A stretch of 64,000 bases of DNA from Agromyces fucosus (GTDB lineage: Bacteria > Actinomycetota > Actinomycetes > Actinomycetales > Microbacteriaceae): assembly GCF_004134865.1 (NCBI RefSeq), contig NZ_SDPO01000002.1, forward strand, positions 1,054,001 through 1,118,000. Reading direction: 5' to 3'. Numbering within the stretch: position 1 is the first letter of the stretch; each line of letters opens with the position of its first letter. Under the pieces are notes generated by a model, which saw only the letters and a list, made by a program, of their open reading frames with translations, searched no databases and was not told the DNA's origin. Shown one piece after another: positions 1-64,000 of this stretch. The translations under genes and the position numbers were made by a program.

Positions 1-218
1 GCCAGCAGGAGCTCGCCGGCGAGTCCGGCGGGCAGATGCGCGCCATGATCGCCGGCTCCGGCACCGGTCGAGTCGGCACCCCGTACGACATCGCGGATGC
101 CGCGGCGTTCCTGCTGGGTCCCGACGCGAGCTTCATCACCGGCACCGACCTGCTGGTCGACGGCGGTGTCGTCGCCGCGGTCAGCACCGGACAGCTCGAC
201 CTGCGCCGCGGGCAGTAG
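1..218 (+). CDS. SDR-family oxidoreductase, C-terminal fragment
   Basis: Open frame entering from the left edge (codons start at base 3) and ending at TAG 216-218. The visible ~71 residues hold the C-terminal signature of classical short-chain dehydrogenases: a '[17 protein letters not shown]' segment followed by '[12 protein letters not shown]', the end of the Rossmann fold where the substrate loop closes. The N-terminal cofactor motif and the Tyr/Lys active site lie outside the window, so the substrate cannot be guessed. Family assignment is secure; nothing more specific is supported. Confidence 0.85.
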
Positions 219-318
219 CGACGCGTCACAGAGGGCGCCGATCGCAGTCCCGCGGCCGGCGCCCTCTTGGTCGCACCCGGTCGGGCGATGGCGCACGGCA
301 TCCGAGTACGCTGCTCGG

Positions 319-864
319 ATGCGCTTCGGAACGCTCGACTTCACGCCCGCCGCCGCCTCCCCCGCCCTGCTCGCGGCGTCCACGGCGGCCGCGGTCGGCG
401 CGATGCCGGCAGCGGATGCCTCGGCGGTGCTGGTCTCCGCGATCGACCCCGGTCTCGCCGACACGGCCGCCTTCTGCGAGCACTACGAGATCTCGATGGG
501 CGACGGCGCGAACTGCGTGATCGTGCAGGCGCGCCGGGGCGAGCGCACCTGGCACGCCGCGTGCCTCGTGCGCGGCGGCGACCGGCTGGACGTGAACGGC
601 GCCGTGCGCCGGCATCTCGACGCGCGCAAGCTCTCGTTCGCCCCGATGGACGCCGCGGTCGAGCTCACCGCCATGGAGTACGGCGGCATCACGCCGATCG
701 GCCTGCCCGCCGACTGGCAGATCCTCGTCGACCAGTCCGTCGCCGAGCACGAACGGCTCATCGTCGGCAGCGGCATCCGCGCTTCGAAGCTGCTCGTCCC
801 GGGTGCGCTGCTCGCGAGACTGCCGAACGCCGAGGTGCTGCCGATCGCGCAGCGCCCGGGATAG
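319..864 (+). CDS. YbaK/aminoacyl-tRNA-deacylase-like protein
   Basis: 181 aa. ATG at 319 is chosen because the domain starts right after it; the open frame upstream is antisense-like filler. The protein has the YbaK/EbsC layout: a central 'HLDARKLSF' stretch with the conserved lysine, then 'GGITPIGLP', and near the C-terminus 'VGSGIRASKLLVPGALL'. Members of the family hydrolyse mischarged aminoacyl-tRNAs (for example Cys-tRNA(Pro)) in the cytoplasm; the exact substrate of this one is not deducible. It stands alone, about 100 bp after the SDR gene and convergent with the small membrane-protein gene that follows. Confidence 0.75.
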   Translation: MRFGTLDFTPAAASPALLAASTAAAVGAMPAADASAVLVSAIDPGLADTAAFCEHYEISMGDGANCVIVQARRGERTWHAACLVRGGDRLDVNGAVRRHLDARKLSFAPMDAAVELTAMEYGGITPIGLPADWQILVDQSVAEHERLIVGSGIRASKLLVPGALLARLPNAEVLPIAQRPG

Positions 865-894
865 CCAACTCGGCTGGCCGAACTCCGCGAGCGC

Positions 895-1125
895 TCAGCT
901 CTCCGTCGCGGCGACGCGCCGACGGCGTCGCAGGGCGATGAGCAGCGTCGCGACCGAGCCGCCGACCGCGATGAGCAGTGCCGCGACGGCGACACCGAGG
1001 TAGCGCCACTCGGATGCCTCGCTGTACGGGAACGTGTCGGCCCAGTCGAGGCCGAGGCGCACGACGACCGCGCCGAGCACCCAACTGAGCAGGATCCCTA
1101 CGATGACGAACAGCGTGCCACGCAT
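895..1125 (-). CDS. small two-helix membrane protein
   Basis: 76 aa from ATG 1125 (an in-frame ATG at 1185 would add 20 polar residues and is less likely). Helix one covers about residues 3-25, helix two about 45-67, and the C-terminus is a basic run (RRRRRV) expected in the cytoplasm. No known family recognised. It is convergent with the YbaK-like gene and divergent from the pentapeptide-repeat gene. The start choice is uncertain because the Shine-Dalgarno sequence is weak at both candidates. Confidence 0.5.
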   Translation of the reverse strand: MRGTLFVIVGILLSWVLGAVVVRLGLDWADTFPYSEASEWRYLGVAVAALLIAVGGSVATLLIALRRRRRVAATES

Positions 1126-1231
1126 GCCCTCATCGTAGGAGGCCGCGCCGCCGGCGGAGGAGTCGGCGCTGTCGGCGCCGGGCATTAACCTCGATTCGGC
1201 CCGCGATCACGGGCAGCAGACGAAGGACGCC

Positions 1232-1894
1232 ATGCCGAAAGACGCTCGACTCAAGCCGCCCCGCATCGACGAGATCGTGCTCACCGACCTCGTCGACGGC
1301 AAGATCGACGAACTGGCCGCCGGCGACCGCGTCGAAGGCCGTCGCTTCCGCGGCGGCGATCTCTCGGAACGCGACCTCACCGGGGTGACCATCGGCGAGT
1401 GCGAGCTCGTCGGGGTGTTCGCCCACGATGCGCTGCTCCGCGGGGCGACACTCACCGAGACCGTGGTCGAGCGGCTCGAGGCCCCCGTGCTGCGCGCACC
1501 GCGCGCGACGCTTCGCGACGTGCTCGTGTCGGGCTCCCGCATCGGGTCGGTCGAGTTCTACGACAACACCTGGCAGTCGGTCCGCTTCGTCGGCTGCAAG
1601 CTCGGCTTCGTCAACCTGCGGGGTGCGGAGGTCCGCGACATCCGCTTCACCGACTGCACCATCGAGGAGCTCGACCTCGGCAACGCGCGGGCCGACCGCG
1701 TCGCGTTCGAGCAGTGCGACGTGCGATCGCTCGACGTGACGGGCGCCAGGCTCACCGACGTCGACCTGCGCGGTCTCGACCTCGCCGCGATCGCCGGTAT
1801 CGACGGGCTGCGGGGCGCCACGATGGACGGCATGCAGGTCGCGCTGCTCGCGACGACGCTCGCGAGTCACCTGGGCATCCGCGTCGTCGACTGA
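1232..1894 (+). CDS. pentapeptide-repeat protein
   Basis: 220 aa; GAAGGA lies a few bases before ATG 1232. From about residue 40 the sequence shows the five-residue periodicity A(D/N)LxX in degenerate form, for example 'FRGGDLSERDLTGVTIGECEL', 'LRGATLTETVV', 'LGNARADRVAFEQCDVRSLDVTGARLTDVDLRGLDL'. This predicts a right-handed quadrilateral beta-helix. Such proteins are usually cytosolic; some (MfpA, Qnr) mimic DNA and bind gyrase, but this copy lacks enough regularity to argue for that. It is a single gene with its own promoter region. Confidence 0.8.
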   Translation: MPKDARLKPPRIDEIVLTDLVDGKIDELAAGDRVEGRRFRGGDLSERDLTGVTIGECELVGVFAHDALLRGATLTETVVERLEAPVLRAPRATLRDVLVSGSRIGSVEFYDNTWQSVRFVGCKLGFVNLRGAEVRDIRFTDCTIEELDLGNARADRVAFEQCDVRSLDVTGARLTDVDLRGLDLAAIAGIDGLRGATMDGMQVALLATTLASHLGIRVVD

Positions 1895-2024
1895 TCTCCG
1901 GTCGGCTGCGGTCGCCATCGATGCGGTCTCGTGATCGAACGACCCTTCCGCGCGCCGTCGCCGACGGCTAGTGTTGGCCGGAACTGGGTCAAGCGACCCA
2001 GTTCGACGGACAGCGAGGTTCCCG

Positions 2025-4466
2025 ATGCACGACGCCCCCACGACGCACGCCGACGATCGGGCGGATCGCGCGGCCCAGGAGACGGCCTCCGAGACCACCT
2101 CCGAGGCCACCTCCGAGACGACCGCGGCTCGACACGCCGCTCGTCGCCCGCTCGTCGCCGTCATCGCGATGCTCGCCCTGATCGTCGTCCAGGCCGTCGC
2201 CGACCCGACCGGACTGCTCGCCCTCGTCGGCTGGTCGGGTGCGATTCCGCAGGCGAGTGCCGGCGTCTGGCCGTTCGCGCCGTACCTGGTGTTCGTGCCC
2301 GTGGTGCTCGGCGTCGTGTGGTGGGCGGCCGTGCGAGCCGGCGACCGGTTCTGGACGCTCACGGCGGGCGTCGTGCTCGCCGTCCTGCTGGCCCAGGCCG
2401 CGGCCTGCCTCGTCATGACGTGGGACCTCGCGGTCGCCGCGTGGGCCGCCGGCTTCGTGACGGCGAAGGCCGTGCCCGCGGCGCTCATCGTGGCAGCCCT
2501 CGCGCGCTGGTTCGGCGGCCCGACGGATCGCCGGTCGTTCCAACGCGGCTCGATCTGGCCTGCCGCCGTGATCTTCGCCGTCCTCGCACCGCTCCTCGCG
2601 GGCCTCTGGTGGACGGGCGCCGTCTATGCGGACGGCATCCCGGTGGCGCGCCTCGACCGCGGCATCCCCTCGATGCTCATCGCCGTGGTCCTGATCGCCG
2701 GCGCGACCGCCCTGTGCCTGCGCTGGATGCGGGCACGCGTGCCCGGCGTGCTCGGCGGCTGGCTCGCGGCACTCGTCGCCGGCGGACTCGTCGGCATCGT
2801 GCAGGCGGTCGTCGCCCTCATCGTCGACGGCGGCTTCGCCGGCGACATCTGGCCGCTGATGGCGGCGTACGTGACGGTCGCCGACGGGCTCGCCTTCGGC
2901 GCCTGCGCCGGCTGGATCGTCGGGGTGAGCGCGGTCGTCACCGACCGGGTGCTGGCGCGGCGCGGCGCGTCGCGCGGCCCGCAGCTCGTCGCCGCGTCGG
3001 TGGCCGTCGTCGCGATGGGCGCGGCATTCCTCCTGCCCGGCGGGGATGCCGCGAGCGCAGTCGACGCGAGCACCTCGCCCCCCGAGGGCTTCCTCCGCGC
3101 CGAGGGCTCGATCATCACCGACGGCGCCGGCAACCAGGTGCTGCTGCGGGGCGTCAACGTCAACCAGCTCGTCGACTTCTACCAGCACCAGCCCGACGTG
3201 CCCGCGACGCGGCCGCTGACCGAAGACGACTACGCGAGCATGGCCGAGTACGGCTTCAACGTCGTGCGACTGAACCTCTCGTGGTCGGCGCTCGAGCCCG
3301 AGCGGGGCACGCTCGACCCCGAATACCTCTCGAAGATCGAGGAAGCGGTGGCGTGGGGCGAGGAGTACGGCATCTACACCGTGCTCGACATGCACCAGGA
3401 CGGCTGGTGGAACGGCCCCACTGAAGCGGGCACCGCGTGCCGCCCCGGCACCGAGGAGATGTGGGGCTACGACGGCGCCCCGGAATGGGCGACGATCACC
3501 GATGACGCGCCGCGCTGCCAGTTCACCGGGCGCGACATCTCCCCCGCCGGCGACCGTGCCTTCCAGAACTTCTACTTCGACACCGACGGGGTGCAGACGG
3601 CGTTCGCCGAGACCTGGGGCGAGCTCGCCGCGGAGTTCGCCGACGAGCCGATGGTCGCGGGCTTCGACCTGATCAACGAGCCCGGCTTCGGCGAGACGGC
3701 GCCCGTGACGACCTCCCACCAGCTCGGGAGGTTCTACGACCGGGCGATCGACGAGATCCGCGAGGCCGGCGCACCGCAGATCGTGTTCTTCGAGCCGAGC
3801 ATCCTCTGGTCGGGCCTCGGGTTCGACACCGGCCCCACCCCCGGGTTCACCGACGACGACAACATCGTCTTCTCGCCGCACCTCTATGCCGAGTCGATCA
3901 CGATGGACCGCGACCTGGGCATCCCGCCGATCGTCAGCATCGAGCGCCAGTTCGCGCTCGCTCAGCGCGTCGCCGACCTCTACGACGCCCCCTTGTGGTC
4001 GGGCGAGTACGGCTACTGGGGCGATGACGACGACGTGCTCGCCCGCATGAACCGCTACGCCGACGAAGAGGACGAGCGCAGGCTCGGCAGCGCGTACTGG
4101 GTCTGGAAGCAGGCCTGCGGCGACCCGCAGAACGGCATCGGACCCTTCGGCAACGCCCTCATGATGCAGGAGTGCGAGACCGGCGGCGACGCTCCGCCCA
4201 AGGCGGATCTTCTCGAGATCCTGAGCCGCGCCTACCCGCAGTCCGCTCCTGGGGTGCTGACCTCGCTCGAGGCCGAGGGCGCCGCCGTCGATCTCGCCGG
4301 CACGACGCCCGACCGCGGCTGCGACCTCGAGGTGTGGATCCCCGGCGCGGCCGAACCCGACGTCGAGGTCACCGGCATCGAGGAGGTCGAGACGACCGAG
4401 GTTCCGGGCGGATGGATCGTGACGGGCTGCGCCGACGGCGACTACACGTTGTCGACCAACGGCTAG
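2025..4466 (+). CDS. membrane-anchored GH5 glycosidase (endoglycoceramidase-like)
   Basis: 813 aa from ATG 2025, preceded by GCGAGG; an in-frame start at 1971 is possible but adds only a polar leader. Residues ~45-345 form about nine or ten transmembrane helices. After a linker (~residue 355) comes a full glycoside hydrolase family 5 domain with 'RLNLSWSALEP', 'VLDMHQDGWW', the acid/base in 'DLINEP' (Glu ~552) and the nucleophile in 'SGEYGYWG' (Glu ~661). A small beta domain with paired Cys ends the protein. 'DMHQD' and the overall pattern match the endoglycoceramidase/glucocerebrosidase branch of GH5. The enzyme domain should face outward. The polytopic N-terminal half is unusual for this family, whose members are normally secreted. 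Confidence 0.85.
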   Translation: MHDAPTTHADDRADRAAQETASETTSEATSETTAARHAARRPLVAVIAMLALIVVQAVADPTGLLALVGWSGAIPQASAGVWPFAPYLVFVPVVLGVVWWAAVRAGDRFWTLTAGVVLAVLLAQAAACLVMTWDLAVAAWAAGFVTAKAVPAALIVAALARWFGGPTDRRSFQRGSIWPAAVIFAVLAPLLAGLWWTGAVYADGIPVARLDRGIPSMLIAVVLIAGATALCLRWMRARVPGVLGGWLAALVAGGLVGIVQAVVALIVDGGFAGDIWPLMAAYVTVADGLAFGACAGWIVGVSAVVTDRVLARRGASRGPQLVAASVAVVAMGAAFLLPGGDAASAVDASTSPPEGFLRAEGSIITDGAGNQVLLRGVNVNQLVDFYQHQPDVPATRPLTEDDYASMAEYGFNVVRLNLSWSALEPERGTLDPEYLSKIEEAVAWGEEYGIYTVLDMHQDGWWNGPTEAGTACRPGTEEMWGYDGAPEWATITDDAPRCQFTGRDISPAGDRAFQNFYFDTDGVQTAFAETWGELAAEFADEPMVAGFDLINEPGFGETAPVTTSHQLGRFYDRAIDEIREAGAPQIVFFEPSILWSGLGFDTGPTPGFTDDDNIVFSPHLYAESITMDRDLGIPPIVSIERQFALAQRVADLYDAPLWSGEYGYWGDDDDVLARMNRYADEEDERRLGSAYWVWKQACGDPQNGIGPFGNALMMQECETGGDAPPKADLLEILSRAYPQSAPGVLTSLEAEGAAVDLAGTTPDRGCDLEVWIPGAAEPDVEVTGIEEVETTEVPGGWIVTGCADGDYTLSTNG

Positions 4467-4476
4467 CCTCGGAGGC

Positions 4477-5040
4477 ATGACGTCCGAGCAGGCGCCGAGC
4501 GGGCGCGACCGCCGCGACGACGGCCGTCGCGCCTCGCTCGCCGCGATGATCGCCGCGGAGCCCGACCGGCTCCGTCGGCGGAGCATCTCGCTCGGCGTCG
4601 CGCCCGATGATGCAGAGGATGTCGCGCAGACGGCGCTGCTCAGGGCCTGGCGCTCGATCGAGCAGCTGCACGCGCCGGAACCCGGGCAGATGTGCTCCTG
4701 GCTCGATGTCATCGCACGGAACGCCGCGGCCGACCTCGCCCGCCAGCGGGCCCGCCGACCGGTGGCGGCGCTCGACGCCGACCTGCCCGATCTCGCCGAC
4801 GGCACGAGCGTCGCCGGAGACGTCGAGATGCGGCTGATCCTCGACGGCGCCCTCGACGCCATCCGCGGCCTTCCCGATTCCCTTCGCGAACCGCTGCTCC
4901 TCAGCGTCGTCGACGAGCTCCCGGCACCCGAGATCGCCGAGCGCCTCGGGATCACGCCCGCCGCCGCGCGACAGCGCATCTCCCGAGCCCGCAAGTCGCT
5001 CGCCGAGTGCCGGGAGTCCGGCATGTCCGACGCCGGCTGA
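4477..5040 (+). CDS. RNA polymerase sigma-70 family (ECF-type) factor
   Basis: 187 aa starting 10 bases after the glycosidase stop, so probably co-transcribed with it. Region 2 is seen at about residues 25-85 ('GVAPDDAEDVAQTALLRAWRSI', 'SWLDVIARNAAADLARQRARR'), and region 4 with its helix-turn-helix at about 125-175 ('LPDSLREPLLLSVVDELPAPEIAERLGITPAAARQRISRARKSL'). There is no region 1.1 or 3, which is the ECF arrangement. No anti-sigma gene is adjacent; the upstream polytopic glycosidase could act as a membrane sensor, but that is only inference from proximity. Confidence 0.85.
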   Translation: MTSEQAPSGRDRRDDGRRASLAAMIAAEPDRLRRRSISLGVAPDDAEDVAQTALLRAWRSIEQLHAPEPGQMCSWLDVIARNAAADLARQRARRPVAALDADLPDLADGTSVAGDVEMRLILDGALDAIRGLPDSLREPLLLSVVDELPAPEIAERLGITPAAARQRISRARKSLAECRESGMSDAG

Positions 5041-5159
5041 CTCGCTCCCCGCCCCTGCGGGTGCACCGGATCGAGCTCACGGTCGAACCGGTGCACGCAA
5101 CTCCCCCGACGGAAGGGCCGGCCCTGTTCCCCCAGCGGCCGGCCCTCCCGTGGCGTGCG

Positions 5160-5540
5160 TCAGGCGGTGCCGAACGGGTTGTCGACGGCGTAGCGCCATC
5201 CGTGCTGCTCGTCGTGGACGGCGACGTCGGCGGTCGTGCCGGCCAGCGCGATGTCGGAGCCGTCGGGGCCGGTGCCCGTGATCGTCCAGTCGGCGATCGC
5301 GAGGCCGGTGTCGCCGCGCTGGAACACGTGGCGCACCATCATCGTGATCGGCAGGTTCAGGCCGAGGAACTGCTCGAGCGCGCCGCGCACGTTCTCCTCG
5401 CCCTGCACCGGCTGCCCGGGCGCCGGCACGAACACGACGCCGTCGACGTTCAGCGCCATCAGGCCGTCGAGGTCGCGCGCGTTGAACCGGTCGGCGAACG
5501 CGAGGTTGAGCTGGTCGAGCGAGGTGACGGGGTTCGCCAT
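5160..5540 (-). CDS. SnoaL/NTF2-like domain protein
   Basis: 126 aa from ATG 5540. The sequence follows the SgcJ/YybH type of the NTF2-like fold: N-terminal helices 'LDQLNLAFADRFNARDLDGLMAL', then 'VVFVPAPGQPVQGEENVRGALEQFL', a beta-rich middle and the C-terminal 'GWRYAVDNPF' strand. Such proteins are small cytosolic cone-shaped enzymes or ligand binders with diverse roles; none can be assigned here. It is convergent with the sigma-factor gene and lies upstream of no obvious partner. Confidence 0.75.
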   Translation of the reverse strand: MANPVTSLDQLNLAFADRFNARDLDGLMALNVDGVVFVPAPGQPVQGEENVRGALEQFLGLNLPITMMVRHVFQRGDTGLAIADWTITGTGPDGSDIALAGTTADVAVHDEQHGWRYAVDNPFGTA

Positions 5541-5656
5541 GGACGAGGCCTTTCTTCATGGGGCCCGCCTGTTGCCGGCCCTACTGAGAAAGACGCCGTA
5601 GCGCCCGAGGTGTGACACGCGCATCCGACTCGCGCGCATGCGACCCGCGCCGCAAA

Positions 5657-5694
5657 CGAAAACGGCCCGGAGCCTCATGGAGACCCGGACCGTT
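5657..5694 (-). terminator. intrinsic terminator after tRNA-Leu
   Basis: Reading leftward, a 9-bp stem (ACGGTCCGG paired with CCGGGCCGT, one G-U) spans 5662-5694 and is followed by TTTTCGTTT. It sits directly downstream of tRNA-Leu, as expected for a monocistronic tRNA unit. Confidence 0.75.
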
Positions 5695-5701
5695 CGATGT
5701 G

Positions 5702-5788
5702 TGGTGCGCGAGGGGGGACTTGAACCCCCACACCCTTGCGAGTACTGGCACCTGAAGCCAGCGCGTCTGCCAATTCCGCCACTCGCGC
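5702..5788 (-). tRNA. tRNA-Leu(CAG)
   Basis: 87 nt including an encoded CCA at 5702-5704. The acceptor stem GCGCGAG (5788-5782) pairs with CTCGCGC, followed by discriminator A. The anticodon stem CTGGC/GCCAG encloses loop TTCAGGT, anticodon CAG, which reads CUG. The long variable arm (class II) and T-loop TTCAAGT are present. CUG is expected to be a major Leu codon in this G+C-rich genome. Confidence 0.95.
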
Positions 5789-5883
5789 ACGTGTGGTCGC
5801 ACTCTCGTGCGTCCAACCACGAGAGACTAACATCTCGCGCCCGGCAAAGCCATTCGAGCGCAGCGGATGCCCCGGGCGGTGCA

Positions 5884-5955
5884 CTGAGTCGCAGGATGAA
5901 CGCGCCGACACGCCGACGGCCCCCGGCGTGTCGGGAGATCCGACCTGCGACTCAG
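5884..5955. repeat. nested two-tier inverted repeat in the tRNA-Leu/HAD spacer
   Basis: The 336-bp spacer 5789-6124 has no gene. It contains an outer perfect 12-bp inverted repeat (CTGAGTCGCAGG at 5884-5895; CCTGCGACTCAG at 5944-5955) enclosing an inner perfect 11-bp inverted repeat (5905-5915 with 5924-5934) around an 8-nt loop. The two stems are separated by a symmetric 9-by-9 internal loop. No T-tract follows on either strand, so a simple terminator is unlikely. It could be a structured RNA, a cruciform or a protein-binding site. Confidence 0.6.
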
Positions 5956-6124
5956 CACGCCCCGGCCGAGTTGCCTGCCACAGCGCCGGGGGGCCGAAGG
6001 ACCGGCACCCGACCCTCCACGATTCCTCCGAGTCCGGTTCGCACCTCGCGCTGCCCTGCCACGCGGGAATAGCATCGATCACCGGGTTCCGTTGCCCCGA
6101 CCGTCGCGACGAAAGGACCGCAGC

Positions 6125-6916
6125 TTGACGCTCCCCAGCGAGTCCACCCGGGCTCTCAGTGGCATCCGTGCCTATCTCTTCGACCTCGACGGCGTGCTGA
6201 CGCCGACCGCGACCGTGCACATGCACGCGTGGGCGCGCCTCTTCACGCCGTATCTCGAGCAGCACGGCGCCGCGCCGTACACCGAGTCCGACTACTTCTC
6301 GTACATCGACGGCAAGCCGCGCTACGACGGGGTCCGGAGCCTCCTCGAGAGCCGCGGCATCCGCGTGCCCGAGGGCGACGTCACCGACGCACCGAGCGAA
6401 GACACCGTGCACGGACTCGGCAACCGCAAGAACGAGGCCTTCAACGAGACCCTCGCCGAGGAGGGCGTCGAGGCGTACCCGGCGAGCGTCGCCTTCCTCG
6501 ACGCGGTGCAGGCGAGCGGATGCCTCGTGGCCGTCGTCTCGAGCTCGAAGAACGCGCCGTCGGTGCTGGCGGCCGCCGGGCTCGCCGATCGCTTCGAGGT
6601 CGTCGTCGACGGGGCGGTCGCCGCGCGCGACGGCATCCCCGGCAAGCCGGCCCCCGACACCTTCGAGCGCGCGGCCGAGCTGCTCGGGGTGCCGACCACG
6701 GTGTGCGCCGTCGTCGAAGACGCCGAGTCGGGCGTGACCGCGGGCGCGGCCGGCGAGTTCGGGATCGTGATCGGCGTCGACCGGGGCGTCGGCCGGGCCG
6801 CGCTCGAGGGCCTCGGCGCCGACATCGTGGTCGACGAGCTCGATGAACTGATCCCGCTGCTTCCCGTCGGCTCCGACACGCACGCGAACGACACCCCACG
6901 AGAGGACGGCGAATGA
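6125..6916 (+). CDS. HAD-superfamily hydrolase, beta-phosphoglucomutase type
   Basis: 263 aa from TTG 6125, chosen because GAAAGGA ends 7 bases upstream; an ATG at 6092 would add 11 poorly supported residues. Motif I 'FDLDGVLTPT' carries the nucleophile and acid/base aspartates; motif II is 'VVSSSKNAPSVL', and 'GKPAPDTFERAAELLGV...VVEDAESGV' carries motifs III and IV. The cap region 'YFSYIDGKPRYDG' fits beta-phosphoglucomutase-like enzymes, which interconvert beta-glucose-1-P and glucose-6-P. Its stop overlaps the ATG of the GH65 gene (ATGA), and this pairing is typical of disaccharide phosphorylase operons, supporting the role. Confidence 0.85.
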   Translation: MTLPSESTRALSGIRAYLFDLDGVLTPTATVHMHAWARLFTPYLEQHGAAPYTESDYFSYIDGKPRYDGVRSLLESRGIRVPEGDVTDAPSEDTVHGLGNRKNEAFNETLAEEGVEAYPASVAFLDAVQASGCLVAVVSSSKNAPSVLAAAGLADRFEVVVDGAVAARDGIPGKPAPDTFERAAELLGVPTTVCAVVEDAESGVTAGAAGEFGIVIGVDRGVGRAALEGLGADIVVDELDELIPLLPVGSDTHANDTPREDGE

Positions 6917-9423
6917 GGTTCGCAGACCACGACCCGCTGAACCGCACGCGGTTCCCGATCGACGAGTGGGCGCTCGTGGAGACCGAGTTCGGCGAGGCCG
7001 ACATGGGTCGCACCGAGACGATCTTCGCGGTCGGCAACGGGTACCTCGGCCTCCGCGGCAACGTCGAGGAGGGCCGCGACGGCCACATGCACGGCACCTT
7101 CGTGAACGGGTTCCACGAGACGTGGCCGATCCGCCACGCCGAAGAGGCGTTCGGCTTCGCCCGGGTCGGCCAGACCATCGTGAACGCGCCCGACGCGAAG
7201 GTCATCCGCCTCTACGTCGACGACGAGCCGCTCGTGCTCACGGTCGCCGAGCTCCTCTCCTACGAACGCCGGCTCGACTTCCGTCTCGGCGCGCTCAGCC
7301 GGTCGATCGTCTGGCGCACGCCGTCGGGCAAGCGCGTGCTCATCACGAGCCGGCGCATGGTGAGCTTCACCGACCGCCACCTCGCGGTGCTCGACTACGA
7401 GGTCGAGATGCTCGACGCCGACGCGGCGGTGACCATCTCGAGCCAGATCCTGAATCGGCAGGACGGCCGCGACGAGTACCGCTCCGGCGTGCCCGAGGCG
7501 ATCGGCAGCTTCGACCCGCGCAAGGCGGAGATGTTCAACGAGCGCGTCATGCAGCCGCGGGTGAAGCGGGCCGAGGGCGGGCGGTACATGCTCGGCTACC
7601 AGACCACGAACTCGGGCATGACGATCGCGGTCGGTGCCGAGCACCAGATCGCGACCGAGAACCAGTTCAGCGAGTCGAGCTCCATCGGCGACGACCTCGC
7701 GAAGCACATCTACCGCGTGCACGCCAAGCAGGGCCAGCCGATCCGCGTGACGAAGACGATCAGCTACCACACGGCCCGCACCGTGCCGACGCGCGAACTC
7801 GTCGACCGGTGCGACCGCACGCTCGACCGCGCCGCCGAACTCGGCGTGGCCGAGCTGTTCGCGCAGCAGCGTTCATGGCTCGACGACTTCTGGGCGCGAG
7901 CCGACGTCGAGGTCCAGGGCCAGGCCGCGATCCAGCAGGCGACCAGGTGGAACCTGTTCCAGCTCGCGCAGGCGACCGCCCGCACCGACGGCGACGGCGT
8001 CGCCGCGAAGGGCGTGAGCGGTTCGGGCTACGGCGGCCACTACTTCTGGGACACCGAGGTGTACGTGCTGCCGTTCCTCAGCTACACGGCGCCGGTCGTG
8101 GCGCGCAACGTGCTGAGATTCCGGCAGCGGATGCTTCCTGCCGCCCGCGCCCGGGCGCTGGAGCTGAACCAGCTCGGGGCCCTGTTCCCGTGGCGCACGA
8201 TCAACGGGCAGGAGTCGAGCGCGTACTACGCGGCCGGCACGGCGCAGTACCACATCGACGCCGACATCTCCTATGCGCTGAACCAGTACGTCAGGGCCAC
8301 CGGCGACCAGGACTTCCTCGCCCGCGGCGCGATCGACATCCTCGTCGAGACGGCGCGCATGTGGGAGGACCTCGGGTTCTGGCGCTCGAACGCCGACGAC
8401 GTGTTCCACATCCACGGCGTCACGGGCCCCGACGAGTACACGACGGTCGTCAACGACAACCTGTACACGAACGTGATGGCGCGGGCGAACCTCGCCGCCG
8501 CGGCATCCGCCGTCGACGACCTGCAGGTGCTCGACCCGGCTGCCTACGACCGCCTCGTCGAGCGCCTCTCGGTGACGCCGGCCGAGGTCGCGGGCTGGCG
8601 GCGGGCGGCGGCGCACATGCACATCCCCTTCGACGAGCAGCTCGGCATCCACCCCCAAGACAGCGCCTTCCTGCAGAAGGAGCTGTGGGATCTCGAGGCC
8701 ACGCCCGAGGACCGGCGCCCCCTGCTGCTGCACTACCACCCGCTCGTCATCTACCGCTTCCAGGTGCTGAAGCAGGCCGACGTCGTGCTCGCCCTCTACC
8801 TGCAGGGCGATCGCTTCTCGACCGAGGCGAAACGCGCCAACTTCGAGTACTACGACCCGCTGACCACGGGCGACTCGACGCTGTCGGCGGTCGTGCAGTC
8901 GATCATCGCGTCCGAGGTCGGCTACCACGAGCTCGCGATGCGGTACTTCCGCTCGGCGCTCTTCGTCGACCTCGCCGACCTGCACAACAACACGGCCGAC
9001 GGCGTGCACGTCGCCTCGACGGGCGGCGTGTGGAGCGCCCTCGTCTCGGGCTTCGGCGGTTTCCGCGACCACAACGGGGTCTTCACGTTCGATCCGCGCC
9101 TGCCCGACGGCTGGCAGCGACTGACGTTCCGGGTCACGCTCCGCGGCACGCGGCTGCGCGTCGACCTCACCCCCGATGCGATCTCGTTCGCCGTCGAAGA
9201 CGGCATCGAGGCACGGGTCAGGGTGCGCGGGGCGGAGGTGGTGGTGAGCACCGGCTCGGATGTCTCGGTGCCGCTCGACGGCCAGGGCCCGCGCCTGTAC
9301 GGCGCGCCGACGATGCGGGATGTCACGGGCTCCCGCCGCGCCGACGGAAGCCTGCTGACGGCGTCGATCCCGACCCTGTCGCTCGATGTCGACGAAGCCG
9401 ACTCGGCGATCCAGATGGACTGA
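6913..9423 (+). CDS. glycoside hydrolase family 65 disaccharide phosphorylase
   Basis: 836 aa, the usual length for maltose/trehalose/kojibiose phosphorylases. An N-terminal beta-sandwich (to ~residue 280) is followed by the (alpha/alpha)6 barrel. The general acid lies in 'HGVTGPDEYT' (Glu ~508), and 'YGGHYFWDTEVYVLPF' and 'FPWRTINGQESSAYY' are the conserved barrel segments that bind phosphate and sugar. The reaction is disaccharide plus phosphate giving beta-glucose-1-P plus glucose. The coupled HAD protein would convert the product to glucose-6-P. No transporter gene is adjacent. The exact disaccharide cannot be read from the sequence. Confidence 0.9.
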   Translation: MRFADHDPLNRTRFPIDEWALVETEFGEADMGRTETIFAVGNGYLGLRGNVEEGRDGHMHGTFVNGFHETWPIRHAEEAFGFARVGQTIVNAPDAKVIRLYVDDEPLVLTVAELLSYERRLDFRLGALSRSIVWRTPSGKRVLITSRRMVSFTDRHLAVLDYEVEMLDADAAVTISSQILNRQDGRDEYRSGVPEAIGSFDPRKAEMFNERVMQPRVKRAEGGRYMLGYQTTNSGMTIAVGAEHQIATENQFSESSSIGDDLAKHIYRVHAKQGQPIRVTKTISYHTARTVPTRELVDRCDRTLDRAAELGVAELFAQQRSWLDDFWARADVEVQGQAAIQQATRWNLFQLAQATARTDGDGVAAKGVSGSGYGGHYFWDTEVYVLPFLSYTAPVVARNVLRFRQRMLPAARARALELNQLGALFPWRTINGQESSAYYAAGTAQYHIDADISYALNQYVRATGDQDFLARGAIDILVETARMWEDLGFWRSNADDVFHIHGVTGPDEYTTVVNDNLYTNVMARANLAAAASAVDDLQVLDPAAYDRLVERLSVTPAEVAGWRRAAAHMHIPFDEQLGIHPQDSAFLQKELWDLEATPEDRRPLLLHYHPLVIYRFQVLKQADVVLALYLQGDRFSTEAKRANFEYYDPLTTGDSTLSAVVQSIIASEVGYHELAMRYFRSALFVDLADLHNNTADGVHVASTGGVWSALVSGFGGFRDHNGVFTFDPRLPDGWQRLTFRVTLRGTRLRVDLTPDAISFAVEDGIEARVRVRGAEVVVSTGSDVSVPLDGQGPRLYGAPTMRDVTGSRRADGSLLTASIPTLSLDVDEADSAIQMD

Positions 9424-9520
9424 TCACGAGTCTTCCCAGCCCTTCGGGCTACCATGTCACAAGTCATGACGGCGTCGGTTCGAAACGACGGCGTCGGCGC
9501 AAATCTGGAGCGGGAGACCT

Positions 9521-10270
9521 GTGGGCCTACTGGACAACTTCGAGAAGGGTCTCGAGCGCGCCGTCAACGGCGCTTTCGCGAAGACCTTCCGCTCGGGGCT
9601 GCAACCCGTCGAGATCACCTCCGCCCTGAAGCGGGAGATCGACACGAAGGCGGCCGTGGTCTCGCGCGACCGCGTGCTCGTGCCGAACAGCTTCGTGGTG
9701 CGCATGGCGCCCGACGACCACGCGCGCATGTCCGGCCTGGGGCCGGCGCTCATCGACGAGCTCGTCGACCTCGTGCAGAAGCACGCCGCGAGCCAGCACT
9801 TCCAGTTCGCCGGCGGCATCACCCTGTCGCTGCACGCCGATCCCGGCCTCTCCGTGGGCATGGTGCAGGTCGATTCGCAGAACGTGAAGGGCCAGGTCGC
9901 CTGGACCCCCGTGCTCGACGTGAACGGCAAGCGCTACCCGATCATGAAGGGCCGCACCGTCATCGGCCGCGGCAGCGAGGCCGACGTCACCCTCGACGAC
10001 TCCGGCGCGTCGCGTCGGCACGCCGAGGTGCAGTGGGACGGCAGTCGCGCGCGGGTGCGCGACCTCGGCTCGACGAACGGCACCCAGCTCAACGGCTCCC
10101 CGGTGAAGGAGGCCATCCTCGAGCCCGACTCGGTCATCGGCATCGGCCGGTCCCGCATCACGTTCCGCGTGCTGGCGCAGGCCTCGAGCTCTGGCGCAAA
10201 CACGCGCGGCCGCACCGACCCGGCCACCGAACGCCACGACATGGGCGGGTTCTGGGGGCCCGGCGAATGA
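9521..10270 (+). CDS. fhaA: FhaA: DUF3662 and FHA domain protein
   Basis: 249 aa from GTG 9521 with GGAGCGGGAG just upstream. Residues 1-~125 are the DUF3662 domain ('MGLLDNFEKGLERAVNGAF'), and ~155-230 the FHA domain with 'GRTVIGRGSEADVTLDDSGASRRHAEV' and 'DLGSTNGTQLNG', which bind phosphothreonine. In mycobacteria FhaA binds phosphorylated peptides of the MurJ-associated machinery and kinases; that role is inferred here. The linker between domains is much shorter than in M. tuberculosis FhaA. It is the first gene of the seven-gene signalling and cell-wall operon and overlaps fhaB by ATGA. Confidence 0.93.
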   Translation: MGLLDNFEKGLERAVNGAFAKTFRSGLQPVEITSALKREIDTKAAVVSRDRVLVPNSFVVRMAPDDHARMSGLGPALIDELVDLVQKHAASQHFQFAGGITLSLHADPGLSVGMVQVDSQNVKGQVAWTPVLDVNGKRYPIMKGRTVIGRGSEADVTLDDSGASRRHAEVQWDGSRARVRDLGSTNGTQLNGSPVKEAILEPDSVIGIGRSRITFRVLAQASSSGANTRGRTDPATERHDMGGFWGPGE

Positions 10271-10833
10271 GCGAACTCACCCTCCTCGTGCTCCAGCTCG
10301 GCTTCCTCCTGCTGCTCTGGGTCTTCGTCTTCGCGATCGTCTACGCGCTCCGCAGCGACCTGTTCGGCCAGCGCGTGCGCAAGTTGCGGCCCGAGACCGC
10401 GTCGGCCGCTCCGGCTCCCGCGGCCCCCGCCGCGGCATCCGCGTTCCCGAGCGCCCCGGTGGCGGCGCCCGCCGCCGCGACGGCGCCGGTCTCGCACGCA
10501 GCTGCCTCCGGCGGCGGCACCGGCGAGCTCGCCTCGAGCGAGAACGCGACGCGGCTCGTCATCACGAGCGGCACGAAGAACGGCGCAGAGTTCCCGCTCG
10601 GCCACGACGAGATCACGATCGGCCGTTCGAGCGACTCGGCCATCATCATCCGCGACGACTACACCTCGACCCATCACGCGCGTCTCATGCAGTGGAACGG
10701 TCGATGGATGCTCCAAGACCTCGATTCGACCAACGGCACCTTCCTCAACGGCTCCCGAGTGACCGTGCCCACCCCGATCCCGCTCGGAGCCACCGTGAAG
10801 GTCGGAGCGACGACGTTCGAGCTGCGGCGGTAG
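10267..10833 (+). CDS. fhaB: FhaB: membrane-anchored FHA domain protein
   Basis: 188 aa; ATG 10267 overlaps the fhaA stop. One transmembrane helix (~residues 4-28), an Ala/Pro-rich linker (~40-85), then a C-terminal FHA domain with 'EITIGRSSDSAIIIRDDYTSTHHARL' and 'DLDSTNGTFLNGSRV'. It matches FhaB/FipA, which recruits phosphorylated division proteins to the membrane. It is followed 3 bases later by the PP2C phosphatase gene. Confidence 0.93.
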   Translation: MSELTLLVLQLGFLLLLWVFVFAIVYALRSDLFGQRVRKLRPETASAAPAPAAPAAASAFPSAPVAAPAAATAPVSHAAASGGGTGELASSENATRLVITSGTKNGAEFPLGHDEITIGRSSDSAIIIRDDYTSTHHARLMQWNGRWMLQDLDSTNGTFLNGSRVTVPTPIPLGATVKVGATTFELRR

Positions 10834-10836
10834 CCC

Positions 10837-12069
10837 ATGGCGAACATCAAGGCGAGCGCTGCGGTCTCGCACGTCGGACGGATCCGCTCGAACAACCAGG
10901 ACTCCGGCTACGCCGGCCGCCGCCTGTTCGTCGTGGCCGACGGCATGGGCGGGCACGCGGGCGGCGACGTCGCGAGCGCGATCGCCACACGGCGCATCGC
11001 CGAGGCCGACGTCGACTACGACAACACGGCCGAGGCCTCGGCGTCCCTCGAAGGCGCCCTGATCGCGGCCAACCGTCAGCTCGCGGCGACCGTCGCCGAC
11101 CACTCCGAGCTGACCGGCATGGGGACGACCGTCAGCGCCGTGCTGCTCGTGGGCGACCGCGTCGTCATCTCGCACATCGGCGACTCCCGCATCTACCTGC
11201 TGCGGTCGGGCGAGCTCAGCCAGATCTCCACCGACCACACCTTCGTGCAGCGCCTCGTCGACGCCGGGCGCATCACGGCCGAAGAGGCGATGGTGCACCC
11301 TCGGCGATCGGTGCTCATGCGCGTGCTCGGCGACGTCGAGGCCTCGCCCGAGATCGACGCCCTCGTGCTCGACACCCGTGACGGCGACCGATGGATGCTC
11401 TGCTCCGACGGGCTCTCGGGCGTCGCCTCCTTCGACGACATCCATGACATCATGTCGGCCGACGCCGGCGCCAAGCAGGTCGCCGACCGACTCGTCAAGG
11501 CCTCGCTCGACGGCGGCGCCCCCGACAACGTCACCGTCGTGATCCTCGACATCGGCGAGCCGCCCGCCCCGGCGACGCCGCCGCTCATCGTCGGCTCGGC
11601 CGCCGCCCCGCCGGCGTTCGGCCAGCCGTCCGAGCCGGCGCGCGCCCGCGGCATCCGCCTGACGCCCTTCCGTCCTCACCCGGTTCAAGAGACGCACTTC
11701 GAGCCCGACTCCGAGGACTTCTTCGACGAGATCATCGAGGAGGATGCGCGCCGACGCCGGCGCCGCCGCTGGATGTGGAGCTTCTGGATCGTCCTGCTGA
11801 TCGGGGCGATCGTGGCGACCTTCGCGCTCGGCTACCAGTGGACGCAGACCCGCTTCTACGTCGGCGAGTCCAACGGCCGGGTCGCCATCTACCAGGGCAT
11901 CCAGCAGAACCTCGGACCGATCTCGCTGCACGAGCTGTTCACCGAGACCGAGCTCGACGTCGCCGAGCTCCGCACCTACGACCAGCAGCGGGTCCAGCAG
12001 ACGATCAGCGCCGGCACCTACGCCGAGGCGTATCGCATCGTGCAGCGGCTGGAGGAATCCATTGAGTGA
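10837..12069 (+). CDS. pstP: PP2C-family Ser/Thr phosphatase PstP
   Basis: 410 aa. The N-terminal PP2C domain (~1-240) has metal-binding motifs 'RSNNQDSGY', 'FVVADGMGGHAGGDVAS', 'GMGTTVSAVLL', 'HIGDSRIYLLR' and 'GAPDNVTVV'. A ~60-residue linker leads to a basic run and one transmembrane helix (~308-332), then a short extracellular domain. In actinobacteria PstP reverses PknA/PknB phosphorylation. The rodA start lies inside its last codons, which implies translational coupling. Confidence 0.95.
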   Translation: MANIKASAAVSHVGRIRSNNQDSGYAGRRLFVVADGMGGHAGGDVASAIATRRIAEADVDYDNTAEASASLEGALIAANRQLAATVADHSELTGMGTTVSAVLLVGDRVVISHIGDSRIYLLRSGELSQISTDHTFVQRLVDAGRITAEEAMVHPRRSVLMRVLGDVEASPEIDALVLDTRDGDRWMLCSDGLSGVASFDDIHDIMSADAGAKQVADRLVKASLDGGAPDNVTVVILDIGEPPAPATPPLIVGSAAAPPAFGQPSEPARARGIRLTPFRPHPVQETHFEPDSEDFFDEIIEEDARRRRRRRWMWSFWIVLLIGAIVATFALGYQWTQTRFYVGESNGRVAIYQGIQQNLGPISLHELFTETELDVAELRTYDQQRVQQTISAGTYAEAYRIVQRLEESIE

Positions 12070-13459
12070 TCTCCAGTCCGTGCCGCTGACGGGCACGCCG
12101 CCAGAGGGCATCCGGCGCATCCGGATCCCGCAGAAGCTGCGCAACCTCGAGTTCTGGCTCCTGCTCGTGGCGTGCTTCATCAACGCCGCCGCCATCGTGC
12201 TCGTGCAGCTCGGGGCGCTCGGCCGCGTCGACACGCAGCTCGTGCTGCTCGGCGCGGGCCTCTCGTTCCTCGTCTTCGGGTTGCACATCGCGATGCGCTA
12301 CACGGCGCGCGACGCCGACCCCTTCCTGCTGCCGATCGCGACCGTGCTGAACGGCCTCGGCATCGCGATGATCTATCGCATCGACATCGCCGAGGGCGAT
12401 GCCGGGTGGGAGAGCGCGGCCGTCAGGCAGATCGTGTGGAGCGCCATCGCGATCATCTGCGCGATCGCGACGATCCTCGTCATCCGCAATCACCGCGTGC
12501 TCTTCCGCTACACCTACCTCGCGGGGCTCCTGGCGATCGTCCTGCTGCTGCTCCCGCTCGTGCCCGGTCTCGGGCGCGAGGTGTACGGCGCCCGGGTGTG
12601 GATCGGCATCGGCGACATCGCGACCTTCCAGCCGGGCGAGATCGCGAAGATCGCGCTGGCCGTCTTCTTCGCCGGCTACCTCGTGCGCAACCGCGACTCC
12701 CTGTCGATGGTGGGCACGAAGTTCCTCGGCATGCAGTTCCCGCGGGCGCGTGATCTCGGCCCGCTCCTCATCGTGTGGGCGCTGTCGATGGCCGTCATCG
12801 TGTTCCAGCGCGACCTCGGCACCGCGCTCCTCTACTTCGGCCTCTTCCTCGTGATGCTCTACGTCGCGACGAGCCGGCTCTCGTGGGTCGTGCTCGGGTT
12901 GAGCCTCTTCATCGGCGGCGCGATCATCGCGAGCCAGACCCTCGACTACGTCGGCAACCGCTTCGCGAACTGGCTCGACCCGTTCAGCGATGATCGCTTC
13001 AGCGCAGAGATCGGCGGCAGCTACCAGCTCGTGCAAGGTCTCTTCGGGCTCGCGAACGGTGGCCTCATCGGCACCGGCTGGGGCCAGGGGCGCCCCGATC
13101 TCACCCCGGTGCCGCAGAGCGACTACATCATCGCGAGCCTCGGCGAGGAGCTCGGCCTCGCCGGCATCTTCGCGATCCTCGCCCTCTACCTGCTGTTCGT
13201 GGCGCGCGGGTTCCGCATCGGCTTCGCCGGGCAGGACGACTTCGGCAAGCTCCTCGGCGTCGGGCTCGCGTTCGTCGTGGCGCTGCAGGTCTTCATCGTC
13301 GTCGGCGGCGTCACGCGCGTCATCCCCTTGACCGGCCTCACGACGCCGTTCCTCGCGGCGGGTGGTTCATCGCTCGTGGCGAACTGGATCATCGTCGCGC
13401 TCCTGCTGCGACTCTCCGACACGGTCCGCAACCATCCGAGGCTGGTGATCGACGGATGA
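12062..13459 (+). CDS. rodA: FtsW/RodA/SpoVE-family peptidoglycan polymerase
   Basis: 465 aa from TTG 12062, overlapping the pstP stop by 8 bases. About twelve transmembrane helices and the SEDS signatures 'VFQRDLGTALLYFGLF', 'SYQLVQGLFGLANGGLIGTGWGQG' and 'SDYIIASLGEELGLAG' are visible. The protein is the lipid II glycosyltransferase that works with the PBP2-type transpeptidase encoded next. Its place in the pknB operon identifies it as the RodA branch rather than FtsW of the dcw cluster. Confidence 0.94.
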   Translation: MSDLQSVPLTGTPPEGIRRIRIPQKLRNLEFWLLLVACFINAAAIVLVQLGALGRVDTQLVLLGAGLSFLVFGLHIAMRYTARDADPFLLPIATVLNGLGIAMIYRIDIAEGDAGWESAAVRQIVWSAIAIICAIATILVIRNHRVLFRYTYLAGLLAIVLLLLPLVPGLGREVYGARVWIGIGDIATFQPGEIAKIALAVFFAGYLVRNRDSLSMVGTKFLGMQFPRARDLGPLLIVWALSMAVIVFQRDLGTALLYFGLFLVMLYVATSRLSWVVLGLSLFIGGAIIASQTLDYVGNRFANWLDPFSDDRFSAEIGGSYQLVQGLFGLANGGLIGTGWGQGRPDLTPVPQSDYIIASLGEELGLAGIFAILALYLLFVARGFRIGFAGQDDFGKLLGVGLAFVVALQVFIVVGGVTRVIPLTGLTTPFLAAGGSSLVANWIIVALLLRLSDTVRNHPRLVIDG

Positions 13460-14913
13460 ATCGAGAACTCAAGCGCGTCTCCATCGTCGCGTTCCTCATG
13501 TTCCTGACCCTGCTCGTCTCGTCGACGATCATCCAGTACGTGCAGGCGGAGGCCCTCGCGGCCGATCCCCGCAACTCGCGCACGCTCTACGAGAGCTACT
13601 CGATCGAGCGCGGCCCGATCCTGGTCGGCGGGGAGCCGATCGCGTACTCGCAGCCCTCCGACGACGACTACAAGTTCCAGCGCGTGTACGCCAACGGGCC
13701 TCTGTACGCGCCGGTCACGGGGTACCTCCCCGTCAACGGCGAGGCGACGGGCCTCGAGCGCTCGGTCAACGAGTACCTGAGCGGCCAGTCGTCGAGCCAG
13801 TTCTTCGACTCCCTCAACCGCCTGATCTCCGGACAGGACCCGATGGGCGCATCCGTCGAGGTGGCGATCGACCCGGTCGCGCAGCAGGCCGCGTGGGACG
13901 CCCTCGGCGACTACACGGGCGCCGTCATCGTCACCGAGCCGTCGACCGGCCGCATCATCGCGATGGTCACGAAGCCCACGTTCGACCCGAACTCGATGGC
14001 CGTGCACAACTCGGCGGAGGTGACGGCCACCTACGACGGCCTCCTCGCCGATCCGGCCGACCCGCTCTTCAACCGTGCCACGGGCGGCGACATGAACCCG
14101 CCCGGATCCGTGTTCAAGCTCGTCGTGACCGCGGCGGCGCTCGAGTCGGGCCGGTACACGCCCGAGTCCACGTTCCCGAACCCGGGCGAGCTCACGCTGC
14201 CCGGCACCGACTCCATCGTGCGGAACTCGGGCGGCGGGTCGTGCGGCGGCGGCGCGACCGTCACCCTCGCCGACGCGCTCCGTCTCTCGTGCAACATCCC
14301 GTTCGCCGAGCTCGGCATGGAACTCGGCGACGACGCGATCCGCGATCAGGCCGAGAAGTTCGGGTTCAACAGCGAGTTCCTGATCCCGACGGTCACCGAG
14401 GTGAGCACGTACCCGCGAGTGCTCGACGAACCGCAGACCGCGCTGAGCGCATTCGGTCAGGGCGACGGGCTGCGCGCGACCCCCATGCAGATGGCCATGG
14501 TGTCGGCTGCGATCGCCAACGGCGGCATCGTCATGGACCCGAACCTGGTCGATCAGATCACGGCTCCCGACTTCACTCCTTTGCAGGAGTTCGAGGCCAA
14601 GGAGTTCGGGCGGGCCATCAGCGAGGAGACGGCGAACACGATGGTGGGGATGATGGTCAACGGCGTCGAGAACGGTGCCGCGAGTAATGCAAGAATAGAC
14701 GGCGTCAGCGTGGCCGGTAAGACAGGTACAGCGGAGAACGGCGAGAGTGACCCCTACACTCTCTGGTTCACCGGTTTTGCCCCCGCCGACAATCCTCAGT
14801 ATGCGATCACAGTGCTCGTTGAGGATGGCGGGGGACTTGGCCAGGAGGGGTACGGCAATCTCATCGCCGCACCCGTCGCAAAGCAGGTACTAGAGGCGGT
14901 GCTGAACAAATGA
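13456..14913 (+). CDS. pbpA: class B penicillin-binding protein 2 (PbpA)
   Basis: 485 aa, ATG overlapping the rodA stop. One N-terminal membrane anchor (~8-28), a dimerisation region, and a transpeptidase domain with the three active-site motifs: 'PPGSVFKL' (SxxK), 'SCN' (SxN) and 'AGKTGTAE' (KTG). It crosslinks peptidoglycan made by the upstream RodA. Family members in this operon are kinase substrates in mycobacteria; no phosphosite can be confirmed here. It overlaps the downstream kinase gene by 4 bases. Confidence 0.95.
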   Translation: MNRELKRVSIVAFLMFLTLLVSSTIIQYVQAEALAADPRNSRTLYESYSIERGPILVGGEPIAYSQPSDDDYKFQRVYANGPLYAPVTGYLPVNGEATGLERSVNEYLSGQSSSQFFDSLNRLISGQDPMGASVEVAIDPVAQQAAWDALGDYTGAVIVTEPSTGRIIAMVTKPTFDPNSMAVHNSAEVTATYDGLLADPADPLFNRATGGDMNPPGSVFKLVVTAAALESGRYTPESTFPNPGELTLPGTDSIVRNSGGGSCGGGATVTLADALRLSCNIPFAELGMELGDDAIRDQAEKFGFNSEFLIPTVTEVSTYPRVLDEPQTALSAFGQGDGLRATPMQMAMVSAAIANGGIVMDPNLVDQITAPDFTPLQEFEAKEFGRAISEETANTMVGMMVNGVENGAASNARIDGVSVAGKTGTAENGESDPYTLWFTGFAPADNPQYAITVLVEDGGGLGQEGYGNLIAAPVAKQVLEAVLNK

Positions 14914-16589
14914 GACCGAGCGCAGGGCTCACCTTCGGAGGGCGCTACGAACTGCAGTCCCGCATCGCGATCGGCGGGATGGGCGAGGTGTGGCAGGCCA
15001 CAGACCTCGTCATCGGCCGTCAGGTCGCGATCAAGATCCTGAAAGACGAGTACCTGGGCGACCCGGGCTTCCTCGAGCGCTTCCGCGCCGAGGCCCGCCA
15101 CGCCGCGCTCGTCAACCACGAGGGCATCGCCAACGTCTTCGACTACGGCGAGGAGGACGGCAGCGCCTACCTCGTCATGGAGCTCGTGCCCGGCGAAGCG
15201 CTGTCGACGATACTCGAGCGCGAGCACGTGCTCTCCACCGACAAGGTGCTCGACATCGTCGCGCAGACCGCGGCGGCACTGCAGGCCGCGCACGCAGCGG
15301 GCCTCGTGCACCGCGACATCAAGCCCGGCAACCTGCTCATCACGCCCGACGGGCGCGTCAAGATCACCGACTTCGGCATCGCGCGCATCGCCGACCAGGT
15401 GCCGCTGACCGCGACCGGCCAGGTCATGGGCACGGTGCAGTACCTGTCGCCCGAGCAGGCGTCGGGTCACCCGGCCTCGCCGACGACCGACATCTACTCG
15501 CTCGGCATCGTCGCCTACGAGGCCCTCGCGGGCCGCCGTCCGTTCACGGGCGAGTCGCAGGTCGCGATCGCGATGGCGCAGATCAACGAGACGCCGCCCG
15601 ACCTGCCGGTGACGGTCTCGGAGCCGGTGCGCAACCTGGTCTACGGATGCATCGCGAAGAACCCGGCCGACCGGCCGCAGTCCGCCGCGCACCTCGCACG
15701 CGCAGCCACGGCCCTCCGCCGCGGCGACGTGCAGGCTGCCGCCGCTGCCGTGCCCGCCGTACTGGGCGCTGCCGGCGCCACCGCCGCGACGATGCTCATG
15801 CCCGCTGCCGGTGCCACGGCCGCGACGACGGTGATGCCGTCGGCCGCGGGCGCGCCGCTCGACGGCGAAGAGCCACTCGAAGAGAAGAAGAAGCGCAGCC
15901 CCTGGACCTGGCCGCTCATCGTCCTCATCGCGCTGCTCGCGATCGTGCTGATCGGCACGATCATCGCGCTGGCCCTGAACGGCGGCGGCAAAGAGGCGCC
16001 GTCGACGGCACCTTCGACTCCTCCGTCGAAGACGGCCACGACGCCGCCCCCGCCGCCCACCACCGAGGCCCCCACGAACGCGCAGGTCAACCGTGAAGAC
16101 TACCTCGGTCTCACGGTCGACGAGGCCCGCGCGAAGCTCGAGGGCATCGGCATGGTCGTGAACGCCGTCGAGGGCAATCCCGCCGCGAATGCCGACGAAG
16201 CCGGCCGCGTGTACGACGTCAACCCCACGGGCAACATGAAGATCGGCTCCGAGGTGACGATCACGTACTACGCCGCTCCCGAGGCGCCGACTGCGCCGAC
16301 GTCGGCACCGACCGCGAACCCGAACCCGTTCACGCCGTCGTCCGATCCCAACGCGAAGGTGCCCGTCACGATCTCGTGGAGCGCTCAGCAGTGCCCCTCC
16401 GGGCAGGAGCTGACCGGCTACTCCGTGCAGGTCACGGGTGACGCGACAGCACCTGGTCCGGTGCCGGCCGGTACCACAACGGCGCAGGTCATGGCCGGGC
16501 AGGACGAGTTCCAGGTGACCTACCTGTACTTCTGCGGCCCGGTGAGTTCCCCGACCTCGCCTCCGCTGACGGTGACCGTCGACAACTGA
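14910..16589 (+). CDS. pknA: Ser/Thr protein kinase PknA with one PASTA repeat
   Basis: 559 aa. Kinase domain ~8-270: glycine loop 'IAIGGMGEVW', Lys in 'VAIKIL', catalytic loop 'HRDIKPGNLLIT', 'DFGIARI'. An Ala-rich linker, a basic patch, a transmembrane helix (~333-357) and a Thr/Pro stretch follow. The outer part has one PASTA-like repeat ('YLGLTVDEARAKLEGIGMVV') and a C-terminal domain with two Cys. M. tuberculosis PknA has no PASTA repeat, so this version has gained an extracellular sensor or kept an ancestral one. It sits between pbpA and pknB in one operon. Confidence 0.93.
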   Translation: MRPSAGLTFGGRYELQSRIAIGGMGEVWQATDLVIGRQVAIKILKDEYLGDPGFLERFRAEARHAALVNHEGIANVFDYGEEDGSAYLVMELVPGEALSTILEREHVLSTDKVLDIVAQTAAALQAAHAAGLVHRDIKPGNLLITPDGRVKITDFGIARIADQVPLTATGQVMGTVQYLSPEQASGHPASPTTDIYSLGIVAYEALAGRRPFTGESQVAIAMAQINETPPDLPVTVSEPVRNLVYGCIAKNPADRPQSAAHLARAATALRRGDVQAAAAAVPAVLGAAGATAATMLMPAAGATAATTVMPSAAGAPLDGEEPLEEKKKRSPWTWPLIVLIALLAIVLIGTIIALALNGGGKEAPSTAPSTPPSKTATTPPPPPTTEAPTNAQVNREDYLGLTVDEARAKLEGIGMVVNAVEGNPAANADEAGRVYDVNPTGNMKIGSEVTITYYAAPEAPTAPTSAPTANPNPFTPSSDPNAKVPVTISWSAQQCPSGQELTGYSVQVTGDATAPGPVPAGTTTAQVMAGQDEFQVTYLYFCGPVSSPTSPPLTVTVDN

Positions 16590-16632
16590 CCGACGGAACC
16601 GCGGAACACGAGAAAGGGCATGGAGCTGCACG

Positions 16633-18327
16633 GTGAACGATGAAGGACGAGTGCTCGCGGGTCGATACCGCGTCGGCGCTCTCATCGGGCGCGGCGGCAT
16701 GTCCGACGTGCACGTGGGCACCGACACCCGATTGGGGCGGCAGGTCGCGATCAAGCTGCTGAAACCGCAGCTCGCGACCGACCCGGCGTTCCGCATGCGG
16801 TTCCGTCAAGAGGCGCAGTCGGCGGCCCGCATGGCCCACCCCACGATCGTGCGCGTCTTCGACGCCGGTGAAGAGACCGTGGTCGACGCTGCCGGTCAAG
16901 AGGTGCAGCTGCCGTTCATCGTGATGGAGTTCGTCGAAGGACGGCTGCTGAAGGACATCATCCACGACGGACCCCTCGAGGCGGCCGCTGCGGTTCGCGT
17001 CATCGACGGCGTGCTGACCGCGCTCGAGTACTCGCACCGAGCCGGTGTCGTGCACCGCGACATCAAGCCCGGCAACATCATGATCACGACCGCCGGCCAG
17101 GTGAAGGTCATGGACTTCGGCATCGCGCGCGCAGTCTCCGACTCCTCGACGACCGTCGCGCAGACCACGGCCATCCTCGGAACCGCCTCGTACTTCTCGC
17201 CCGAGCAGGCGAAGGGCGAGACCGTCGATGCCCGCACCGACCTGTACTCGACCGGCGTGGTGCTCTTCGAGATGCTGACCGGTCGTCCGCCGTTCCGCGG
17301 CGATACCCCGGTCGCGGTGGCCTACCAGCACGTCAGCGAGAAGCCGGTCAAGCCGAGCGTCATCAACCCGAAGGTCTCACCGGCCCTCGACGCCGTCGTG
17401 ATGCACGCCCTCTCGAAGAACCGCGACCAGCGCTACCAGTCGGCCGCCGAGTTCCGCACGGACGTCGACACCGCGGCATCCGGTCGCGTGCCCGTCCACC
17501 GGGAACCCGATCAGGCCACGATGCTCTTCGGGGCGCCGACCGGCTCGCTCTCGAGCTCCGAGCTCGCCCTGCGCCAGCTCGCCGAAGACGAGACGATGAC
17601 GCGAACCCAGCGTCGCCCGCCCGCGATCTGGATCTGGTCGGGCATCATCGGCGTCGTCGTCATCGTCATCGCCGTCATGTACTGGGCGTTCAACCTGCAG
17701 CCGACGGCCGAGTTGCCGCCGAACGTCAAGGAGATCCCAACACTGACGGGGAGCACGTACGAAGAGGCGGTCGACGCGCTCCAAGAGCTCGGACTTCCGG
17801 CGAGCTCTGTCGAGAAGACCGACGACACCGTGCCGGCAGGCCAGGTCATCGGCACCGATCCGCCCGCCGGCGAGAAGGTCGACAACGGCACGGCAGTGAC
17901 CGTGTTCGTCTCGACCGGCAAGCAGGCCGTGGCGGTGCCCGATCTTCGCAACAAGACGCTCGAGCAGGCGAAGGCCGATCTCATCGCCCTCGGACTCGTG
18001 CCCGGCGCCGAGAACCGCGAGCCGTCGCCGACCGTGCCGGGCGACACCGTGCTCGGCACCACGCCCGAGGCGGGCGCTGCTGCCGAGGTCGGCTCGACGG
18101 TCGACTTCCGCATCTCGAGCGGCAGCGTCACGCTCCCCGACGTGACCGGACAAACCCTCGAAGCCGCGACCTCGTATCTCGCGGCCGAGAACCTGCAGCT
18201 CACGGCGGTGCCGAAGCCCGACGCCTCCTGCAAGGCGGAACCGGGCTCGCCGGTCACCAACCAGTCGCTCGCGCCCGGCGACGTGCCCCAGCACTCGACG
18301 GTCGAACTCACCTACTGCGCGGGCTGA
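16633..18327 (+). CDS. pknB: Ser/Thr protein kinase PknB with three PASTA repeats
   Basis: 564 aa from GTG 16633; AAAGGG and GGAG lie upstream. Kinase domain ~9-275 ('GRGGMSDVHVG', 'VAIKLL', 'HRDIKPGNIMIT', 'DFGIARAV'), a transmembrane helix ~335-355, then three PASTA repeats starting near 'KEIPTLTGSTYEEAVDAL', 'VPDLRNKTLEQAKADL' and 'LPDVTGQTLEAATSYL'. PASTA domains bind muropeptides or lipid II, so the kinase reports wall precursor status. It is the last gene of the operon. A 43-base gap separates it from pknA. Confidence 0.95.
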   Translation: MNDEGRVLAGRYRVGALIGRGGMSDVHVGTDTRLGRQVAIKLLKPQLATDPAFRMRFRQEAQSAARMAHPTIVRVFDAGEETVVDAAGQEVQLPFIVMEFVEGRLLKDIIHDGPLEAAAAVRVIDGVLTALEYSHRAGVVHRDIKPGNIMITTAGQVKVMDFGIARAVSDSSTTVAQTTAILGTASYFSPEQAKGETVDARTDLYSTGVVLFEMLTGRPPFRGDTPVAVAYQHVSEKPVKPSVINPKVSPALDAVVMHALSKNRDQRYQSAAEFRTDVDTAASGRVPVHREPDQATMLFGAPTGSLSSSELALRQLAEDETMTRTQRRPPAIWIWSGIIGVVVIVIAVMYWAFNLQPTAELPPNVKEIPTLTGSTYEEAVDALQELGLPASSVEKTDDTVPAGQVIGTDPPAGEKVDNGTAVTVFVSTGKQAVAVPDLRNKTLEQAKADLIALGLVPGAENREPSPTVPGDTVLGTTPEAGAAAEVGSTVDFRISSGSVTLPDVTGQTLEAATSYLAAENLQLTAVPKPDASCKAEPGSPVTNQSLAPGDVPQHSTVELTYCAG

Positions 18328-18410
18328 CGCCCTGCTCCGCTGCCTGACGCCCCGCTCCGCGAGCTGACGCCCCGGCGGAGCCCTTGCACGCCCGCCGAAG
18401 CCCCGGGCGG

Positions 18411-18430
18411 TGCGTGCGTGCACGCACGCA
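18411..18430. repeat. 20-bp perfect palindrome between convergent pknB and pabA
   Basis: TGCGTGCGTGCACGCACGCA is a perfect palindrome in the 142-bp spacer between the two convergent stops. The same spacer carries three imperfect direct copies of TGACGCCCCGCTCCG (18327-18375). It could be a bidirectional transcription end, though there is no T-run, or a protein site. Confidence 0.5.
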
Positions 18431-18469
18431 GCCTCGCGCACCTGTGTCGTGAGAAGCCGCGTGCGGCCG

Positions 18470-19126
18470 TCAGCCCGCCGTCGCCCGCACGAGCGGGCTG
18501 AGACCCACGGCGCGTTCGCGGGCGGCTGGGAAGCCCGCGACCGCGAGCCAGTTGCCGAGCATCCGGTAGCCGCCCTCGGTCAACACCGACTCGGGGTGGA
18601 ACTGCACGCCGAAGATGGGGGCGCTCTCGTGGCGCAGTCCCATGATGACGCCGCCCTGTGTGCGGCTCGTCACGACGAGTTCGCCGGGCACGGTGTCGTC
18701 GACGACGGCGAGCGAGTGGTACCGCGTCGCCGTGAAGGGCTGCGGCACGCCGTCGTAGAAGTCACTGCCGTCGTGCGTGATGAGAGAGGTCTTGCCGTGC
18801 ATGAGCTCTTCGGCGTTCGTGACGACCGCACCGAACGCCTCGGCGATCGCCTGGTGGCCGAGGCAGACGCCGAGGATCGGCTGCCCCGTTGCGAGGGCGG
18901 CCTCGACGATGGGGATCGACACACCGGCATCCGAGGGCTTGCCGGGCCCGGGCGAGATGAGCACGGCGTCGTACTCGGCGATCCGCGCGGGCACCTCGTC
19001 GATGCCGAACGAGTCGTTGCGTACGACCTCGGTCTCGGCGCCGAGCTCCTGCAGGTAGCCGTTCAGGGTGTAGACGAAGCTGTCGTAGTTGTCGACGACG
19101 AGCACCCGGGTCGAGGTGTGTTCCAT
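18470..19126 (-). CDS. pabA: glutamine amidotransferase, aminodeoxychorismate/anthranilate synthase component II
   Basis: 218 aa. Class I amidotransferase with the nucleophile Cys in 'ILGVCLGHQAIAEAFGA' and the His/Glu pair in 'FGVQFHPES'; the N-terminus 'RVLVVDNYDSFVYTLNGYL' is typical of PabA/TrpG. It supplies ammonia from glutamine to the chorismate-using partner for folate or tryptophan synthesis. The partner subunit is not nearby. In actinobacteria this copy near the origin is generally shared or PabA-like; the two roles cannot be separated by sequence alone. It is downstream of the 51-aa membrane-protein gene and sortase in a leftward operon. Confidence 0.9.
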   Translation of the reverse strand: MEHTSTRVLVVDNYDSFVYTLNGYLQELGAETEVVRNDSFGIDEVPARIAEYDAVLISPGPGKPSDAGVSIPIVEAALATGQPILGVCLGHQAIAEAFGAVVTNAEELMHGKTSLITHDGSDFYDGVPQPFTATRYHSLAVVDDTVPGELVVTSRTQGGVIMGLRHESAPIFGVQFHPESVLTEGGYRMLGNWLAVAGFPAARERAVGLSPLVRATAG

Positions 19127-19132
19127 GTCAGC

Positions 19133-19288
19133 TCACTCCACCGTGACGTTGATCGGATTCAGGACGCCGTCGACCCACGGGAACACCCATGTGAACAGCG
19201 CGAAGACGACGGCCGTGGCGAGCAGCAGCAGCAGGATGATGCGCAGCCACACAGGGCCGGGCAGCACTCTCCAGAGTGCACCGTACAT
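19133..19288 (-). CDS. 51-aa single-span membrane protein in the sortase-pabA operon
   Basis: ATG 19288, strong GGGGGAG Shine-Dalgarno, TGA at 19133-19135; it fits exactly between the sortase stop (3-base gap) and the pabA start (6-base gap). The sequence begins MYGALWRVLPGPVWLRII, followed by a hydrophobic helix (~16-38) and a short tail 'PWVDGVLNPINVTVE'. Tight spacing on both sides and a good ribosome-binding site argue that it is real. The role is unknown; the position suggests a link to the cell surface or divisome. Confidence 0.85.
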   Translation of the reverse strand: MYGALWRVLPGPVWLRIILLLLLATAVVFALFTWVFPWVDGVLNPINVTVE

Positions 19289-19291
19289 GTC

Positions 19292-20083
19292 TCAGCTCCC
19301 CCAGGTTGCGACGATGGGCGCGATCTCGGCCGGAGGGCCGGCGGCGCTCGGCTGCCAGGACTCGAGCACGCCGTAGGCGATGATGCGCTCCGCGGTCGAG
19401 TACAGCGGATTGCAGCTCGTGAGCGTGACGATGCGGTCTGTGGGCGCGAGGTCGGGATGGTGCGGCACCGGCGCCAGCACGTCGACCGTCTCGGGGGTCA
19501 CGTACTCGAAGTCGCGGAACCGGTAGGTGTACCAGCCGTCCTTCGTCTGGATGTAGATGGCGTCGCCGAGCTGCAGCTGCTCGATCTCGTGCATGCCGCC
19601 GCCGTACGCGCTGCGGTGCGAGGCGATCGCGAAGTTGCCGACCTCTCCGGGTCGCTGCGTCTGCGGGTAGTGGCCGACGCCGAGGTCGAAGCTGTTCAGC
19701 ACGTCGAGCCCGTAGCCCTCGGCGATGTTGCGCTGCGAGTCCTCGCCGAAGCGGGGCACGTACATCACCGCGAAGGCGTCGCCGTTGGCGTACTCGGTCG
19801 CGTCCACCACGGGCGCGCCGTAGTTCGCGGGGTCCGGCGGAGGCGTCGCTCCCTGCGTCGCGCGGGCCTGCTCCTGCCATTCCTTGCTGAGCTCGGATGC
19901 CGCGGACGACTGCTGTCCGGCCATGATGGCGTCGTTCCACCAGAGCTGCCAACCGAGGAACAGGAGGATCAGCACGCCGGCGGTGAGCAGCAGTTCGCCG
20001 AGCACGCCGACGACGCTGACTCGGGGGCGCCGACCGTCCGAGGAGCGGCGTGCGCGCCGTCCATCGGCCTGAGACTCGGACAT
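19292..20083 (-). CDS. class E sortase
   Basis: 263 aa. A basic cytosolic N-terminus (~1-20), one transmembrane helix (~23-47), then the sortase beta-barrel. Catalytic His is in 'FAIASHRSAYGGGMHEI', catalytic Cys in 'IVTLTSCNPLYSTAERII' and the Arg follows. Class E enzymes of high-G+C Gram-positives anchor LAxTG proteins to peptidoglycan on the outer face. No substrate gene is seen in the window. It is transcribed divergently from crgA. Confidence 0.93.
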   Translation of the reverse strand: MSESQADGRRARRSSDGRRPRVSVVGVLGELLLTAGVLILLFLGWQLWWNDAIMAGQQSSAASELSKEWQEQARATQGATPPPDPANYGAPVVDATEYANGDAFAVMYVPRFGEDSQRNIAEGYGLDVLNSFDLGVGHYPQTQRPGEVGNFAIASHRSAYGGGMHEIEQLQLGDAIYIQTKDGWYTYRFRDFEYVTPETVDVLAPVPHHPDLAPTDRIVTLTSCNPLYSTAERIIAYGVLESWQPSAAGPPAEIAPIVATWGS

Positions 20084-20155
20084 GAGGGCGATTCTAGCCC
20101 GCGGAGCAGTGAACCGAATGTGTTCGCGGGCCTTCCCTCGGCTAGAATCACCCGC

Positions 20156-20395
20156 ATGGCACGTACGAAATCATCGAAGCCCGCGCGCGCAGAACAGGCG
20201 AGCGGCGAAGAGGCTCCGAACCCGGTGTGGTTCAAGCCCGTCATGTTCGGCTTCATGCTCGTCGGGCTCGCCTGGATCATCGTGTTCTACGTGAGCCAGG
20301 GCGCCTTCCCGATCGCCGACCTCGGCTCGTGGAACATCCTCATCGGATTCGGCATCGCCTTCGTCGGCTTCCTCATGACCACTCGCTGGCGTTAG
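20156..20395 (+). CDS. crgA: cell division protein CrgA
   Basis: 79 aa from ATG 20156. A basic N-terminal tail (ARTKSSKPARAEQ) precedes two transmembrane helices (~27-48 and ~58-76) joined by a short polar loop, the CrgA/UPF0233 layout, ending in 'TTRWR'. CrgA helps place FtsI and regulates FtsZ rings in actinobacteria. Its location next to pabA and the pknB cluster is the conserved one. A strong hairpin follows. Confidence 0.92.
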   Translation: MARTKSSKPARAEQASGEEAPNPVWFKPVMFGFMLVGLAWIIVFYVSQGAFPIADLGSWNILIGFGIAFVGFLMTTRWR

Positions 20396-20413
20396 CCGGC
20401 GCAACGACGCAGA

Positions 20414-20445
20414 AGAGGGGCGGATGCTGCGGCATCCGCCCCTCT
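20414..20445 (+). terminator. strong hairpin after crgA
   Basis: A perfect 14-bp stem (AGAGGGGCGGATGC paired with GCATCCGCCCCTCT) with a 4-nt loop starts 18 bases after the crgA stop. There is no long T-run, which is common for terminators in high-G+C actinobacteria. Confidence 0.7.
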
Positions 20446-20518
20446 GTCGTTGGTCGTGCTGCGACGCCACGCCAGTCGCGCGCCGCGTTCCGCACGTCGT
20501 ACGTGCCGCTTCGATGCA

Positions 20519-20622
20519 GAGTTCTCCACAGGGTGTGGAGAACTCCAAGCCCCCGTGTCCCCCGTAATGACGACAATTACACGTGTGTAACTCTCCCCAG
20601 CTGTGGAGAGGCCTGTGGATAA
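20519..20622. promoter_or_regulatory. cluster of DnaA-box-like inverted repeats between crgA and rhomboid
   Basis: In the 277-bp spacer between crgA and the rhomboid gene: a perfect 12-bp inverted repeat (20519-20545) made of two face-to-face TTCTCCACA boxes, each one mismatch from TTATCCACA; a TTACAC/GTGTAA repeat (20577-20590); a near-palindrome CTCTCCCCAGCTGTGGAGAG (20591-20610); and a perfect reverse-strand DnaA box TGTGGATAA (20614-20622). The matches are read directly; DnaA binding is inference. Confidence 0.6.
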
Positions 20623-20672
20623 CTTCGAATGGTGTCAGGCGATCCGCGAGGCGTCAGCCGATCGGGCCCTGC

Positions 20673-21524
20673 TTAGACGATGGGGAAGAACAGGTATCGC
20701 AGGCTGAGCAGCACCAGCACCGCGCCCACGGCGATCAGGAGCCACATCTGCAGCCGCTGCTGCGACCGCTTGCGGGTCTCGACGAGGATGAACCCGATGA
20801 GCGCGCCGGCGGCGAGCCCGCCGAGGTGCGCCTGCCAGGCCACGTTCATGCCGGGGATGAAGCCGATGACGAGGTTGATGCCGAGCAGCACGAACAGCTG
20901 CGTCGCCTGACCGCCGAGCCGGCGCTGGATGACGAGGAACGCGCCCATGAGGCCGAAGATCGCGCCGGATGCCCCGACGACCGGCACGTTCGGCGGAGCG
21001 AGCCACAGCACGCCCACCGATCCGGCGAAGCCCGCCAGGAGGTACAGCGTGAGGTAGCGCCACCTGCCGAGCAGGCCCTCGAGCAGTTGGCCGAAGATCC
21101 ACAGGGTGTACATGTTCAGCAGCAGGTGCAGGATGCTCCCGTGCGCGAACACCGACGTCATCATGCGCCACGGCTCGAGCGCACCCGGGTGCGAGTAGAA
21201 GCCCGCGTACCGGATCGCGCCCGTGACGCCGAGGCCAGGGATCATCTGCAGCAGATACACCGCCACGGAGATTCCGATGAGGGCATAGGTGACCACCGGT
21301 GCACCCCGCCCGGCGGCCGAGCGCATGCGCGTCAGCACCGCCGGCTTCGTCCGCGGGGCGCTCGCGCGCTGCTCGCGCATGCACTCGGGGCAGATGACCC
21401 CGACGGGGGCCTGGGTCTGACACTCGGGGCAGATCGTGCGCCCGCATCGCTGGCAGAGGATGTAACTCTGCCGATCGGGATGCCGGTAACAGAAGTTCGC
21501 CCGATCAGGCCCCGAGTCGCTCAC
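20673..21524 (-). CDS. rhomboid-family intramembrane serine protease with N-terminal zinc ribbon
   Basis: 283 aa from GTG 21524, 7 bases after the cyclophilin stop; a longer open frame would start inside that gene. Residues ~10-55 have paired Cys motifs ('CYRHPD', 'CQRCGRTICPEC', 'CPEC') forming a B-box-like zinc-binding segment facing the cytoplasm. Six transmembrane helices follow, with the catalytic Ser in 'GASGAIFGLMGAF' and the His in 'WQAHLGGLAAGALIG'. Substrates are unknown. Its nearest neighbour upstream is the cyclophilin gene. Confidence 0.92.
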   Translation of the reverse strand: MSDSGPDRANFCYRHPDRQSYILCQRCGRTICPECQTQAPVGVICPECMREQRASAPRTKPAVLTRMRSAAGRGAPVVTYALIGISVAVYLLQMIPGLGVTGAIRYAGFYSHPGALEPWRMMTSVFAHGSILHLLLNMYTLWIFGQLLEGLLGRWRYLTLYLLAGFAGSVGVLWLAPPNVPVVGASGAIFGLMGAFLVIQRRLGGQATQLFVLLGINLVIGFIPGMNVAWQAHLGGLAAGALIGFILVETRKRSQQRLQMWLLIAVGAVLVLLSLRYLFFPIV

Positions 21525-21531
21525 CCGCGGG

Positions 21532-22077
21532 TCAGAGCTGCTCGACGGTGACGCTCTCGATGACGACGTCCTCGAGCGGCTTGTCACGACCGTCGGTGGC
21601 GACGGCGCCGAGGCGGTCGACGACGGCGCGGCTGGCCTCGTCGTTCACCTTGCCGAAGATCGAGTGCTTGCCCTGCAACCAGGTGGTGGGGGCGGTGGTG
21701 ATGAAGAACTGCGAACCGTTGGTGCCGCGGCCCATCTGGATGCCGGCGTTGGCCATCGCGAGCACGTAGGGCTCGGTGAAGTCGAGCTCGGAGTTGATCT
21801 CGTCGTCGAACTGGTAGCCGGGGCCGCCAACGCCCTGACCGAGCGGGTCGCCGCCCTGGATCATGAAGCCGGGGATGATGCGGTGGAAGATGACGCCGTC
21901 GTACAGCGGCGCGGTGGACTTCTCGCCCGTGGCGGGGTGGGTCCATTCGATCTCGCCGGTGGCGAGGCCGACGAAGTTCTTGACCGTCTTCGGGGCGTGG
22001 TCGCCGTAGAGGTCGACCTTGATCGGTCCGTGGTTGGTGTTGAGCGTCGCGACTGCAGTGGGAATCGGCATCCTCAT
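21532..22077 (-). CDS. ppiA: cyclophilin-type peptidyl-prolyl cis-trans isomerase
   Basis: 181 aa. The cyclophilin core is complete: 'VIFHRIIPGFMIQGGDPLGQG', 'GYQFDDEI', 'LAMANAGIQMGRGTNGSQFFIT' and 'LQGKHSIFGKV', with the active-site Arg, Phe, Gln, Met and His positions intact. There is no signal peptide, so it acts in the cytoplasm. A second ATG two codons downstream is an equally possible start. It is the PpiA expected in this position of actinobacterial origins. Confidence 0.94.
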   Translation of the reverse strand: MRMPIPTAVATLNTNHGPIKVDLYGDHAPKTVKNFVGLATGEIEWTHPATGEKSTAPLYDGVIFHRIIPGFMIQGGDPLGQGVGGPGYQFDDEINSELDFTEPYVLAMANAGIQMGRGTNGSQFFITTAPTTWLQGKHSIFGKVNDEASRAVVDRLGAVATDGRDKPLEDVVIESVTVEQL

Positions 22078-22190
22078 ATTCTGTCACGGGTGGATTCGTC
22101 AACCGGCATGCCGTATTCGGACTCCCACCTCGCTTCCAGCCGTTTCGGTGGCAAGATGGAGTGGTTCGCTGCACATCGATGGAGGTCGAG

Positions 22191-22709
22191 ATGAGCCTGT
22201 CACGCAAGCGCCGGAAGGAACTCAAGCGACTGCAGAGCAACGCTGGGGAACTCTGGGAGAACCAGCAGCACGTGCTCGAGCACGCCAACGCCGTCGCCCG
22301 CGAGGCCAGCCGTCAACTCGGCCACCTCACGCGCGAAGAGGTCGTGCCACGCGTCCGCACGGGGTACGACAGCTACGTCCGCCCCAACGTCCAGCGGGCC
22401 GGCACCGCCGCACGCGTCGCCGGTGACACCGTCGAGCGAACGGTGGGCAACGCGCTCGGCTCCGTGCTCTCGATCGGCGACATCGCCAACGACGCCCGCG
22501 TGCGCCGCGCCCTCGAGCGCGTCTCACCACGTGCGGCCGAGGTCGTCAAGGAGAAGCGCGGCCCGGGCTTCGGCACCTACCTGGCGATCGGCGCCGGAAT
22601 CGTCGCCGCTGCTGGTGTGGCCTACGCGGTCTGGCAGACGTTCCGCGCCGACGACGAGCTCTGGGTGGCCGACGACGAGCCGACGCCGGGCGCGTCGACC
22701 GCGGCCTGA
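22191..22709 (+). CDS. conserved actinobacterial single-span membrane protein
   Basis: 172 aa from ATG 22191, which has an excellent GGAGG 6 bases upstream. The N-terminus is basic and helical ('SLSRKRRKELKRLQSNAGELW'), the middle forms a long amphipathic helix with apolipophorin-like periodicity, a transmembrane helix lies at ~128-147 ('YLAIGAGIVAAAGVAYAVW'), and the acidic tail is 'DDELWVADDEP'. I do not recognise a named function; the pattern fits actinobacterial helical membrane-associated proteins. A perfect terminator hairpin follows 14 bases after the stop. Confidence 0.7.
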   Translation: MSLSRKRRKELKRLQSNAGELWENQQHVLEHANAVAREASRQLGHLTREEVVPRVRTGYDSYVRPNVQRAGTAARVAGDTVERTVGNALGSVLSIGDIANDARVRRALERVSPRAAEVVKEKRGPGFGTYLAIGAGIVAAAGVAYAVWQTFRADDELWVADDEPTPGASTAA

Positions 22710-22723
22710 CCGCACGAGTTTCC

Positions 22724-22754
22724 GAAGGCCCCGCCTGTTGCAGGCGGGGCCTTC
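22724..22754 (+). terminator. intrinsic terminator
   Basis: A perfect 14-bp stem (GAAGGCCCCGCCTG / CAGGCGGGGCCTTC) with loop TTG, 14 bases after the preceding stop codon. Confidence 0.85.
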
Positions 22755-22818
22755 GTCGTCTCCGCGGTCGCCCAACGTCAGTGCAGGCACTGAATCTCGA
22801 AGAATCTGTGAATTCGCC

Positions 22819-22848
22819 TTGCGGTCGACGTGAAAGTCCCGCTAGTGT
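22819..22848 (+). promoter_or_regulatory. candidate sigma-A promoter for the leader-peptide transcript
   Basis: TTGCGG (22819-22824) and TAGTGT (22843-22848) are 18 bases apart, followed by an A-rich CTAAAAC. The start of the small gene at 22894 is about 40 bases downstream. Confidence 0.45.
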
Positions 22849-22893
22849 CTAAAACCGTTGTCGAACACGCAATGCAGAGAGGAGTTGATACCC

Positions 22894-22968
22894 ATGATGA
22901 AGCACATCTTCACGCCAGCATTTACTGCGGCCCACACGGGAGTCCTCCTCGCGCCTCGGGCCTGCTAG
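22894..22968 (+). CDS. 24-aa leader-type peptide ending Cys-stop
   Basis: ATG 22894 (a second ATG follows immediately), Shine-Dalgarno AGAGGAG at 22878-22884 with 9-base spacing, TAG at 22966. The peptide begins MMKHIFTPAFTAAHTG and ends VLLAPRAC. The strong start signal and the promoter-like sequence 45 bases upstream suggest it is translated. No further gene follows for 357 bases, until the 83-aa gene at 23326. The spacer 22969-23325 holds no credible gene but has GC-rich hairpins, e.g. GCGGC/GCCGC near 23035 and CATGAG/CTCATG near 23083-23100. A regulatory leader (attenuator) or a tiny membrane peptide are the options. Confidence 0.55.
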   Translation: MMKHIFTPAFTAAHTGVLLAPRAC

Positions 22969-23325
22969 CAGTTCGCCTCGACGTCACGCGCCTTCGCGCC
23001 TGAACGTCCGATCCGCCCCTCGGGCGTGACCCTGCGGCAGCAGCCGCGCATCCGTCAGCGACCACGTCGCCGGCCGTCTCGCATGAGTCGAACCTCATGA
23101 GACACGAGCGGATGTCCCGGCTCACGCCAGACCGCGGAGGCGCGCATCACTCGCCATGAGTGCTCGCGCGCCGCCATGCCCGGACGAGTCCGTGCGCGCC
23201 GCCATTGAAGCGCCCGCGCACCGACATCCGGGATCACGTCGGCTCGATCCGATCGACCATCGACCGCATCGGCCGCTGCACCACCCGCAACGCCCAATCC
23301 GCACCACCCATCAGAAGGAATCACC

Positions 23326-23577
23326 GTGAATACGAGTACCATCTCCGCCGGCCGCACCGCACAGGTGCAGGCTGTCACCCTCCGCGCTGACGCCCGACAG
23401 CTCAGCGACCGGATCGCACGCCGTGCGGGCCACGCGCTCCTCGCGTGGAGCCGACGACGTGACGAGCAGCGCACGCACTCGGCGACCGCCGAGCGCCGCT
23501 GGAACGAACAGGCCGCAGCCCGCCTGCAGGCCGCCGAGTTCCAGCGCGTCACCCTGATGGCGCAGCCGCTGATCTGA
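23326..23577 (+). CDS. 83-aa basic/amphipathic protein of unknown function
   Basis: GTG 23326 with AGAAGGA 6 bases upstream. The protein begins MNTSTISAGRTAQVQAVTLR and then forms a helical stretch 'QLSDRIARRAGHALLAWSRRRDEQR' with an amphipathic face and strong positive charge, then 'RRWNEQAAARLQAAEFQRV'. No domain is recognised. Ala/Arg-rich helices of this type can bind membrane or nucleic acid. It is the only plausible downstream gene for the leader peptide at 22894, which makes a cis-regulated pair likely. Confidence 0.6.
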   Translation: MNTSTISAGRTAQVQAVTLRADARQLSDRIARRAGHALLAWSRRRDEQRTHSATAERRWNEQAAARLQAAEFQRVTLMAQPLI

Positions 23578-23786
23578 GCGACCATGCGCACCATCGACAG
23601 CACCACCTCAGCCAGGCCCCCGCAGGTCGGCGTCGCAGCATTTGCGAGTCGGCCCGCGGGGAGCTCGGCCACCCGCGGCCGTGTCGCGAACGGTTCGGCC
23701 AGGCGGCCGGAACGTCGGCGACGCGGCCGCGGGCGCGTCTCCCCTTCGACGGGCGAGATCCTCCTCGACGGGCTCGGAGCCGGGCC

Positions 23787-24236
23787 CTACTCCCGAGCCG
23801 ACGGCGGCACGCCGTCTGCGGGTTCGGCCGCGTTCAACCGCAAGGCGATGTCGAGCAGGCTCACGCGCTTCAGGCGCGACACCTCGTCGAGGTCGAACCA
23901 GCGGGCCTCGTCACTCGAACCGTCGACCTCGTTGCGGAGCTCGCCGCCGACCACGCTCGCCCGGTACACGACGCGCATCGCGTAGAGCGGCGCAGCTCCC
24001 GAATGACGCTTCGAGGTCGGCACGACCATGGTGTCGATGCCGAGCAGGCGGTCGACGGATGCCTCGTACCCCGTCTCCTCGAAGATCTCCCGCCGCGCCG
24101 CAACGATCGGGTGCTCGGAGCCCTCGATGCCGCCTCCGGGCAGCGTCCATCCGGAGCGACCGTGCTCGTTCCAGTGCGAGAGCAGGATCCGGCCATCGCG
24201 GATGATGACCCCGTACGCGGCGATGCGGATGTCCAT
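23787..24236 (-). CDS. Nudix hydrolase
   Basis: 149 aa. The Nudix box is complete: 'GGGIEGSEHPIVAARREIFEETGYEA' fits GX5EX7REUXEEXGU with the metal-binding glutamates. Upstream 'SGWTLPGG' and the N-terminal strand 'IAAYGVIIRDGRILLSHW' are typical of the MutT-like branch. It hydrolyses a nucleoside diphosphate linked to another moiety; the substrate cannot be assigned. It is divergent from the DUF1801 gene. A 209-base stretch downstream (23578-23786) carries no gene I can support. Confidence 0.9.
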   Translation of the reverse strand: MDIRIAAYGVIIRDGRILLSHWNEHGRSGWTLPGGGIEGSEHPIVAARREIFEETGYEASVDRLLGIDTMVVPTSKRHSGAAPLYAMRVVYRASVVGGELRNEVDGSSDEARWFDLDEVSRLKRVSLLDIALRLNAAEPADGVPPSARE

Positions 24237-24315
24237 CAGGACACTGTAGCGGGGCGATCGACGTGCCCGCCCCGACGCCGCTATGGTCGAGGCACCCGAG
24301 CGAACGGAACCCGCG

Positions 24316-24714
24316 ATGACCGAAGCCTCGAAGATGATCGCAGCCGCACCCGAAGTCGATCGCTATCTAGACGGTCTCCCGTCGGAATTCGGAGGCCCGC
24401 TCGTCCGTCTCCGCGACGGCATCCGCAGCGCGGCGCCCGCGGGCACCGTCGAGAACATCAAGTGGAACGGGCCGAACTACGCGCTCGACGGTGTCGACCG
24501 CGTGACGGTCGGCACCGACCCCAGGGGCAAGGTGCGCATCGTCATCCACCGGGGCGTGAAGATCGTCGATGCCGAGGGCTTCAGCTTCGACGACGACACC
24601 GGGCTCGTGCGCTGGGCGGCGGCCGACCGCGGCGTGATCGCCCTGGACCCGGCCGAGATCGATGCGCATCGCGACGAGATCGTCGCACTGATCGAACGCT
24701 GGCTGCAGCTCTGA
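24316..24714 (+). CDS. DUF1801 domain protein
   Basis: 132 aa from ATG 24316 (an in-frame ATG at 24283 would add 11 residues). The fold is suggested by 'LPSEFGGPLVRLRDGIRSAAPAGTVENIKWNGPNYALDG', where the conserved 'E-x-IKW--P' motif of DUF1801 (YdhG-like) is clear, and by the C-terminal 'DEIVALIERWLQL' helix. These are small cytosolic proteins of unknown biochemical role. It begins the variable segment that continues to the tRNA genes. Confidence 0.8.
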   Translation: MTEASKMIAAAPEVDRYLDGLPSEFGGPLVRLRDGIRSAAPAGTVENIKWNGPNYALDGVDRVTVGTDPRGKVRIVIHRGVKIVDAEGFSFDDDTGLVRWAAADRGVIALDPAEIDAHRDEIVALIERWLQL

Positions 24715-24729
24715 CGGCGGATCCGGCCA

Positions 24730-24870
24730 TCACTGCGACACGAGGTTCGCCACGCGCCCGAGGGCCATCTTGATGTCGATGAGCTCCCGCTTCTGGACAT
24801 GCCGTTGGTAGTGGTAGACCTCGGGCGCGCAGTGTGGCCAGCAGCCAGACACAACACGGCCCGGAGCTGG
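24730..24870 (-). pseudogene. C-terminal remnant of a lost gene
   Basis: A leftward frame with no start ends at TGA 24730-24732. Its last ~30 codons read like real protein with G+C-rich third positions ('EVYHYQRHVQKRELIDIK' then 'MALGRVANLVSQ'), but the frame closes at 24871-24873 and the sequence before it is not protein-like. The most likely explanation is the tail of a gene whose front has been deleted or frameshifted. The family is not recognised. Confidence 0.4.
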
Positions 24871-25000
24871 TCACCGAGCATGCTTCCGCGATGTCGTGAG
24901 CGCGACGTGTGGGCCTCGGGGCGAGAGGTGTCCAGCAATCCGGACAGGGAGCCGCCCTCGTGCGCTATGAGCGGCGTGCGTATGATCGCGGGAGAGGGAG

Positions 25001-25384
25001 ATGGTGATGCCCAAGATCATCTGGGTTGTAGTAGCGATCGCCAGCCTTGCGGCTGTGGCAGTCACGATGGCGCTGTTCCCAGACGCGATAGGACCGTGGA
25101 TCGCGGTGATTCTCTGGGGCTCGATCGCAGTCGGTTCGGTAATCAGAGTGTTCACGAAGCGATCCGGCCCGCCGGCGCAGGAGCCTGGACGCGGAGCGCT
25201 CGAAGCCTACGAGTCCAACTACCTCAACCGACTCCCTCATCGCATCGAATGGCCGATTGACCAGGAGCCGTCGACCTCGATTGTCGAGGATGGCGGGCAG
25301 GGCGACATTCGGGGTAATCGCATCGTCGTGGATCCTCCTGAGCAACGAGTGCCCGGCCCTCAACGGAGACACGAGGAAGGGTGA
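25001..25384 (+). CDS. two-helix membrane protein, unknown
   Basis: 127 aa; AGAGGGAG immediately precedes ATG 25001, so the second ATG at 25007 may be the true start with better spacing. Two helices (~5-25 and ~31-50) are followed by a hydrophilic cytosolic tail ('FTKRSGPPAQEPGRG...'). A TATGAT box at 24981-24986 could be its -10 element. Codon use is less biased to G/C in third position than in the core genes, in keeping with the variable segment around it. No family recognised. Confidence 0.55.
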   Translation: MVMPKIIWVVVAIASLAAVAVTMALFPDAIGPWIAVILWGSIAVGSVIRVFTKRSGPPAQEPGRGALEAYESNYLNRLPHRIEWPIDQEPSTSIVEDGGQGDIRGNRIVVDPPEQRVPGPQRRHEEG

Positions 25385-25748
25385 GCTCGCGATCCGTTTC
25401 ATGTGCTGAGAGGAGCGCTTCGCCGACGCAGTGCACCTCGAGATCCGAGGCGCGCGAGGGCGAGGTGAGCGCCAAGCATGGAAGTGGCCAGGGTGCGCCC
25501 CTTCAACAGGAGACTGCGCCCTTGCCACATGGTGCGAGGTCAGCCGGCTACCGCCGACGCGAACTCAGCTGTGTCGATCTCAGTCCCACCGGATGTAGGC
25601 GCCGCCCGTGACCGTGGAGATCGACTTGCCGCTCGCTTGCGTTAGGCGAGGACGTTGCCCTGTTCAACATGTGGTCTCCTTCGATCAGAAAAGGAGGAGA
25701 TCGGTCGATCCTCCGGTGAAGAATGCCCGGACCGGCTCGGGAGGTTGC
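25385..25748. other. 364-bp stretch without an intact gene; second coding remnant
   Basis: No intact gene is supported. On the minus strand, 25580-25663 holds 27 codons ending in a protein-like tail 'GKSISTVTGGAYIRWD' before a stop, with another stop just upstream, so it looks like the end of a decayed gene. An AAAGGAGGAG at 25689-25698 has no suitable start behind it on the plus strand. Confidence 0.4.
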
Positions 25749-26003
25749 CTATTCGCGAGAATCAGTTCGGTGGCCGATGACGAGCGCCGCACCGATGAAA
25801 GCAGCGCCGAGAGGAGCGCCGATCTCGCGCACGAGCCGGACGAGCAGATCAATGAATACGCCGGCCGTCTGACCGACGACTCTATCGCCGCCGATTCCGC
25901 CGAGAACCGGCGGGAGGATGACGATGAGCACCGCGCAGAGTGCGAGCAGCGCGACACCAACCCACAGGAGTGTCTTGGCAGATCCAGTCACGTTGAACGT
26001 CAT
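25749..26003 (-). CDS. 84-aa two-helix membrane protein
   Basis: ATG 26003 with GAGGGAG 9 bases upstream. Helices at ~9-32 ('KTLLWVGVALLALCAVLIVIL') and ~48-75 ('VGQTAGVFIDLLVRLVREIGAPLGAAFIGAALVIG') with a short polar tail. No family recognised. It lies downstream of the sigma-factor pair but separated by 159 bases, so independent expression is likely. Confidence 0.5.
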   Translation of the reverse strand: MTFNVTGSAKTLLWVGVALLALCAVLIVILPPVLGGIGGDRVVGQTAGVFIDLLVRLVREIGAPLGAAFIGAALVIGHRTDSRE

Positions 26004-26162
26004 CAGGTAGTGCTCCCTCGAGAAATGGTCGGTCACCAAGAGATGTCCGGCGCAACGCCTCCGGATGCATAAAGGCGCCGACTTCGACGGCAGCTGCATA
26101 GCGACGCACCGACGCGTCGCGCTGCGCTGCGATCGTGTTCCGCCTCAGGGGACTGTGGCTAA

Positions 26163-26693
26163 CTACCCGCCGTCACCGCCATCAACGGGCGCGAGGCCGA
26201 GGCGTTGGCAGACCGCCGGCTCTGACGAGGGAACTGCGGCCGCGCTGCCATCAGGCATCACGCAAACGATGAATGCCTCGGGCACCTCGCCTGGGGCGTT
26301 CGTCGTCGACCGGGGATCGAATCCCGGCTCCATCGCACCCTGCTCCCACATCATCGTGCAGAATTCCACAGCTTCGATCGCGCGGGCTTCGCCGTTCGCG
26401 GAGGCAAGCGAGCCCATCCCTCCCGGGTAGCTGCCGTCGGCCGCACGCTGGTCGGACTCCAGGCAGTGCACGATCTGCTCGTTCGACACCGTCTGTGCCT
26501 GCAATACGACTCCTGCGGCCGTAGCGCCAATGCCAACAACCAGCACCCCGGCGCCGCCCCACGCGAACCAGCGGTTGCGGCGCCAGCGTGCTCTCTTTTC
26601 GCGCGACTCTTCGAGGTTCTCGAGCACGAGACTCTTGATCGCAGCCTCGCGCCCCGGGCGCATTTCGGGGCGGCCGTCCAGCGGTTCGTTCAT
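26163..26693 (-). CDS. membrane protein coupled to ECF sigma factor (putative anti-sigma)
   Basis: 176 aa; its ATG overlaps the stop of the upstream sigma gene (26690-26693), so the two are translated together. A cytosolic N-terminus of ~43 residues ('AAIKSLVLENLEESREKRARWRRNRW'), one transmembrane helix (~46-69), then an extracellular domain of ~105 residues with four Cys that could form two disulfides. The order sigma gene then single-span protein is the usual anti-sigma layout, but the short N-terminal part has no ZAS zinc motif, so anti-sigma function is inferred from position only. Confidence 0.6.
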   Translation of the reverse strand: MNEPLDGRPEMRPGREAAIKSLVLENLEESREKRARWRRNRWFAWGGAGVLVVGIGATAAGVVLQAQTVSNEQIVHCLESDQRAADGSYPGGMGSLASANGEARAIEAVEFCTMMWEQGAMEPGFDPRSTTNAPGEVPEAFIVCVMPDGSAAAVPSSEPAVCQRLGLAPVDGGDGG

Positions 26694-27271
26694 ATGTCGA
26701 CCACTTCCGATGCTGGAGCGAATCGTTCGAGCTCCACCTGGAGCTTCTTCCGGGTGCGGGACAGCTTCGCCTTCACAGTGCCGACGGGCATATCGAGGAC
26801 GATTGCTGCTGCGGAGACGGGCAGTTCATCGATCAAGCAGAGCTCGATCACACGCTGATCCGATTCGCTGTAGCGCTTCATCGCGACTCGCAGCGCTTGG
26901 AAGGCTTCGCTGGCTGCGATCTGCGCGAGGGTGCGCTCACTCAGATCGGGCTCGTGATCGGGAGGAGGCAGCTTCGCAAGCAGCCGCCGATACCGGCGGC
27001 TCGCGCGATCGTGGTTCAGGCAGACATTCAGGGTGACGACCAGCAGCCACGGCCGGAGCGAGCCATCCACGAACCTGACACTGTCGCGCTTCCGCCATGC
27101 CTCCATGAAGACGATCGCGACGACATCCTCGGCCTCCGTGACATCACGGAGGCGGTCGTATGCCCGTTTGAATACGAGACGCCGATACCGGTCGAAGATG
27201 ACGGCGTACGAAGCGTCGGTACCAGAGGTCGCCTCCAGCCACAGAACAGCATCCTGCACCTCGTAATTCAC
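26690..27271 (-). CDS. ECF RNA polymerase sigma factor
   Basis: 193 aa from GTG 27271. Region 2 at ~18-85 ('YAVIFDRYRRLVFKRAYDRLRDVTEAEDVVAIVFMEAWRKRDSV', 'RPWLLVVTLNVCLNHDRASRRYRRL') and region 4 at ~125-180 ('YSESDQRVIELCLIDELPVSAAAIVLDMPVGTVKAKLSRTRKKL'). It should direct a small regulon answering to a membrane signal, with the co-encoded single-span protein as its likely partner. The 242-bp spacer 27272-27513 before tRNA-Ala holds no other gene and should contain its promoter. The moderate G+C of this pair differs from the core genes. Confidence 0.9.
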   Translation of the reverse strand: MNYEVQDAVLWLEATSGTDASYAVIFDRYRRLVFKRAYDRLRDVTEAEDVVAIVFMEAWRKRDSVRFVDGSLRPWLLVVTLNVCLNHDRASRRYRRLLAKLPPPDHEPDLSERTLAQIAASEAFQALRVAMKRYSESDQRVIELCLIDELPVSAAAIVLDMPVGTVKAKLSRTRKKLQVELERFAPASEVVDI

Positions 27272-27513
27272 ACCCGAAGTCTAAGCAGGAGGTCACGCGA
27301 ACGCGGTACCGGAACGTCGACCGTGAAGTACCGTGATCCCACGAATACAACCAAGGTGGCATACCCGGCTATCTCTCTCCAGAAGGGCATGTGCGGGGAG
27401 AGATCGAGAACGAGCGAGCGCGCAGCCTGGCTGGGAATCGCTCACGGCAGAGAAAAACCCCGGAATCTCGCGGTATTTGCGGGATTCCGAGGTTCTGAGG
27501 TTCTGAGTTGCTG

Positions 27514-27586
27514 TGGAGCCTAGGAGATTCGAACTCCTGACATCCTGCTTGCAAAGCAGGCGCTCTACCAACTGAGCTAAGGCCCC
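27514..27586 (-). tRNA. tRNA-Ala(TGC)
   Basis: 73 nt, CCA not encoded. Acceptor GGGGCCT/AGGCTCC with discriminator A; anticodon stem CCTGC/GCAGG with loop TTTGCAA, anticodon TGC; T-loop TTCGAAT. It lies downstream of tRNA-Ile with a 46-base spacer, the ileT-alaT pair conserved next to gyrA in actinobacteria. Confidence 0.96.
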
Positions 27587-27589
27587 GAG

Positions 27590-27608
27590 CGGATGCCTGA
27601 GGCATCCG
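27590..27608. repeat. hairpin between tRNA-Ile and tRNA-Ala
   Basis: CGGATGCC TGA GGCATCCG, an 8-bp perfect stem with 3-nt loop in the tRNA spacer. It is one of several intergenic hairpins built from the same GGATGCC/GGCATCC word (also 20421-20438, 34648-34661, 60154-60172). Confidence 0.6.
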
Positions 27609-27632
27609 TTCTTCATATTGAATTGTTCACAG

Positions 27633-27706
27633 TGGGGATACGAGGACTTGAACCTCGGACCTCTTCGTTATCAGCGAAGCGCTCTAACCGCCTGAGCTAT
27701 ATCCCC
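27633..27706 (-). tRNA. tRNA-Ile(GAT)
   Basis: 74 nt, CCA not encoded. Acceptor GGGGATA/TATCCCC with discriminator A; anticodon stem CTTCG/CGAAG with loop CTGATAA, anticodon GAT; T-loop TTCAAGT. Its first ten bases overlap the end of the DUF3566 reading frame. Confidence 0.96.
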
Positions 27707-28176
27707 GAATTTCGGCCAGAGGAAAGACTACCGGACGTGGCAGGAATCTCCGAATCGGGCCGAGAATCGCATGAGTTGTTGGTGAATCCGACGAGGATGC
27801 CGCCCGTGATCTTGACGCTCAGGTTGTAGAGCACGGCGATGATGGCGCCGAGCGCCGTCGTGACGACGAGGTTCAGGAGTGCCGCGACGACCGCGAAGCC
27901 CATGACGTTGCCGAGCGACAGGATCGACGTGAGGTCGCCGCCGGCGCCCGCGACGTCTTGCACGAGCTCGTTGACCTTGTCGAAGATGCCGGTCGAGTTC
28001 AACACCGTGTAGATGAGGAACGTCGCGACGATGCTGACGACCGCGAGGCACACGGCGACGAGGAACGACAACTTCACCGCCGACCAGAAGTCGATGTAGA
28101 CGAGCCGGAGGCGCACCTGCTTGGCAGGGGTCTTGCGGTTCGACTTGCGGGCCAGCTTCTCAGCGACGCTACTCAT
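27697..28176 (-). CDS. DUF3566 membrane protein with read-on tail
   Basis: 159 aa. Two or three transmembrane segments (~31-58, ~88-118) and the ending 'ITGGILVGFTNN' are typical of the DUF3566 protein encoded after gyrA (Rv0007 position). Homologues usually stop close to that point; here the frame continues for ~25 odd residues (SCDSRPDSEIPATSGS...) and terminates at a TAG inside tRNA-Ile. The codon after the normal end is TCA, one base from TGA. Separated from gyrA by 6 bases, it is the last protein gene of the gyrB-gyrA unit. Function unknown, probably linked to the cell envelope. Confidence 0.88.
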   Translation of the reverse strand: MSSVAEKLARKSNRKTPAKQVRLRLVYIDFWSAVKLSFLVAVCLAVVSIVATFLIYTVLNSTGIFDKVNELVQDVAGAGGDLTSILSLGNVMGFAVVAALLNLVVTTALGAIIAVLYNLSVKITGGILVGFTNNSCDSRPDSEIPATSGSLSSGRNSGI

Positions 28177-28182
28177 CTAGGG

Positions 28183-32914
<4,732 letters not shown>

Positions 32915-33397
32915 CTAGCCGTAGGTATCGCGTGGACCACGCCCTGGAACCGATCTGGGACCCTTTTTCCAGGTGGGGGCATCCGGCCCCTGAAAGCGGA
33001 TCGTGTCGACGCCCGCTCCGGGGAATCTCGTCGTGATCTCGGTGACCAGTTGGGTGCGCATCATGCGGAGCTGCGTGGCCCACGCAGTCGACTCGCACCT
33101 GACCTGCAGCACGCCGCCTTCGATCGCGATGGGTTCGGTGTGCCGCGCGGTCTCCTCACCGGCGATCTCCGCCCAGGAGGCGAGCACGTCGTGCTGCGAG
33201 AGCGGGCCGCTCCATCCGAGCTGGGCGCTCAGGGAATCGATCGTGTCACCGAGCGGCTTCGGGTCGCGGCCCGGGCTGAACGGCTCGCTGCCGGAGGCCT
33301 CGCGGGTGCGAACCCGCCCGGCACGCCCGGTGTGCGAGCGGGGCTGGCCGCCGAAGATCTCGCGGAAGTGCTGGTAGACGCGTGAGGCCTCAGACAT
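32915..33397 (-). CDS. dciA: DciA-like DUF721 protein
   Basis: 160 aa. The conserved core is 'LSQHDVLASWAEIAGEETARHTEPIAIEGGVLQVRCESTAWATQLRMM', the DUF721 KH-like domain, preceded by ~60 disordered basic residues. In bacteria without DnaC or DnaI, DciA loads or manages the DnaB helicase. Position between recF and gyrB equals M. tuberculosis Rv0004. The start lies within the recF stop region (8-base overlap), so the genes are coupled. Confidence 0.9.
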   Translation of the reverse strand: MSEASRVYQHFREIFGGQPRSHTGRAGRVRTREASGSEPFSPGRDPKPLGDTIDSLSAQLGWSGPLSQHDVLASWAEIAGEETARHTEPIAIEGGVLQVRCESTAWATQLRMMRTQLVTEITTRFPGAGVDTIRFQGPDAPTWKKGPRSVPGRGPRDTYG

Positions 33398-34625
33398 CCG
33401 CGGCCTCGGGCTCGGTGGTGGTCGACGACGGTTCGGGCTCGCCGGCGGGGTCAGTCTCAGACTCGCTCGCGGGCTCGCCGTCGACGATCCGGCCGGCGGC
33501 GATGTGCACGATGCGGGCGGTGAGCGGAAGCGGAACGTCTTCGAGCACCGCGGCCGTCACCAGCACCTGCTCGAAACCGGCGATCGCGTGGGCGAGCCGT
33601 TCCCGCCGTAGGCGGTCGAGTTCGGCGAACACGTCGTCGAGCACGAGGACCGGGTCGCCCGTCATCGAGTCGCGACGCAGCAGCTCGGCCGAGGCCAGTC
33701 GAAGCGCGAGGGCGAAGGACCACGACTCCCCGTGGCTCGCGTATCCCTTTGCGGGAAGGTCGTTCAGGAGCAGCACGACATCGTCGCGATGCGGGCCGAC
33801 GAGCGTGACGCCGCGCTCGAGCTCCTTCGGGCGGAGCACGCGCAACGCCTCGGCGAATCGCTCGCGGGTACCGGCGGTCGACGCTGCGGCACCGACCACC
33901 TGATCGGCATCGGCATCGGGGTCGGCGCCGTCGATCGAGAGCAACGGCGTCATGCCCGGCCCGTGATCGGCGTCGACGATCGCCCGGTACGCCGCGGCGA
34001 GGGGTTCGCGGAGCTCTTCGACGAGCGCGAGTCGCTGGTCGATGAGCTCGGACCCGAACGTGACGAGCCGTTCGTCCCAGATGTCGAGCGTCGTGAGTTT
34101 GTCGACGGCGAGACCGCGGGCCCTGGCGCTCTTCAGCAGCGAGTTGCGCTGCTTGAGCACCCGCTCGTAGTCGGCCATGACGCCCGCGAGGCGCGGCGTG
34201 CGCTGGATGAGCAACTCGTCGAGCATGCGCCGGCGCACCGAGGGCTCGCCGCGCACGATCGCGAGGTCTTCGGGAGCGAAGAGCACGCTGTGCGCATAAC
34301 GCGGCAGCTCGCGGGTCTTCACGGGAGAGCGGTTCAGCTGGGCACGGTTGGCACCCTGACGGTTCAGCTGCAGCTCGACGAGCAACTCTCGATCGCCGTG
34401 CGAGAGGAGCGCTCGCACGATCGCGGCGTCGGCGCCGGCGCGGATGAGCGCCTGGTCGCCCGACACCCTGTGCGAGCCGAGGGTCGCCAGGTAGCCGATG
34501 GCTTCGACGAGGTTGGTCTTGCCCTGCCCGTTGCGCCCGACCAGCACCGTCGCCCCGGGGCCGAGTTCGAGCTCGGCCCGCGCGTAGTTGCGGTAGTCGG
34601 TCAACGAGAGCCGGGCGACGTGCAC
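33390..34625 (-). CDS. recF: DNA replication and repair protein RecF
   Basis: 411 aa. Walker A 'VGRNGQGKTNLVEAIGYLATLGSHR' at ~residue 30, the signature 'SFALALRLASAELLRR' and Walker B 'PVLVLDDVFAELDRLRRERL' mark the SMC-like ATPase RecF, which loads RecA at single-strand gaps. A Glu/Thr-rich tail of ~35 residues extends beyond the usual end. It is 104 bases downstream of dnaN and overlaps dciA. Confidence 0.97.
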   Translation of the reverse strand: MHVARLSLTDYRNYARAELELGPGATVLVGRNGQGKTNLVEAIGYLATLGSHRVSGDQALIRAGADAAIVRALLSHGDRELLVELQLNRQGANRAQLNRSPVKTRELPRYAHSVLFAPEDLAIVRGEPSVRRRMLDELLIQRTPRLAGVMADYERVLKQRNSLLKSARARGLAVDKLTTLDIWDERLVTFGSELIDQRLALVEELREPLAAAYRAIVDADHGPGMTPLLSIDGADPDADADQVVGAAASTAGTRERFAEALRVLRPKELERGVTLVGPHRDDVVLLLNDLPAKGYASHGESWSFALALRLASAELLRRDSMTGDPVLVLDDVFAELDRLRRERLAHAIAGFEQVLVTAAVLEDVPLPLTARIVHIAAGRIVDGEPASESETDPAGEPEPSSTTTEPEAADV

Positions 34626-34647
34626 GCTGGGCTCCCTTCAGCAGCGA

Positions 34648-34661
34648 GGCATCCGGATGCC
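34648..34661. repeat. 14-bp perfect palindrome in the recF leader
   Basis: GGCATCCGGATGCC, a perfect palindrome 23 bases upstream of the recF start in the dnaN-recF spacer, built from the word that recurs across the window. Confidence 0.5.
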
Positions 34662-34729
34662 CCGGAGCCGACGGATTCGCAATGGTCCACGCTACCCCGC
34701 ACCGCCGACGACGGGCCCGTGGCGACCGA

Positions 34730-35878
34730 CTAGCGCAGCAGCAGGTTCGGCTGCAGCAGGTAGCGGTAGCTGTCGGCGCCGGCCTGCTCGCGAGAGGACT
34801 GGCTCGTGATGAGCACTGGGCCCGGCTTGTTGGGATTCTCGGTCTTCGTGAACGAGACGCGCACGAACTCCGAGTGCACGGCGCCGAGCCCGTCGAGCAG
34901 GAACTGCGGCTTCAGCGAGACGACCGTGTCGTCGCCCGTGAGGATCGCGTCGATCGTCTCTGAGGCTTGGGCCTGCTCGCTGCCGATCGCCTCGAGGGTG
35001 AGACCGTCGGCGGAGAAGCTGTACCGAAGGGCGGCCTCGCGCTCCAGGACGAGGGCGACGCGACGGGTGGCCTCGATGAGCTCGGCCGTGTTGACCACCG
35101 CGTAGTTGTCGACCGTCTCGGGGAAGAGCCGGCGTACGGGCGGGAAGTTGCCCTTGATGAGGAGGGAGGTGACGGTCTTCTTCTCGGCGCTGAACGCGAT
35201 GAGCTCGCGGTCGTCGCGGCTCGTGATCGAGACCGAGATGGTGCCGGAGTGGCCGAAGGTCTTGCCGACCTCTTGCAGGGTGCGGGCGGGCACGAGTGCC
35301 GTGACCGATTCCTCGCTCGCGACGGATCCGCCGTCCCAGTCGAGTTCGCGGACGGCGACGCGGTAGCGGTCGGTGGCGACGAGGCTGAGGTTGTTCTCGC
35401 GCACCTCGAGCTGGACGCCCGTGATGACGGGAGTGACGTCGTCACGCGAAGCGGCGACGGCGACCTGTGCGACGGCCGCGGCGAACTCCTCGGCCGGAAC
35501 CACGCCCGACTGCTCGCCGATCTCGGGAATGGAGGGGTACTCCTCGACCGGCATCGACAGCAGGGTGAAGCTCGCGGAGCCGCAGCTCACGGAGATACGA
35601 CTCTCTTCGGTCGCCACGCGCACGGGTGCGTTCGGAAGGCGGCCGGCGATCTCGGCGAGGAGTCGGCCGGAGACGAGGACGGTACCGGTCTCTTCGACGT
35701 CGGCCTGGATCTCGGTCTGCGATGAGACCTCGTAGTCGAAGGAGGAGAGCACGAGACCGTCGGCGTTCGCCTGGATCAGCACGCCCGAGAGGATCGGCAG
35801 CGTGGTGCGCTGAGGCAGCAGCTTGACGGCGAAGGAAACGGCCTCACTGAAGACGTCGCGGTTGACCTGGAACTTCAC
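34730..35878 (-). CDS. dnaN: DNA polymerase III sliding clamp (beta)
   Basis: 382 aa from GTG 35878, chosen because GGGAG lies just upstream and homologues begin 'VKFQVNRDVFSEAVSFAVKLLPQR'; the frame stays open 30 codons further into oriC. Three clamp domains of ~120 residues each are visible, ending 'YRYLLQPNLLLR' where the C-terminal pocket helps bind polymerase and other clipping partners. It encircles DNA as a homodimer. The promoter lies within the oriC spacer. Confidence 0.97.
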   Translation of the reverse strand: MKFQVNRDVFSEAVSFAVKLLPQRTTLPILSGVLIQANADGLVLSSFDYEVSSQTEIQADVEETGTVLVSGRLLAEIAGRLPNAPVRVATEESRISVSCGSASFTLLSMPVEEYPSIPEIGEQSGVVPAEEFAAAVAQVAVAASRDDVTPVITGVQLEVRENNLSLVATDRYRVAVRELDWDGGSVASEESVTALVPARTLQEVGKTFGHSGTISVSITSRDDRELIAFSAEKKTVTSLLIKGNFPPVRRLFPETVDNYAVVNTAELIEATRRVALVLEREAALRYSFSADGLTLEAIGSEQAQASETIDAILTGDDTVVSLKPQFLLDGLGAVHSEFVRVSFTKTENPNKPGPVLITSQSSREQAGADSYRYLLQPNLLLR

Positions 35879-36365
35879 GGTACTCCCGTCGTGGATGTCG
35901 CTGGGTGGCTCCCATGCTATCCGCAGAGATCGTCCAGACGCGGGCGAATCGATCACGAACCGGATCACGACGACCTTCGTTCGAGGTGCGCCGATTCACA
36001 AGGTTGTGGGAATCCCCACTTAAACCCTTAACTCTTAACAGTGTTAACCGCTGTGGAAACTGTGGATGGTGTTCGGAGACCCGCGGAACGACGCTGATCG
36101 CGGGGCATCCGATCTGTGCACAGTGTGTGGGTTCGTGAGCGGATGCCACCCGCCGTCCTCGATCTCAGGACACCGTTCTGCACAGGCGAGCACCCTGTCT
36201 CAACAGGCGCTGGGCGGTTGCTCGTTAACAATCCACAGGTTCTCCACAACTGTGGGAATCGGTCGTCTGAGGCCTGCACGGGGCCTGCAGACCTCGGTTC
36301 GGGTCGTTTTCGGGCGCGCCGAGGGTCGGTCGAGGAGGCGCTTGCTCGACCGGCGAGGGTCCGAC
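35879..36365. other. oriC: dnaA-dnaN spacer
   Basis: The 487-bp spacer is the expected chromosome origin. It has an AT-rich block at 36020-36047 with spaced TTAA words (TTAAAC, CTTAAC, CTTAAC, GTTAAC, about 7-9 bases apart) that could unwind, and DnaA-box-like 9-mers on both strands: TTCTCCACA (36240-36248), CAATCCACA (36229-36237), TGTGGATGG (36061-36069), TGTGGAAAC (36052-36060) and TGTGGGAAT (36251-36259). None is a perfect TTATCCACA or TTGTCCACA. This fits actinobacterial origins with many weak sites. Confidence 0.85.
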
Positions 36366-37787
36366 TCAGCGGTAGCGGCTGACCTGCTTGATGCGTGCGG
36401 TGAGCTCGGTGACCTGGTTGTAGATGGAGCGACGCTCCTTCATGAGTTCCGAGATCTTCTTGTTCGCGTACATGACGGTCGTGTGGTCGCGGTTCCCGAA
36501 GAGCTGCCCGATCTTCGGCAGCGACAGGCTCGTGAGCTCGCGGCAGAGGTACATCGCGATCTGACGCGCAGTCGCCACGGCCTGCGATCGGCTCGATCCG
36601 TAGAGGTCGTCGACGGTGAGCTTGAAGTAGTCGGCGGTCGCCGTGATGATGTCGACCGGCGACACCACGTTGTCCGAGTCATCCGTGATCAGGTCCTTCA
36701 ACACCGTCTGCACGAGCGGCATGTCGACCGGCGTGCGGTTGAGGCTCGCGAACGCGGTCACACGGATGAGCGTGCCCTCGAGCTCTCGGATGTTGCTCGA
36801 GACCTTCGACGCCATGTACTCGAGGATGTCGTCGGGCACCTGGAGACGCTCGGACTGGGCCTTCTTCCGGAGGATCGCGATGCGCGTCTCGAGGTCGGGC
36901 GCCTGGACATCGGTGATGAGGCCCCACTCGAAACGACTGCGCATGCGGTCTTCGAAGCCCGTCAGGTGCTTCGGCGGCACATCGCTCGTGATGACGACCT
37001 GCTTGTTGTGATCGTGCAGCGTGTTGAAGGTGTGGAAGAACGCCTCCTGCGTCTCCGCCTTGCCCTGCAGGAACTGGATGTCGTCGATCAGGAGGATGTC
37101 GATGTTGCGGTACCGCTGCTGGAACAGCGAGCCGCGGTTGTTCGCGATCGAGTTGATGAAGTCGTTCGTGAACTCCTCGGAACTCACGTATCGCACGCGG
37201 ATGCCCGGATACAGGCTCATCGCGTAGTGGCCGATGGCGTGCAGGAGGTGGGTCTTGCCAAGGCCCGAGTCACCGTAGATGAAGAGCGGGTTGTAGGCCT
37301 TCGCCGGTGCCTCGGCCACCGCGACCGCCGCCGCATGCGCGAAGCGGTTGGACTGACCGATGACGAAGCTCTCGAACCCGTACTTCGGGTTGAGCCGGGT
37401 GTCGCGCGACGCGACGGGACTCGTGTTCTCGAAGACCGACTGAGGAGACGCCGGCAGTTCGACCGGATCGATCGCCTCATCGACGAACGGCGACTGCGGC
37501 TCGGCCGCCCTCGTCTCCTCGAGCTCGGGATTGACGACCACGTAGAAGGAGGTGACGGGAGACGGCGCCTCGACCACGCTCATCGCCGACAGCAACGACA
37601 CCCGCATGCGCTGATTGAGCATGCTCGCCGTGAAGTCGTTCGGCACCTCGAGATAGAAGGTGCCCGCTGCGATGCCCTTGGGCTCGACCAGGTTCAGGAA
37701 CCCCTGGAGCATCGGAGTGATCGCGTCGTCGTCTGACAGCCGATCGAGGATCGTCGCCCACGTATCCGTGATGGGCTGCTCTGTCAT
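36366..37787 (-). CDS. dnaA: chromosomal replication initiator DnaA
   Basis: 473 aa from ATG 37787 with GCGGGGAACG upstream; a TTG at 37799 would add four residues. Domain I at ~1-85, linker II ~85-135, AAA+ domain with Walker A 'IYGDSGLGKTHLLHAIG' and Walker B 'DILLIDDIQFL', and domain IV with the DNA-binding signature 'GNRDHTTVMYANKKI'. It binds DnaA boxes and melts oriC in its ATP form. Near-perfect boxes upstream of its start (37879-37887 and 37935-37943) suggest autoregulation. Confidence 0.98.
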   Translation of the reverse strand: MTEQPITDTWATILDRLSDDDAITPMLQGFLNLVEPKGIAAGTFYLEVPNDFTASMLNQRMRVSLLSAMSVVEAPSPVTSFYVVVNPELEETRAAEPQSPFVDEAIDPVELPASPQSVFENTSPVASRDTRLNPKYGFESFVIGQSNRFAHAAAVAVAEAPAKAYNPLFIYGDSGLGKTHLLHAIGHYAMSLYPGIRVRYVSSEEFTNDFINSIANNRGSLFQQRYRNIDILLIDDIQFLQGKAETQEAFFHTFNTLHDHNKQVVITSDVPPKHLTGFEDRMRSRFEWGLITDVQAPDLETRIAILRKKAQSERLQVPDDILEYMASKVSSNIRELEGTLIRVTAFASLNRTPVDMPLVQTVLKDLITDDSDNVVSPVDIITATADYFKLTVDDLYGSSRSQAVATARQIAMYLCRELTSLSLPKIGQLFGNRDHTTVMYANKKISELMKERRSIYNQVTELTARIKQVSRYR

Positions 37788-38216
37788 CGTTCCCCGCAAT
37801 CATTCGGTGGCCGTCGTCTGGCCGCTCATCGATCCCCCGATCGACGGAGCAAGCGGCGCGAGGCGCGTGTTCTCTGCGTTATCCACGGCCTGTGGGGAGA
37901 TTTCGGAAGAAGCCCGAGAATCCGCGCACCAAGCTGGGGATAACTGGTGTCAAACGCTATCCGAGGAAGGCGCTCCCGACAAATGCCGATTGAGGGATTC
38001 GATAGCTCGGGTGTGTCGTTCCACAGGCGATCCTGAGGTTCGGGCGATACTGTCTCTTTTGTACTGCGGCCACTTCGGATTCGGTTCGGTTTGACCCCGA
38101 GCCTTCGAGGCCGTAGTTTTAATCAGTTGACCCCAGCCCGTCAAGGGCACCCAGTTTTCCCGCCATCACGCAACCAGCGAATTTCGGCGAGGAGATCCGA
38201 ACGCCGGAGAAGAAGA
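37788..38216. promoter_or_regulatory. dnaA-rpmH divergent spacer with DnaA-like boxes
   Basis: 429 bp between the divergent dnaA and rpmH genes. It contains TTATCCACG (37879-37887, plus), reverse TGGGGATAA (37935-37943) and GTTCCACA (38019-38026), 8/9 or weaker matches to the DnaA box, and the rpmH promoter at its right end. Nothing protein-coding is evident. Confidence 0.7.
38091..38119 (+). promoter_or_regulatory. rpmH promoter
   Basis: TTGACC (38091-38096), 17-base spacer, TAGTTT (38114-38119) followed by TAATC. This is a near-consensus sigma-A promoter, about 98 bases before the rpmH start, consistent with strong ribosomal-protein expression and a long leader. Confidence 0.7.
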
Positions 38217-38354
38217 ATGAGCAAGCGTACTTTCCAGCCGAACAACCGTCGTCGCGCCAAGAAGCACGGCTTCCGCCTTCGCATGCGCACCCGCGCCGGC
38301 CGTGCCATCCTGTCGGCACGACGCAGCAAGGGTCGCACCGAGCTCTCCGCGTAG
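38217..38354 (+). CDS. rpmH: 50S ribosomal protein L34
   Basis: 45 aa from ATG 38217, preceded by GGAGAAGAAGA. The sequence '[20 protein letters not shown]' followed by '[19 protein letters not shown]' is diagnostic of bL34, an Arg/Lys-rich protein of the large subunit. It heads the rpmH-rnpA-yidD-yidC-jag-rsmG operon. Confidence 0.98.
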
Positions 38355-38361
38355 ATCTTCG

Positions 38362-38733
38362 GTGCTCGCCAAAGCGAATCGCATCACGAGCGCCGACGAC
38401 TATCGAGTCATCGTGCGCCGTGGGGCGAAGGTCGGCGGTGCCCACACCGTGAGCTATGTGCGCTCACGGGAGTCGGGCACCGACGCACGCTTCGGCTTCA
38501 TCGTTTCGAAGAAGGTCGGCGGCGCAGTCCGCCGAAATCTCGTCCGCCGGCGGTTGAAAGCCGTCTGCCATGAGGCTCTCGGCGACGGCATCTCCGATGT
38601 CGACGTCGTCGTGCGAGCCCTGCCGTCGGCGTCGCTCGCCGACTGGAACGAGATCCGCGCCGAAGTACTCGGCGCACTCCAACGCCGACGGGCACGATCG
38701 TCGGCCGCAGCAGCGCAGGAGAAGGGCGAATAG
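38362..38733 (+). CDS. rnpA: ribonuclease P protein component
   Basis: 123 aa from GTG 38362, 7 bases after the rpmH stop. The signature 'FIVSKKVGGAVRRNLVRRRLKAVCHEAL' is the RNR motif of RnpA; the N-terminus 'LAKANRITSADDYRVIVRRGAKV' is typical. It binds RNase P RNA and helps mature tRNA 5' ends. The open frame upstream of 38362 overlaps rpmH and is not used. Confidence 0.96.
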   Translation: MLAKANRITSADDYRVIVRRGAKVGGAHTVSYVRSRESGTDARFGFIVSKKVGGAVRRNLVRRRLKAVCHEALGDGISDVDVVVRALPSASLADWNEIRAEVLGALQRRRARSSAAAAQEKGE

Positions 38734-38734
38734 C

Positions 38735-39208
38735 GTGAAGAACGCCGTCCTGTTCACCGCGCTCATCCCCCGCAACGTCGGGGTCCTCCTCATTCGCGGC
38801 TATCGAGCCGCGATTTCGCCGTTATACGGCGACGTCTGCCGGTACTACCCGTCATGCTCGGCCTACGGCCTGGGTTCCGTGCAGCAGCGCGGCCTCGTCA
38901 TCGGGTCCGGTCTCACGGCCTGGCGCATCCTCAGGTGCAATCCCTGGACGGCTGGCGGCATCGACGACGTCCGTGCCGCGAAGCACTCCCGCTACCGCAT
39001 CACCCGGTTCGGGTGGGTCATCCCCGCCGGGTGGACGGATGCCACGGCCTCCGCTGATCTCGAGGCGCCCGGCCACGGGCACTCCCACACTTCCGGCTCC
39101 ACGGGCCACGGTGCATCCACCGCCGCTGCAGCCGACTCGGCTGCCGTTCCCCGCCGCGACGACGCGGCCCTCGCGCTCTCCTCCCCCACCGTGTTCCGAA
39201 AGGACTGA
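38735..39208 (+). CDS. yidD: membrane protein insertion efficiency factor YidD
   Basis: 157 aa from GTG 38735, 1 base after the rnpA stop, with GGAGAAGGG upstream. The YidD core is 'LIRGYRAAISPLYGDVCRYYPSCSAYGLGSVQQRGLVIG', 'AWRILRCNPWTAGGIDDV', with the three conserved Cys. The C-terminal ~65 residues are a disordered His/Ser/Ala-rich extension ('GHGHSHTSGSTGHGAS') longer than the usual ~85-aa protein. It aids YidC-dependent insertion at the membrane. Confidence 0.95.
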   Translation: MKNAVLFTALIPRNVGVLLIRGYRAAISPLYGDVCRYYPSCSAYGLGSVQQRGLVIGSGLTAWRILRCNPWTAGGIDDVRAAKHSRYRITRFGWVIPAGWTDATASADLEAPGHGHSHTSGSTGHGASTAAAADSAAVPRRDDAALALSSPTVFRKD

Positions 39209-39216
39209 CCCACCCA

Positions 39217-40176
39217 ATGCCCGATATCATCAGCCTGATCCTCTGGCCCATCAAATGGGTCATCGAGCTGATCCTCGTCGCGTTCCACTCGATGTGGACG
39301 TTCTTCGGACTCGACCCCAACGCCGGTGTGACCTGGGTGCTGTCGATCGTCGGTCTCGTCATCGTCGTTCGAGCCGCTCTCATCCCGATCTTCGTCAAGC
39401 AGATCAAGAGCCAGCGCCGCATGCTCGAGGTGGCGCCGCAGCTCAAGAAGATCCAAGACAAGTACAAGGGCAAGAAGGACCAGTTCTCGCGCGAGGCAAT
39501 GTCGCGCGAGACCATGGAGCTCTACAAGAAGACGGGCACCAACCCGCTCTCGTCGTGCCTGCCGCTGCTGCTGCAGATGCCGATCTTCTTCGGCCTGTTC
39601 TCCGTGCTCAACGACGCTCAGCACGACAAGGCCGGTGTCGGCGTATTCACGCAGGACCTCGCCAACTCCTTCGCCAACGCCGAGTTCCTCGGCGCGCCGC
39701 TGAAGGGCACCTTCATTGGAGCGATGAATGGCGAGTACCCGTGGCAGGTCATGGTGATCGCCGCCACGATGATCGTGCTGATGACCGCATCGCAGTTCAT
39801 CACGCAGCTGCAGATCGTCTCCAAGAACATGTCGCCCGAGACCAAGGCGAGCCCCATGTTCCGTCAGCAGCGCATCATGCTCTACCTGCTGCCCCTGGTG
39901 TTCGCATTCTCGGGTGTCGCCTTCCCGATCGGCGTCATGTTCTACTGGCTCGTCTCGAACTTCTGGACCATGGGTCAGCAGTTCGTGGTCATCCGCAACA
40001 TGCCGACTCCCGGCAGTGAGGCCGCGAAGGCCCGCGAAGAGCGCCTCGCCCGCAAGGGCAAGCTCGTCGTCGAAGAGAAGAGCCCGACCCAGACCGAGAT
40101 CGAAGCGACTGAAGCGAAGAAGACTCAGCGCCAGCAGCCCGTGAGCAAGGCTCGCGCGAAGAAGCAGGGGAAGTAA
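39217..40176 (+). CDS. yidC: membrane protein insertase YidC/Oxa1
   Basis: 319 aa. Five transmembrane segments in the Gram-positive YidC layout with the conserved 'WVLSIVGLVIVVRAALIPIF' first core helix, 'PLLLQMPIFFGLFSVL', and the C-terminal 'PIGVMFYWLVSNFWTMGQQFVVI'. The hydrophilic groove arginine lies in the first core helix. The tail is charged and Lys-rich ('EATEAKKTQRQQPVSKARAKKQ'), which can bind ribosomes. It inserts membrane proteins with or without SecYEG. Unlike most Gram-positive forms there is no obvious lipobox. Confidence 0.97.
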   Translation: MPDIISLILWPIKWVIELILVAFHSMWTFFGLDPNAGVTWVLSIVGLVIVVRAALIPIFVKQIKSQRRMLEVAPQLKKIQDKYKGKKDQFSREAMSRETMELYKKTGTNPLSSCLPLLLQMPIFFGLFSVLNDAQHDKAGVGVFTQDLANSFANAEFLGAPLKGTFIGAMNGEYPWQVMVIAATMIVLMTASQFITQLQIVSKNMSPETKASPMFRQQRIMLYLLPLVFAFSGVAFPIGVMFYWLVSNFWTMGQQFVVIRNMPTPGSEAAKAREERLARKGKLVVEEKSPTQTEIEATEAKKTQRQQPVSKARAKKQGK

Positions 40177-40179
40177 CCC

Positions 40180-40677
40180 ATGACCGACGTACAGCACGAC
40201 GCCGCCGAGCGTTCCACTTCGCAGCTCGAAGAAGAGGGCGACATCGCGGCCGACTACATCGAAGAGCTCCTCGACATCATGGATCTCGATGGCGACATCG
40301 ACATCGATGCACGCAACGGACGCGCATACGTCTCGGTCAACGCCGGTGAAGGCGCGAACCTCAACCTGCTCGCGAAGCCCGAGACCGTCAGCGCCTTCCA
40401 GGAGCTCACGCGCCTGGCCGTGCAGACGAAGACGGGTGCGTTCTCGCGTCTGATCCTCGACATCGGCGGTTCGCGCGACGCACGTCGTGACGAGCTCGCC
40501 GGTCTCGTCGAGCGCGCGGCTGAGCGCATCGAGGGCGGAGCCGCCGAGGCATCCCTGCCCCCGATGTCGTCGTACGAGCGCAAGCTCGTGCACGACCTCG
40601 TCGCGGAGCGCGGCCTGCACTCGGAGTCGCGCGGTGAAGGCTCCGATCGTCACACGGTCATCACTCGCGTTGGCTGA
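40180..40677 (+). CDS. jag: Jag/KhpB-type R3H-domain RNA-binding protein
   Basis: 165 aa, 3 bases after yidC. An acidic N-terminus leads to a KH-like domain (~25-95, 'DYIEELLDIMDLDGDIDIDARNGRAYVSV') and a C-terminal R3H domain ('RLAVQTKTGAFSRLILDIGGSRDARRDELAGLV', 'MSSYERKLVHDLVAERGLHSESRGEG') whose Arg and His contact nucleic acid. KhpB/EloR proteins regulate cell elongation in other bacteria. The conserved position between yidC and rsmG supports the call. Confidence 0.93.
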   Translation: MTDVQHDAAERSTSQLEEEGDIAADYIEELLDIMDLDGDIDIDARNGRAYVSVNAGEGANLNLLAKPETVSAFQELTRLAVQTKTGAFSRLILDIGGSRDARRDELAGLVERAAERIEGGAAEASLPPMSSYERKLVHDLVAERGLHSESRGEGSDRHTVITRVG

Positions 40678-40693
40678 CGTTTCACGTGAAACG
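40678..40693. promoter_or_regulatory. parS site 1
   Basis: CGTTTCACGTGAAACG spans the jag-rsmG junction and ends at the rsmG start. The 14-bp core GTTTCACGTGAAAC is identical to the ParB consensus; only the outermost bases differ from TGTTTCACGTGAAACA. Confidence 0.9.
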
Positions 40694-41323
40694 ATGACCG
40701 ACGGACTCGAACCCGAACCGGCCGCTGCCGTCGAGCTCTTCGGCGAGCACATCGAGGGCGGGCGGGCCTTCGCGAACGCCCTTGCACGGCACGGCGAGGA
40801 GCTCGGCCTGATCGGCCCGCTTGAGTTGCCTCGCCTGTGGACCCGCCACATCCTGAACAGCGCGCTGGTCGCACCCTTGCTTCGGCCCGGTCGAGTGGGC
40901 GACGTCGGATCCGGCGCCGGTCTGCCCGGCATCGTGCTCGCGATCATGCGACCGGATGTCTCGTTCACCCTCATCGAACCGATGGAGCGTCGCGTCGCGT
41001 GGCTCGAGCGGCAGGCCGATGAACTCGGCCTCTCGAACGTGACCGTCGTGCGGGCGCGCGCAGAGGAGTCCAAGCTCTTCGACCAGCTCGACCAGGTGAC
41101 TGCTCGCGCTGTGAGCGCGCTCCGCACGCTCATTCCGGTCACCGCTCCCCTCCTGCGACCAGGCGGTGAACTGGTGCTCATGAAGGGCGCCGGAGTCGAC
41201 GGTGAGATCGGTGCGGCCGAGAAGGTCATTCGCAAGTACCAACTGCATGATGTCGAGGTCCTCGTGCTCGGCGAAGGTGTCGTCTCCGAGGTCACGAGGG
41301 TGTTCCGCGCAACTGCGGGCTGA
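40694..41323 (+). CDS. rsmG: 16S rRNA (guanine-527-N7)-methyltransferase RsmG
   Basis: 209 aa from ATG 40694, directly after a parS site. The SAM-binding motif is 'VGDVGSGAGLPGIVLAIMRPDVSFTLIEPMERRVAWL', with 'RARAEES' and 'VTARAVSALRTLIPVTAPLLRPGGELVLMKG' following. It methylates G527 of 16S rRNA; loss gives low-level streptomycin resistance in many bacteria. It ends the rpmH operon. A 4.1-kb gene-free stretch follows. Confidence 0.97.
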   Translation: MTDGLEPEPAAAVELFGEHIEGGRAFANALARHGEELGLIGPLELPRLWTRHILNSALVAPLLRPGRVGDVGSGAGLPGIVLAIMRPDVSFTLIEPMERRVAWLERQADELGLSNVTVVRARAEESKLFDQLDQVTARAVSALRTLIPVTAPLLRPGGELVLMKGAGVDGEIGAAEKVIRKYQLHDVEVLVLGEGVVSEVTRVFRATAG

Positions 41324-41899
41324 AGCTCCTCGTCGCGAGCCGCGCTCTGCGGTCCCGGGCAGGGCTTGTCGCACATCGCAAGGGCGTCGTTCGGCCGAAC
41401 GTCAGCCGTTGTGGCGCTGATGCCGTTCGTGTTCTGCACCTTCATCCATTGAGGCGCACGAGCACTGGGGCGCACGAGCCTTGGCTCGGTCGTGTGAAGC
41501 GCGGAGGCGGCAGCGTCTGCGTGGATGGTCATGCCTGACGGCGTTTCGGACGCTCGCATGGTGACGGCTAGCGCCGCCTCCCAGAACCTGCACCCGTCGA
41601 CCCAATCGATGCCGACGTCTGGCCGACCTCGTGCCAGCTGGCATCCCTGTGGATCTGTCGTCGGTGTGGGCGCTGCTGTTGCGACGGTCGGGGGGTTGGT
41701 CGCGCGGGTGGCGGCGAGTCGTCGAACTGGGCGCCGGTCTGACGTTGGCCATCACGTCGAGCACGTGTGACGCCCGCGACTCTCGAGATCTGTCCAGCTC
41801 GCGCCCCGCGGTGAGGAACGTTGCCGCAAGGGGCCAGCGGTGCGACATGACGGTGCTCGAACAGCGTCGGTTCTCTCTCGGTCGACGTGGTGCCGTGAG

Positions 41900-41915
41900 C
41901 GTTTCACGTGAAACG
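41900..41915. promoter_or_regulatory. parS site 2
   Basis: CGTTTCACGTGAAACG, core identical to consensus, in the rsmG-parA island. Confidence 0.9.
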
Positions 41916-42353
41916 CACGCAAGGCGCTGGGTTCGATGGGCGACGGCGGTCGGTGGTCCATCGAAGGTGTCCCCTGCTGGATCCCTTGTCTTCGACCTGT
42001 CCGCGGCGCGGTCGAACGGTGACCGCGCTCCTTGCCCCGTGCTCCTCACCTTGCTCCCCACTCTCGGTCGCATTCGTCTCTCTCCGGCTTCCCATCGCTT
42101 CTCCCCCTGCTGCTCTCTTTCAGAGAACGCGACAGTGTGCGGTGCTTGGCGCACGCGACAGCCACCCGCATGTGTCTGAGTGTTCGCGGATCCTCCGCTA
42201 TAGCTCCTCCACACCAAGCCGTGCTCTGTGCCAGGCTCCCCTGCGATCAAGGCCCCTGTCTCTTCGCAATGTGATCCGCTTCGCTCCGGGCGATCGCTCG
42301 CTGAGCTGTTACTGAGATCGTCTAACCCTCAGCCCACCCCGGTTCCTCAATGG

Positions 42354-42369
42354 CGTTTCACGTGAAACG
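42354..42369. promoter_or_regulatory. parS site 3
   Basis: CGTTTCACGTGAAACG, the same variant as sites 1 and 2. Confidence 0.9.
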
Positions 42370-43628
42370 GTCGTTGGTATCAGCGTGTGCATCCTCGGCA
42401 CGTTGAAGCTCGCGGCGCTCGACTCGAAGTTGCCGGCACTCTGCGGCGCGGCTTGGCCGATACAGCCCACTGCCTCGGCCCGGGTTGGATCAAAGCTCCG
42501 CCACGCGAAGGTCGGCGGGATCGGTCGCATTGCATGAACCGATCGGTTCCCCTGGTGTGTCGCTGGCCGAAGCGGCCGAAACCTCTGCAGACCGCGTTGG
42601 CATCGCGATACCCAGGGGTGACCGACGCAGATAAGTGAGGACGGGTACCTGGCTCTCGGAGACAATCACCTAGAACTCGAATCGTCGTACTGCATGTCAC
42701 CCCCCGGCGGAGTCCAAGCGCCGGACCCCGCGCAGCTCATGCCCCGGCCGGCGCCGGGAGTGATGGATCCCGCTCGCGACCCCGCGCCGCTGCCTTCGTT
42801 CCGTGAACGACGCCTCCGACCGGTTCGGCCACGCCCCGGGCCGCCGCCCATCGTGCAGTACGTGTTGTGGCGGGGTTCGCGGATAGTGCGGCGATTCAGG
42901 TTCCCCGGCACCGGTCTTCCCTCGGCGGCATCTCGTCGCTTCAGTGTCCGCCGGTCCGGACTCGGATCGAGCCTGGCCAATCGCACACCTTCGCGCGATG
43001 GAACCGGTGCGCCTGCCATTCGCGCGCCTGCAAACAGATCACACGCCTCCGCGGCCGGATGGTGGACGCCTCCCATGGAGCGGCAGGGTTCGGAGCGCCG
43101 GGCCGCATCGGAGGGCCGGAGTCCTCGAGGTATGAGGAACGAGCGCCCGGCAAGCGGCAGGTGCATAAGAAGCGTCGACGAAACTGCTGCTGTGGCACGA
43201 GCTTCTGGGCCTGGTTCACGCGGTCGGACGTACTGCATGACCGGCGCACTGGCACGTCGAGAGGTGAGGGCGCACAGCTCGGGCGATCACGTCTCCGGTG
43301 CGCGTTGTCTGGCCGTGATCTCCGGTCCCTGCGAGGCATTCAGTCTGTATTCCTCAATCCTGTTCGTCAGTGGTGAGCGCAGCGCAACCGGCGCTGAGCT
43401 TCGGCCCACTGGTGAGGACGTTGAACTCGACGGCCAATTGATCCGACACCGCACTCTGGCGCGACGCTTGGCCGATCTCAGCGTCGCACGGAAGCGCTGG
43501 GTGTCACTGATGCAGCGAGCATGCCAATGAACCGAACCCAACCGGTCTCGCGCGCCAATGGTGTGTCGTTGATCCACTCCCCCGTGAATTGCCGCGGAGG
43601 ACGGGGAGACCCATGCTCGATGCTACCG

Positions 43629-43688
43629 GCGGGTGCGGGTGCGGGTGCGGGTGCGGGTGCAGGTGCGGGTGCGGGTGCGGGCGCGGGT
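43629..43688. repeat. hexanucleotide tandem repeat, 10 units of GCGGGT
   Basis: Ten contiguous 6-bp units, eight exact GCGGGT, one GCAGGT and one GCGGGC. On the minus strand it would read Ala-Pro repeats, on the plus strand Gly-Ala, but no credible gene frames it. Confidence 0.85.
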
Positions 43689-43751
43689 GGCGCGTCGGCG
43701 GGCGCTGGGGTGCGGGTGCAGCGGGTGTGCGCGCGTGATGTGTGCCAGCAT

Positions 43752-43967
43752 CCCGATGCCCCGATGCCCCGATGCCCCGATGCCCTGCTGCCCTGCTGCC
43801 CTGCTGCCCTGCTGCCCTGCTGCCCTGCTGCCCTGCTGCCCTGCTGCCCTGCTGCCCTGCTGCCCTGCTGCCCTGCTGCCCTGCTGCCCTGCTGCCCTGC
43901 TGCCCTGCTGCCCCGATGCCCCGATGCCTCGATGCCCGGATGCCTCGATGCCCGGATGCCCGGATCC
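43752..43967. repeat. octanucleotide tandem repeat (minisatellite), 27 units
   Basis: 216 bp of an 8-bp period. Sixteen exact copies of GCCCTGCT (43782-43909) are flanked by GCCCCGAT-type units on the left and by GCCCCGAT, GCCTCGAT and GCCCGGAT units on the right. Because 8 is not a multiple of 3, each strand translates as a mixed repeat in every frame and all frames stay open, so the long open frames across it are artefacts. Confidence 0.92.
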
Positions 43968-44214
43968 CGTAATCGGAGGCGTTCCACCGATGTGAGGTCG
44001 CGTGGACCTTGCGCCGCACCCGCCTTCCGGACGCCGCCATCACAGGGATCGGCACGGATTTGCTCGACGATGCGGGCAAGCAGCGAAACGGCGTGTACCA
44101 GCCGACGGAATGGGAATCGGCAACGACCGAGTCTGACCGATCGCAGGGCGGCCCGGTCCGGAACCGGTTGAGAGCAGTGCGCCGGTAGAGACGAGTGCCG
44201 TGAAGATGCGCGAG

Positions 44215-44340
44215 GCTGTGGGATGGGCGGGGCTGTGGGGATGCGCGGGGCTGAGGAGATGGGGGGCTGTGAGGATGCGCGGGGCTGTGGAGATGCGGGC
44301 TGTGGGGATGCGCGGGTCTGTGTGGATGAGCGGGGCTGTG
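44215..44340. repeat. degenerate ~17-bp purine-rich direct repeats
   Basis: About seven imperfect copies of GATGCGCGGGGCTGTGG, with strongly G-rich plus strand and units of varying length. They lie between the 8-bp repeat and parS site 4. Confidence 0.75.
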
Positions 44341-44460
44341 GCGCCGATCTAGAACGTGCAGGCCAGCGCATGCGCCGACACGAGTCTGACCACCGAGACG
44401 AGTGTGGGCGCCGAGGGAGCCGGGAGATTCGTGGAGGTTGCCCACGAGATCGTGCACCGA

Positions 44461-44476
44461 TGTTTCACGTGAAACA
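44461..44476. promoter_or_regulatory. parS site 4
   Basis: TGTTTCACGTGAAACA, perfect consensus; the palindrome extends to 22 bp (44458-44479) with flanking CGA/TCG. Confidence 0.95.
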
Positions 44477-44902
44477 TCGATCGGTTCAGGGACGCGGGCA
44501 ACGTGGACCGGCGGCTTGGAAGCGCCGAATCAAAGCCGTCCAACGGACCGAACGCCGCCTCTGCACGGCGGCGCAGCGCACTCCCGCGTGTAGACCGACA
44601 TCGGTCGTCGGTGATCAGTCACCAGGGGGGACCTTTCACGACGAGGCAGACGGCGAGGCCGTTCAGGCCGCCGCGGATCGTCAGCACTTTCGTACGAGCG
44701 GTTCGGGCTCTCGGCCCAGACCAGCCGGACATGGTGAAGGGTTTCCAACGAGAAGAGCTGTGCAAGTGCCTCACCCCCTTGCGTTTCCGAGCCCTTCGGT
44801 GGCGCGACGAACGGAGACCGACGCCCCACGTCTTGAACTGGCGCCTCCATCCGACCGGTCTCCAACTCTCCTCAATCGCGTGGCCCACTCGAGGTCCGAT
44901 GG

Positions 44903-44918
44903 TGTTTCACGTGAAACA
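44903..44918. promoter_or_regulatory. parS site 5
   Basis: TGTTTCACGTGAAACA, perfect consensus; 44 bp (about four helical turns) from site 6. Confidence 0.95.
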
Positions 44919-44946
44919 TTGGATATCCACTTTGCTTGTCAGCCGA

Positions 44947-44962
44947 TGTTTCACGTGAAACA
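44947..44962. promoter_or_regulatory. parS site 6
   Basis: TGTTTCACGTGAAACA, perfect consensus, in an extended CGA...TCG palindrome like sites 4 and 7. Confidence 0.95.
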
Positions 44963-45445
44963 TCGGTCGGATGCGGACGATCGGGGGATGAGGAGGCGAT
45001 CGAGCGCGGCCAGGGGAGTTCGTCATCGCAGCCTCCATTTGGGACACGAAACCGCGCTTCATCGGGCGACGCAAGGCTGAACCATCCCGTGGCTCTCGCG
45101 ACAACCCACGGTGCACGTGTGTGGTTGACCCGCTCCCCGCAATCGAACTCACCCGGTCCGCCGGCCGCGGCGGCCGTCACAGGGGGGACACCTCCTCCGG
45201 TGGCGGTCCACTTGTCAGTCATCGAGCGTCGGCCGACCCGACCCACCGTTTGGCTCGCCTCACTCGACTCGCCCTGCCCAGCCGCGCCGACACTCACCCG
45301 TGCGCAGGACGATCGGTGCGGATCTCTCGTAGTTCGCTCGTGTTTCAACTTGAGAGTCGGTCGCGCCGGTTAGGCTTGACTCTCGGATCGAGGACGCCGC
45401 AGAACGCGGCAGATCTCTCGAATACCAAGGATTTGGAGCGTCGGC

Positions 45446-47482
45446 ATGGCACAGGGCGGGGGACGTGGATGGTTTCACCGCAAGCGCCCTCAGCCCTCCC
45501 CCGATGAGCCCGCCCGCGGCACGACGCATTCGAAATCGGCTCCGCTGACTCCTCCGGAGACGCTGCCTGAGTCCCAGCAGCCGCAGCCCAGCGGCGCCGA
45601 CCGCGGCCAGTTCGCCGAATGGACCGCCGCGGCGCCGTCCAGCCCTGCGACGGTCGGGGGGGAAGGTGAGACCGGCGCTCCCCCCGGCTCGGCCGGCGAG
45701 ACCGTGCCACCCATCGAAGGCGCGGCTGCTCAGGCTGGCGGACCCGATTACATCGCATCGGCCGTGACGCCCGATGCTCCCGGCATGCCGACTGTGCCCT
45801 CCGCGCAGCAGGCGGTTGCTTCGTCCGGCGGCCGTGCGATCGATTGGGATGCCGCAACAGCGGCAGCGCTCAGCGCAGATCCCGATCCTGCCGGAGTCGT
45901 CCCCGACCATCACCCGACGGGACCCGACCGTCTGCTCGAAGACCTGATCCGCGAAATCGTCGGTGACGCAACCGCAGATACTGCGTCATCGCTCCACCCT
46001 GCGCGTGCTCAAGCAGATGGCGGCACGACGGTGCAGAGCGTGACGGTGCAGAACCAGGTCGTGCAGACAACGACGGCCGAGACACCGACGGCTGTGCCGA
46101 CGGCCGATACGGCGGCGGAGACGGAGCCAGAGACGCGTGAGACGGCGGCGATGGCGGAGACGCAGGCCGCGGCGACCGATGCAGTCGTGGCGCAAAGCGC
46201 ATCGCCCAGGATCGCGCCGGCTGGAGCGACGCCTGGTTCAGTGCCGCTTTCATCGGGCCCGACGCGCGAGATCGACTCCCCCGAAGCCACGATTCCGTTG
46301 ACCTCGGACGCGGCACGACCCATGCCAGTGGTCGGCGATGGTACCGGGGAGCGCATTTCGGCAGCCGTTCCACAGCCGAGTACTCGTCCACCCGAGGCTG
46401 CCGCTACGGCGGGTCCTGGTCCCGCTCCGCTTCAGCGTCCCGATTCTGAAGCTGTGAGTTCTGCGCCTCGCCCGGTGACCACCACTCCCCCGGGCAATGA
46501 CGCGAGCATCAGCCCCGCACCCCAGTCCGCACCTGCTGCAGGCCCCCACGCACCAACCGAAGCCCCCGATGTTTCACGTGAAACATCGTCAGATCACGGA
46601 GGAACTCCCCTGGCTTACGAACTCGCCGACGAGACCCGTCGGCGCACCGCACTCGACGAAGCGGTTCTCCCGCTTCCCCCGTCGACTCGCGTGCTGACGA
46701 TCTCCAACCAGAAGGGCGGCGTCGGCAAGACGACCACCGCCGTGAACCTTGCCGCAGGCCTTGCTCGCTCCGGAGCCCGAGTGCTCGTGATCGACCTGGA
46801 CCCGCAGGGCAACGCCTCGACGGCACTCGGCGTCGATCACCGATCGGAGCGCAAGAGCGTCTACGAGGTGCTCGTCTCCGATGTTTCGTTGGCCGAAGTT
46901 GTGCAGCCATCCACCGAACACGAGCTGCTCGACTGCGTGCCGGCGACCATTCACCTCGCCGGCGCCGAGATCGAACTCGTGTCACTCGTGGCGCGTGAAC
47001 AGCGGCTCCGGCGTGCGCTCGACGCTCATCTCGCTTCGATGGATCGCCCGTACGACTACGTCTTCATCGACTGCCCGCCCTCCCTCGGACTCCTGACGAT
47101 CAACGCATTCGTCGCCGCGCGCGAAGTGCTCATCCCGATCCAGTGCGAGTACTACGCGCTCGAGGGTCTCTCTCAACTGCTCAGTAACATCGAGTTGATC
47201 GAGAAGCACCTCAATCCCGAGCTCCGCTTGTCGACGATCCTGCTGACGATGTACGACTCGCGTACCAACCTCGCCCAGCAGGTTGCGCAGGAGGTCCGCG
47301 ACCACTTCCCCGCCCAGACGCTGGAAACGATCATCCCCCGATCGGTCCGAGTCTCGGAAGCACCGAGCTATGGGCAGAGCGTCATCAGCTACGACTTCGG
47401 ATCCACCGGATCATTGTCGTATCGTGAGGCGGCCGCCGAAATCGCCCGTCGCGGAGCGGCAACACCCGAGGAGTCGAACTGA
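45446..47482 (+). CDS. parA: chromosome-partitioning ATPase ParA with long N-terminal extension
   Basis: 678 aa from ATG 45446 (GGAG upstream). The last ~285 residues are a standard ParA: 'VLTISNQKGGVGKTTTAVNLAAGLA' (deviant Walker A, Lys ~423), 'VIDLDPQGNASTALG', 'YVFIDCPPSLGLLTINAF', 'IQCEYYALEGLSQLL'. Residues 1-~390 are Ala/Pro/Thr/Glu-rich, predicted disordered, with one more ordered piece 'DRLLEDLIREIVGDA' (~residue 155-170). A parS site lies inside the gene and encodes 'DVSRETS' (~residue 375-381). If the extension is not translated, the start must be near 46610, but no ATG or GTG with a good signal is there. ParA moves ParB-parS complexes. The stop overlaps parB. Confidence 0.9.
   Translation: MAQGGGRGWFHRKRPQPSPDEPARGTTHSKSAPLTPPETLPESQQPQPSGADRGQFAEWTAAAPSSPATVGGEGETGAPPGSAGETVPPIEGAAAQAGGPDYIASAVTPDAPGMPTVPSAQQAVASSGGRAIDWDAATAAALSADPDPAGVVPDHHPTGPDRLLEDLIREIVGDATADTASSLHPARAQADGGTTVQSVTVQNQVVQTTTAETPTAVPTADTAAETEPETRETAAMAETQAAATDAVVAQSASPRIAPAGATPGSVPLSSGPTREIDSPEATIPLTSDAARPMPVVGDGTGERISAAVPQPSTRPPEAAATAGPGPAPLQRPDSEAVSSAPRPVTTTPPGNDASISPAPQSAPAAGPHAPTEAPDVSRETSSDHGGTPLAYELADETRRRTALDEAVLPLPPSTRVLTISNQKGGVGKTTTAVNLAAGLARSGARVLVIDLDPQGNASTALGVDHRSERKSVYEVLVSDVSLAEVVQPSTEHELLDCVPATIHLAGAEIELVSLVAREQRLRRALDAHLASMDRPYDYVFIDCPPSLGLLTINAFVAAREVLIPIQCEYYALEGLSQLLSNIELIEKHLNPELRLSTILLTMYDSRTNLAQQVAQEVRDHFPAQTLETIIPRSVRVSEAPSYGQSVISYDFGSTGSLSYREAAAEIARRGAATPEESN
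46570..46585. promoter_or_regulatory. parS site 7, inside parA
   Basis: TGTTTCACGTGAAACA, perfect consensus, in frame within the parA coding sequence at the border between extension and ATPase domain; extended palindrome CGA...TCG. Confidence 0.95.
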
Positions 47483-48462
47483 TGGCAACGAAACGAACCG
47501 GTCTCGGACGTGGGATCGGCGCGCTGATCCCGAGCGGCGAAGACAGCACGCGGGCACGCCCGGTCGACGTATTCTTCCCGGAAACGGATGCGCAACAGCC
47601 CACCGCGGTTGCGGTCGTCGAGCAGGCCGCGTCGGCCGAAGGGCTCGTCAACGTCCCGGGTGCTCACCTGGCCCGACTCGACCCGAACGACATCCTTCCG
47701 AACGCCCACCAGCCGCGAAGCGTCTTCGACCCCGACGACCTCGCTGAGCTCGTGCACAGCGTCCGCGAGTTCGGAGTGCTGCAGCCCATCGTGGTTCGCC
47801 GTCACCCCGAGCTCGCCGGCAAGTACGAACTGGTCATGGGCGAGCGGCGCCTTCGAGCCACCAAGGCAGCGGGCTTGGACTCCATCCCCGCGGTGGTGAA
47901 GGACACCGCGAATGAAGACATGCTGCGCGACGCGCTGCTCGAAAACCTTCACCGCTCGCAGCTGAACCCTCTCGAGGAGGCCTCGGCCTACCAGCAATTG
48001 CTCTCCGACTTCGGCATCACGCAGGAACAGCTCGCCTCGCGCATCGGTCGCTCACGTCCGCAGATCTCGAACACTCTCCGACTTCTGCGGCTCCCCGAGC
48101 CCGTGCAACTCCGGGTCGCGGCGGGCGTGCTGAGCGCGGGCCACGCTCGAGCCATCCTGTCGATCGGTGACGACGCGGCGGAGATGCAGCGTTTCGCCGA
48201 CAAGATCGTGAACGAGGAGCTGTCGGTGCGTGCGGCCGAAGCCGTCGCGACGAAGGAGCCGAAGACATCCCGACCGAAGCCCTCTGCCGGCAAACGACAG
48301 GATTTCCTCGAGGACCTGTCCACTCGGTTGGGCGACCGCCTGAACACCCGCGTCAAGATCGCGTTGGGTGCAAGGAAAGGCCAGATCAGCATCGATTTCG
48401 CGACCGTTCAGGACTTGCGTCGGATTCTCACGGAACTCGGCGAGAATCTCGACGGAGTGTGA
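47482..48462 (+). CDS. parB: chromosome-partitioning protein ParB
   Basis: 326 aa, start overlapping the parA stop (TGATG). N-terminal 'RTGLGRGIGALIP' binds ParA; the ParB/Srx domain has 'ILPNAHQPRSVFDPDDLAELVHSVREFGVLQPIVVRRH' and the CTP-binding 'GERRLRATKAAG' with 'DALLENLHRSQLNPLEEA'; the HTH is 'GITQEQLASRIGRSRPQISNTLRLLRLP'; the C-terminal dimer domain ends the protein. It clamps DNA at parS with CTP and spreads, recruiting ParA and SMC. Confidence 0.97.
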   Translation: MATKRTGLGRGIGALIPSGEDSTRARPVDVFFPETDAQQPTAVAVVEQAASAEGLVNVPGAHLARLDPNDILPNAHQPRSVFDPDDLAELVHSVREFGVLQPIVVRRHPELAGKYELVMGERRLRATKAAGLDSIPAVVKDTANEDMLRDALLENLHRSQLNPLEEASAYQQLLSDFGITQEQLASRIGRSRPQISNTLRLLRLPEPVQLRVAAGVLSAGHARAILSIGDDAAEMQRFADKIVNEELSVRAAEAVATKEPKTSRPKPSAGKRQDFLEDLSTRLGDRLNTRVKIALGARKGQISIDFATVQDLRRILTELGENLDGV

Positions 48463-48495
48463 GCATCGGTCGCTCGCAGAATCCGTTCTGACGAA

Positions 48496-48515
48496 CCGAA
48501 ATCATGTGATTTCGG
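48496..48515 (+). terminator. hairpin downstream of parB
   Basis: CCGAAATCA TG TGATTTCGG, a 9-bp perfect stem 34 bases after the parB stop, AT-rich compared with its surroundings; no T-run follows. Confidence 0.4.
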
Positions 48516-48566
48516 CCGAAGAATCGTGTCGAGCCTTCGGCGAGAAGCCGTATGTGATCGCGACAT

Positions 48567-48602
48567 GAAGAAGGGCCGGTCCGAGTGGACCGGCCCTTCT
48601 TC
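48567..48602. terminator. bidirectional terminator between parB and ddl
   Basis: A 16-bp perfect stem (GAAGAAGGGCCGGTCC / GGACCGGCCCTTCTTC) with loop GAGT sits between the convergent parB and ddl genes, with TTC-rich ends in both directions. Confidence 0.85.
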
Positions 48603-48616
48603 ATGCTCCGCACTCG

Positions 48617-49576
48617 TCAGTTCGCGCGAGCGTGCGCGGCTTCCACGAGAGCGCCGTAGATCGCTGCTGCGCTCGAGCCAGAAGCCTCGATCGCCAGTGG
48701 TACGAGCGATGTCTCCGTGAGCCCCGGGATGACATTCGCCTCGAGGAACCAGGGACGGCCGCTGCCGTCGACGATGAAGTCCACCCGCGAGAGATCGCGG
48801 AGTCCGAGGGTGCGATGCGCGAGCACCGCGGCATCCGATACCGCCGACACGGTGGCGTCATCGAGACGCGACGGAGCATAGAAGGTCGTCTCGCCGGCGT
48901 TGTACCGAGCCTGGAAACTGTAGACGCCGGCCGTCGGCTCGATCTCCACCGCGGGCAGTGTACGGGGTCCATCGCCGGTGTCGACGACGGTGACCGCGAT
49001 CTCAGTCCCGTGGATCCGCCGCTCGACGACCGCGACGTCGGCATAGGTGAACGCCTCGACCATTGCGCGTGCGAGATCGTTCGTGTCCTCGACGATCGTC
49101 ACTCCCTGGGCCGATCCACCGGATGCGGGCTTCACGACGAGGTCGCCCTCGAGTGCCGAGCGCACGACCTTGAGCACGCTCGATGCACCGAGCTCCCTGA
49201 ACGCTTCGTGGGAGAGCACGATCGATTCGGGAACGTCGACGCCGACCGATGCGAGCAACGAACTCGCAACGGGCTTCGACCAGGCTCGCCGCGACGCGGC
49301 GCCCGACGAGCCGACGGTCGGAACCCCGATCGCCGCGAGCAGCTCGAGCAGCGAACCATCCTCACCGCTCGATCCATGCAGTGCGGGGAATACGACGTCG
49401 GGTCGTTCGTTCACGAGGAAGGGCAGGAGTCCCGCATCGGGGTCGCGGAGGGCCACCCGATGGCCGGCTGCGGTCAGCGCGTCGGCGACGCGTCGGCCGG
49501 AACGGAGGGACACATCGCGCTCGTGCGAGATGCCGCCAGCGAGAACGACGACGTAAAGACCGGAGGAATCGCTCAT
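48617..49576 (-). CDS. ddl: D-alanine--D-alanine ligase family protein
   Basis: 319 aa from ATG 49576. Ddl ATP-grasp features: N-terminal 'VVVLAGGISHERDVSLRSGRRVADAL', 'FPALHGSSGEDGSLLELLAAIGVPTVGSSGAASRRAWSKPVAS', 'VVKPASGGSAQGV', 'SRVDFIVDGSGRPWFLEANVIPGLTETSL'. It joins two D-alanines for the peptidoglycan stem. A second, canonical ddl usually lies elsewhere in Microbacteriaceae, so this may be a paralogue. It is 17 bases from the aminotransferase stop and is read with it. Confidence 0.9.
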   Translation of the reverse strand: MSDSSGLYVVVLAGGISHERDVSLRSGRRVADALTAAGHRVALRDPDAGLLPFLVNERPDVVFPALHGSSGEDGSLLELLAAIGVPTVGSSGAASRRAWSKPVASSLLASVGVDVPESIVLSHEAFRELGASSVLKVVRSALEGDLVVKPASGGSAQGVTIVEDTNDLARAMVEAFTYADVAVVERRIHGTEIAVTVVDTGDGPRTLPAVEIEPTAGVYSFQARYNAGETTFYAPSRLDDATVSAVSDAAVLAHRTLGLRDLSRVDFIVDGSGRPWFLEANVIPGLTETSLVPLAIEASGSSAAAIYGALVEAAHARAN

Positions 49577-49593
49577 GATCAGGGGTTTCTCCA

Positions 49594-50916
49594 CTACTTC
49601 AGGTCGGACGGTGGCGCGGAGTCGTACCCCGCACTCGAAGGCAGTTGCAGCGGGCCAGTTCCCGCGAAGGTGTCGAGCAGGTCGAGTTCGCCGTTGATCA
49701 CGGTCGCGAGTCGGCGGATGCCGAGCCGGATCGCGTCGGGCGTCGGATAGCAGAACGACAGTCGCATCGCGTGGCGACCCCGCCCGTCGGCGAAGAATGC
49801 CGTTCCGGGCGTATACGCGACGAGTTCCTTCACCGCCCGCGGCAACATCTGCTTCGAGTCGAGGACATCGGGCATCGTGACCCAGACGTAGAACCCTCCG
49901 TTGGGATTGGTCCAGTTGAGCTGCGGCAGGTACTCCCCCAGCGCCTCGATCATCGCGTCCTTGCGCTCGCGATACACCCCGCGGAAGGTGTCGATCTGCG
50001 CGCGCCAGTCGGCGGTCGCGAGGTACTCCGACACGACCATCTGGCTGAAGGAGCTCGGCGACAGGATCGCGGACTCGGCCGCGAGGATCAGCTTCTCGCG
50101 GATGGCGTGGGGAGCGAGCGCCCATCCGACCCGGAAGCCGGGCGCGAGCGTCTTCGAGAACGAGCCGAGGTAGATGACGCCCTCGGGGTCGAGGGAGCGG
50201 AGCGCGTTGGGCGCAGGCTCGTCGAAGTGCAGCAGACCGTAGGGGTTGTCCTCGAGCACGAGGATCTCGTTCGAACGGCAGATCTCGAGGATCTCGGGCC
50301 GCCGTTCGGCGGAGAGCGTGACGCCGGCCGGGTTGTGGAAGTTCGGAATCGTGTACAGGAACTTGATTCGGCGGCCCTGTCCGCGAAGTGCCGCGATCGT
50401 CTGCCGCAAGGCCTCGGGGATCAGTCCGTGCTCGTCGGTCGCGACATGCGCCACATTCGCCTGGTACGAGCGGAAGATGCCGAGTGCCCCGACATAGCTC
50501 GGCGATTCGGCGAGGATCACGTCTCCGGGATCGATGAAGAGCTTGGCGACGAGATCGAGGGCCTGTTGCGAGCCGGTCGCGGTCACGACGTTGTCGACGC
50601 TGCCGCGGATGCCCTCGATCGACATGACCTCGAGGATCTGCTCGCGCAGCTCGGGAATCCCCTGCCCGGAACCGTACTGCAGCGCCACGGCACCGCGTTC
50701 ACGCATGACCCGCTCCATGGAGGAGGTGATGAGGTCGTGCGGCAGCGCCGACACGTACGGCATGCCGCCGGCCAGCGAGACGACCTCGGGTCGTGAGGCA
50801 ACGGCGAACAGGGCTCGGACTTCGGAGGCGGCCAGCCCGGCGGCTCGCTCGGCGTAATTCGCGTACCAAGGGTCGAGATTGTTGCCGGTCCGCTGGGGGA
50901 CGCCGTCAGATGTCAC
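49594..50916 (-). CDS. PLP-dependent aminotransferase (class I/II, 2-aminoadipate/MocR-type fold)
   Basis: 440 aa. Fold-type I enzyme with the PLP lysine in 'IYLGSFSKTLAPGFRVGWALAP', and 'VTATGSQQALDLVAKLFIDPGD', 'YTIPNFHNPAGVTLS', 'LVLEDNPYGLLHFDEPAP' and 'RLSFCYPTPDAIRLGIRRL'. The pattern is that of LysN/2-aminoadipate transaminases and the MocR effector domain, without a helix-turn-helix. The substrate is not certain; in this locus, coupled to a D-Ala-D-Ala ligase, an alanine-related role is possible but speculative. Confidence 0.85.
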   Translation of the reverse strand: MTSDGVPQRTGNNLDPWYANYAERAAGLAASEVRALFAVASRPEVVSLAGGMPYVSALPHDLITSSMERVMRERGAVALQYGSGQGIPELREQILEVMSIEGIRGSVDNVVTATGSQQALDLVAKLFIDPGDVILAESPSYVGALGIFRSYQANVAHVATDEHGLIPEALRQTIAALRGQGRRIKFLYTIPNFHNPAGVTLSAERRPEILEICRSNEILVLEDNPYGLLHFDEPAPNALRSLDPEGVIYLGSFSKTLAPGFRVGWALAPHAIREKLILAAESAILSPSSFSQMVVSEYLATADWRAQIDTFRGVYRERKDAMIEALGEYLPQLNWTNPNGGFYVWVTMPDVLDSKQMLPRAVKELVAYTPGTAFFADGRGRHAMRLSFCYPTPDAIRLGIRRLATVINGELDLLDTFAGTGPLQLPSSAGYDSAPPSDLK

Positions 50917-51033
50917 TGCGCTGCTTCCGTTCTGTTCAGGGTTTCCACTGTAGTTGCTGGGTTCCGGGGTGGTCGTTCGGGGTCGTGCGCCGCGACATCC
51001 GCTCGTCTGTCGCCTCGGCGCCGGAGACGCGAA

Positions 51034-51063
51034 AGACCCGCCCGGCTTTCGCCGGACGGGTCT
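51034..51063 (-). terminator. terminator after trxB-trxA
   Basis: A stem AGACCCG(c)CCGGC / GCCGG(a)CGGGTCT with loop TTTC, 17 bases beyond the trxA stop reading leftward; one central mismatch. Confidence 0.7.
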
Positions 51064-51079
51064 GGAATTCGACCGCCGA

Positions 51080-51403
51080 CTACGAGATGTAGGCGGCGAG
51101 GTCGGCCTCGAGTGCGGGCTTCGGCTTGGCGCCGATGACGGTCTTGACGACCTCGCCCTTCTCGAAGACCTTGAACGCGGGAATCGCGGTGATCTGGTAC
51201 TTCATCGCGAGGCCGGGGTTCTCGTCGACGTTGAGCTTGACGATGTCGAGCTTGTCGGCGTGCTCCGTCGCGATCTGGTCGAGGATCGGGCTCACGGCGC
51301 GACACGGGCCGCACCATTCGGCCCAGAAGTCCACGAGGACGGCCTTCTCGTTGTTGAGGACCTCCTGCTCGAAGGTGGCCTCGGTCACTGCACGTGCAGT
51401 CAT
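51080..51403 (-). CDS. trxA: thioredoxin
   Basis: 107 aa. Active site 'DFWAEWCGPCRAVSPILDQIA' and the cis-Pro region 'ITAIPAFKVFEKGEVV' are intact. It is a cytosolic dithiol reductant, recharged by the reductase encoded just upstream (54-base gap). Order and orientation match trxB2-trxC of M. tuberculosis. Confidence 0.97.
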   Translation of the reverse strand: MTARAVTEATFEQEVLNNEKAVLVDFWAEWCGPCRAVSPILDQIATEHADKLDIVKLNVDENPGLAMKYQITAIPAFKVFEKGEVVKTVIGAKPKPALEADLAAYIS

Positions 51404-51457
51404 TGCGTTCTCCTTTGGTGAAGTCTGGGTGATCGGATGCCGCGGAGCAGCGCTTGA

Positions 51458-52432
51458 TCAGGTGATGACGGCGAACTCGGTCTCGAGCACGGCCTCGGCG
51501 GCGTTCTCGTTGCCGAGGGCTGCGAGGTAGTGCTCGGCGTCGAGCGCGGCGGCCGCGCCGGAACCGGCAGCGGTGATCGCCTGGCGGTAGTGCGGGTCGA
51601 TGACGTCGCCGGCGGCGAAGACGCCCGGCAACGAGGTCTTCGAGGTGCGGCCCTCGACCGCGATGGTGCCTTCAGGGGTGAGGTCGAGCTTGCCGTGCAC
51701 GAGGTGCGTGCGCGGGTCGTTGCCGATCGCGACGAAGAGGCCGTCGAGGTCGAGCCCGCGCTCGTCACCGGTCACGGTGTCGCGCAGGGTGACGCCGGTC
51801 ACCGCTTCGGTGCCGTGGATCGCGGCGATCTCGGAGTTCCAGATGAACTCGATCTTCTCGTTGTCGAAGGCGCGCTGCTGCATGATCTTCGACGCCTTGA
51901 GCGAGTCGCGACGGTGGATGACGTAGACCTTGCTGGCGAAGCGGGTGAGGAAGGTTGCCTCCTCCATCGCGGAGTCGCCGCCGCCGATGACGGCGATCGT
52001 CTTCTCGCGGAAGAAGAAGCCGTCGCACGTCGCGCACCACGAGAGACCGTGGCCGGAGAGCACCTCTTCTTCGGGGAGGCCGAGCTTGCGATAGGCGGAG
52101 CCGGTCGCGTAGATGACCGCAGCCGCTTCGTGCTCGTCGCCGTTGCCCAGCTTGACGCGCTTGACGGGGCCGTCGAGTTCGAGCTCGACGACGTCGTCGT
52201 AGACGACCTCGGTGCCGAACCGCTCGGCCTGCTCCTGGAACTTCGTCATGAGATCGGGGCCCATGATGCCCTCGGGGAAGCCGGGGTAGTTCTCGACCTC
52301 GGTCGTGTTCATCAGCTCGCCGCCGATCTCGACCGAGCTCGCGATGAGCAGGGGTTTCAGCTGCGCGCGTGCGGCGTAGATCGCGGCCGTGAATCCGGCC
52401 GGGCCCGAGCCGATGATGATGATGTCGCGCAA
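51458..52432 (-). CDS. trxB: thioredoxin reductase
   Basis: 324 aa from TTG 52432. FAD motif 'IIIIGSGPAGFTAAIYAARA', redox pair in 'WCATCDGFFF', NADPH motif 'IAVIGGGDSAMEEATFL', and the second FAD motif 'GVFAAGDVIDPHYRQAITAAGSGAAAALDAE'. It passes electrons from NADPH to thioredoxin. First gene of the trxB-trxA operon; the 131-bp spacer to murJ carries no gene. Confidence 0.97.
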   Translation of the reverse strand: MRDIIIIGSGPAGFTAAIYAARAQLKPLLIASSVEIGGELMNTTEVENYPGFPEGIMGPDLMTKFQEQAERFGTEVVYDDVVELELDGPVKRVKLGNGDEHEAAAVIYATGSAYRKLGLPEEEVLSGHGLSWCATCDGFFFREKTIAVIGGGDSAMEEATFLTRFASKVYVIHRRDSLKASKIMQQRAFDNEKIEFIWNSEIAAIHGTEAVTGVTLRDTVTGDERGLDLDGLFVAIGNDPRTHLVHGKLDLTPEGTIAVEGRTSKTSLPGVFAAGDVIDPHYRQAITAAGSGAAAALDAEHYLAALGNENAAEAVLETEFAVIT

Positions 52433-52563
52433 AGCCGCTCCCGTCGTTGCTGGTGATTCGTAGCATTCAACGAATCGGATGCCACGAGATGCTCAACACA
52501 GTCTAAGCGGCGACTATTCCGCCGCAGCCCCGCGGTACAGCGTGTGACGGATGCCGCGTGGGC

Positions 52564-54183
52564 TCAGCGCTTGAGGCGGGTGATGAGCGGGGCGGCGAAC
52601 CCGCGAAGCTCGGGCGAGCGCAGCATCCAGAGCACCGCGAAGTACACGATGCTCATCGAGGCGCCGATGATGGCCATCGACAGGATCGCGCTGAAGATGC
52701 TCGAGAAGGCGTAACCGTCGAACGAGGTTCCACCGAGCGCCCAGAGCAGGGCGAGGCCGACGATGACGGGCAGCACGAGCGCGAGAGCCGACCGGCCGTA
52801 GGCGATGAAGATGCGTCGACCGTCGAGCGCGCCGATGCGGCGACGTAACAGGACGACGGCGAGGACCGCCTGGATGGTGCCTGCGACCGTGATGACCACG
52901 GCGATGCCGAATGCCACCCAAGCGCTGGGCAGGGCGATGCAGCCCAACGTGCCGGCGATGATCAGCACGACCTGCACGAGCGTGATGAAGAACGGCGTCT
53001 TCGTGTCCCCGAGCGAGTAGAAGGTGCGCTGCACGACGAAGAGCACGCTGAACGGGATGAGGCCGACGAGATAGGCGAGCACCAGCGCCCCACCAGCGAA
53101 CACGAGCGGTTCGACCGAGGAGAACACCCGGGCGAAGAGGAAGGCGCACACCATGAGGACCGCCGTGGCGAGCATCAGGATCACGCCGACCCCGCGCACG
53201 GCGCTCGAGAGGTCGTCGCGGACCTTCGGGAGGTCGCCGGTCGCGGCGTGCTCGCTCATGCGCGTGAAGTAGGCGGTGGCGATCGACACGGTGATCACCG
53301 AGTGCGGCAGCATGAAGATCAACCAGGCGGTCTGCTGCATGCTGACCGAAGCCTCGTCGGGCGATGCCGCGGAGACACCGACGACGGAGGTCTCGACGAA
53401 GCCCGCGATCGTCGTGAGCAGCAGCATGCCGAAGGTCCAGCTGGCGACGCCGGCGGTCGACCGCAGTCCGACACCGCGCCAGGCGAAGTCGGGGCGGTAC
53501 CGGAGCCCCGCCCGCCTCCAGAACCAGAAGAGCACGAGGCCCTGGATGGCGACGCCGAGGGTCGCGCTGCCGGCGAGGAGCGCGATCATGCCGGGCGACC
53601 ACTCGCCGGCGGTGCGCAGACCGTCGGGGTCGGAGCCGAAGACGAATGCGAACACGGCGAGTCCGGCGATGGCGACGACGTTGTTCAGCACCGGCACCCA
53701 CGTGAAGGGCCCGAACACGCGTTTGGCGTTCAGCACTTCACCCAGCAGCGAGTACATGCCGTAGAAGAAGATCTGCGGCAGGCACCAGTACCCGAACGCG
53801 ACGGCGAGTGCGAAGACACCGTCGGTCAGACGCGAGCCGACGAGCGCCGTCAGCAGTGGCGTGAGCAGTGTCGCGACGAGGGCCGCCGCCGCGAGGATCA
53901 CGAAGCCCAGCGTCATGACCTTGTTGATGTAGGCGACTCCGCCATCGCGATGCGCCGCGGAGCGGACGATCAACGGCACGAGCACCGCGCTCAGGACACC
54001 GCCGGCGACGACTGCGTAGATGGTGTTCGGCAACTGGTTCGCCACCGCGAATGCGTTCGCGCCGGCACCACCCGCACCGATGACGGCGGCGAGCAGCGCG
54101 GCCTTCACGAACCCCAGGATGCGCGAGACGATCGTGCCCGATGCGAGGAATGCGCTCGCCCGCCCGATTCGGTCTTCAGCCAT
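52564..54183 (-). CDS. murJ: lipid II flippase MurJ
   Basis: 539 aa from ATG 54183, overlapping the upstream DUF6049 stop by 8 bases; the frame stays open further upstream but inside that gene. Fourteen transmembrane helices of the MviN/MOP type, with 'GTIVSRILGFVKAALLAAVIG', 'GGVLSAVLVPLIVR', 'PQIFFYGMYSLLGEVLNAKRVFGPFTWVPVLNNVVAIAGL'. It flips lipid II across the membrane. M. tuberculosis MurJ has a fused pseudokinase and extracellular domain; this one stops right after the last helix. Confidence 0.95.
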   Translation of the reverse strand: MAEDRIGRASAFLASGTIVSRILGFVKAALLAAVIGAGGAGANAFAVANQLPNTIYAVVAGGVLSAVLVPLIVRSAAHRDGGVAYINKVMTLGFVILAAAALVATLLTPLLTALVGSRLTDGVFALAVAFGYWCLPQIFFYGMYSLLGEVLNAKRVFGPFTWVPVLNNVVAIAGLAVFAFVFGSDPDGLRTAGEWSPGMIALLAGSATLGVAIQGLVLFWFWRRAGLRYRPDFAWRGVGLRSTAGVASWTFGMLLLTTIAGFVETSVVGVSAASPDEASVSMQQTAWLIFMLPHSVITVSIATAYFTRMSEHAATGDLPKVRDDLSSAVRGVGVILMLATAVLMVCAFLFARVFSSVEPLVFAGGALVLAYLVGLIPFSVLFVVQRTFYSLGDTKTPFFITLVQVVLIIAGTLGCIALPSAWVAFGIAVVITVAGTIQAVLAVVLLRRRIGALDGRRIFIAYGRSALALVLPVIVGLALLWALGGTSFDGYAFSSIFSAILSMAIIGASMSIVYFAVLWMLRSPELRGFAAPLITRLKR

Positions 54184-56626
54184 CGCGGCGTCCGTCTCCC
54201 TGCTCGTCGCCGCGTGCGACGGTCTGCTCGGCCTCGGGGACCCGTGCGGACCCATCGGCTTCGGCTGGCTCGGCGGCATCCGTCTCGACCGCGGCATCCG
54301 CGTCGTCGTTCTCTTCGGTCTCCGCAGCCTCAGCCTTCCGCTTGCGATGGCGGCGGATGTTGCGCCAGATGCCGACGCCGAAGAACACGACGACGATGAC
54401 GCCGATGATGGCGGCGCCGAGGCCCTCCCAGTCGGCCTGCACGTTGACGGGGATCGAAACGGGACTGCCGACGGGCACTCCCTCGGGTGAGGTCAGCGAG
54501 ACGGTCAGGGTGACCTCGCCATTGCCGATGCCGGCGGCGACGGGCACCGTGACGGTGCTCCGCGACTCGGGGTCGATCTCGACCTCGACCTGATCTTCGA
54601 CGACGAGTCGGCCGTTCGACGGCCTGACGTCGACGACGACGGTGACGGGGTAGGGCAGCGCATTGAGGATGGTGGTGGGTACGCCGGTCTCCGACGACAC
54701 CACGTTGATGGGGCTGCTGGGCACGATCGAGACCGCGTCGAGGGTTCGGCGCTGCGCCACGAGCCACTCGCCGACCGCCGCATCCCACGCCGGTCGGTCG
54801 TCGAGCCAGGCGACGTCGAGCAGCGCGAGGGCGTCGCGTCGGGTCGGGCCGGTGATATCTTCGGGGTCGTCGAGCACGGTCGCGAACGCCGTCACGTTCG
54901 CATCGGTGCGGAGGATGCGGTCGACGTTGTCGATGCGCTGGCGGTCTTCGGGTTCATCGACGAGGGTTCGCGCGACGGGAGGTGCGCCGATCGCGTCGGT
55001 GAGAGATGCCGGGGTGACGCGCGGATTCGCGGCGAGCTCGTCCAGGGTGGCCGACACGCGCGCCGACTGCGTGCCTGCGCCGCGACCGAGGGTCGCCAGC
55101 AGCGTCGCGGGCTGGTCCGCGCCGCCGTCGTCGAGCAGGGCGAGTTCGGCACCGAGCCGGCCCGTTGCCGCTCGCCACTCGGTGTCGCTGACCGCCTCGG
55201 TCGCCGCGCGCAGCGGAGCGGTGAGTCGGCCGTCAGCGACGACGGCCGATGACCCGTCGACATTCGAGGCGGCGTTCACCCACTGCTCCGCCGGAACGAC
55301 GTTGCCGGGCGCGAGGATCGACGAGGTCAGCCCCGCCGTGCCGAGGAACGCGAGATCGCCCGCGGTGATCGTGTCGTCAGCGGGCCACGCGATGTCCGTG
55401 CGGGTGTAGGGCCATGCAAGCAGGTCTTCGGTGGTCGGCACTTCACCGGCCGCCGGTTGGGTCGGAACCGGGGTGGCACTCGGAACGGCGTCGCCGTCGG
55501 CCGGCTCCCCCGGGTTCTCGCCCGCCGCATCGGCCGTGCCCGAGAAGTTCGCCGGATCGAGCACGTCGGAGAACGACGTCGGACCGAGCAGGGCCGGCAC
55601 GCCGAGCTGCGCCTGCGCCGCGACATCCGCATCTGCATACGCGAGAGGGAATATCTCGTTCGGGAGGCCGGCGAGGCGCTCGAGCCACGAGGTCGCGGTG
55701 CTCGGCGCCGAGGTGCCGAGCACGCGGACCGACGCGATGATGCGCGGGTCGATGCCGATCGCGACCGGGCGCCCCTCGACGGCGTCGAGCTGCCGTGACA
55801 GGAGTCCGAACGGCGAGGTCCAGGTGGCCAGGTCGTCGGCGCCGAGCAGGCCTGCTGCGGATGCCGGGACGGTCACGGGAACGGCGAGTGCGACCGTGGT
55901 CGAGCTCGTGACCGGCGCGGCCGCGTTGGCGAAGACCTCGGTGGAGGAGGAGACGACCGTGCCGCCCACGAAGAGCTCGGCACCGAACCCGAGCACCGGC
56001 GAGTCGTCGAGGGCGTCGATCGCCTCGGGCGGGAGCGTGATCGACACGACCTCGACGGCACCGGGGGCGACCGTCGTCGACGGGACGTCGGCCACGTCGA
56101 CGCCGTCGAGTTCCGCCGCCTCAGCCGCAGGGGCGTCGGAGGCCGGGGCCTCAGCAGAGGGTGCCTCGGCGTCGGGTGCCTGGGCGAGCCACGCGTCGAG
56201 TTCTGCGGTGTCGTCGATCGGCGCGGCCGAGCGTACGAGTCGGAGGGTGCCCGCCGCGACGGGTTCGGACGTCGCGTTCTCGATCTCCACGTCGAAGGTG
56301 ACGGGTGCGTCGGTCGCGATGCTCGTCGCGATCGTGGGCGCGACCCGCAGGATGACCTCGGTCACCTCACGGGTCTCGGTCGGCATGGAGCGGGCGCCGT
56401 GCGCGGCGGCCGATGCGCTCGTCACGGCGAGGGAGGCGGCGTTCGCCGCCAGAGGGGCCGCCGCGAGCATCGACGCCGCTGCGATCGCCGCGCCGAAGGC
56501 GGTGAGGCCGTGTCGGCGGGACCGACCGCGGAGCGGTGACGAGGGCGACGAGGGCGACCGCTGGGCGCCATCCGTCGATTCGACCCGTGAGCACCGGCGG
56601 CGCGCAGGGTTCGACTCGGGCACCAT
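54176..56626 (-). CDS. DUF6049 family secreted/membrane protein
   Basis: 816 aa from ATG 56626. A basic start and a signal sequence (~38-62, 'FGAAIAAASMLAAAPLAANAA') precede a large extracellular part with repeated beta-sandwich stretches (residues ~65-740), then one transmembrane helix (~748-770) and a basic/acidic cytosolic tail. The position directly before murJ equals M. tuberculosis Rv3909, a conserved envelope protein of unknown role. It is divergent from pcnA and coupled to murJ, so it probably assists wall precursor export. Confidence 0.88.
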   Translation of the reverse strand: MVPESNPARRRCSRVESTDGAQRSPSSPSSPLRGRSRRHGLTAFGAAIAAASMLAAAPLAANAASLAVTSASAAAHGARSMPTETREVTEVILRVAPTIATSIATDAPVTFDVEIENATSEPVAAGTLRLVRSAAPIDDTAELDAWLAQAPDAEAPSAEAPASDAPAAEAAELDGVDVADVPSTTVAPGAVEVVSITLPPEAIDALDDSPVLGFGAELFVGGTVVSSSTEVFANAAAPVTSSTTVALAVPVTVPASAAGLLGADDLATWTSPFGLLSRQLDAVEGRPVAIGIDPRIIASVRVLGTSAPSTATSWLERLAGLPNEIFPLAYADADVAAQAQLGVPALLGPTSFSDVLDPANFSGTADAAGENPGEPADGDAVPSATPVPTQPAAGEVPTTEDLLAWPYTRTDIAWPADDTITAGDLAFLGTAGLTSSILAPGNVVPAEQWVNAASNVDGSSAVVADGRLTAPLRAATEAVSDTEWRAATGRLGAELALLDDGGADQPATLLATLGRGAGTQSARVSATLDELAANPRVTPASLTDAIGAPPVARTLVDEPEDRQRIDNVDRILRTDANVTAFATVLDDPEDITGPTRRDALALLDVAWLDDRPAWDAAVGEWLVAQRRTLDAVSIVPSSPINVVSSETGVPTTILNALPYPVTVVVDVRPSNGRLVVEDQVEVEIDPESRSTVTVPVAAGIGNGEVTLTVSLTSPEGVPVGSPVSIPVNVQADWEGLGAAIIGVIVVVFFGVGIWRNIRRHRKRKAEAAETEENDDADAAVETDAAEPAEADGSARVPEAEQTVARGDEQGDGRRDG

Positions 56627-56730
56627 GCTGGCGATTCTACGGCGTGGCACCCGGGCATTCGCTCGGCATCCACAGGCGCTTCGGGCAGCGCCGACCGGGG
56701 CATCCTTCGCCGGACGCTTAACATGGGGGC

Positions 56731-58170
56731 ATGCAGAGTGTCGCGGCAGCCCTCGACCGGCTGGGCGAGCTGGCGGCTTCGCCGACCGTTTCGCGACTGG
56801 CGGCGGCGTTCGAGGCAGCCGGCCACGAACTCGCCCTCGTCGGCGGCCCGGTGCGCGACGCATTCCTCGGCCGGCCGGTCAACGACCTCGATTTCACGAC
56901 GGATGCCACGCCCGACGCCATCCTCGCGATCGTGAAGCCGATCGCGGAGGCCCACTGGGACATCGGTCGCGCATTCGGCACGATCGGGGCGAGGATCGCC
57001 GGCGAGACCGTCGAGATCACGACGTACCGCGCCGATGCGTACGACGGCGCATCGCGGAAGCCCGAGGTCGTGTTCGGCTCGAGCCTCGAAGACGACCTCA
57101 CGCGCCGCGACTTCACGGTCAACGCCCTCGCGCTGCGCCTGCCGAAGCTCGAGCTCGTCGACCCGTCGGGCGGCGTGGAGGATCTCGTGGCGAAGGTGCT
57201 GCGCACCCCCGCGGCTCCCGAGCAGTCCTTCGGCGACGATCCGCTGCGGATGCTCCGTGCCGCACGATTCTCGGCCCAGCTCGGGTTCACGGTCGAGCAG
57301 GCGACCGAGCAGGCCATGACCGATCTCGCCGCCGAGATCGACCGCATCTCGGCCGAGCGCGTGCGCGACGAGCTGACGAAGCTGCTGCTCTCGAGGTCCC
57401 CGCGCAGCGGCATCCGGCTGCTTGTCGAGTCGGGCCTGGCCGAGCGCGTGCTGCCCGAGTTGCCGGCGCTCTCGCTCGAACGCGACGAGCACCACCGTCA
57501 CAAGGACGTGTACGAGCACAGCCTCACCGTGCTCGACCAGGCCATCGACTACGAGATCGAGCGCGGCGTGCTCGACTCCCCCGACCTCGTCCTCCGCCTC
57601 GCAGCTCTGCTGCACGACATCGGCAAGCCCGCGACGCGGCGGTTCGAGGCGGGCGGCGCGGTCAGCTTCCATCACCACGACGTGGTCGGCGCCAAGCTCG
57701 CGCGCAAGCGCCTCCGCGCGCTGCGCTTCGACAACGACACGATCGCCGCGGTCTCGCGGCTCATCGAGCTGCACCTCCGCTTCTTCGGGTACACGGACGG
57801 CGCGTGGAGCGACTCCGCCGTGCGCCGGTACGTGCGCGACGCCGGCGACCAGCTGGAGCGCCTCCACATCCTCGCGCGGGCCGACGTCACGACCCGCAAT
57901 CGCCGCAAGGCCGACCAGCTCGCGTTCGCCTACGACGACCTCGAGGAGCGCATCTCGGTGCTCGCCGAGGAGGAGGAGCTCGCCGCGGTGCGGCCCGAGC
58001 TCGACGGCGCCGACATCATGCGGCTGCTGGACGTTCCGCCCGGCCCGGTCGTCGGCGAGGCGTACCGGTACCTGCTCGAGGTGCGGCTCGACGAGGGCCC
58101 CATCGGCCCGGATGCCGCGACCGATCGCCTGCTCGCCTGGTGGGCCTCGCGCGAGGAACCGCACGCATGA
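56731..58170 (+). CDS. pcnA: CCA tRNA nucleotidyltransferase
   Basis: 479 aa. Class II polymerase head 'LALVGGPVRDAFLGRPVNDLDFTTDATPD' with the catalytic DxD, 'RRDFTVNALALRL', and 'DPLRMLRAARFSAQLGF'; an HD domain follows ('HHRHKDVYEHSLTVLDQA', 'LAALLHDIGKPATR'). It adds or repairs the 3' CCA of tRNAs. This matters here because tRNA-Ala and tRNA-Ile lack an encoded CCA. The M. tuberculosis neighbour mutT4 is absent between pcnA and DUF6049. It overlaps the next gene by ATGA. Confidence 0.95.
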   Translation: MQSVAAALDRLGELAASPTVSRLAAAFEAAGHELALVGGPVRDAFLGRPVNDLDFTTDATPDAILAIVKPIAEAHWDIGRAFGTIGARIAGETVEITTYRADAYDGASRKPEVVFGSSLEDDLTRRDFTVNALALRLPKLELVDPSGGVEDLVAKVLRTPAAPEQSFGDDPLRMLRAARFSAQLGFTVEQATEQAMTDLAAEIDRISAERVRDELTKLLLSRSPRSGIRLLVESGLAERVLPELPALSLERDEHHRHKDVYEHSLTVLDQAIDYEIERGVLDSPDLVLRLAALLHDIGKPATRRFEAGGAVSFHHHDVVGAKLARKRLRALRFDNDTIAAVSRLIELHLRFFGYTDGAWSDSAVRRYVRDAGDQLERLHILARADVTTRNRRKADQLAFAYDDLEERISVLAEEEELAAVRPELDGADIMRLLDVPPGPVVGEAYRYLLEVRLDEGPIGPDAATDRLLAWWASREEPHA

Positions 58171-58976
58171 CCACGACCACCATCGACCGCTCCCACCTCT
58201 CGACCTTCACGAAGGCGCGGGTGCGCTTCCACCTGCTCTGGGCTGTCGTGCTCATGCTCGGGGTGGGGTTCTGGTCCCTGGTCTTCGTCGGCCCGGTCGT
58301 CGCGCAGGCGACCGAGCGCACCGAGCCGGTCTCGGGCGTCGCGGTCGAGGAGACGACGGTCATGCAGACGCAGGGCTCGCGCCGCAGCCGTCACCTCGAA
58401 GAGGTCCGCGCGGTCGTGGTCGAGTTCGAGTACGCCGGCACGCAGTACCGCGAGACGCTCGCGACTGACGACGAGCAGCTCGGGGACGTCACGGTGTACC
58501 TGAACACCAGCACCGAGCGCGTCTCGTTCGATGCGCCCGCACCCATCGACTTCTGGGGCTGGTTCTGGGGCATCGCCGGGGGTCTCGTGCTCGCCGGCGG
58601 CCTCATCGCGTACGTCCGTTCGATCGCCGGCACCATCCGTCTGGCGCGCTTCGACACGTCGCGGACGCCCGAGTTCGCGGTCGAGGTCACGTCGACGAAC
58701 GTGCGCGTCGTCAACCAGAAGAAGGCCGCGACCCCGAAGAACACCGCGATCGACATCAGCGCGGTGCCGGCTTCGGCCATCGACGGCATCCCGGCCGGCC
58801 GGGAACTCGTGCTGACGGCCCAGGCGACTGCCGCGCCGGGCGTGCCGCAGCCGGGCACCCGACTCGAAGGCGTGTTCGTGAAGGCCGGCGCGACGAGCGG
58901 GCTCGCGGTCGTGCGCTTCGGTGCGGATGCCGCGTGGTGGCCGGTCTCCATCGGCGAGAAGATCGCCGACGTCTGA
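58167..58976 (+). CDS. two-helix membrane protein with DUF3592-like outer loop
   Basis: 269 aa from ATG 58167, coupled to pcnA. Helices at ~25-47 and ~127-149 enclose an outer domain ('VAVEETTVMQTQGSRRSRHLEEVRAVVVEFEYAGTQYRETLA') that resembles DUF3592. The C-terminal ~115 residues are cytosolic, with a beta-rich domain ('GRELVLTAQATAAPGVPQPGTRLEGVFV'). Function unknown. The frame stays open for a long way upstream but only this part is protein-like. Confidence 0.7.
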   Translation: MTTTTIDRSHLSTFTKARVRFHLLWAVVLMLGVGFWSLVFVGPVVAQATERTEPVSGVAVEETTVMQTQGSRRSRHLEEVRAVVVEFEYAGTQYRETLATDDEQLGDVTVYLNTSTERVSFDAPAPIDFWGWFWGIAGGLVLAGGLIAYVRSIAGTIRLARFDTSRTPEFAVEVTSTNVRVVNQKKAATPKNTAIDISAVPASAIDGIPAGRELVLTAQATAAPGVPQPGTRLEGVFVKAGATSGLAVVRFGADAAWWPVSIGEKIADV

Positions 58977-59014
58977 CCCGTCCCGGTCGAATGGCGCGGG
59001 TACGAGGCATCCGC

Positions 59015-59132
59015 TATGCTGTCAAGGTTGCCCGTGTGCCGCGAATGTGCGGCCTCCATGGCGTGACGTATGTACAACCCTCCTGCTGCAGAGATCCTGT
59101 AGCCGTTTGAGTCCGAAGGAGGTGGGTTAGTC
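59015..59132 (+). promoter_or_regulatory. rpsF leader with strong ribosome-binding site
   Basis: A TATGCT box at 59015-59020 may be the -10 element. The ~110-base leader contains a CCGC/GCGG hairpin around 59038-59052 and, just before ATG 59133, AAGGAGG (59116-59122), a full match to the anti-Shine-Dalgarno. rpsF leaders in many bacteria bind the S6:S18 complex; whether this hairpin has that structure needs an alignment. Confidence 0.4.
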
Positions 59133-59588
59133 ATGCACCAATACGAGCTGATGGTTATCCTCGATCCCGAGATCGATGAGCGCACCGTTGCTCCCAGCCT
59201 TGACAAGTTCCTCAACGTCATCCGAAACGATGGCGGCAGTGTCGACAAGGTCGACATCTGGGGACGTCGTCGTCTGGCGTACGAGATCAACAAGAAGAAC
59301 GAGGGCATCTACGCCGTCGTCGACTTCACCGCCGAGTCCAAGACCACCGATGAGCTCGACCGCCAGCTGAACCTCAGCGAAGCCGTCATGCGCACCAAGG
59401 TCCTCCGTGCCGAAGAGGGCATCGCCCAGGTCGCCGCTCACGCGAAGGCCCAGGAGGCGAAGGCCGCGAAGAAGGCCGCCGCCCAGGCGAAGGCCGGCGC
59501 GAAGGCTGCTGCTCCTGCAGCTGCCGTCGCCGCTGCCCCTGCTGCCGCCGTCGCCGCGGCTCCCGCCGCGGCCAAGAAGGACGACTAG
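59133..59588 (+). CDS. rpsF: 30S ribosomal protein S6
   Basis: 151 aa. '[19 protein letters not shown]' and '[29 protein letters not shown]' are the bS6 signatures (~1-97). The remaining ~50 residues are an Ala/Lys-rich tail with Ala-Pro repeats, longer than the ~100-aa norm. It assembles with S18 in the platform. First gene of the rpsF-ssb-rpsR-rplI operon. Confidence 0.97.
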
Positions 59589-59593
59589 TCCTC

Positions 59594-60118
59594 ATGGCCG
59601 GCGAGACCATCATCACCGTGGTGGGCAACCTCACTGCAGATCCCGAGCTGCGTTACACGCAGAACGGCCTCGCGGTTGCCAACTTCACCATCGCTTCCAC
59701 TCCTCGTACGTTCGACCGTCAGGCGAACGAGTGGAAGGACGGCGAAGCGCTGTTCCTGCGCGCGAGCGTCTGGCGTGAATTCGCCGAGCACGTGGCCGGT
59801 TCACTCACCAAGGGATCCCGGGTCATCGCTTCCGGGCGTCTCAAGCAGCGTTCCTACGAGACGAAGGAAGGCGAGAAGCGCACCACCATCGAGCTCGAGG
59901 TCGATGAAATCGGCCCGAGCCTGCGCTACGCCACCGCGTCCGTGACTCGCGCACAGTCCAACCGTGGTGTCGGCGGCGGCAACAGCTCCTTCGGGGGCGG
60001 CGCCGGTGCCGACGAGCCGTGGGCACCCAGCGCCCCCGCAGCAGCCCCTCAGGGTGGCGGCGGCGGAGACGTCTGGAACACCCCCGGTACGAGCTACGGC
60101 GACGAGACCCCCTTCTAG
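59594..60118 (+). CDS. ssb: single-stranded DNA-binding protein
   Basis: 174 aa. OB-fold with '[31 protein letters not shown]', '[64 protein letters not shown]', a Gly/Pro-rich linker and the protein-interaction tip 'GDETPF'. It coats single-stranded DNA at the fork. Five bases after rpsF. Confidence 0.97.
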
Positions 60119-60153
60119 GCCCGGCGTCCTCAACAGGCGCAACGGCCGGTGAA

Positions 60154-60172
60154 CGGATGCCGCAGGCATCCG
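60154..60172. repeat. hairpin between ssb and rpsR
   Basis: CGGATGCC GCA GGCATCCG, an 8-bp perfect stem in the 89-bp spacer; the same stem sequence as the tRNA-spacer hairpin at 27590. It may attenuate transcription within the operon. Confidence 0.55.
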
Positions 60173-60207
60173 CTCGCTCGAATCGTTTTCAATAGACAGG
60201 AAAGACA

Positions 60208-60468
60208 ATGGCTGGAAAGTCGAGCGGCGATCGCCGCAAGCCGACCCGCGGGAAGGGCGCGAAGAACGCCGCCCCGGCGAAGTCCATCAAGGTCGGTGTC
60301 ATCGACTACAAGGACGTCGCGACCCTCCGCAAGTTCATCTCCGAGCGTGGAAAGATCCGCGCCCGCCGTATCACCGGTGTCTCCGTGCAGGAGCAGCGCC
60401 TGATCGCCCGTGCCGTCAAGAACGCACGCGAGATGGCCCTTCTGCCCTACTCGGGCTCTGGCCGCTAA
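60208..60468 (+). CDS. rpsR: 30S ribosomal protein S18
   Basis: 86 aa. '[55 protein letters not shown]' is the bS18 core; the N-terminal tail is basic. No zinc-binding Cys are present, so it is the C-minus form. GACAGGAAAGAC precedes the start. Confidence 0.97.
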
Positions 60469-60479
60469 GGAGCACGACA

Positions 60480-60932
60480 ATGGCTAAGGTAATTCTCACC
60501 CACGAGGTCACCGGCCTCGGCACGGCCGGCGACGTCGTCGAGGTCAAGAGCGGTTACGCTCGCAACTACCTCGTTCCCCAGGGCTTCGCTGTGGCGTGGT
60601 CGCGCGGTGGCGAGAAGCAGGTCGAGCAGATCAAGGCGGCTCGCGCCGCTCGCGCCCTGCACTCGCTCGAAGACGCGCAGGCCGTCAAGGCCAAGCTCGA
60701 GTCGACGAAGGTCAAGCTGGCCGTCAAGGCAGGCCAGGGCGGGCGCCTCTTCGGCTCCGTCAAGACCTCGGATGTCGCGGCTGCCGTCGCGACCGCCGGT
60801 CTCGGCGAGCTCGACAAGCGCAAGATCGAGATCACGACCCCTATCAAGGCGGTCGGCGATCACGAGGCGACGGTTCGTCTGCACGACGAGCTCTCGGCGA
60901 CGATCACCCTTCAGGTGGTCGCAGCGAAGTAG
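60480..60932 (+). CDS. rplI: 50S ribosomal protein L9
   Basis: 150 aa. '[40 protein letters not shown]' is the N-terminal L9 domain, followed by the long connecting helix and the C-terminal domain '[17 protein letters not shown]'. Eleven bases after rpsR. A strong hairpin follows 16 bases after the stop. Confidence 0.97.
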
Positions 60933-60948
60933 TTCGCAGAACGCACGG

Positions 60949-60983
60949 AAGCGGCGGTTCGGGCCTCGGCCCGGCCGCCGCTT
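60949..60983 (+). terminator. terminator after rplI
   Basis: An outer 9-bp stem AAGCGGCGG / CCGCCGCTT with an inner GGGCC/GGCCC stem, ending TTTCG. It closes the rpsF-rplI operon. Confidence 0.75.
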
Positions 60984-61103
60984 TCGCGTGTTCGCGGGCC
61001 GTGTCGCGTACACCCGCCGGCGTGGTGCGCGCAAGTCGTATCGGTGTTTCCTGTGATGGTTGTACACAGGTCGACGCACAGGTGCGGTGGACTTCCAAAG
61101 AAG

Positions 61104-61248
61104 TTTTCCCCCACAGGTGTGAGTAGATATAAAACCCGGTCAGACTTGAATTCAACCCGTGTAATTCACCGAGTTTCCACAGTTATCCACAGGCGAAGTG
61201 CACACATTCCACGGCGTTTCGCCCAGATTGTCCCCAGAGTTATCCACA
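61104..61248 (+). promoter_or_regulatory. dnaB upstream region: promoter and paired DnaA boxes
   Basis: The 469-bp spacer 60933-61401 between rplI and dnaB holds, besides the terminator, a candidate promoter TTTTCC-N18-TATAAA (61104-61133) in the most AT-rich part. Downstream of it are two pairs of DnaA boxes: GTTTCCACA (61173-61181) with TTATCCACA (61183-61191), and TTGTCCCCA (61228-61236) with TTATCCACA (61240-61248). Two boxes are perfect and all four point the same way. Confidence 0.7.
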
Positions 61249-61401
61249 GGCTGGGTTGTGTTGTGCACACCGGCTTCCCTATCGTGAAGCAGCGTCCATT
61301 CCACCCCGTTCGAAATCCCGGTCGACCAGCTGTGTCAGCGGCCTCCGAGACACTGGGTCGTGGGCGCGGGTCGCTCACCCGCTTGAGCCGAACCGGAGGT
61401 C

Positions 61402-62781
61402 ATGAAGTTGTCGATCGCGCACATCGGGCTCGCTGAACCGGTCGACGACGGTGACGCCCGACGGGGCGAACGCGTTCCTCCCCACGACCTCCTCGCCGAG
61501 CAGAGCGCGCTCGGCGGCATGATGCTCTCGAAAGACGCGGTCGCCGACGTCATCGAGACCGTGCGCGGCGTCGACTTCTACGTGCCGAAGCACGAGGTCG
61601 TCTTCAACGCGATCCTCACCCTCTACTCGCACGGCGAGCCCACCGACGTCATCGCCGTCACTGATGAGCTGACCAAGACCGGCGACCTCCAGCGCGCCGG
61701 CGGCGTCGAGTACCTGCACACGCTCACGAGCATCGTGCCGACCGCGGCGAACGCCGGCTTCTACTCGTCGATCGTCGCCGAGCGGGCGATGCTGCGCCGC
61801 CTCGTCGAGGCCGGCACGCGTATCGTGCAGATGGGCTACCAGGGCGAGGGCGAGGTCACCGACCTCGTCAACAACGCCCAGGCTGAGATCTACGCCGTGA
61901 CCGGCTCGGTCGAGACCGAAGACTACGTGCCGCTCTCCGAGGCCGTGACCGTCGCCATCGACGAGATCGAGGCGGCCAAGCACACCGACGGCAAGTTCAC
62001 CGGTGTGCCGACCGGCTTCGCCGACCTCGACGACCTGACCAACGGGTTCCACCCCGGCCAGATGATCATCGTCGCGGCGCGACCCGCCATGGGAAAGTCG
62101 ACGCTCGCGCTCGACTTCGCACGTGCCGCGTCGATCACGAACGGCCAGCCGTCGGTCTTCTTCTCGCTCGAGATGGGCAAGAGCGAGATTGCGATGCGCC
62201 TGCTGAGCGCCGAGGCATCCGTGCCGCTGCAGATGATGCGCAAGGGCACCGTCGACTCGCGCGACTGGACCACGATCGCGGCGACCCGCGGGCGCATCAA
62301 CGACGCACCGCTCTACATCGACGACTCCCCCAACATGACGCTCGTCGAGATCCGCGCGAAGTGCCGCCGTCTCAAGCAGAAGGTCGGACTGAAGATGGTC
62401 GTCATCGACTACCTCCAGCTCATGACGAGCGGCAAGCGCGTCGAGAGCCGCCAGCAAGAGGTCTCGGAGTTCTCGCGTGCGCTCAAGCTGCTCGCGAAGG
62501 AGCTGCAGGTGCCGGTCATCGCCCTCTCGCAGCTGAACCGTGGCCCCGAGCAGCGCGCCGACAAGATGCCCGCCATCAGCGACCTGCGCGAGTCGGGCTC
62601 GATCGAGCAGGACGCCGACATGGTGATCCTGCTGCACCGCGAGAGCGCCTACGAACGCGACAGCCCCCGCGCCGGCGAGGCCGACCTCATCGTCGCCAAG
62701 CACCGCAACGGCCCCACCCGCACGATCACGGTGGCGTTCCACGGCCACTTCTCGCGGTTTGCCGACATGGTGCAGGGGTAA
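61402..62781 (+). CDS. dnaB: replicative DNA helicase DnaB
   Basis: 459 aa, no intein. N-terminal primase-interacting domain with 'PPHDLLAEQSALGGMMLSKDAVADVIE', then the RecA-like motor with Walker A 'ARPAMGKSTLALDFARAA', 'VFFSLEMGKSEIAMRLLSAEA', Walker B 'LKMVVIDYLQLM' and 'HRNGPTRTITVAFHGHFSRF'. The hexamer unwinds the fork. Location after rplI is conserved; DciA, encoded at 32.9 kb, is its likely loader. Confidence 0.98.
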   Translation: MKLSIAHIGLAEPVDDGDARRGERVPPHDLLAEQSALGGMMLSKDAVADVIETVRGVDFYVPKHEVVFNAILTLYSHGEPTDVIAVTDELTKTGDLQRAGGVEYLHTLTSIVPTAANAGFYSSIVAERAMLRRLVEAGTRIVQMGYQGEGEVTDLVNNAQAEIYAVTGSVETEDYVPLSEAVTVAIDEIEAAKHTDGKFTGVPTGFADLDDLTNGFHPGQMIIVAARPAMGKSTLALDFARAASITNGQPSVFFSLEMGKSEIAMRLLSAEASVPLQMMRKGTVDSRDWTTIAATRGRINDAPLYIDDSPNMTLVEIRAKCRRLKQKVGLKMVVIDYLQLMTSGKRVESRQQEVSEFSRALKLLAKELQVPVIALSQLNRGPEQRADKMPAISDLRESGSIEQDADMVILLHRESAYERDSPRAGEADLIVAKHRNGPTRTITVAFHGHFSRFADMVQG

Positions 62782-62785
62782 TCCG

Positions 62786-63259
62786 TCACGCGACCGCGCG
62801 TGCCCCGTCGCTCAGCCGCGCGAACGCGCTCTCCGCGTCTCCGAAGAGCGAACCACCCTCGCGCACGGCTTGCTCCCACGCGTCGAGCACGTCGTGGCGG
62901 TCCATCGCCATGACCGCCTCCCACGGATCGTCCTCCTCGACGGGAACGCCGCCCATGCCCCATCGCGCCGCCTCGTACAAGAGCGGGATCGCCGCGATGC
63001 CGCGCTCCGTCGCCGAGTAGGTGACCTTGCGGGCATCCGTCTCGCTCGGGGTGCGCACGATGATTCCGCTGCGCTCGAGTCGGGCGAGGCGGTCGGCGAG
63101 CACGCTCGGCCCGATGCGCTCCTCGGACCGAAGGAACTCCCCGAAGGTGTGCTTGCCGAGTGTGAGGAGGTCGCGCATGATCAGCAGCGACCAACTGTCG
63201 CCGAAGGTCTCCACGGTGAAGTTGGTGGGGCAGGTCGACCGCCCTTCAGCTCGCTTCAT
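62786..63259 (-). CDS. HxlR-family winged-helix regulator
   Basis: 157 aa. HxlR layout: N-terminal 'STCPTNFTVETFGDSWSLLIMRDLLTLGKHTFGEFLRSEERIGPSVLADRLARLERSGIIVRT', with a single Cys that in several relatives senses oxidants or aldehydes. The C-terminal ~55 residues extend beyond the usual domain. It is divergent from the SRPBCC gene, with two operator-like palindromes between them, and probably represses both. Confidence 0.9.
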   Translation of the reverse strand: MKRAEGRSTCPTNFTVETFGDSWSLLIMRDLLTLGKHTFGEFLRSEERIGPSVLADRLARLERSGIIVRTPSETDARKVTYSATERGIAAIPLLYEAARWGMGGVPVEEDDPWEAVMAMDRHDVLDAWEQAVREGGSLFGDAESAFARLSDGARAVA

Positions 63260-63276
63260 GCGTCGAGTCTACGGCA

Positions 63277-63319
63277 TTGACTTTGATCATCAAAGTAAAC
63301 TACGCTTCGATCATCGAAG
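63277..63319. promoter_or_regulatory. twin HxlR operators and promoter
   Basis: Two perfect odd palindromes: CTTTGATCATCAAAG (63281-63295) and CTTCGATCATCGAAG (63305-63319), centres 24 bp apart. TTGACT (63277-63282) and TACGCT (63301-63306), 18 bases apart, may form a promoter for the SRPBCC gene that the first operator would cover. Confidence 0.75.
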
Positions 63320-63362
63320 TGAAACGGATGCCGCGGCGGCGGCCTACAGCGGAGGAGCCACG

Positions 63363-63860
63363 ATGAACGACACGACCCAGCACGAGACGCACGATCTCGT
63401 CGTGAGCCGCGACATCCCCGCCCCCATCGAGGCGGCCTGGAAATCGTGGACCGAACCCGACCGGGTGCTTCGCTGGTGGGGCCCGACCGGCTTCACCTGC
63501 ACGGTCGCCGAGCTCGACGTGCGCGTCGGCGGCACGTCCCTCGTGTGCATGACCGCCCCCGACTGGGGGTTCCCGGCGCTGTACAGCACGTGGGCGTACA
63601 CGCTCGTCGACGCACCGCGCCGCCTCGAGTTCATCCACAACATCGCCGACGAGCACGGCGCCACGATCGACCCGGCGACCATCGGGGCAGCGGGCATCCC
63701 GCGCGACGTGCGGCACGTCATCGCATTCGAGTCGATCGGCGACGGCGACGCGACGCGACTCACCGTCACCGAACTCGGCTACACCGACCCCGAGCAGCTC
63801 GCGCTTTCGAAGAAGGGCCTCGAGGAGTCCCTCGACAAGCTCGTCGCGATCTACGTGTGA
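63363..63860 (+). CDS. SRPBCC/AHSA1-type lipid- or ligand-binding protein
   Basis: 165 aa from ATG 63363. The START-like fold is shown by 'LVVSRDIPAPIEAAWKSWTEPDRVLRWWGPTGFTCTVAELDVRVGG' and the C-terminal 'DPEQLALSKKGLEESLDKLVAIYV' helix, as in AHSA1 domain proteins. These bind hydrophobic ligands; the ligand is unknown. Regulation by the divergent HxlR protein is implied by the operators between them. Confidence 0.85.
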   Translation: MNDTTQHETHDLVVSRDIPAPIEAAWKSWTEPDRVLRWWGPTGFTCTVAELDVRVGGTSLVCMTAPDWGFPALYSTWAYTLVDAPRRLEFIHNIADEHGATIDPATIGAAGIPRDVRHVIAFESIGDGDATRLTVTELGYTDPEQLALSKKGLEESLDKLVAIYV

Positions 63861-63902
63861 AGGCGGTGCTCATGCGTCGGCGGCCGATGCCGCGGCATCC
63901 GT

Positions 63903-64000
63903 TCAGATCTTGGAGTACCACTCGACGACGTTTCCGCCCTCGAATGAGCGCACCTCGTCGAGCGCGAACGCGGTCGGGCTGAACTCGGGGCCGAAGGCGG
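63903..64000 (-). CDS. C-terminal fragment of an unidentified protein
   Basis: A leftward frame enters from the right edge and stops at TGA 63903-63905. The visible ~31 residues end 'DEVRSFEGGNVVEWYSKI'. This resembles the last strand pair of dihydrofolate-reductase/RibD-type proteins, but the piece is too short for a firm call. Confidence 0.45.
   Translation of the reverse strand, partial: AFGPEFSPTAFALDEVRSFEGGNVVEWYSKI

Follow-up and report, generated by a model that had tools for sequence, protein, structure and literature searches.

What is the function of the ~4 kb of DNA (positions 41324-45445) that separates rsmG from parA in Agromyces fucosus? For this interval, the first-pass annotation of our window (the whole stretch of 64,000 nucleotides analysed here) had offered two answers: a centromere-like platform for ParB or the relic of deleted genes. 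The interval, henceforth the island, begins behind rsmG (40694..41323, plus strand, TIGR00138), which ends at 41323, and stops at the ATG at 45446 of parA, which shares the orientation of rsmG (45446..47482, plus strand) and encodes a conserved 14-residue N-terminus, a variable linker of ~400 residues and an ATPase core from residue 415-416. This start is backed by the N-terminal motif, present in 45 of 46 Agromyces: the motif lies at an ATG in 41 and is aligned only from inside the motif in four, while neither motif nor start was found in locus L132, whose island end is an estimate. The cognate parB gene (47482..48462, plus strand; TIGR00180, PF02195 and PF17762) adjoins parA, and the origin region is marked by dnaA (36366..37799, minus strand; PF00308 and PF08299), 3.5 kb left of the island. 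A replication origin within the island was rejected, as a motif search found no TTRTCCACA box there; since the box is also missing beside dnaA, oriC itself is not placed.

The window contains seven exact parS palindromes against 0.09 expected from shuffled sequence, and no further parS turned up in the 4.0-Mb genome, even when three mismatches are allowed. They span 5.9 kb and lie 2.9-8.8 kb from dnaA, our reference point for the origin. Site 1 (40678..40693) occupies the jag/rsmG junction, with a site at about the same place in 36 of 46 Agromyces. Sites 2 (41900..41915), 3 (42354..42369), 4 (44461..44476), 5 (44903..44918) and 6 (44947..44962, 44 bp past site 5) fall inside 41324-45445, the same five of seven that the first-pass annotation had counted there, while site 7 (46570..46585) lies within the parA frame, 120 bp ahead of the ATPase core, at an offset where 41 of 46 Agromyces carry an exact parS. 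We consider it likely that this stretch forms the bulk of the chromosomal centromere, as a compact region of noncoding DNA with multiple parS at which ParB loads, with selection acting on the parS sites and little on the spacer between them.

The many long open frames of the stretch raise the alternative of a hidden gene, be it a small protein, a noncoding RNA or a long parA leader, which we regard as highly improbable. Its 23 longer ORFs score between -0.31 and -1.01 bits per codon (GC3 0.57-0.79, with no consistent third-position G+C excess), against +0.23 to +0.39 for the reference genes jag, rsmG and the ParA core (GC2 0.44-0.46, GC3 0.80-0.81), and the best of six frames in 240-nt windows reaches at most -0.22, inside the range of a shuffled control (mean -0.47, maximum -0.01). 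Codon positions are thus flat, and the initial impression that no frame here is protein-like is upheld by ORFs and six-frame windows alike. Pfam returned no family for nine of the ten stretch ORFs tested and one match at E = 0.43 for the tenth; Rfam returned no significant family, its two microRNA matches (E 0.3, far under the gathering score) lying over the palindromic sites 5-6. The stretch is also unconserved in three near relatives. Given the absent codon signal and the lack of a significant Pfam or Rfam match, we rejected a hidden protein or RNA.

A plasmid origin of the stretch was likewise rejected, as similar DNA is absent from 72,556 plasmid records. In a search for island copies in 60 genus genomes, with five candidates per genome scored, all of the matches listed except the self-match sit in tandem-repeat tracts or at parS, and copies elsewhere in the genus were discarded on these grounds. 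Avoidance of promoter signals is not supported either: the -10-like motif TANNNT has an observed/expected ratio of ~0.53 in islands and 0.25-0.28 in the mostly coding flanks, which were the sole comparison, and is less depleted in islands. The lack of transcription by which the first-pass annotation had explained undisturbed ParB spreading is accordingly speculative; rsmG and parA also run in the same direction.

The DNA between the sites turns over rapidly among close relatives. In three near relatives, alignment runs at ~83-92% to the rsmG stop, almost ceases in 41325-45291 and resumes at the parA promoter; the ~800 bp at 36963-37763 that appear unaligned in genome G034 do so only since they lie outside the compared sequence. 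Within the spacer, the nearest genomes align only around parS site 4 (44457-44492, in two of the three). As a control, we considered 16 other uncalled window stretches of at least 150 bp: with alignments covering 92% or more, 14 match G034 as well as G021, and 13 match G018. Because 45307..45445 is kept in two relatives, the unconserved part ends near 45306, and the gene-free, hypervariable spacer of the putative centromere island, which has no strand, extends over 41324..45306. The conserved block of ~140 bp 5' of parA (plus strand) carries a GAGAGTC...GACTCTC inverted repeat and looks like the parA promoter, making it a promoter/operator candidate.

At the divergence of the window from its nearest relatives (0.37), neutral simulation leaves 4-45% of the DNA alignable, so the window comparison alone is no proof of faster-than-synonymous change. 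Elsewhere in the genus, the pair L031-L111 (fourfold-site divergence 0.27) retains 4% alignable island against a mean of 57-99% in simulated neutral DNA, and L034-L036 (0.31) retains 0% against 22-97%, the simulated ranges depending on the assumed indel rate and the fourfold sites of GC3-rich genes possibly understating neutral divergence. Closer pairs keep more: 85% is alignable in L039-L115, 42% in L130-L131 and 38-53% in three pairs at divergence 0.25-0.27. Genes within the islands account for part of the alignability of closer pairs.

Comparing the spacing and content of the interval in relatives, as the first-pass annotation had suggested, revealed that the arrangement is no quirk of one species: all 46 Agromyces have at least 1.15 kb between rsmG and parA, with 1-9 parS. 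This set excludes two loci whose retrieved DNA lacks parA (L045 and L097), one without rsmG (L116), three duplicate genomes (L135, L136 and L139, equal to L043, L052 and L034) and L001-L030, which are too short to include rsmG. A called gene is absent from 30 of the 46 islands (27 at a laxer cut-off), so that the freedom from genes seen in the A. fucosus island extends to only these across the genus. The other 16 (19 at the laxer cut-off) hold genes of differing kinds, the six island proteins tested being glyoxalase-like, an LD-carboxypeptidase, a tyrosine phosphatase, YecM-like and two of transposase type. The presence of such genes speaks for an insertion hotspot, where genes land and decay and of which the A. 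fucosus island would represent the decayed state. However, no single gene is common to the islands of the 46 loci, none of the relatives' island proteins leaves a trace in the window better than E 0.16, and the A. fucosus island lacks the codon periodicity of a decayed gene cluster; relics would also leave the repeated gain of parS in long gaps unexplained. We thus judge a hotspot or relic improbable and a gene relic an unlikely origin of the window stretch. Of the earlier suggestion that relatives might hold intact genes here, the presence of genes in 16 islands stands, but these differ in kind, and the six whose proteins were tested left no trace in the window better than E 0.16.

What persists in these islands is the parS sites themselves. 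Next to another ~170 parS that lie between rsmG and the ParA core in the 46 Agromyces, conservation fades past ~4 bp on each side, the sites having been collected by an exact 14-mer so that only the flanks are informative. Sites with one or two mismatches number 20 and 11 in the islands, against ~0 expected, compared with 6 and 0 in the upstream flanks and 0 and 0 downstream; judging from these sequences, parS seem to be gained and lost within Agromyces islands. Spacings below 70 bp occur 16 times against 7.5 expected (sd 2.6, maximum of 500 simulations 19), an excess of close pairs that is suggestive only. In 12 of the 13 genus genomes with complete site lists, every exact parS lies on one contig, within 1.7-5.5 kb; in the remaining one, they lie on two contigs.

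The association of long intervals with parS extends beyond the genus. When 80 Microbacteriaceae genera are represented by a single genome apiece (G134, G142 and G163 were left out, and G181 replaced G098 of the same genus), the gap is shorter than 500 bp in 54, which agrees with the earlier statement that parA normally follows rsmG closely, a rule that holds for most genera of the family but fails in Agromyces. Gaps under 300 bp (51 genera) come with 0-2 exact parS and those of 500-999 bp (nine genera) with only 0-1 in seven cases, while all 17 genera with gaps of at least 1 kb have 2-8. In other families of the order (20 of 23 genomes, without G051, G058 and G059), five gaps are long and all five carry 2-5 exact parS. 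On the tree, the long-gap state needs nine changes, at least five of them well supported, and gap length and parS number change together in a mean of 4.8 of 5 supported independent pairs, never oppositely (median p 0.0625), although the two are not independent, since longer gaps offer more room for sites. Across 104 loci, 370 of 428 parS lie outside called genes, though uncalled DNA makes up 24%; the codon model used for gene calling learned from ten genes of the window and may miss genes in lower-GC genera (e.g. L219), and L078 and L089, which bear other titles, were counted under Curtobacterium by default. The platform half of the first-pass proposal fares well on this evidence, with all parS found in the genome gathered here, the arrangement shared by 46/46 Agromyces and gaps of at least 1 kb accompanied by extra parS family-wide.

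Selection on parS alone could, however, yield such islands as a by-product: the sites would be scattered, and the spacer would be neutral filler from slippage and insertion, of functionless length and persisting only as large deletions would remove parS. The three kinds of tandem repeat that the first-pass annotation had noticed are indeed present, as 6-bp (43629..43719), 8-bp (43752..43965, ~27 copies) and degenerate 18-bp (44205..44341) arrays, and tandem repeats account for 6.4% of the bases in islands, compared with 0.36% over the upstream 3.5 kb. Together with the unconserved spacer sequence and a length that varies between 1.15 and 5.0 kb among the 45 Agromyces whose parA start is mapped, this fits neutral filler. 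Against it stand the retention of at least 1.15 kb in 46/46 Agromyces and the three Plantibacter genomes, in which the distance between rsmG and the ParA core stays at 2249-2295 bp despite 14-25% sequence divergence, a near-constancy hinting at restrained indels. We find neutral filler a doubtful account of the spacer. The Plantibacter islands are 75-86% identical, with mismatches and indels lacking 3-periodicity, and five of the 210 bases in their five parS columns are off consensus, or more fairly 5/140 with one exact row per column omitted, as columns were chosen for at least one exact site. Since the three align end to end, hypervariability was rejected as a general island trait.

We favor the ParB-loading centromere, with a loading zone directly upstream of parA and near dnaA. 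By analogy with known ParABS biology, ParB clamps would be loaded at the seven parS, which all lie within 5.9 kb, and would then cover the DNA between them, resulting in a single dense partition complex movable by ParA. Selection would retain the parS and, in Agromyces, noncoding DNA between them, but not the sequence of that DNA, which would turn over as bases are substituted, repeats slip and a gene is now and then inserted or lost. Genes may be scarce because ParB-coated DNA is poor ground for promoters or elongating polymerase, or they may simply be unneeded there. More tentatively, the island could be a regional centromere, where selection would preserve how many ParB sites there are and the DNA to hold them rather than sequence. 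This noncoding runway for ParB clamps would repeatedly have arisen or expanded within a single order of bacteria and would outpace synonymous sites in some Agromyces pairs; we see this stronger version as possible, if less probable than the centromere reading itself.

In fast-evolving eukaryotic centromeres, DNA sequence turns over while function is retained. The Agromyces island resembles them in sequence turnover, but here the binding site (parS) is conserved and only the spacer changes. Among bacteria, the island is akin to the parABS centromere of another actinobacterium, C. glutamicum, where nine of ten parS near the origin are intergenic; those sites, however, extend across 35 kb and lie 73 kb from oriC (PMC7083940), whereas in Agromyces all seven fit into 5.9 kb, and a single gene-free interval adjoining parA contains five. 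A single parS is enough for growth of C. glutamicum (PMC7083940), and two Curtobacterium genomes have zero exact parS and one one-mismatch site; because few parS suffice elsewhere, the platform is dispensable for life. In compactness, the island recalls Caulobacter crescentus, whose five strongest sites lie within 5 kb in a cluster ~8 kb from the origin, but the Caulobacter parS are placed within essential or costly genes (PMC5815017), whereas most of those in Agromyces lie in unconserved noncoding DNA. In E. coli, ParB spreads no further than ~2 kb around one site (PMC5815017). Pseudomonas aeruginosa also has some intergenic parS, and its ParB represses promoters nearby, but the four sites lie among genes, and the available part of the text does not mention a gene-free platform (PMC7022226). 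None of the papers listed by our literature search describes such a gene-free multi-parS island.

These findings touch on the reasons for parS clustering and for the variation in parS number, and on whether the DNA around the sites is of any importance. Within one family, the same gene pair is separated by anything between ~150 bp, with a single site, and several kb, with as many as eight or nine. With these natural contrasts, one could test if gene-free DNA is a requirement of ParB and which of the two, the length of the spacer or the number of sites, determines how strong the partition complex is. If our reading is true, the islands would be an unusual kind of bacterial noncoding DNA, kilobase-scale and maintained without sequence conservation.

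The gene order at this locus is yidC, jag, rsmG, a 4.1-kb stretch, parA and parB, all on the + strand; jag matches the Jag model with scores under its cut-off, and A. cerinus and Agromyces sp. Root81 are the closest named relatives by RsmG comparison. The exact 12-base parS core occurs seven times in the 4.0-Mb genome, always in the window, and a search for the 16-mer allowing up to three mismatches returned the same seven sites (reversed-pattern control count, 6). The complete parS set of the genome spans 40678-46585, or 5.9 kb, with neighbouring sites 44-2107 bp apart. The dnaA gene lies at 36366-37799 (- strand), and about 24 kb from it an A+T-richer uncalled stretch holds a DnaA-box-like cluster (61060-61269) of two TTATCCACA and three one-mismatch relatives.

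Between rsmG and parA (41324-45445), all 23 longer frames scored negative by the codon model, an imperfect test in that windows of the dnaA-gyrA region drop to -0.29 at the 5th percentile. G+C by codon position in these frames followed no consistent pattern (GC2 0.44-0.46 and GC3 0.80-0.81 in the reference genes jag, rsmG and the ParA core), and six-frame sliding windows over the stretch scored inside the shuffled range. The negative codon scores and the parS set bear out the gene-free, parS-rich stretch proposed by the first-pass annotation, whose alternative, that the stretch is a relic of deleted genes, is unlikely as its origin in this window.

In 45 of 46 Agromyces the ParA protein opens with MAQGGGRGWFHRKR or a related version of it; because this start is conserved, the right border of the stretch stays where it had been placed, at 45445. 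The extension ahead of the ATPase core measures 122-612 residues in 45 Agromyces genomes, and its codon score is low too (-0.22). Agromyces ParA at 45446-46690 consists of a conserved 14-residue N-terminus, a hypervariable linker and then the ATPase core, with parS site 7 in frame within the extension; in two other genera (loci L151 and L153) ParA is preceded by a comparable in-frame RGWFH motif that follows a Met. The final 140 bp of the stretch are conserved in two relatives and resemble a promoter.

Compared with its three nearest genomes (G034, G021 and G018), the window is about 83-92% identical in the 36-52 kb region as far as the rsmG stop, past which nothing aligned before 45292-45307 except, in two of these genomes, a 36-bp segment at parS site 4. 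The variable linker of ParA (about 46006-46540) likewise did not align. As a control, 14 of 16 other uncalled stretches of the window (at least 150 bp) could be aligned with G034 and also with G021 across 92% or more of their length, and the other two are parts of one 2.8-kb segment missing from these genomes. This segment (24711-27510), which aligns to none of the three nearest genomes, adjoins tRNA-Ala and tRNA-Ile genes and contains a sigma-70-like factor gene (26690-27271, - strand). Against 60 Agromyces genomes, none of the matches listed, self excepted, fell outside the tandem-repeat tracts or parS of the stretch.

For the genus we compared 46 loci (49 with both genes less three duplicate genomes; two more missed one gene). 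The rsmG-parA interval is at least 1.15 kb in all 46, each with 1-9 parS, the maximum coming from L132, where counting ran nearly to the ParA core. Three loci (L119, L121 and L128) have a single parS up to the parA start and one more inside the parA reading frame. No gene was called in 30 of the 46 islands at 20 bits (27 at 15 bits), and six island proteins tested from gene-holding Agromyces were of differing kinds. Transposase-type genes (Mutator family; rve integrase core) lie inside islands L046 and L132. Across Agromyces, the islands are kept in position but not in sequence.

Just 16 of 1035 Agromyces pairs have over 10% of the shorter island in common. At fourfold divergences of 0.16 and 0.18 the alignable fraction was 85% and 42%. 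Of four pairs at 0.25-0.27, three had 38-53% and one had 4%, while seven pairs at 0.3-0.4 did not exceed 5%. Larger fractions at higher divergence came from the L118/L119/L121/L138 and L130/L131/L133/L134 sets, which share a gene-like segment, and from the pair L046-L113. A neutral simulation predicted 57-99% at 0.27 and 22-97% at 0.31, but no more than 4-45% at 0.37. Island turnover thus outruns synonymous change in some Agromyces pairs; for the window itself the comparison is suggestive but falls short of proof. Plantibacter shows that fast turnover is not general: its three islands (rsmG to ParA core, 2249, 2262 and 2295 bp) align full length at 75-86% identity.

The Plantibacter islands look noncoding, since mismatches are even over codon positions and few indels (4-7 out of 18-32) have a length divisible by three. 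In their five parS columns, 5 of 210 bases are off consensus, or 5 of 140 when an exact row is left out of each column, and all five yield the GTTCCAC half, a half site reported to be bound by ParB in P. aeruginosa as well as in several other species (PMC7022226). In Agromyces islands, parS with one mismatch number 20 and those with two mismatches 11, against an expectation of about zero; given this excess, sites probably come and go, or some near-parS may act as weaker sites. Tandem repeats make up 6.4% of islands versus 0.36% upstream, about 18 times denser.

Beyond Agromyces, one genome from each of 80 Microbacteriaceae genera was surveyed, all readable. The rsmG-parA gap is below 300 bp in 51 genera, with a mean of 0.75 exact parS (none in 15, one in 34, two in 2); 500-999 bp in nine, seven with 0-1 parS; and 1 kb or longer in 17, each of which carries 2-8 exact parS; 15 of these 17 are at least 95% without called genes. 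Placed on a tree built from RsmG and ParA (86 rows), the long state requires nine changes, five forced by well-supported branches. In other families of the order, the gap reaches 1 kb or more in five of 20 genomes, each with 2-5 exact parS, and none of the 80 genera and 20 same-order genomes combined such a gap with fewer than two. Long gaps thus go with more parS across family and order, an association and not proof, because a longer gap has more room for sites. Site 1 (40678-40693, jag/rsmG junction) recurs as an exact parS 638-702 bp before the rsmG stop in 47 of 80 genera. Curtobacterium-filed loci among L067-L108 have gaps of 134-193 bp; exact parS occurs in two of 21 loci titled Curtobacterium (L077 and L102), and two whole Curtobacterium genomes have no exact parS and one single one-mismatch site. 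One genus (L219) combines a 6.9-kb gap with two exact parS and 11 that have one mismatch, and its parS consensus may have shifted.

ParB is a CTP-dependent clamp that loads at parS and spreads over kilobases, and ParA moves the complex. Among the open-licence papers, we found no report on Agromyces chromosome segregation and, for Microbacteriaceae parS/ParB, only a herbicide-degradation paper. Titles and opening abstract lines of those on parS intergenic location, transcription, evolution, roadblocks and clustering showed no comparable island; the novelty of a gene-free multi-parS island is provisional, because coverage was of open-licence papers only. Studies elsewhere describe Caulobacter ParB spreading, in E. 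coli, over no more than about 2 kb around a single site, with tight parS clustering proposed as compensation for weak spreading (PMC5815017), one parS sufficing for growth of C. glutamicum, with extra sites giving more ParB subclusters (PMC7083940), and P. aeruginosa ParB repressing promoters nearby (PMC7022226). Such repression of neighbouring promoters may be one reason why genes are rare in islands. The platform may be transcriptionally silent, but the stricter form of that idea is opposed by -10-like motifs, whose depletion is weaker in islands than in flanks. The centromere-like platform proposed by the first-pass annotation is nevertheless likely, with the whole-genome parS set within 5.9 kb and the arrangement kept in 46 Agromyces. 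Judged from sequence, the stretch is likely the main part of a centromere whose seven closely set parS would build a dense ParB complex where little else is encoded.
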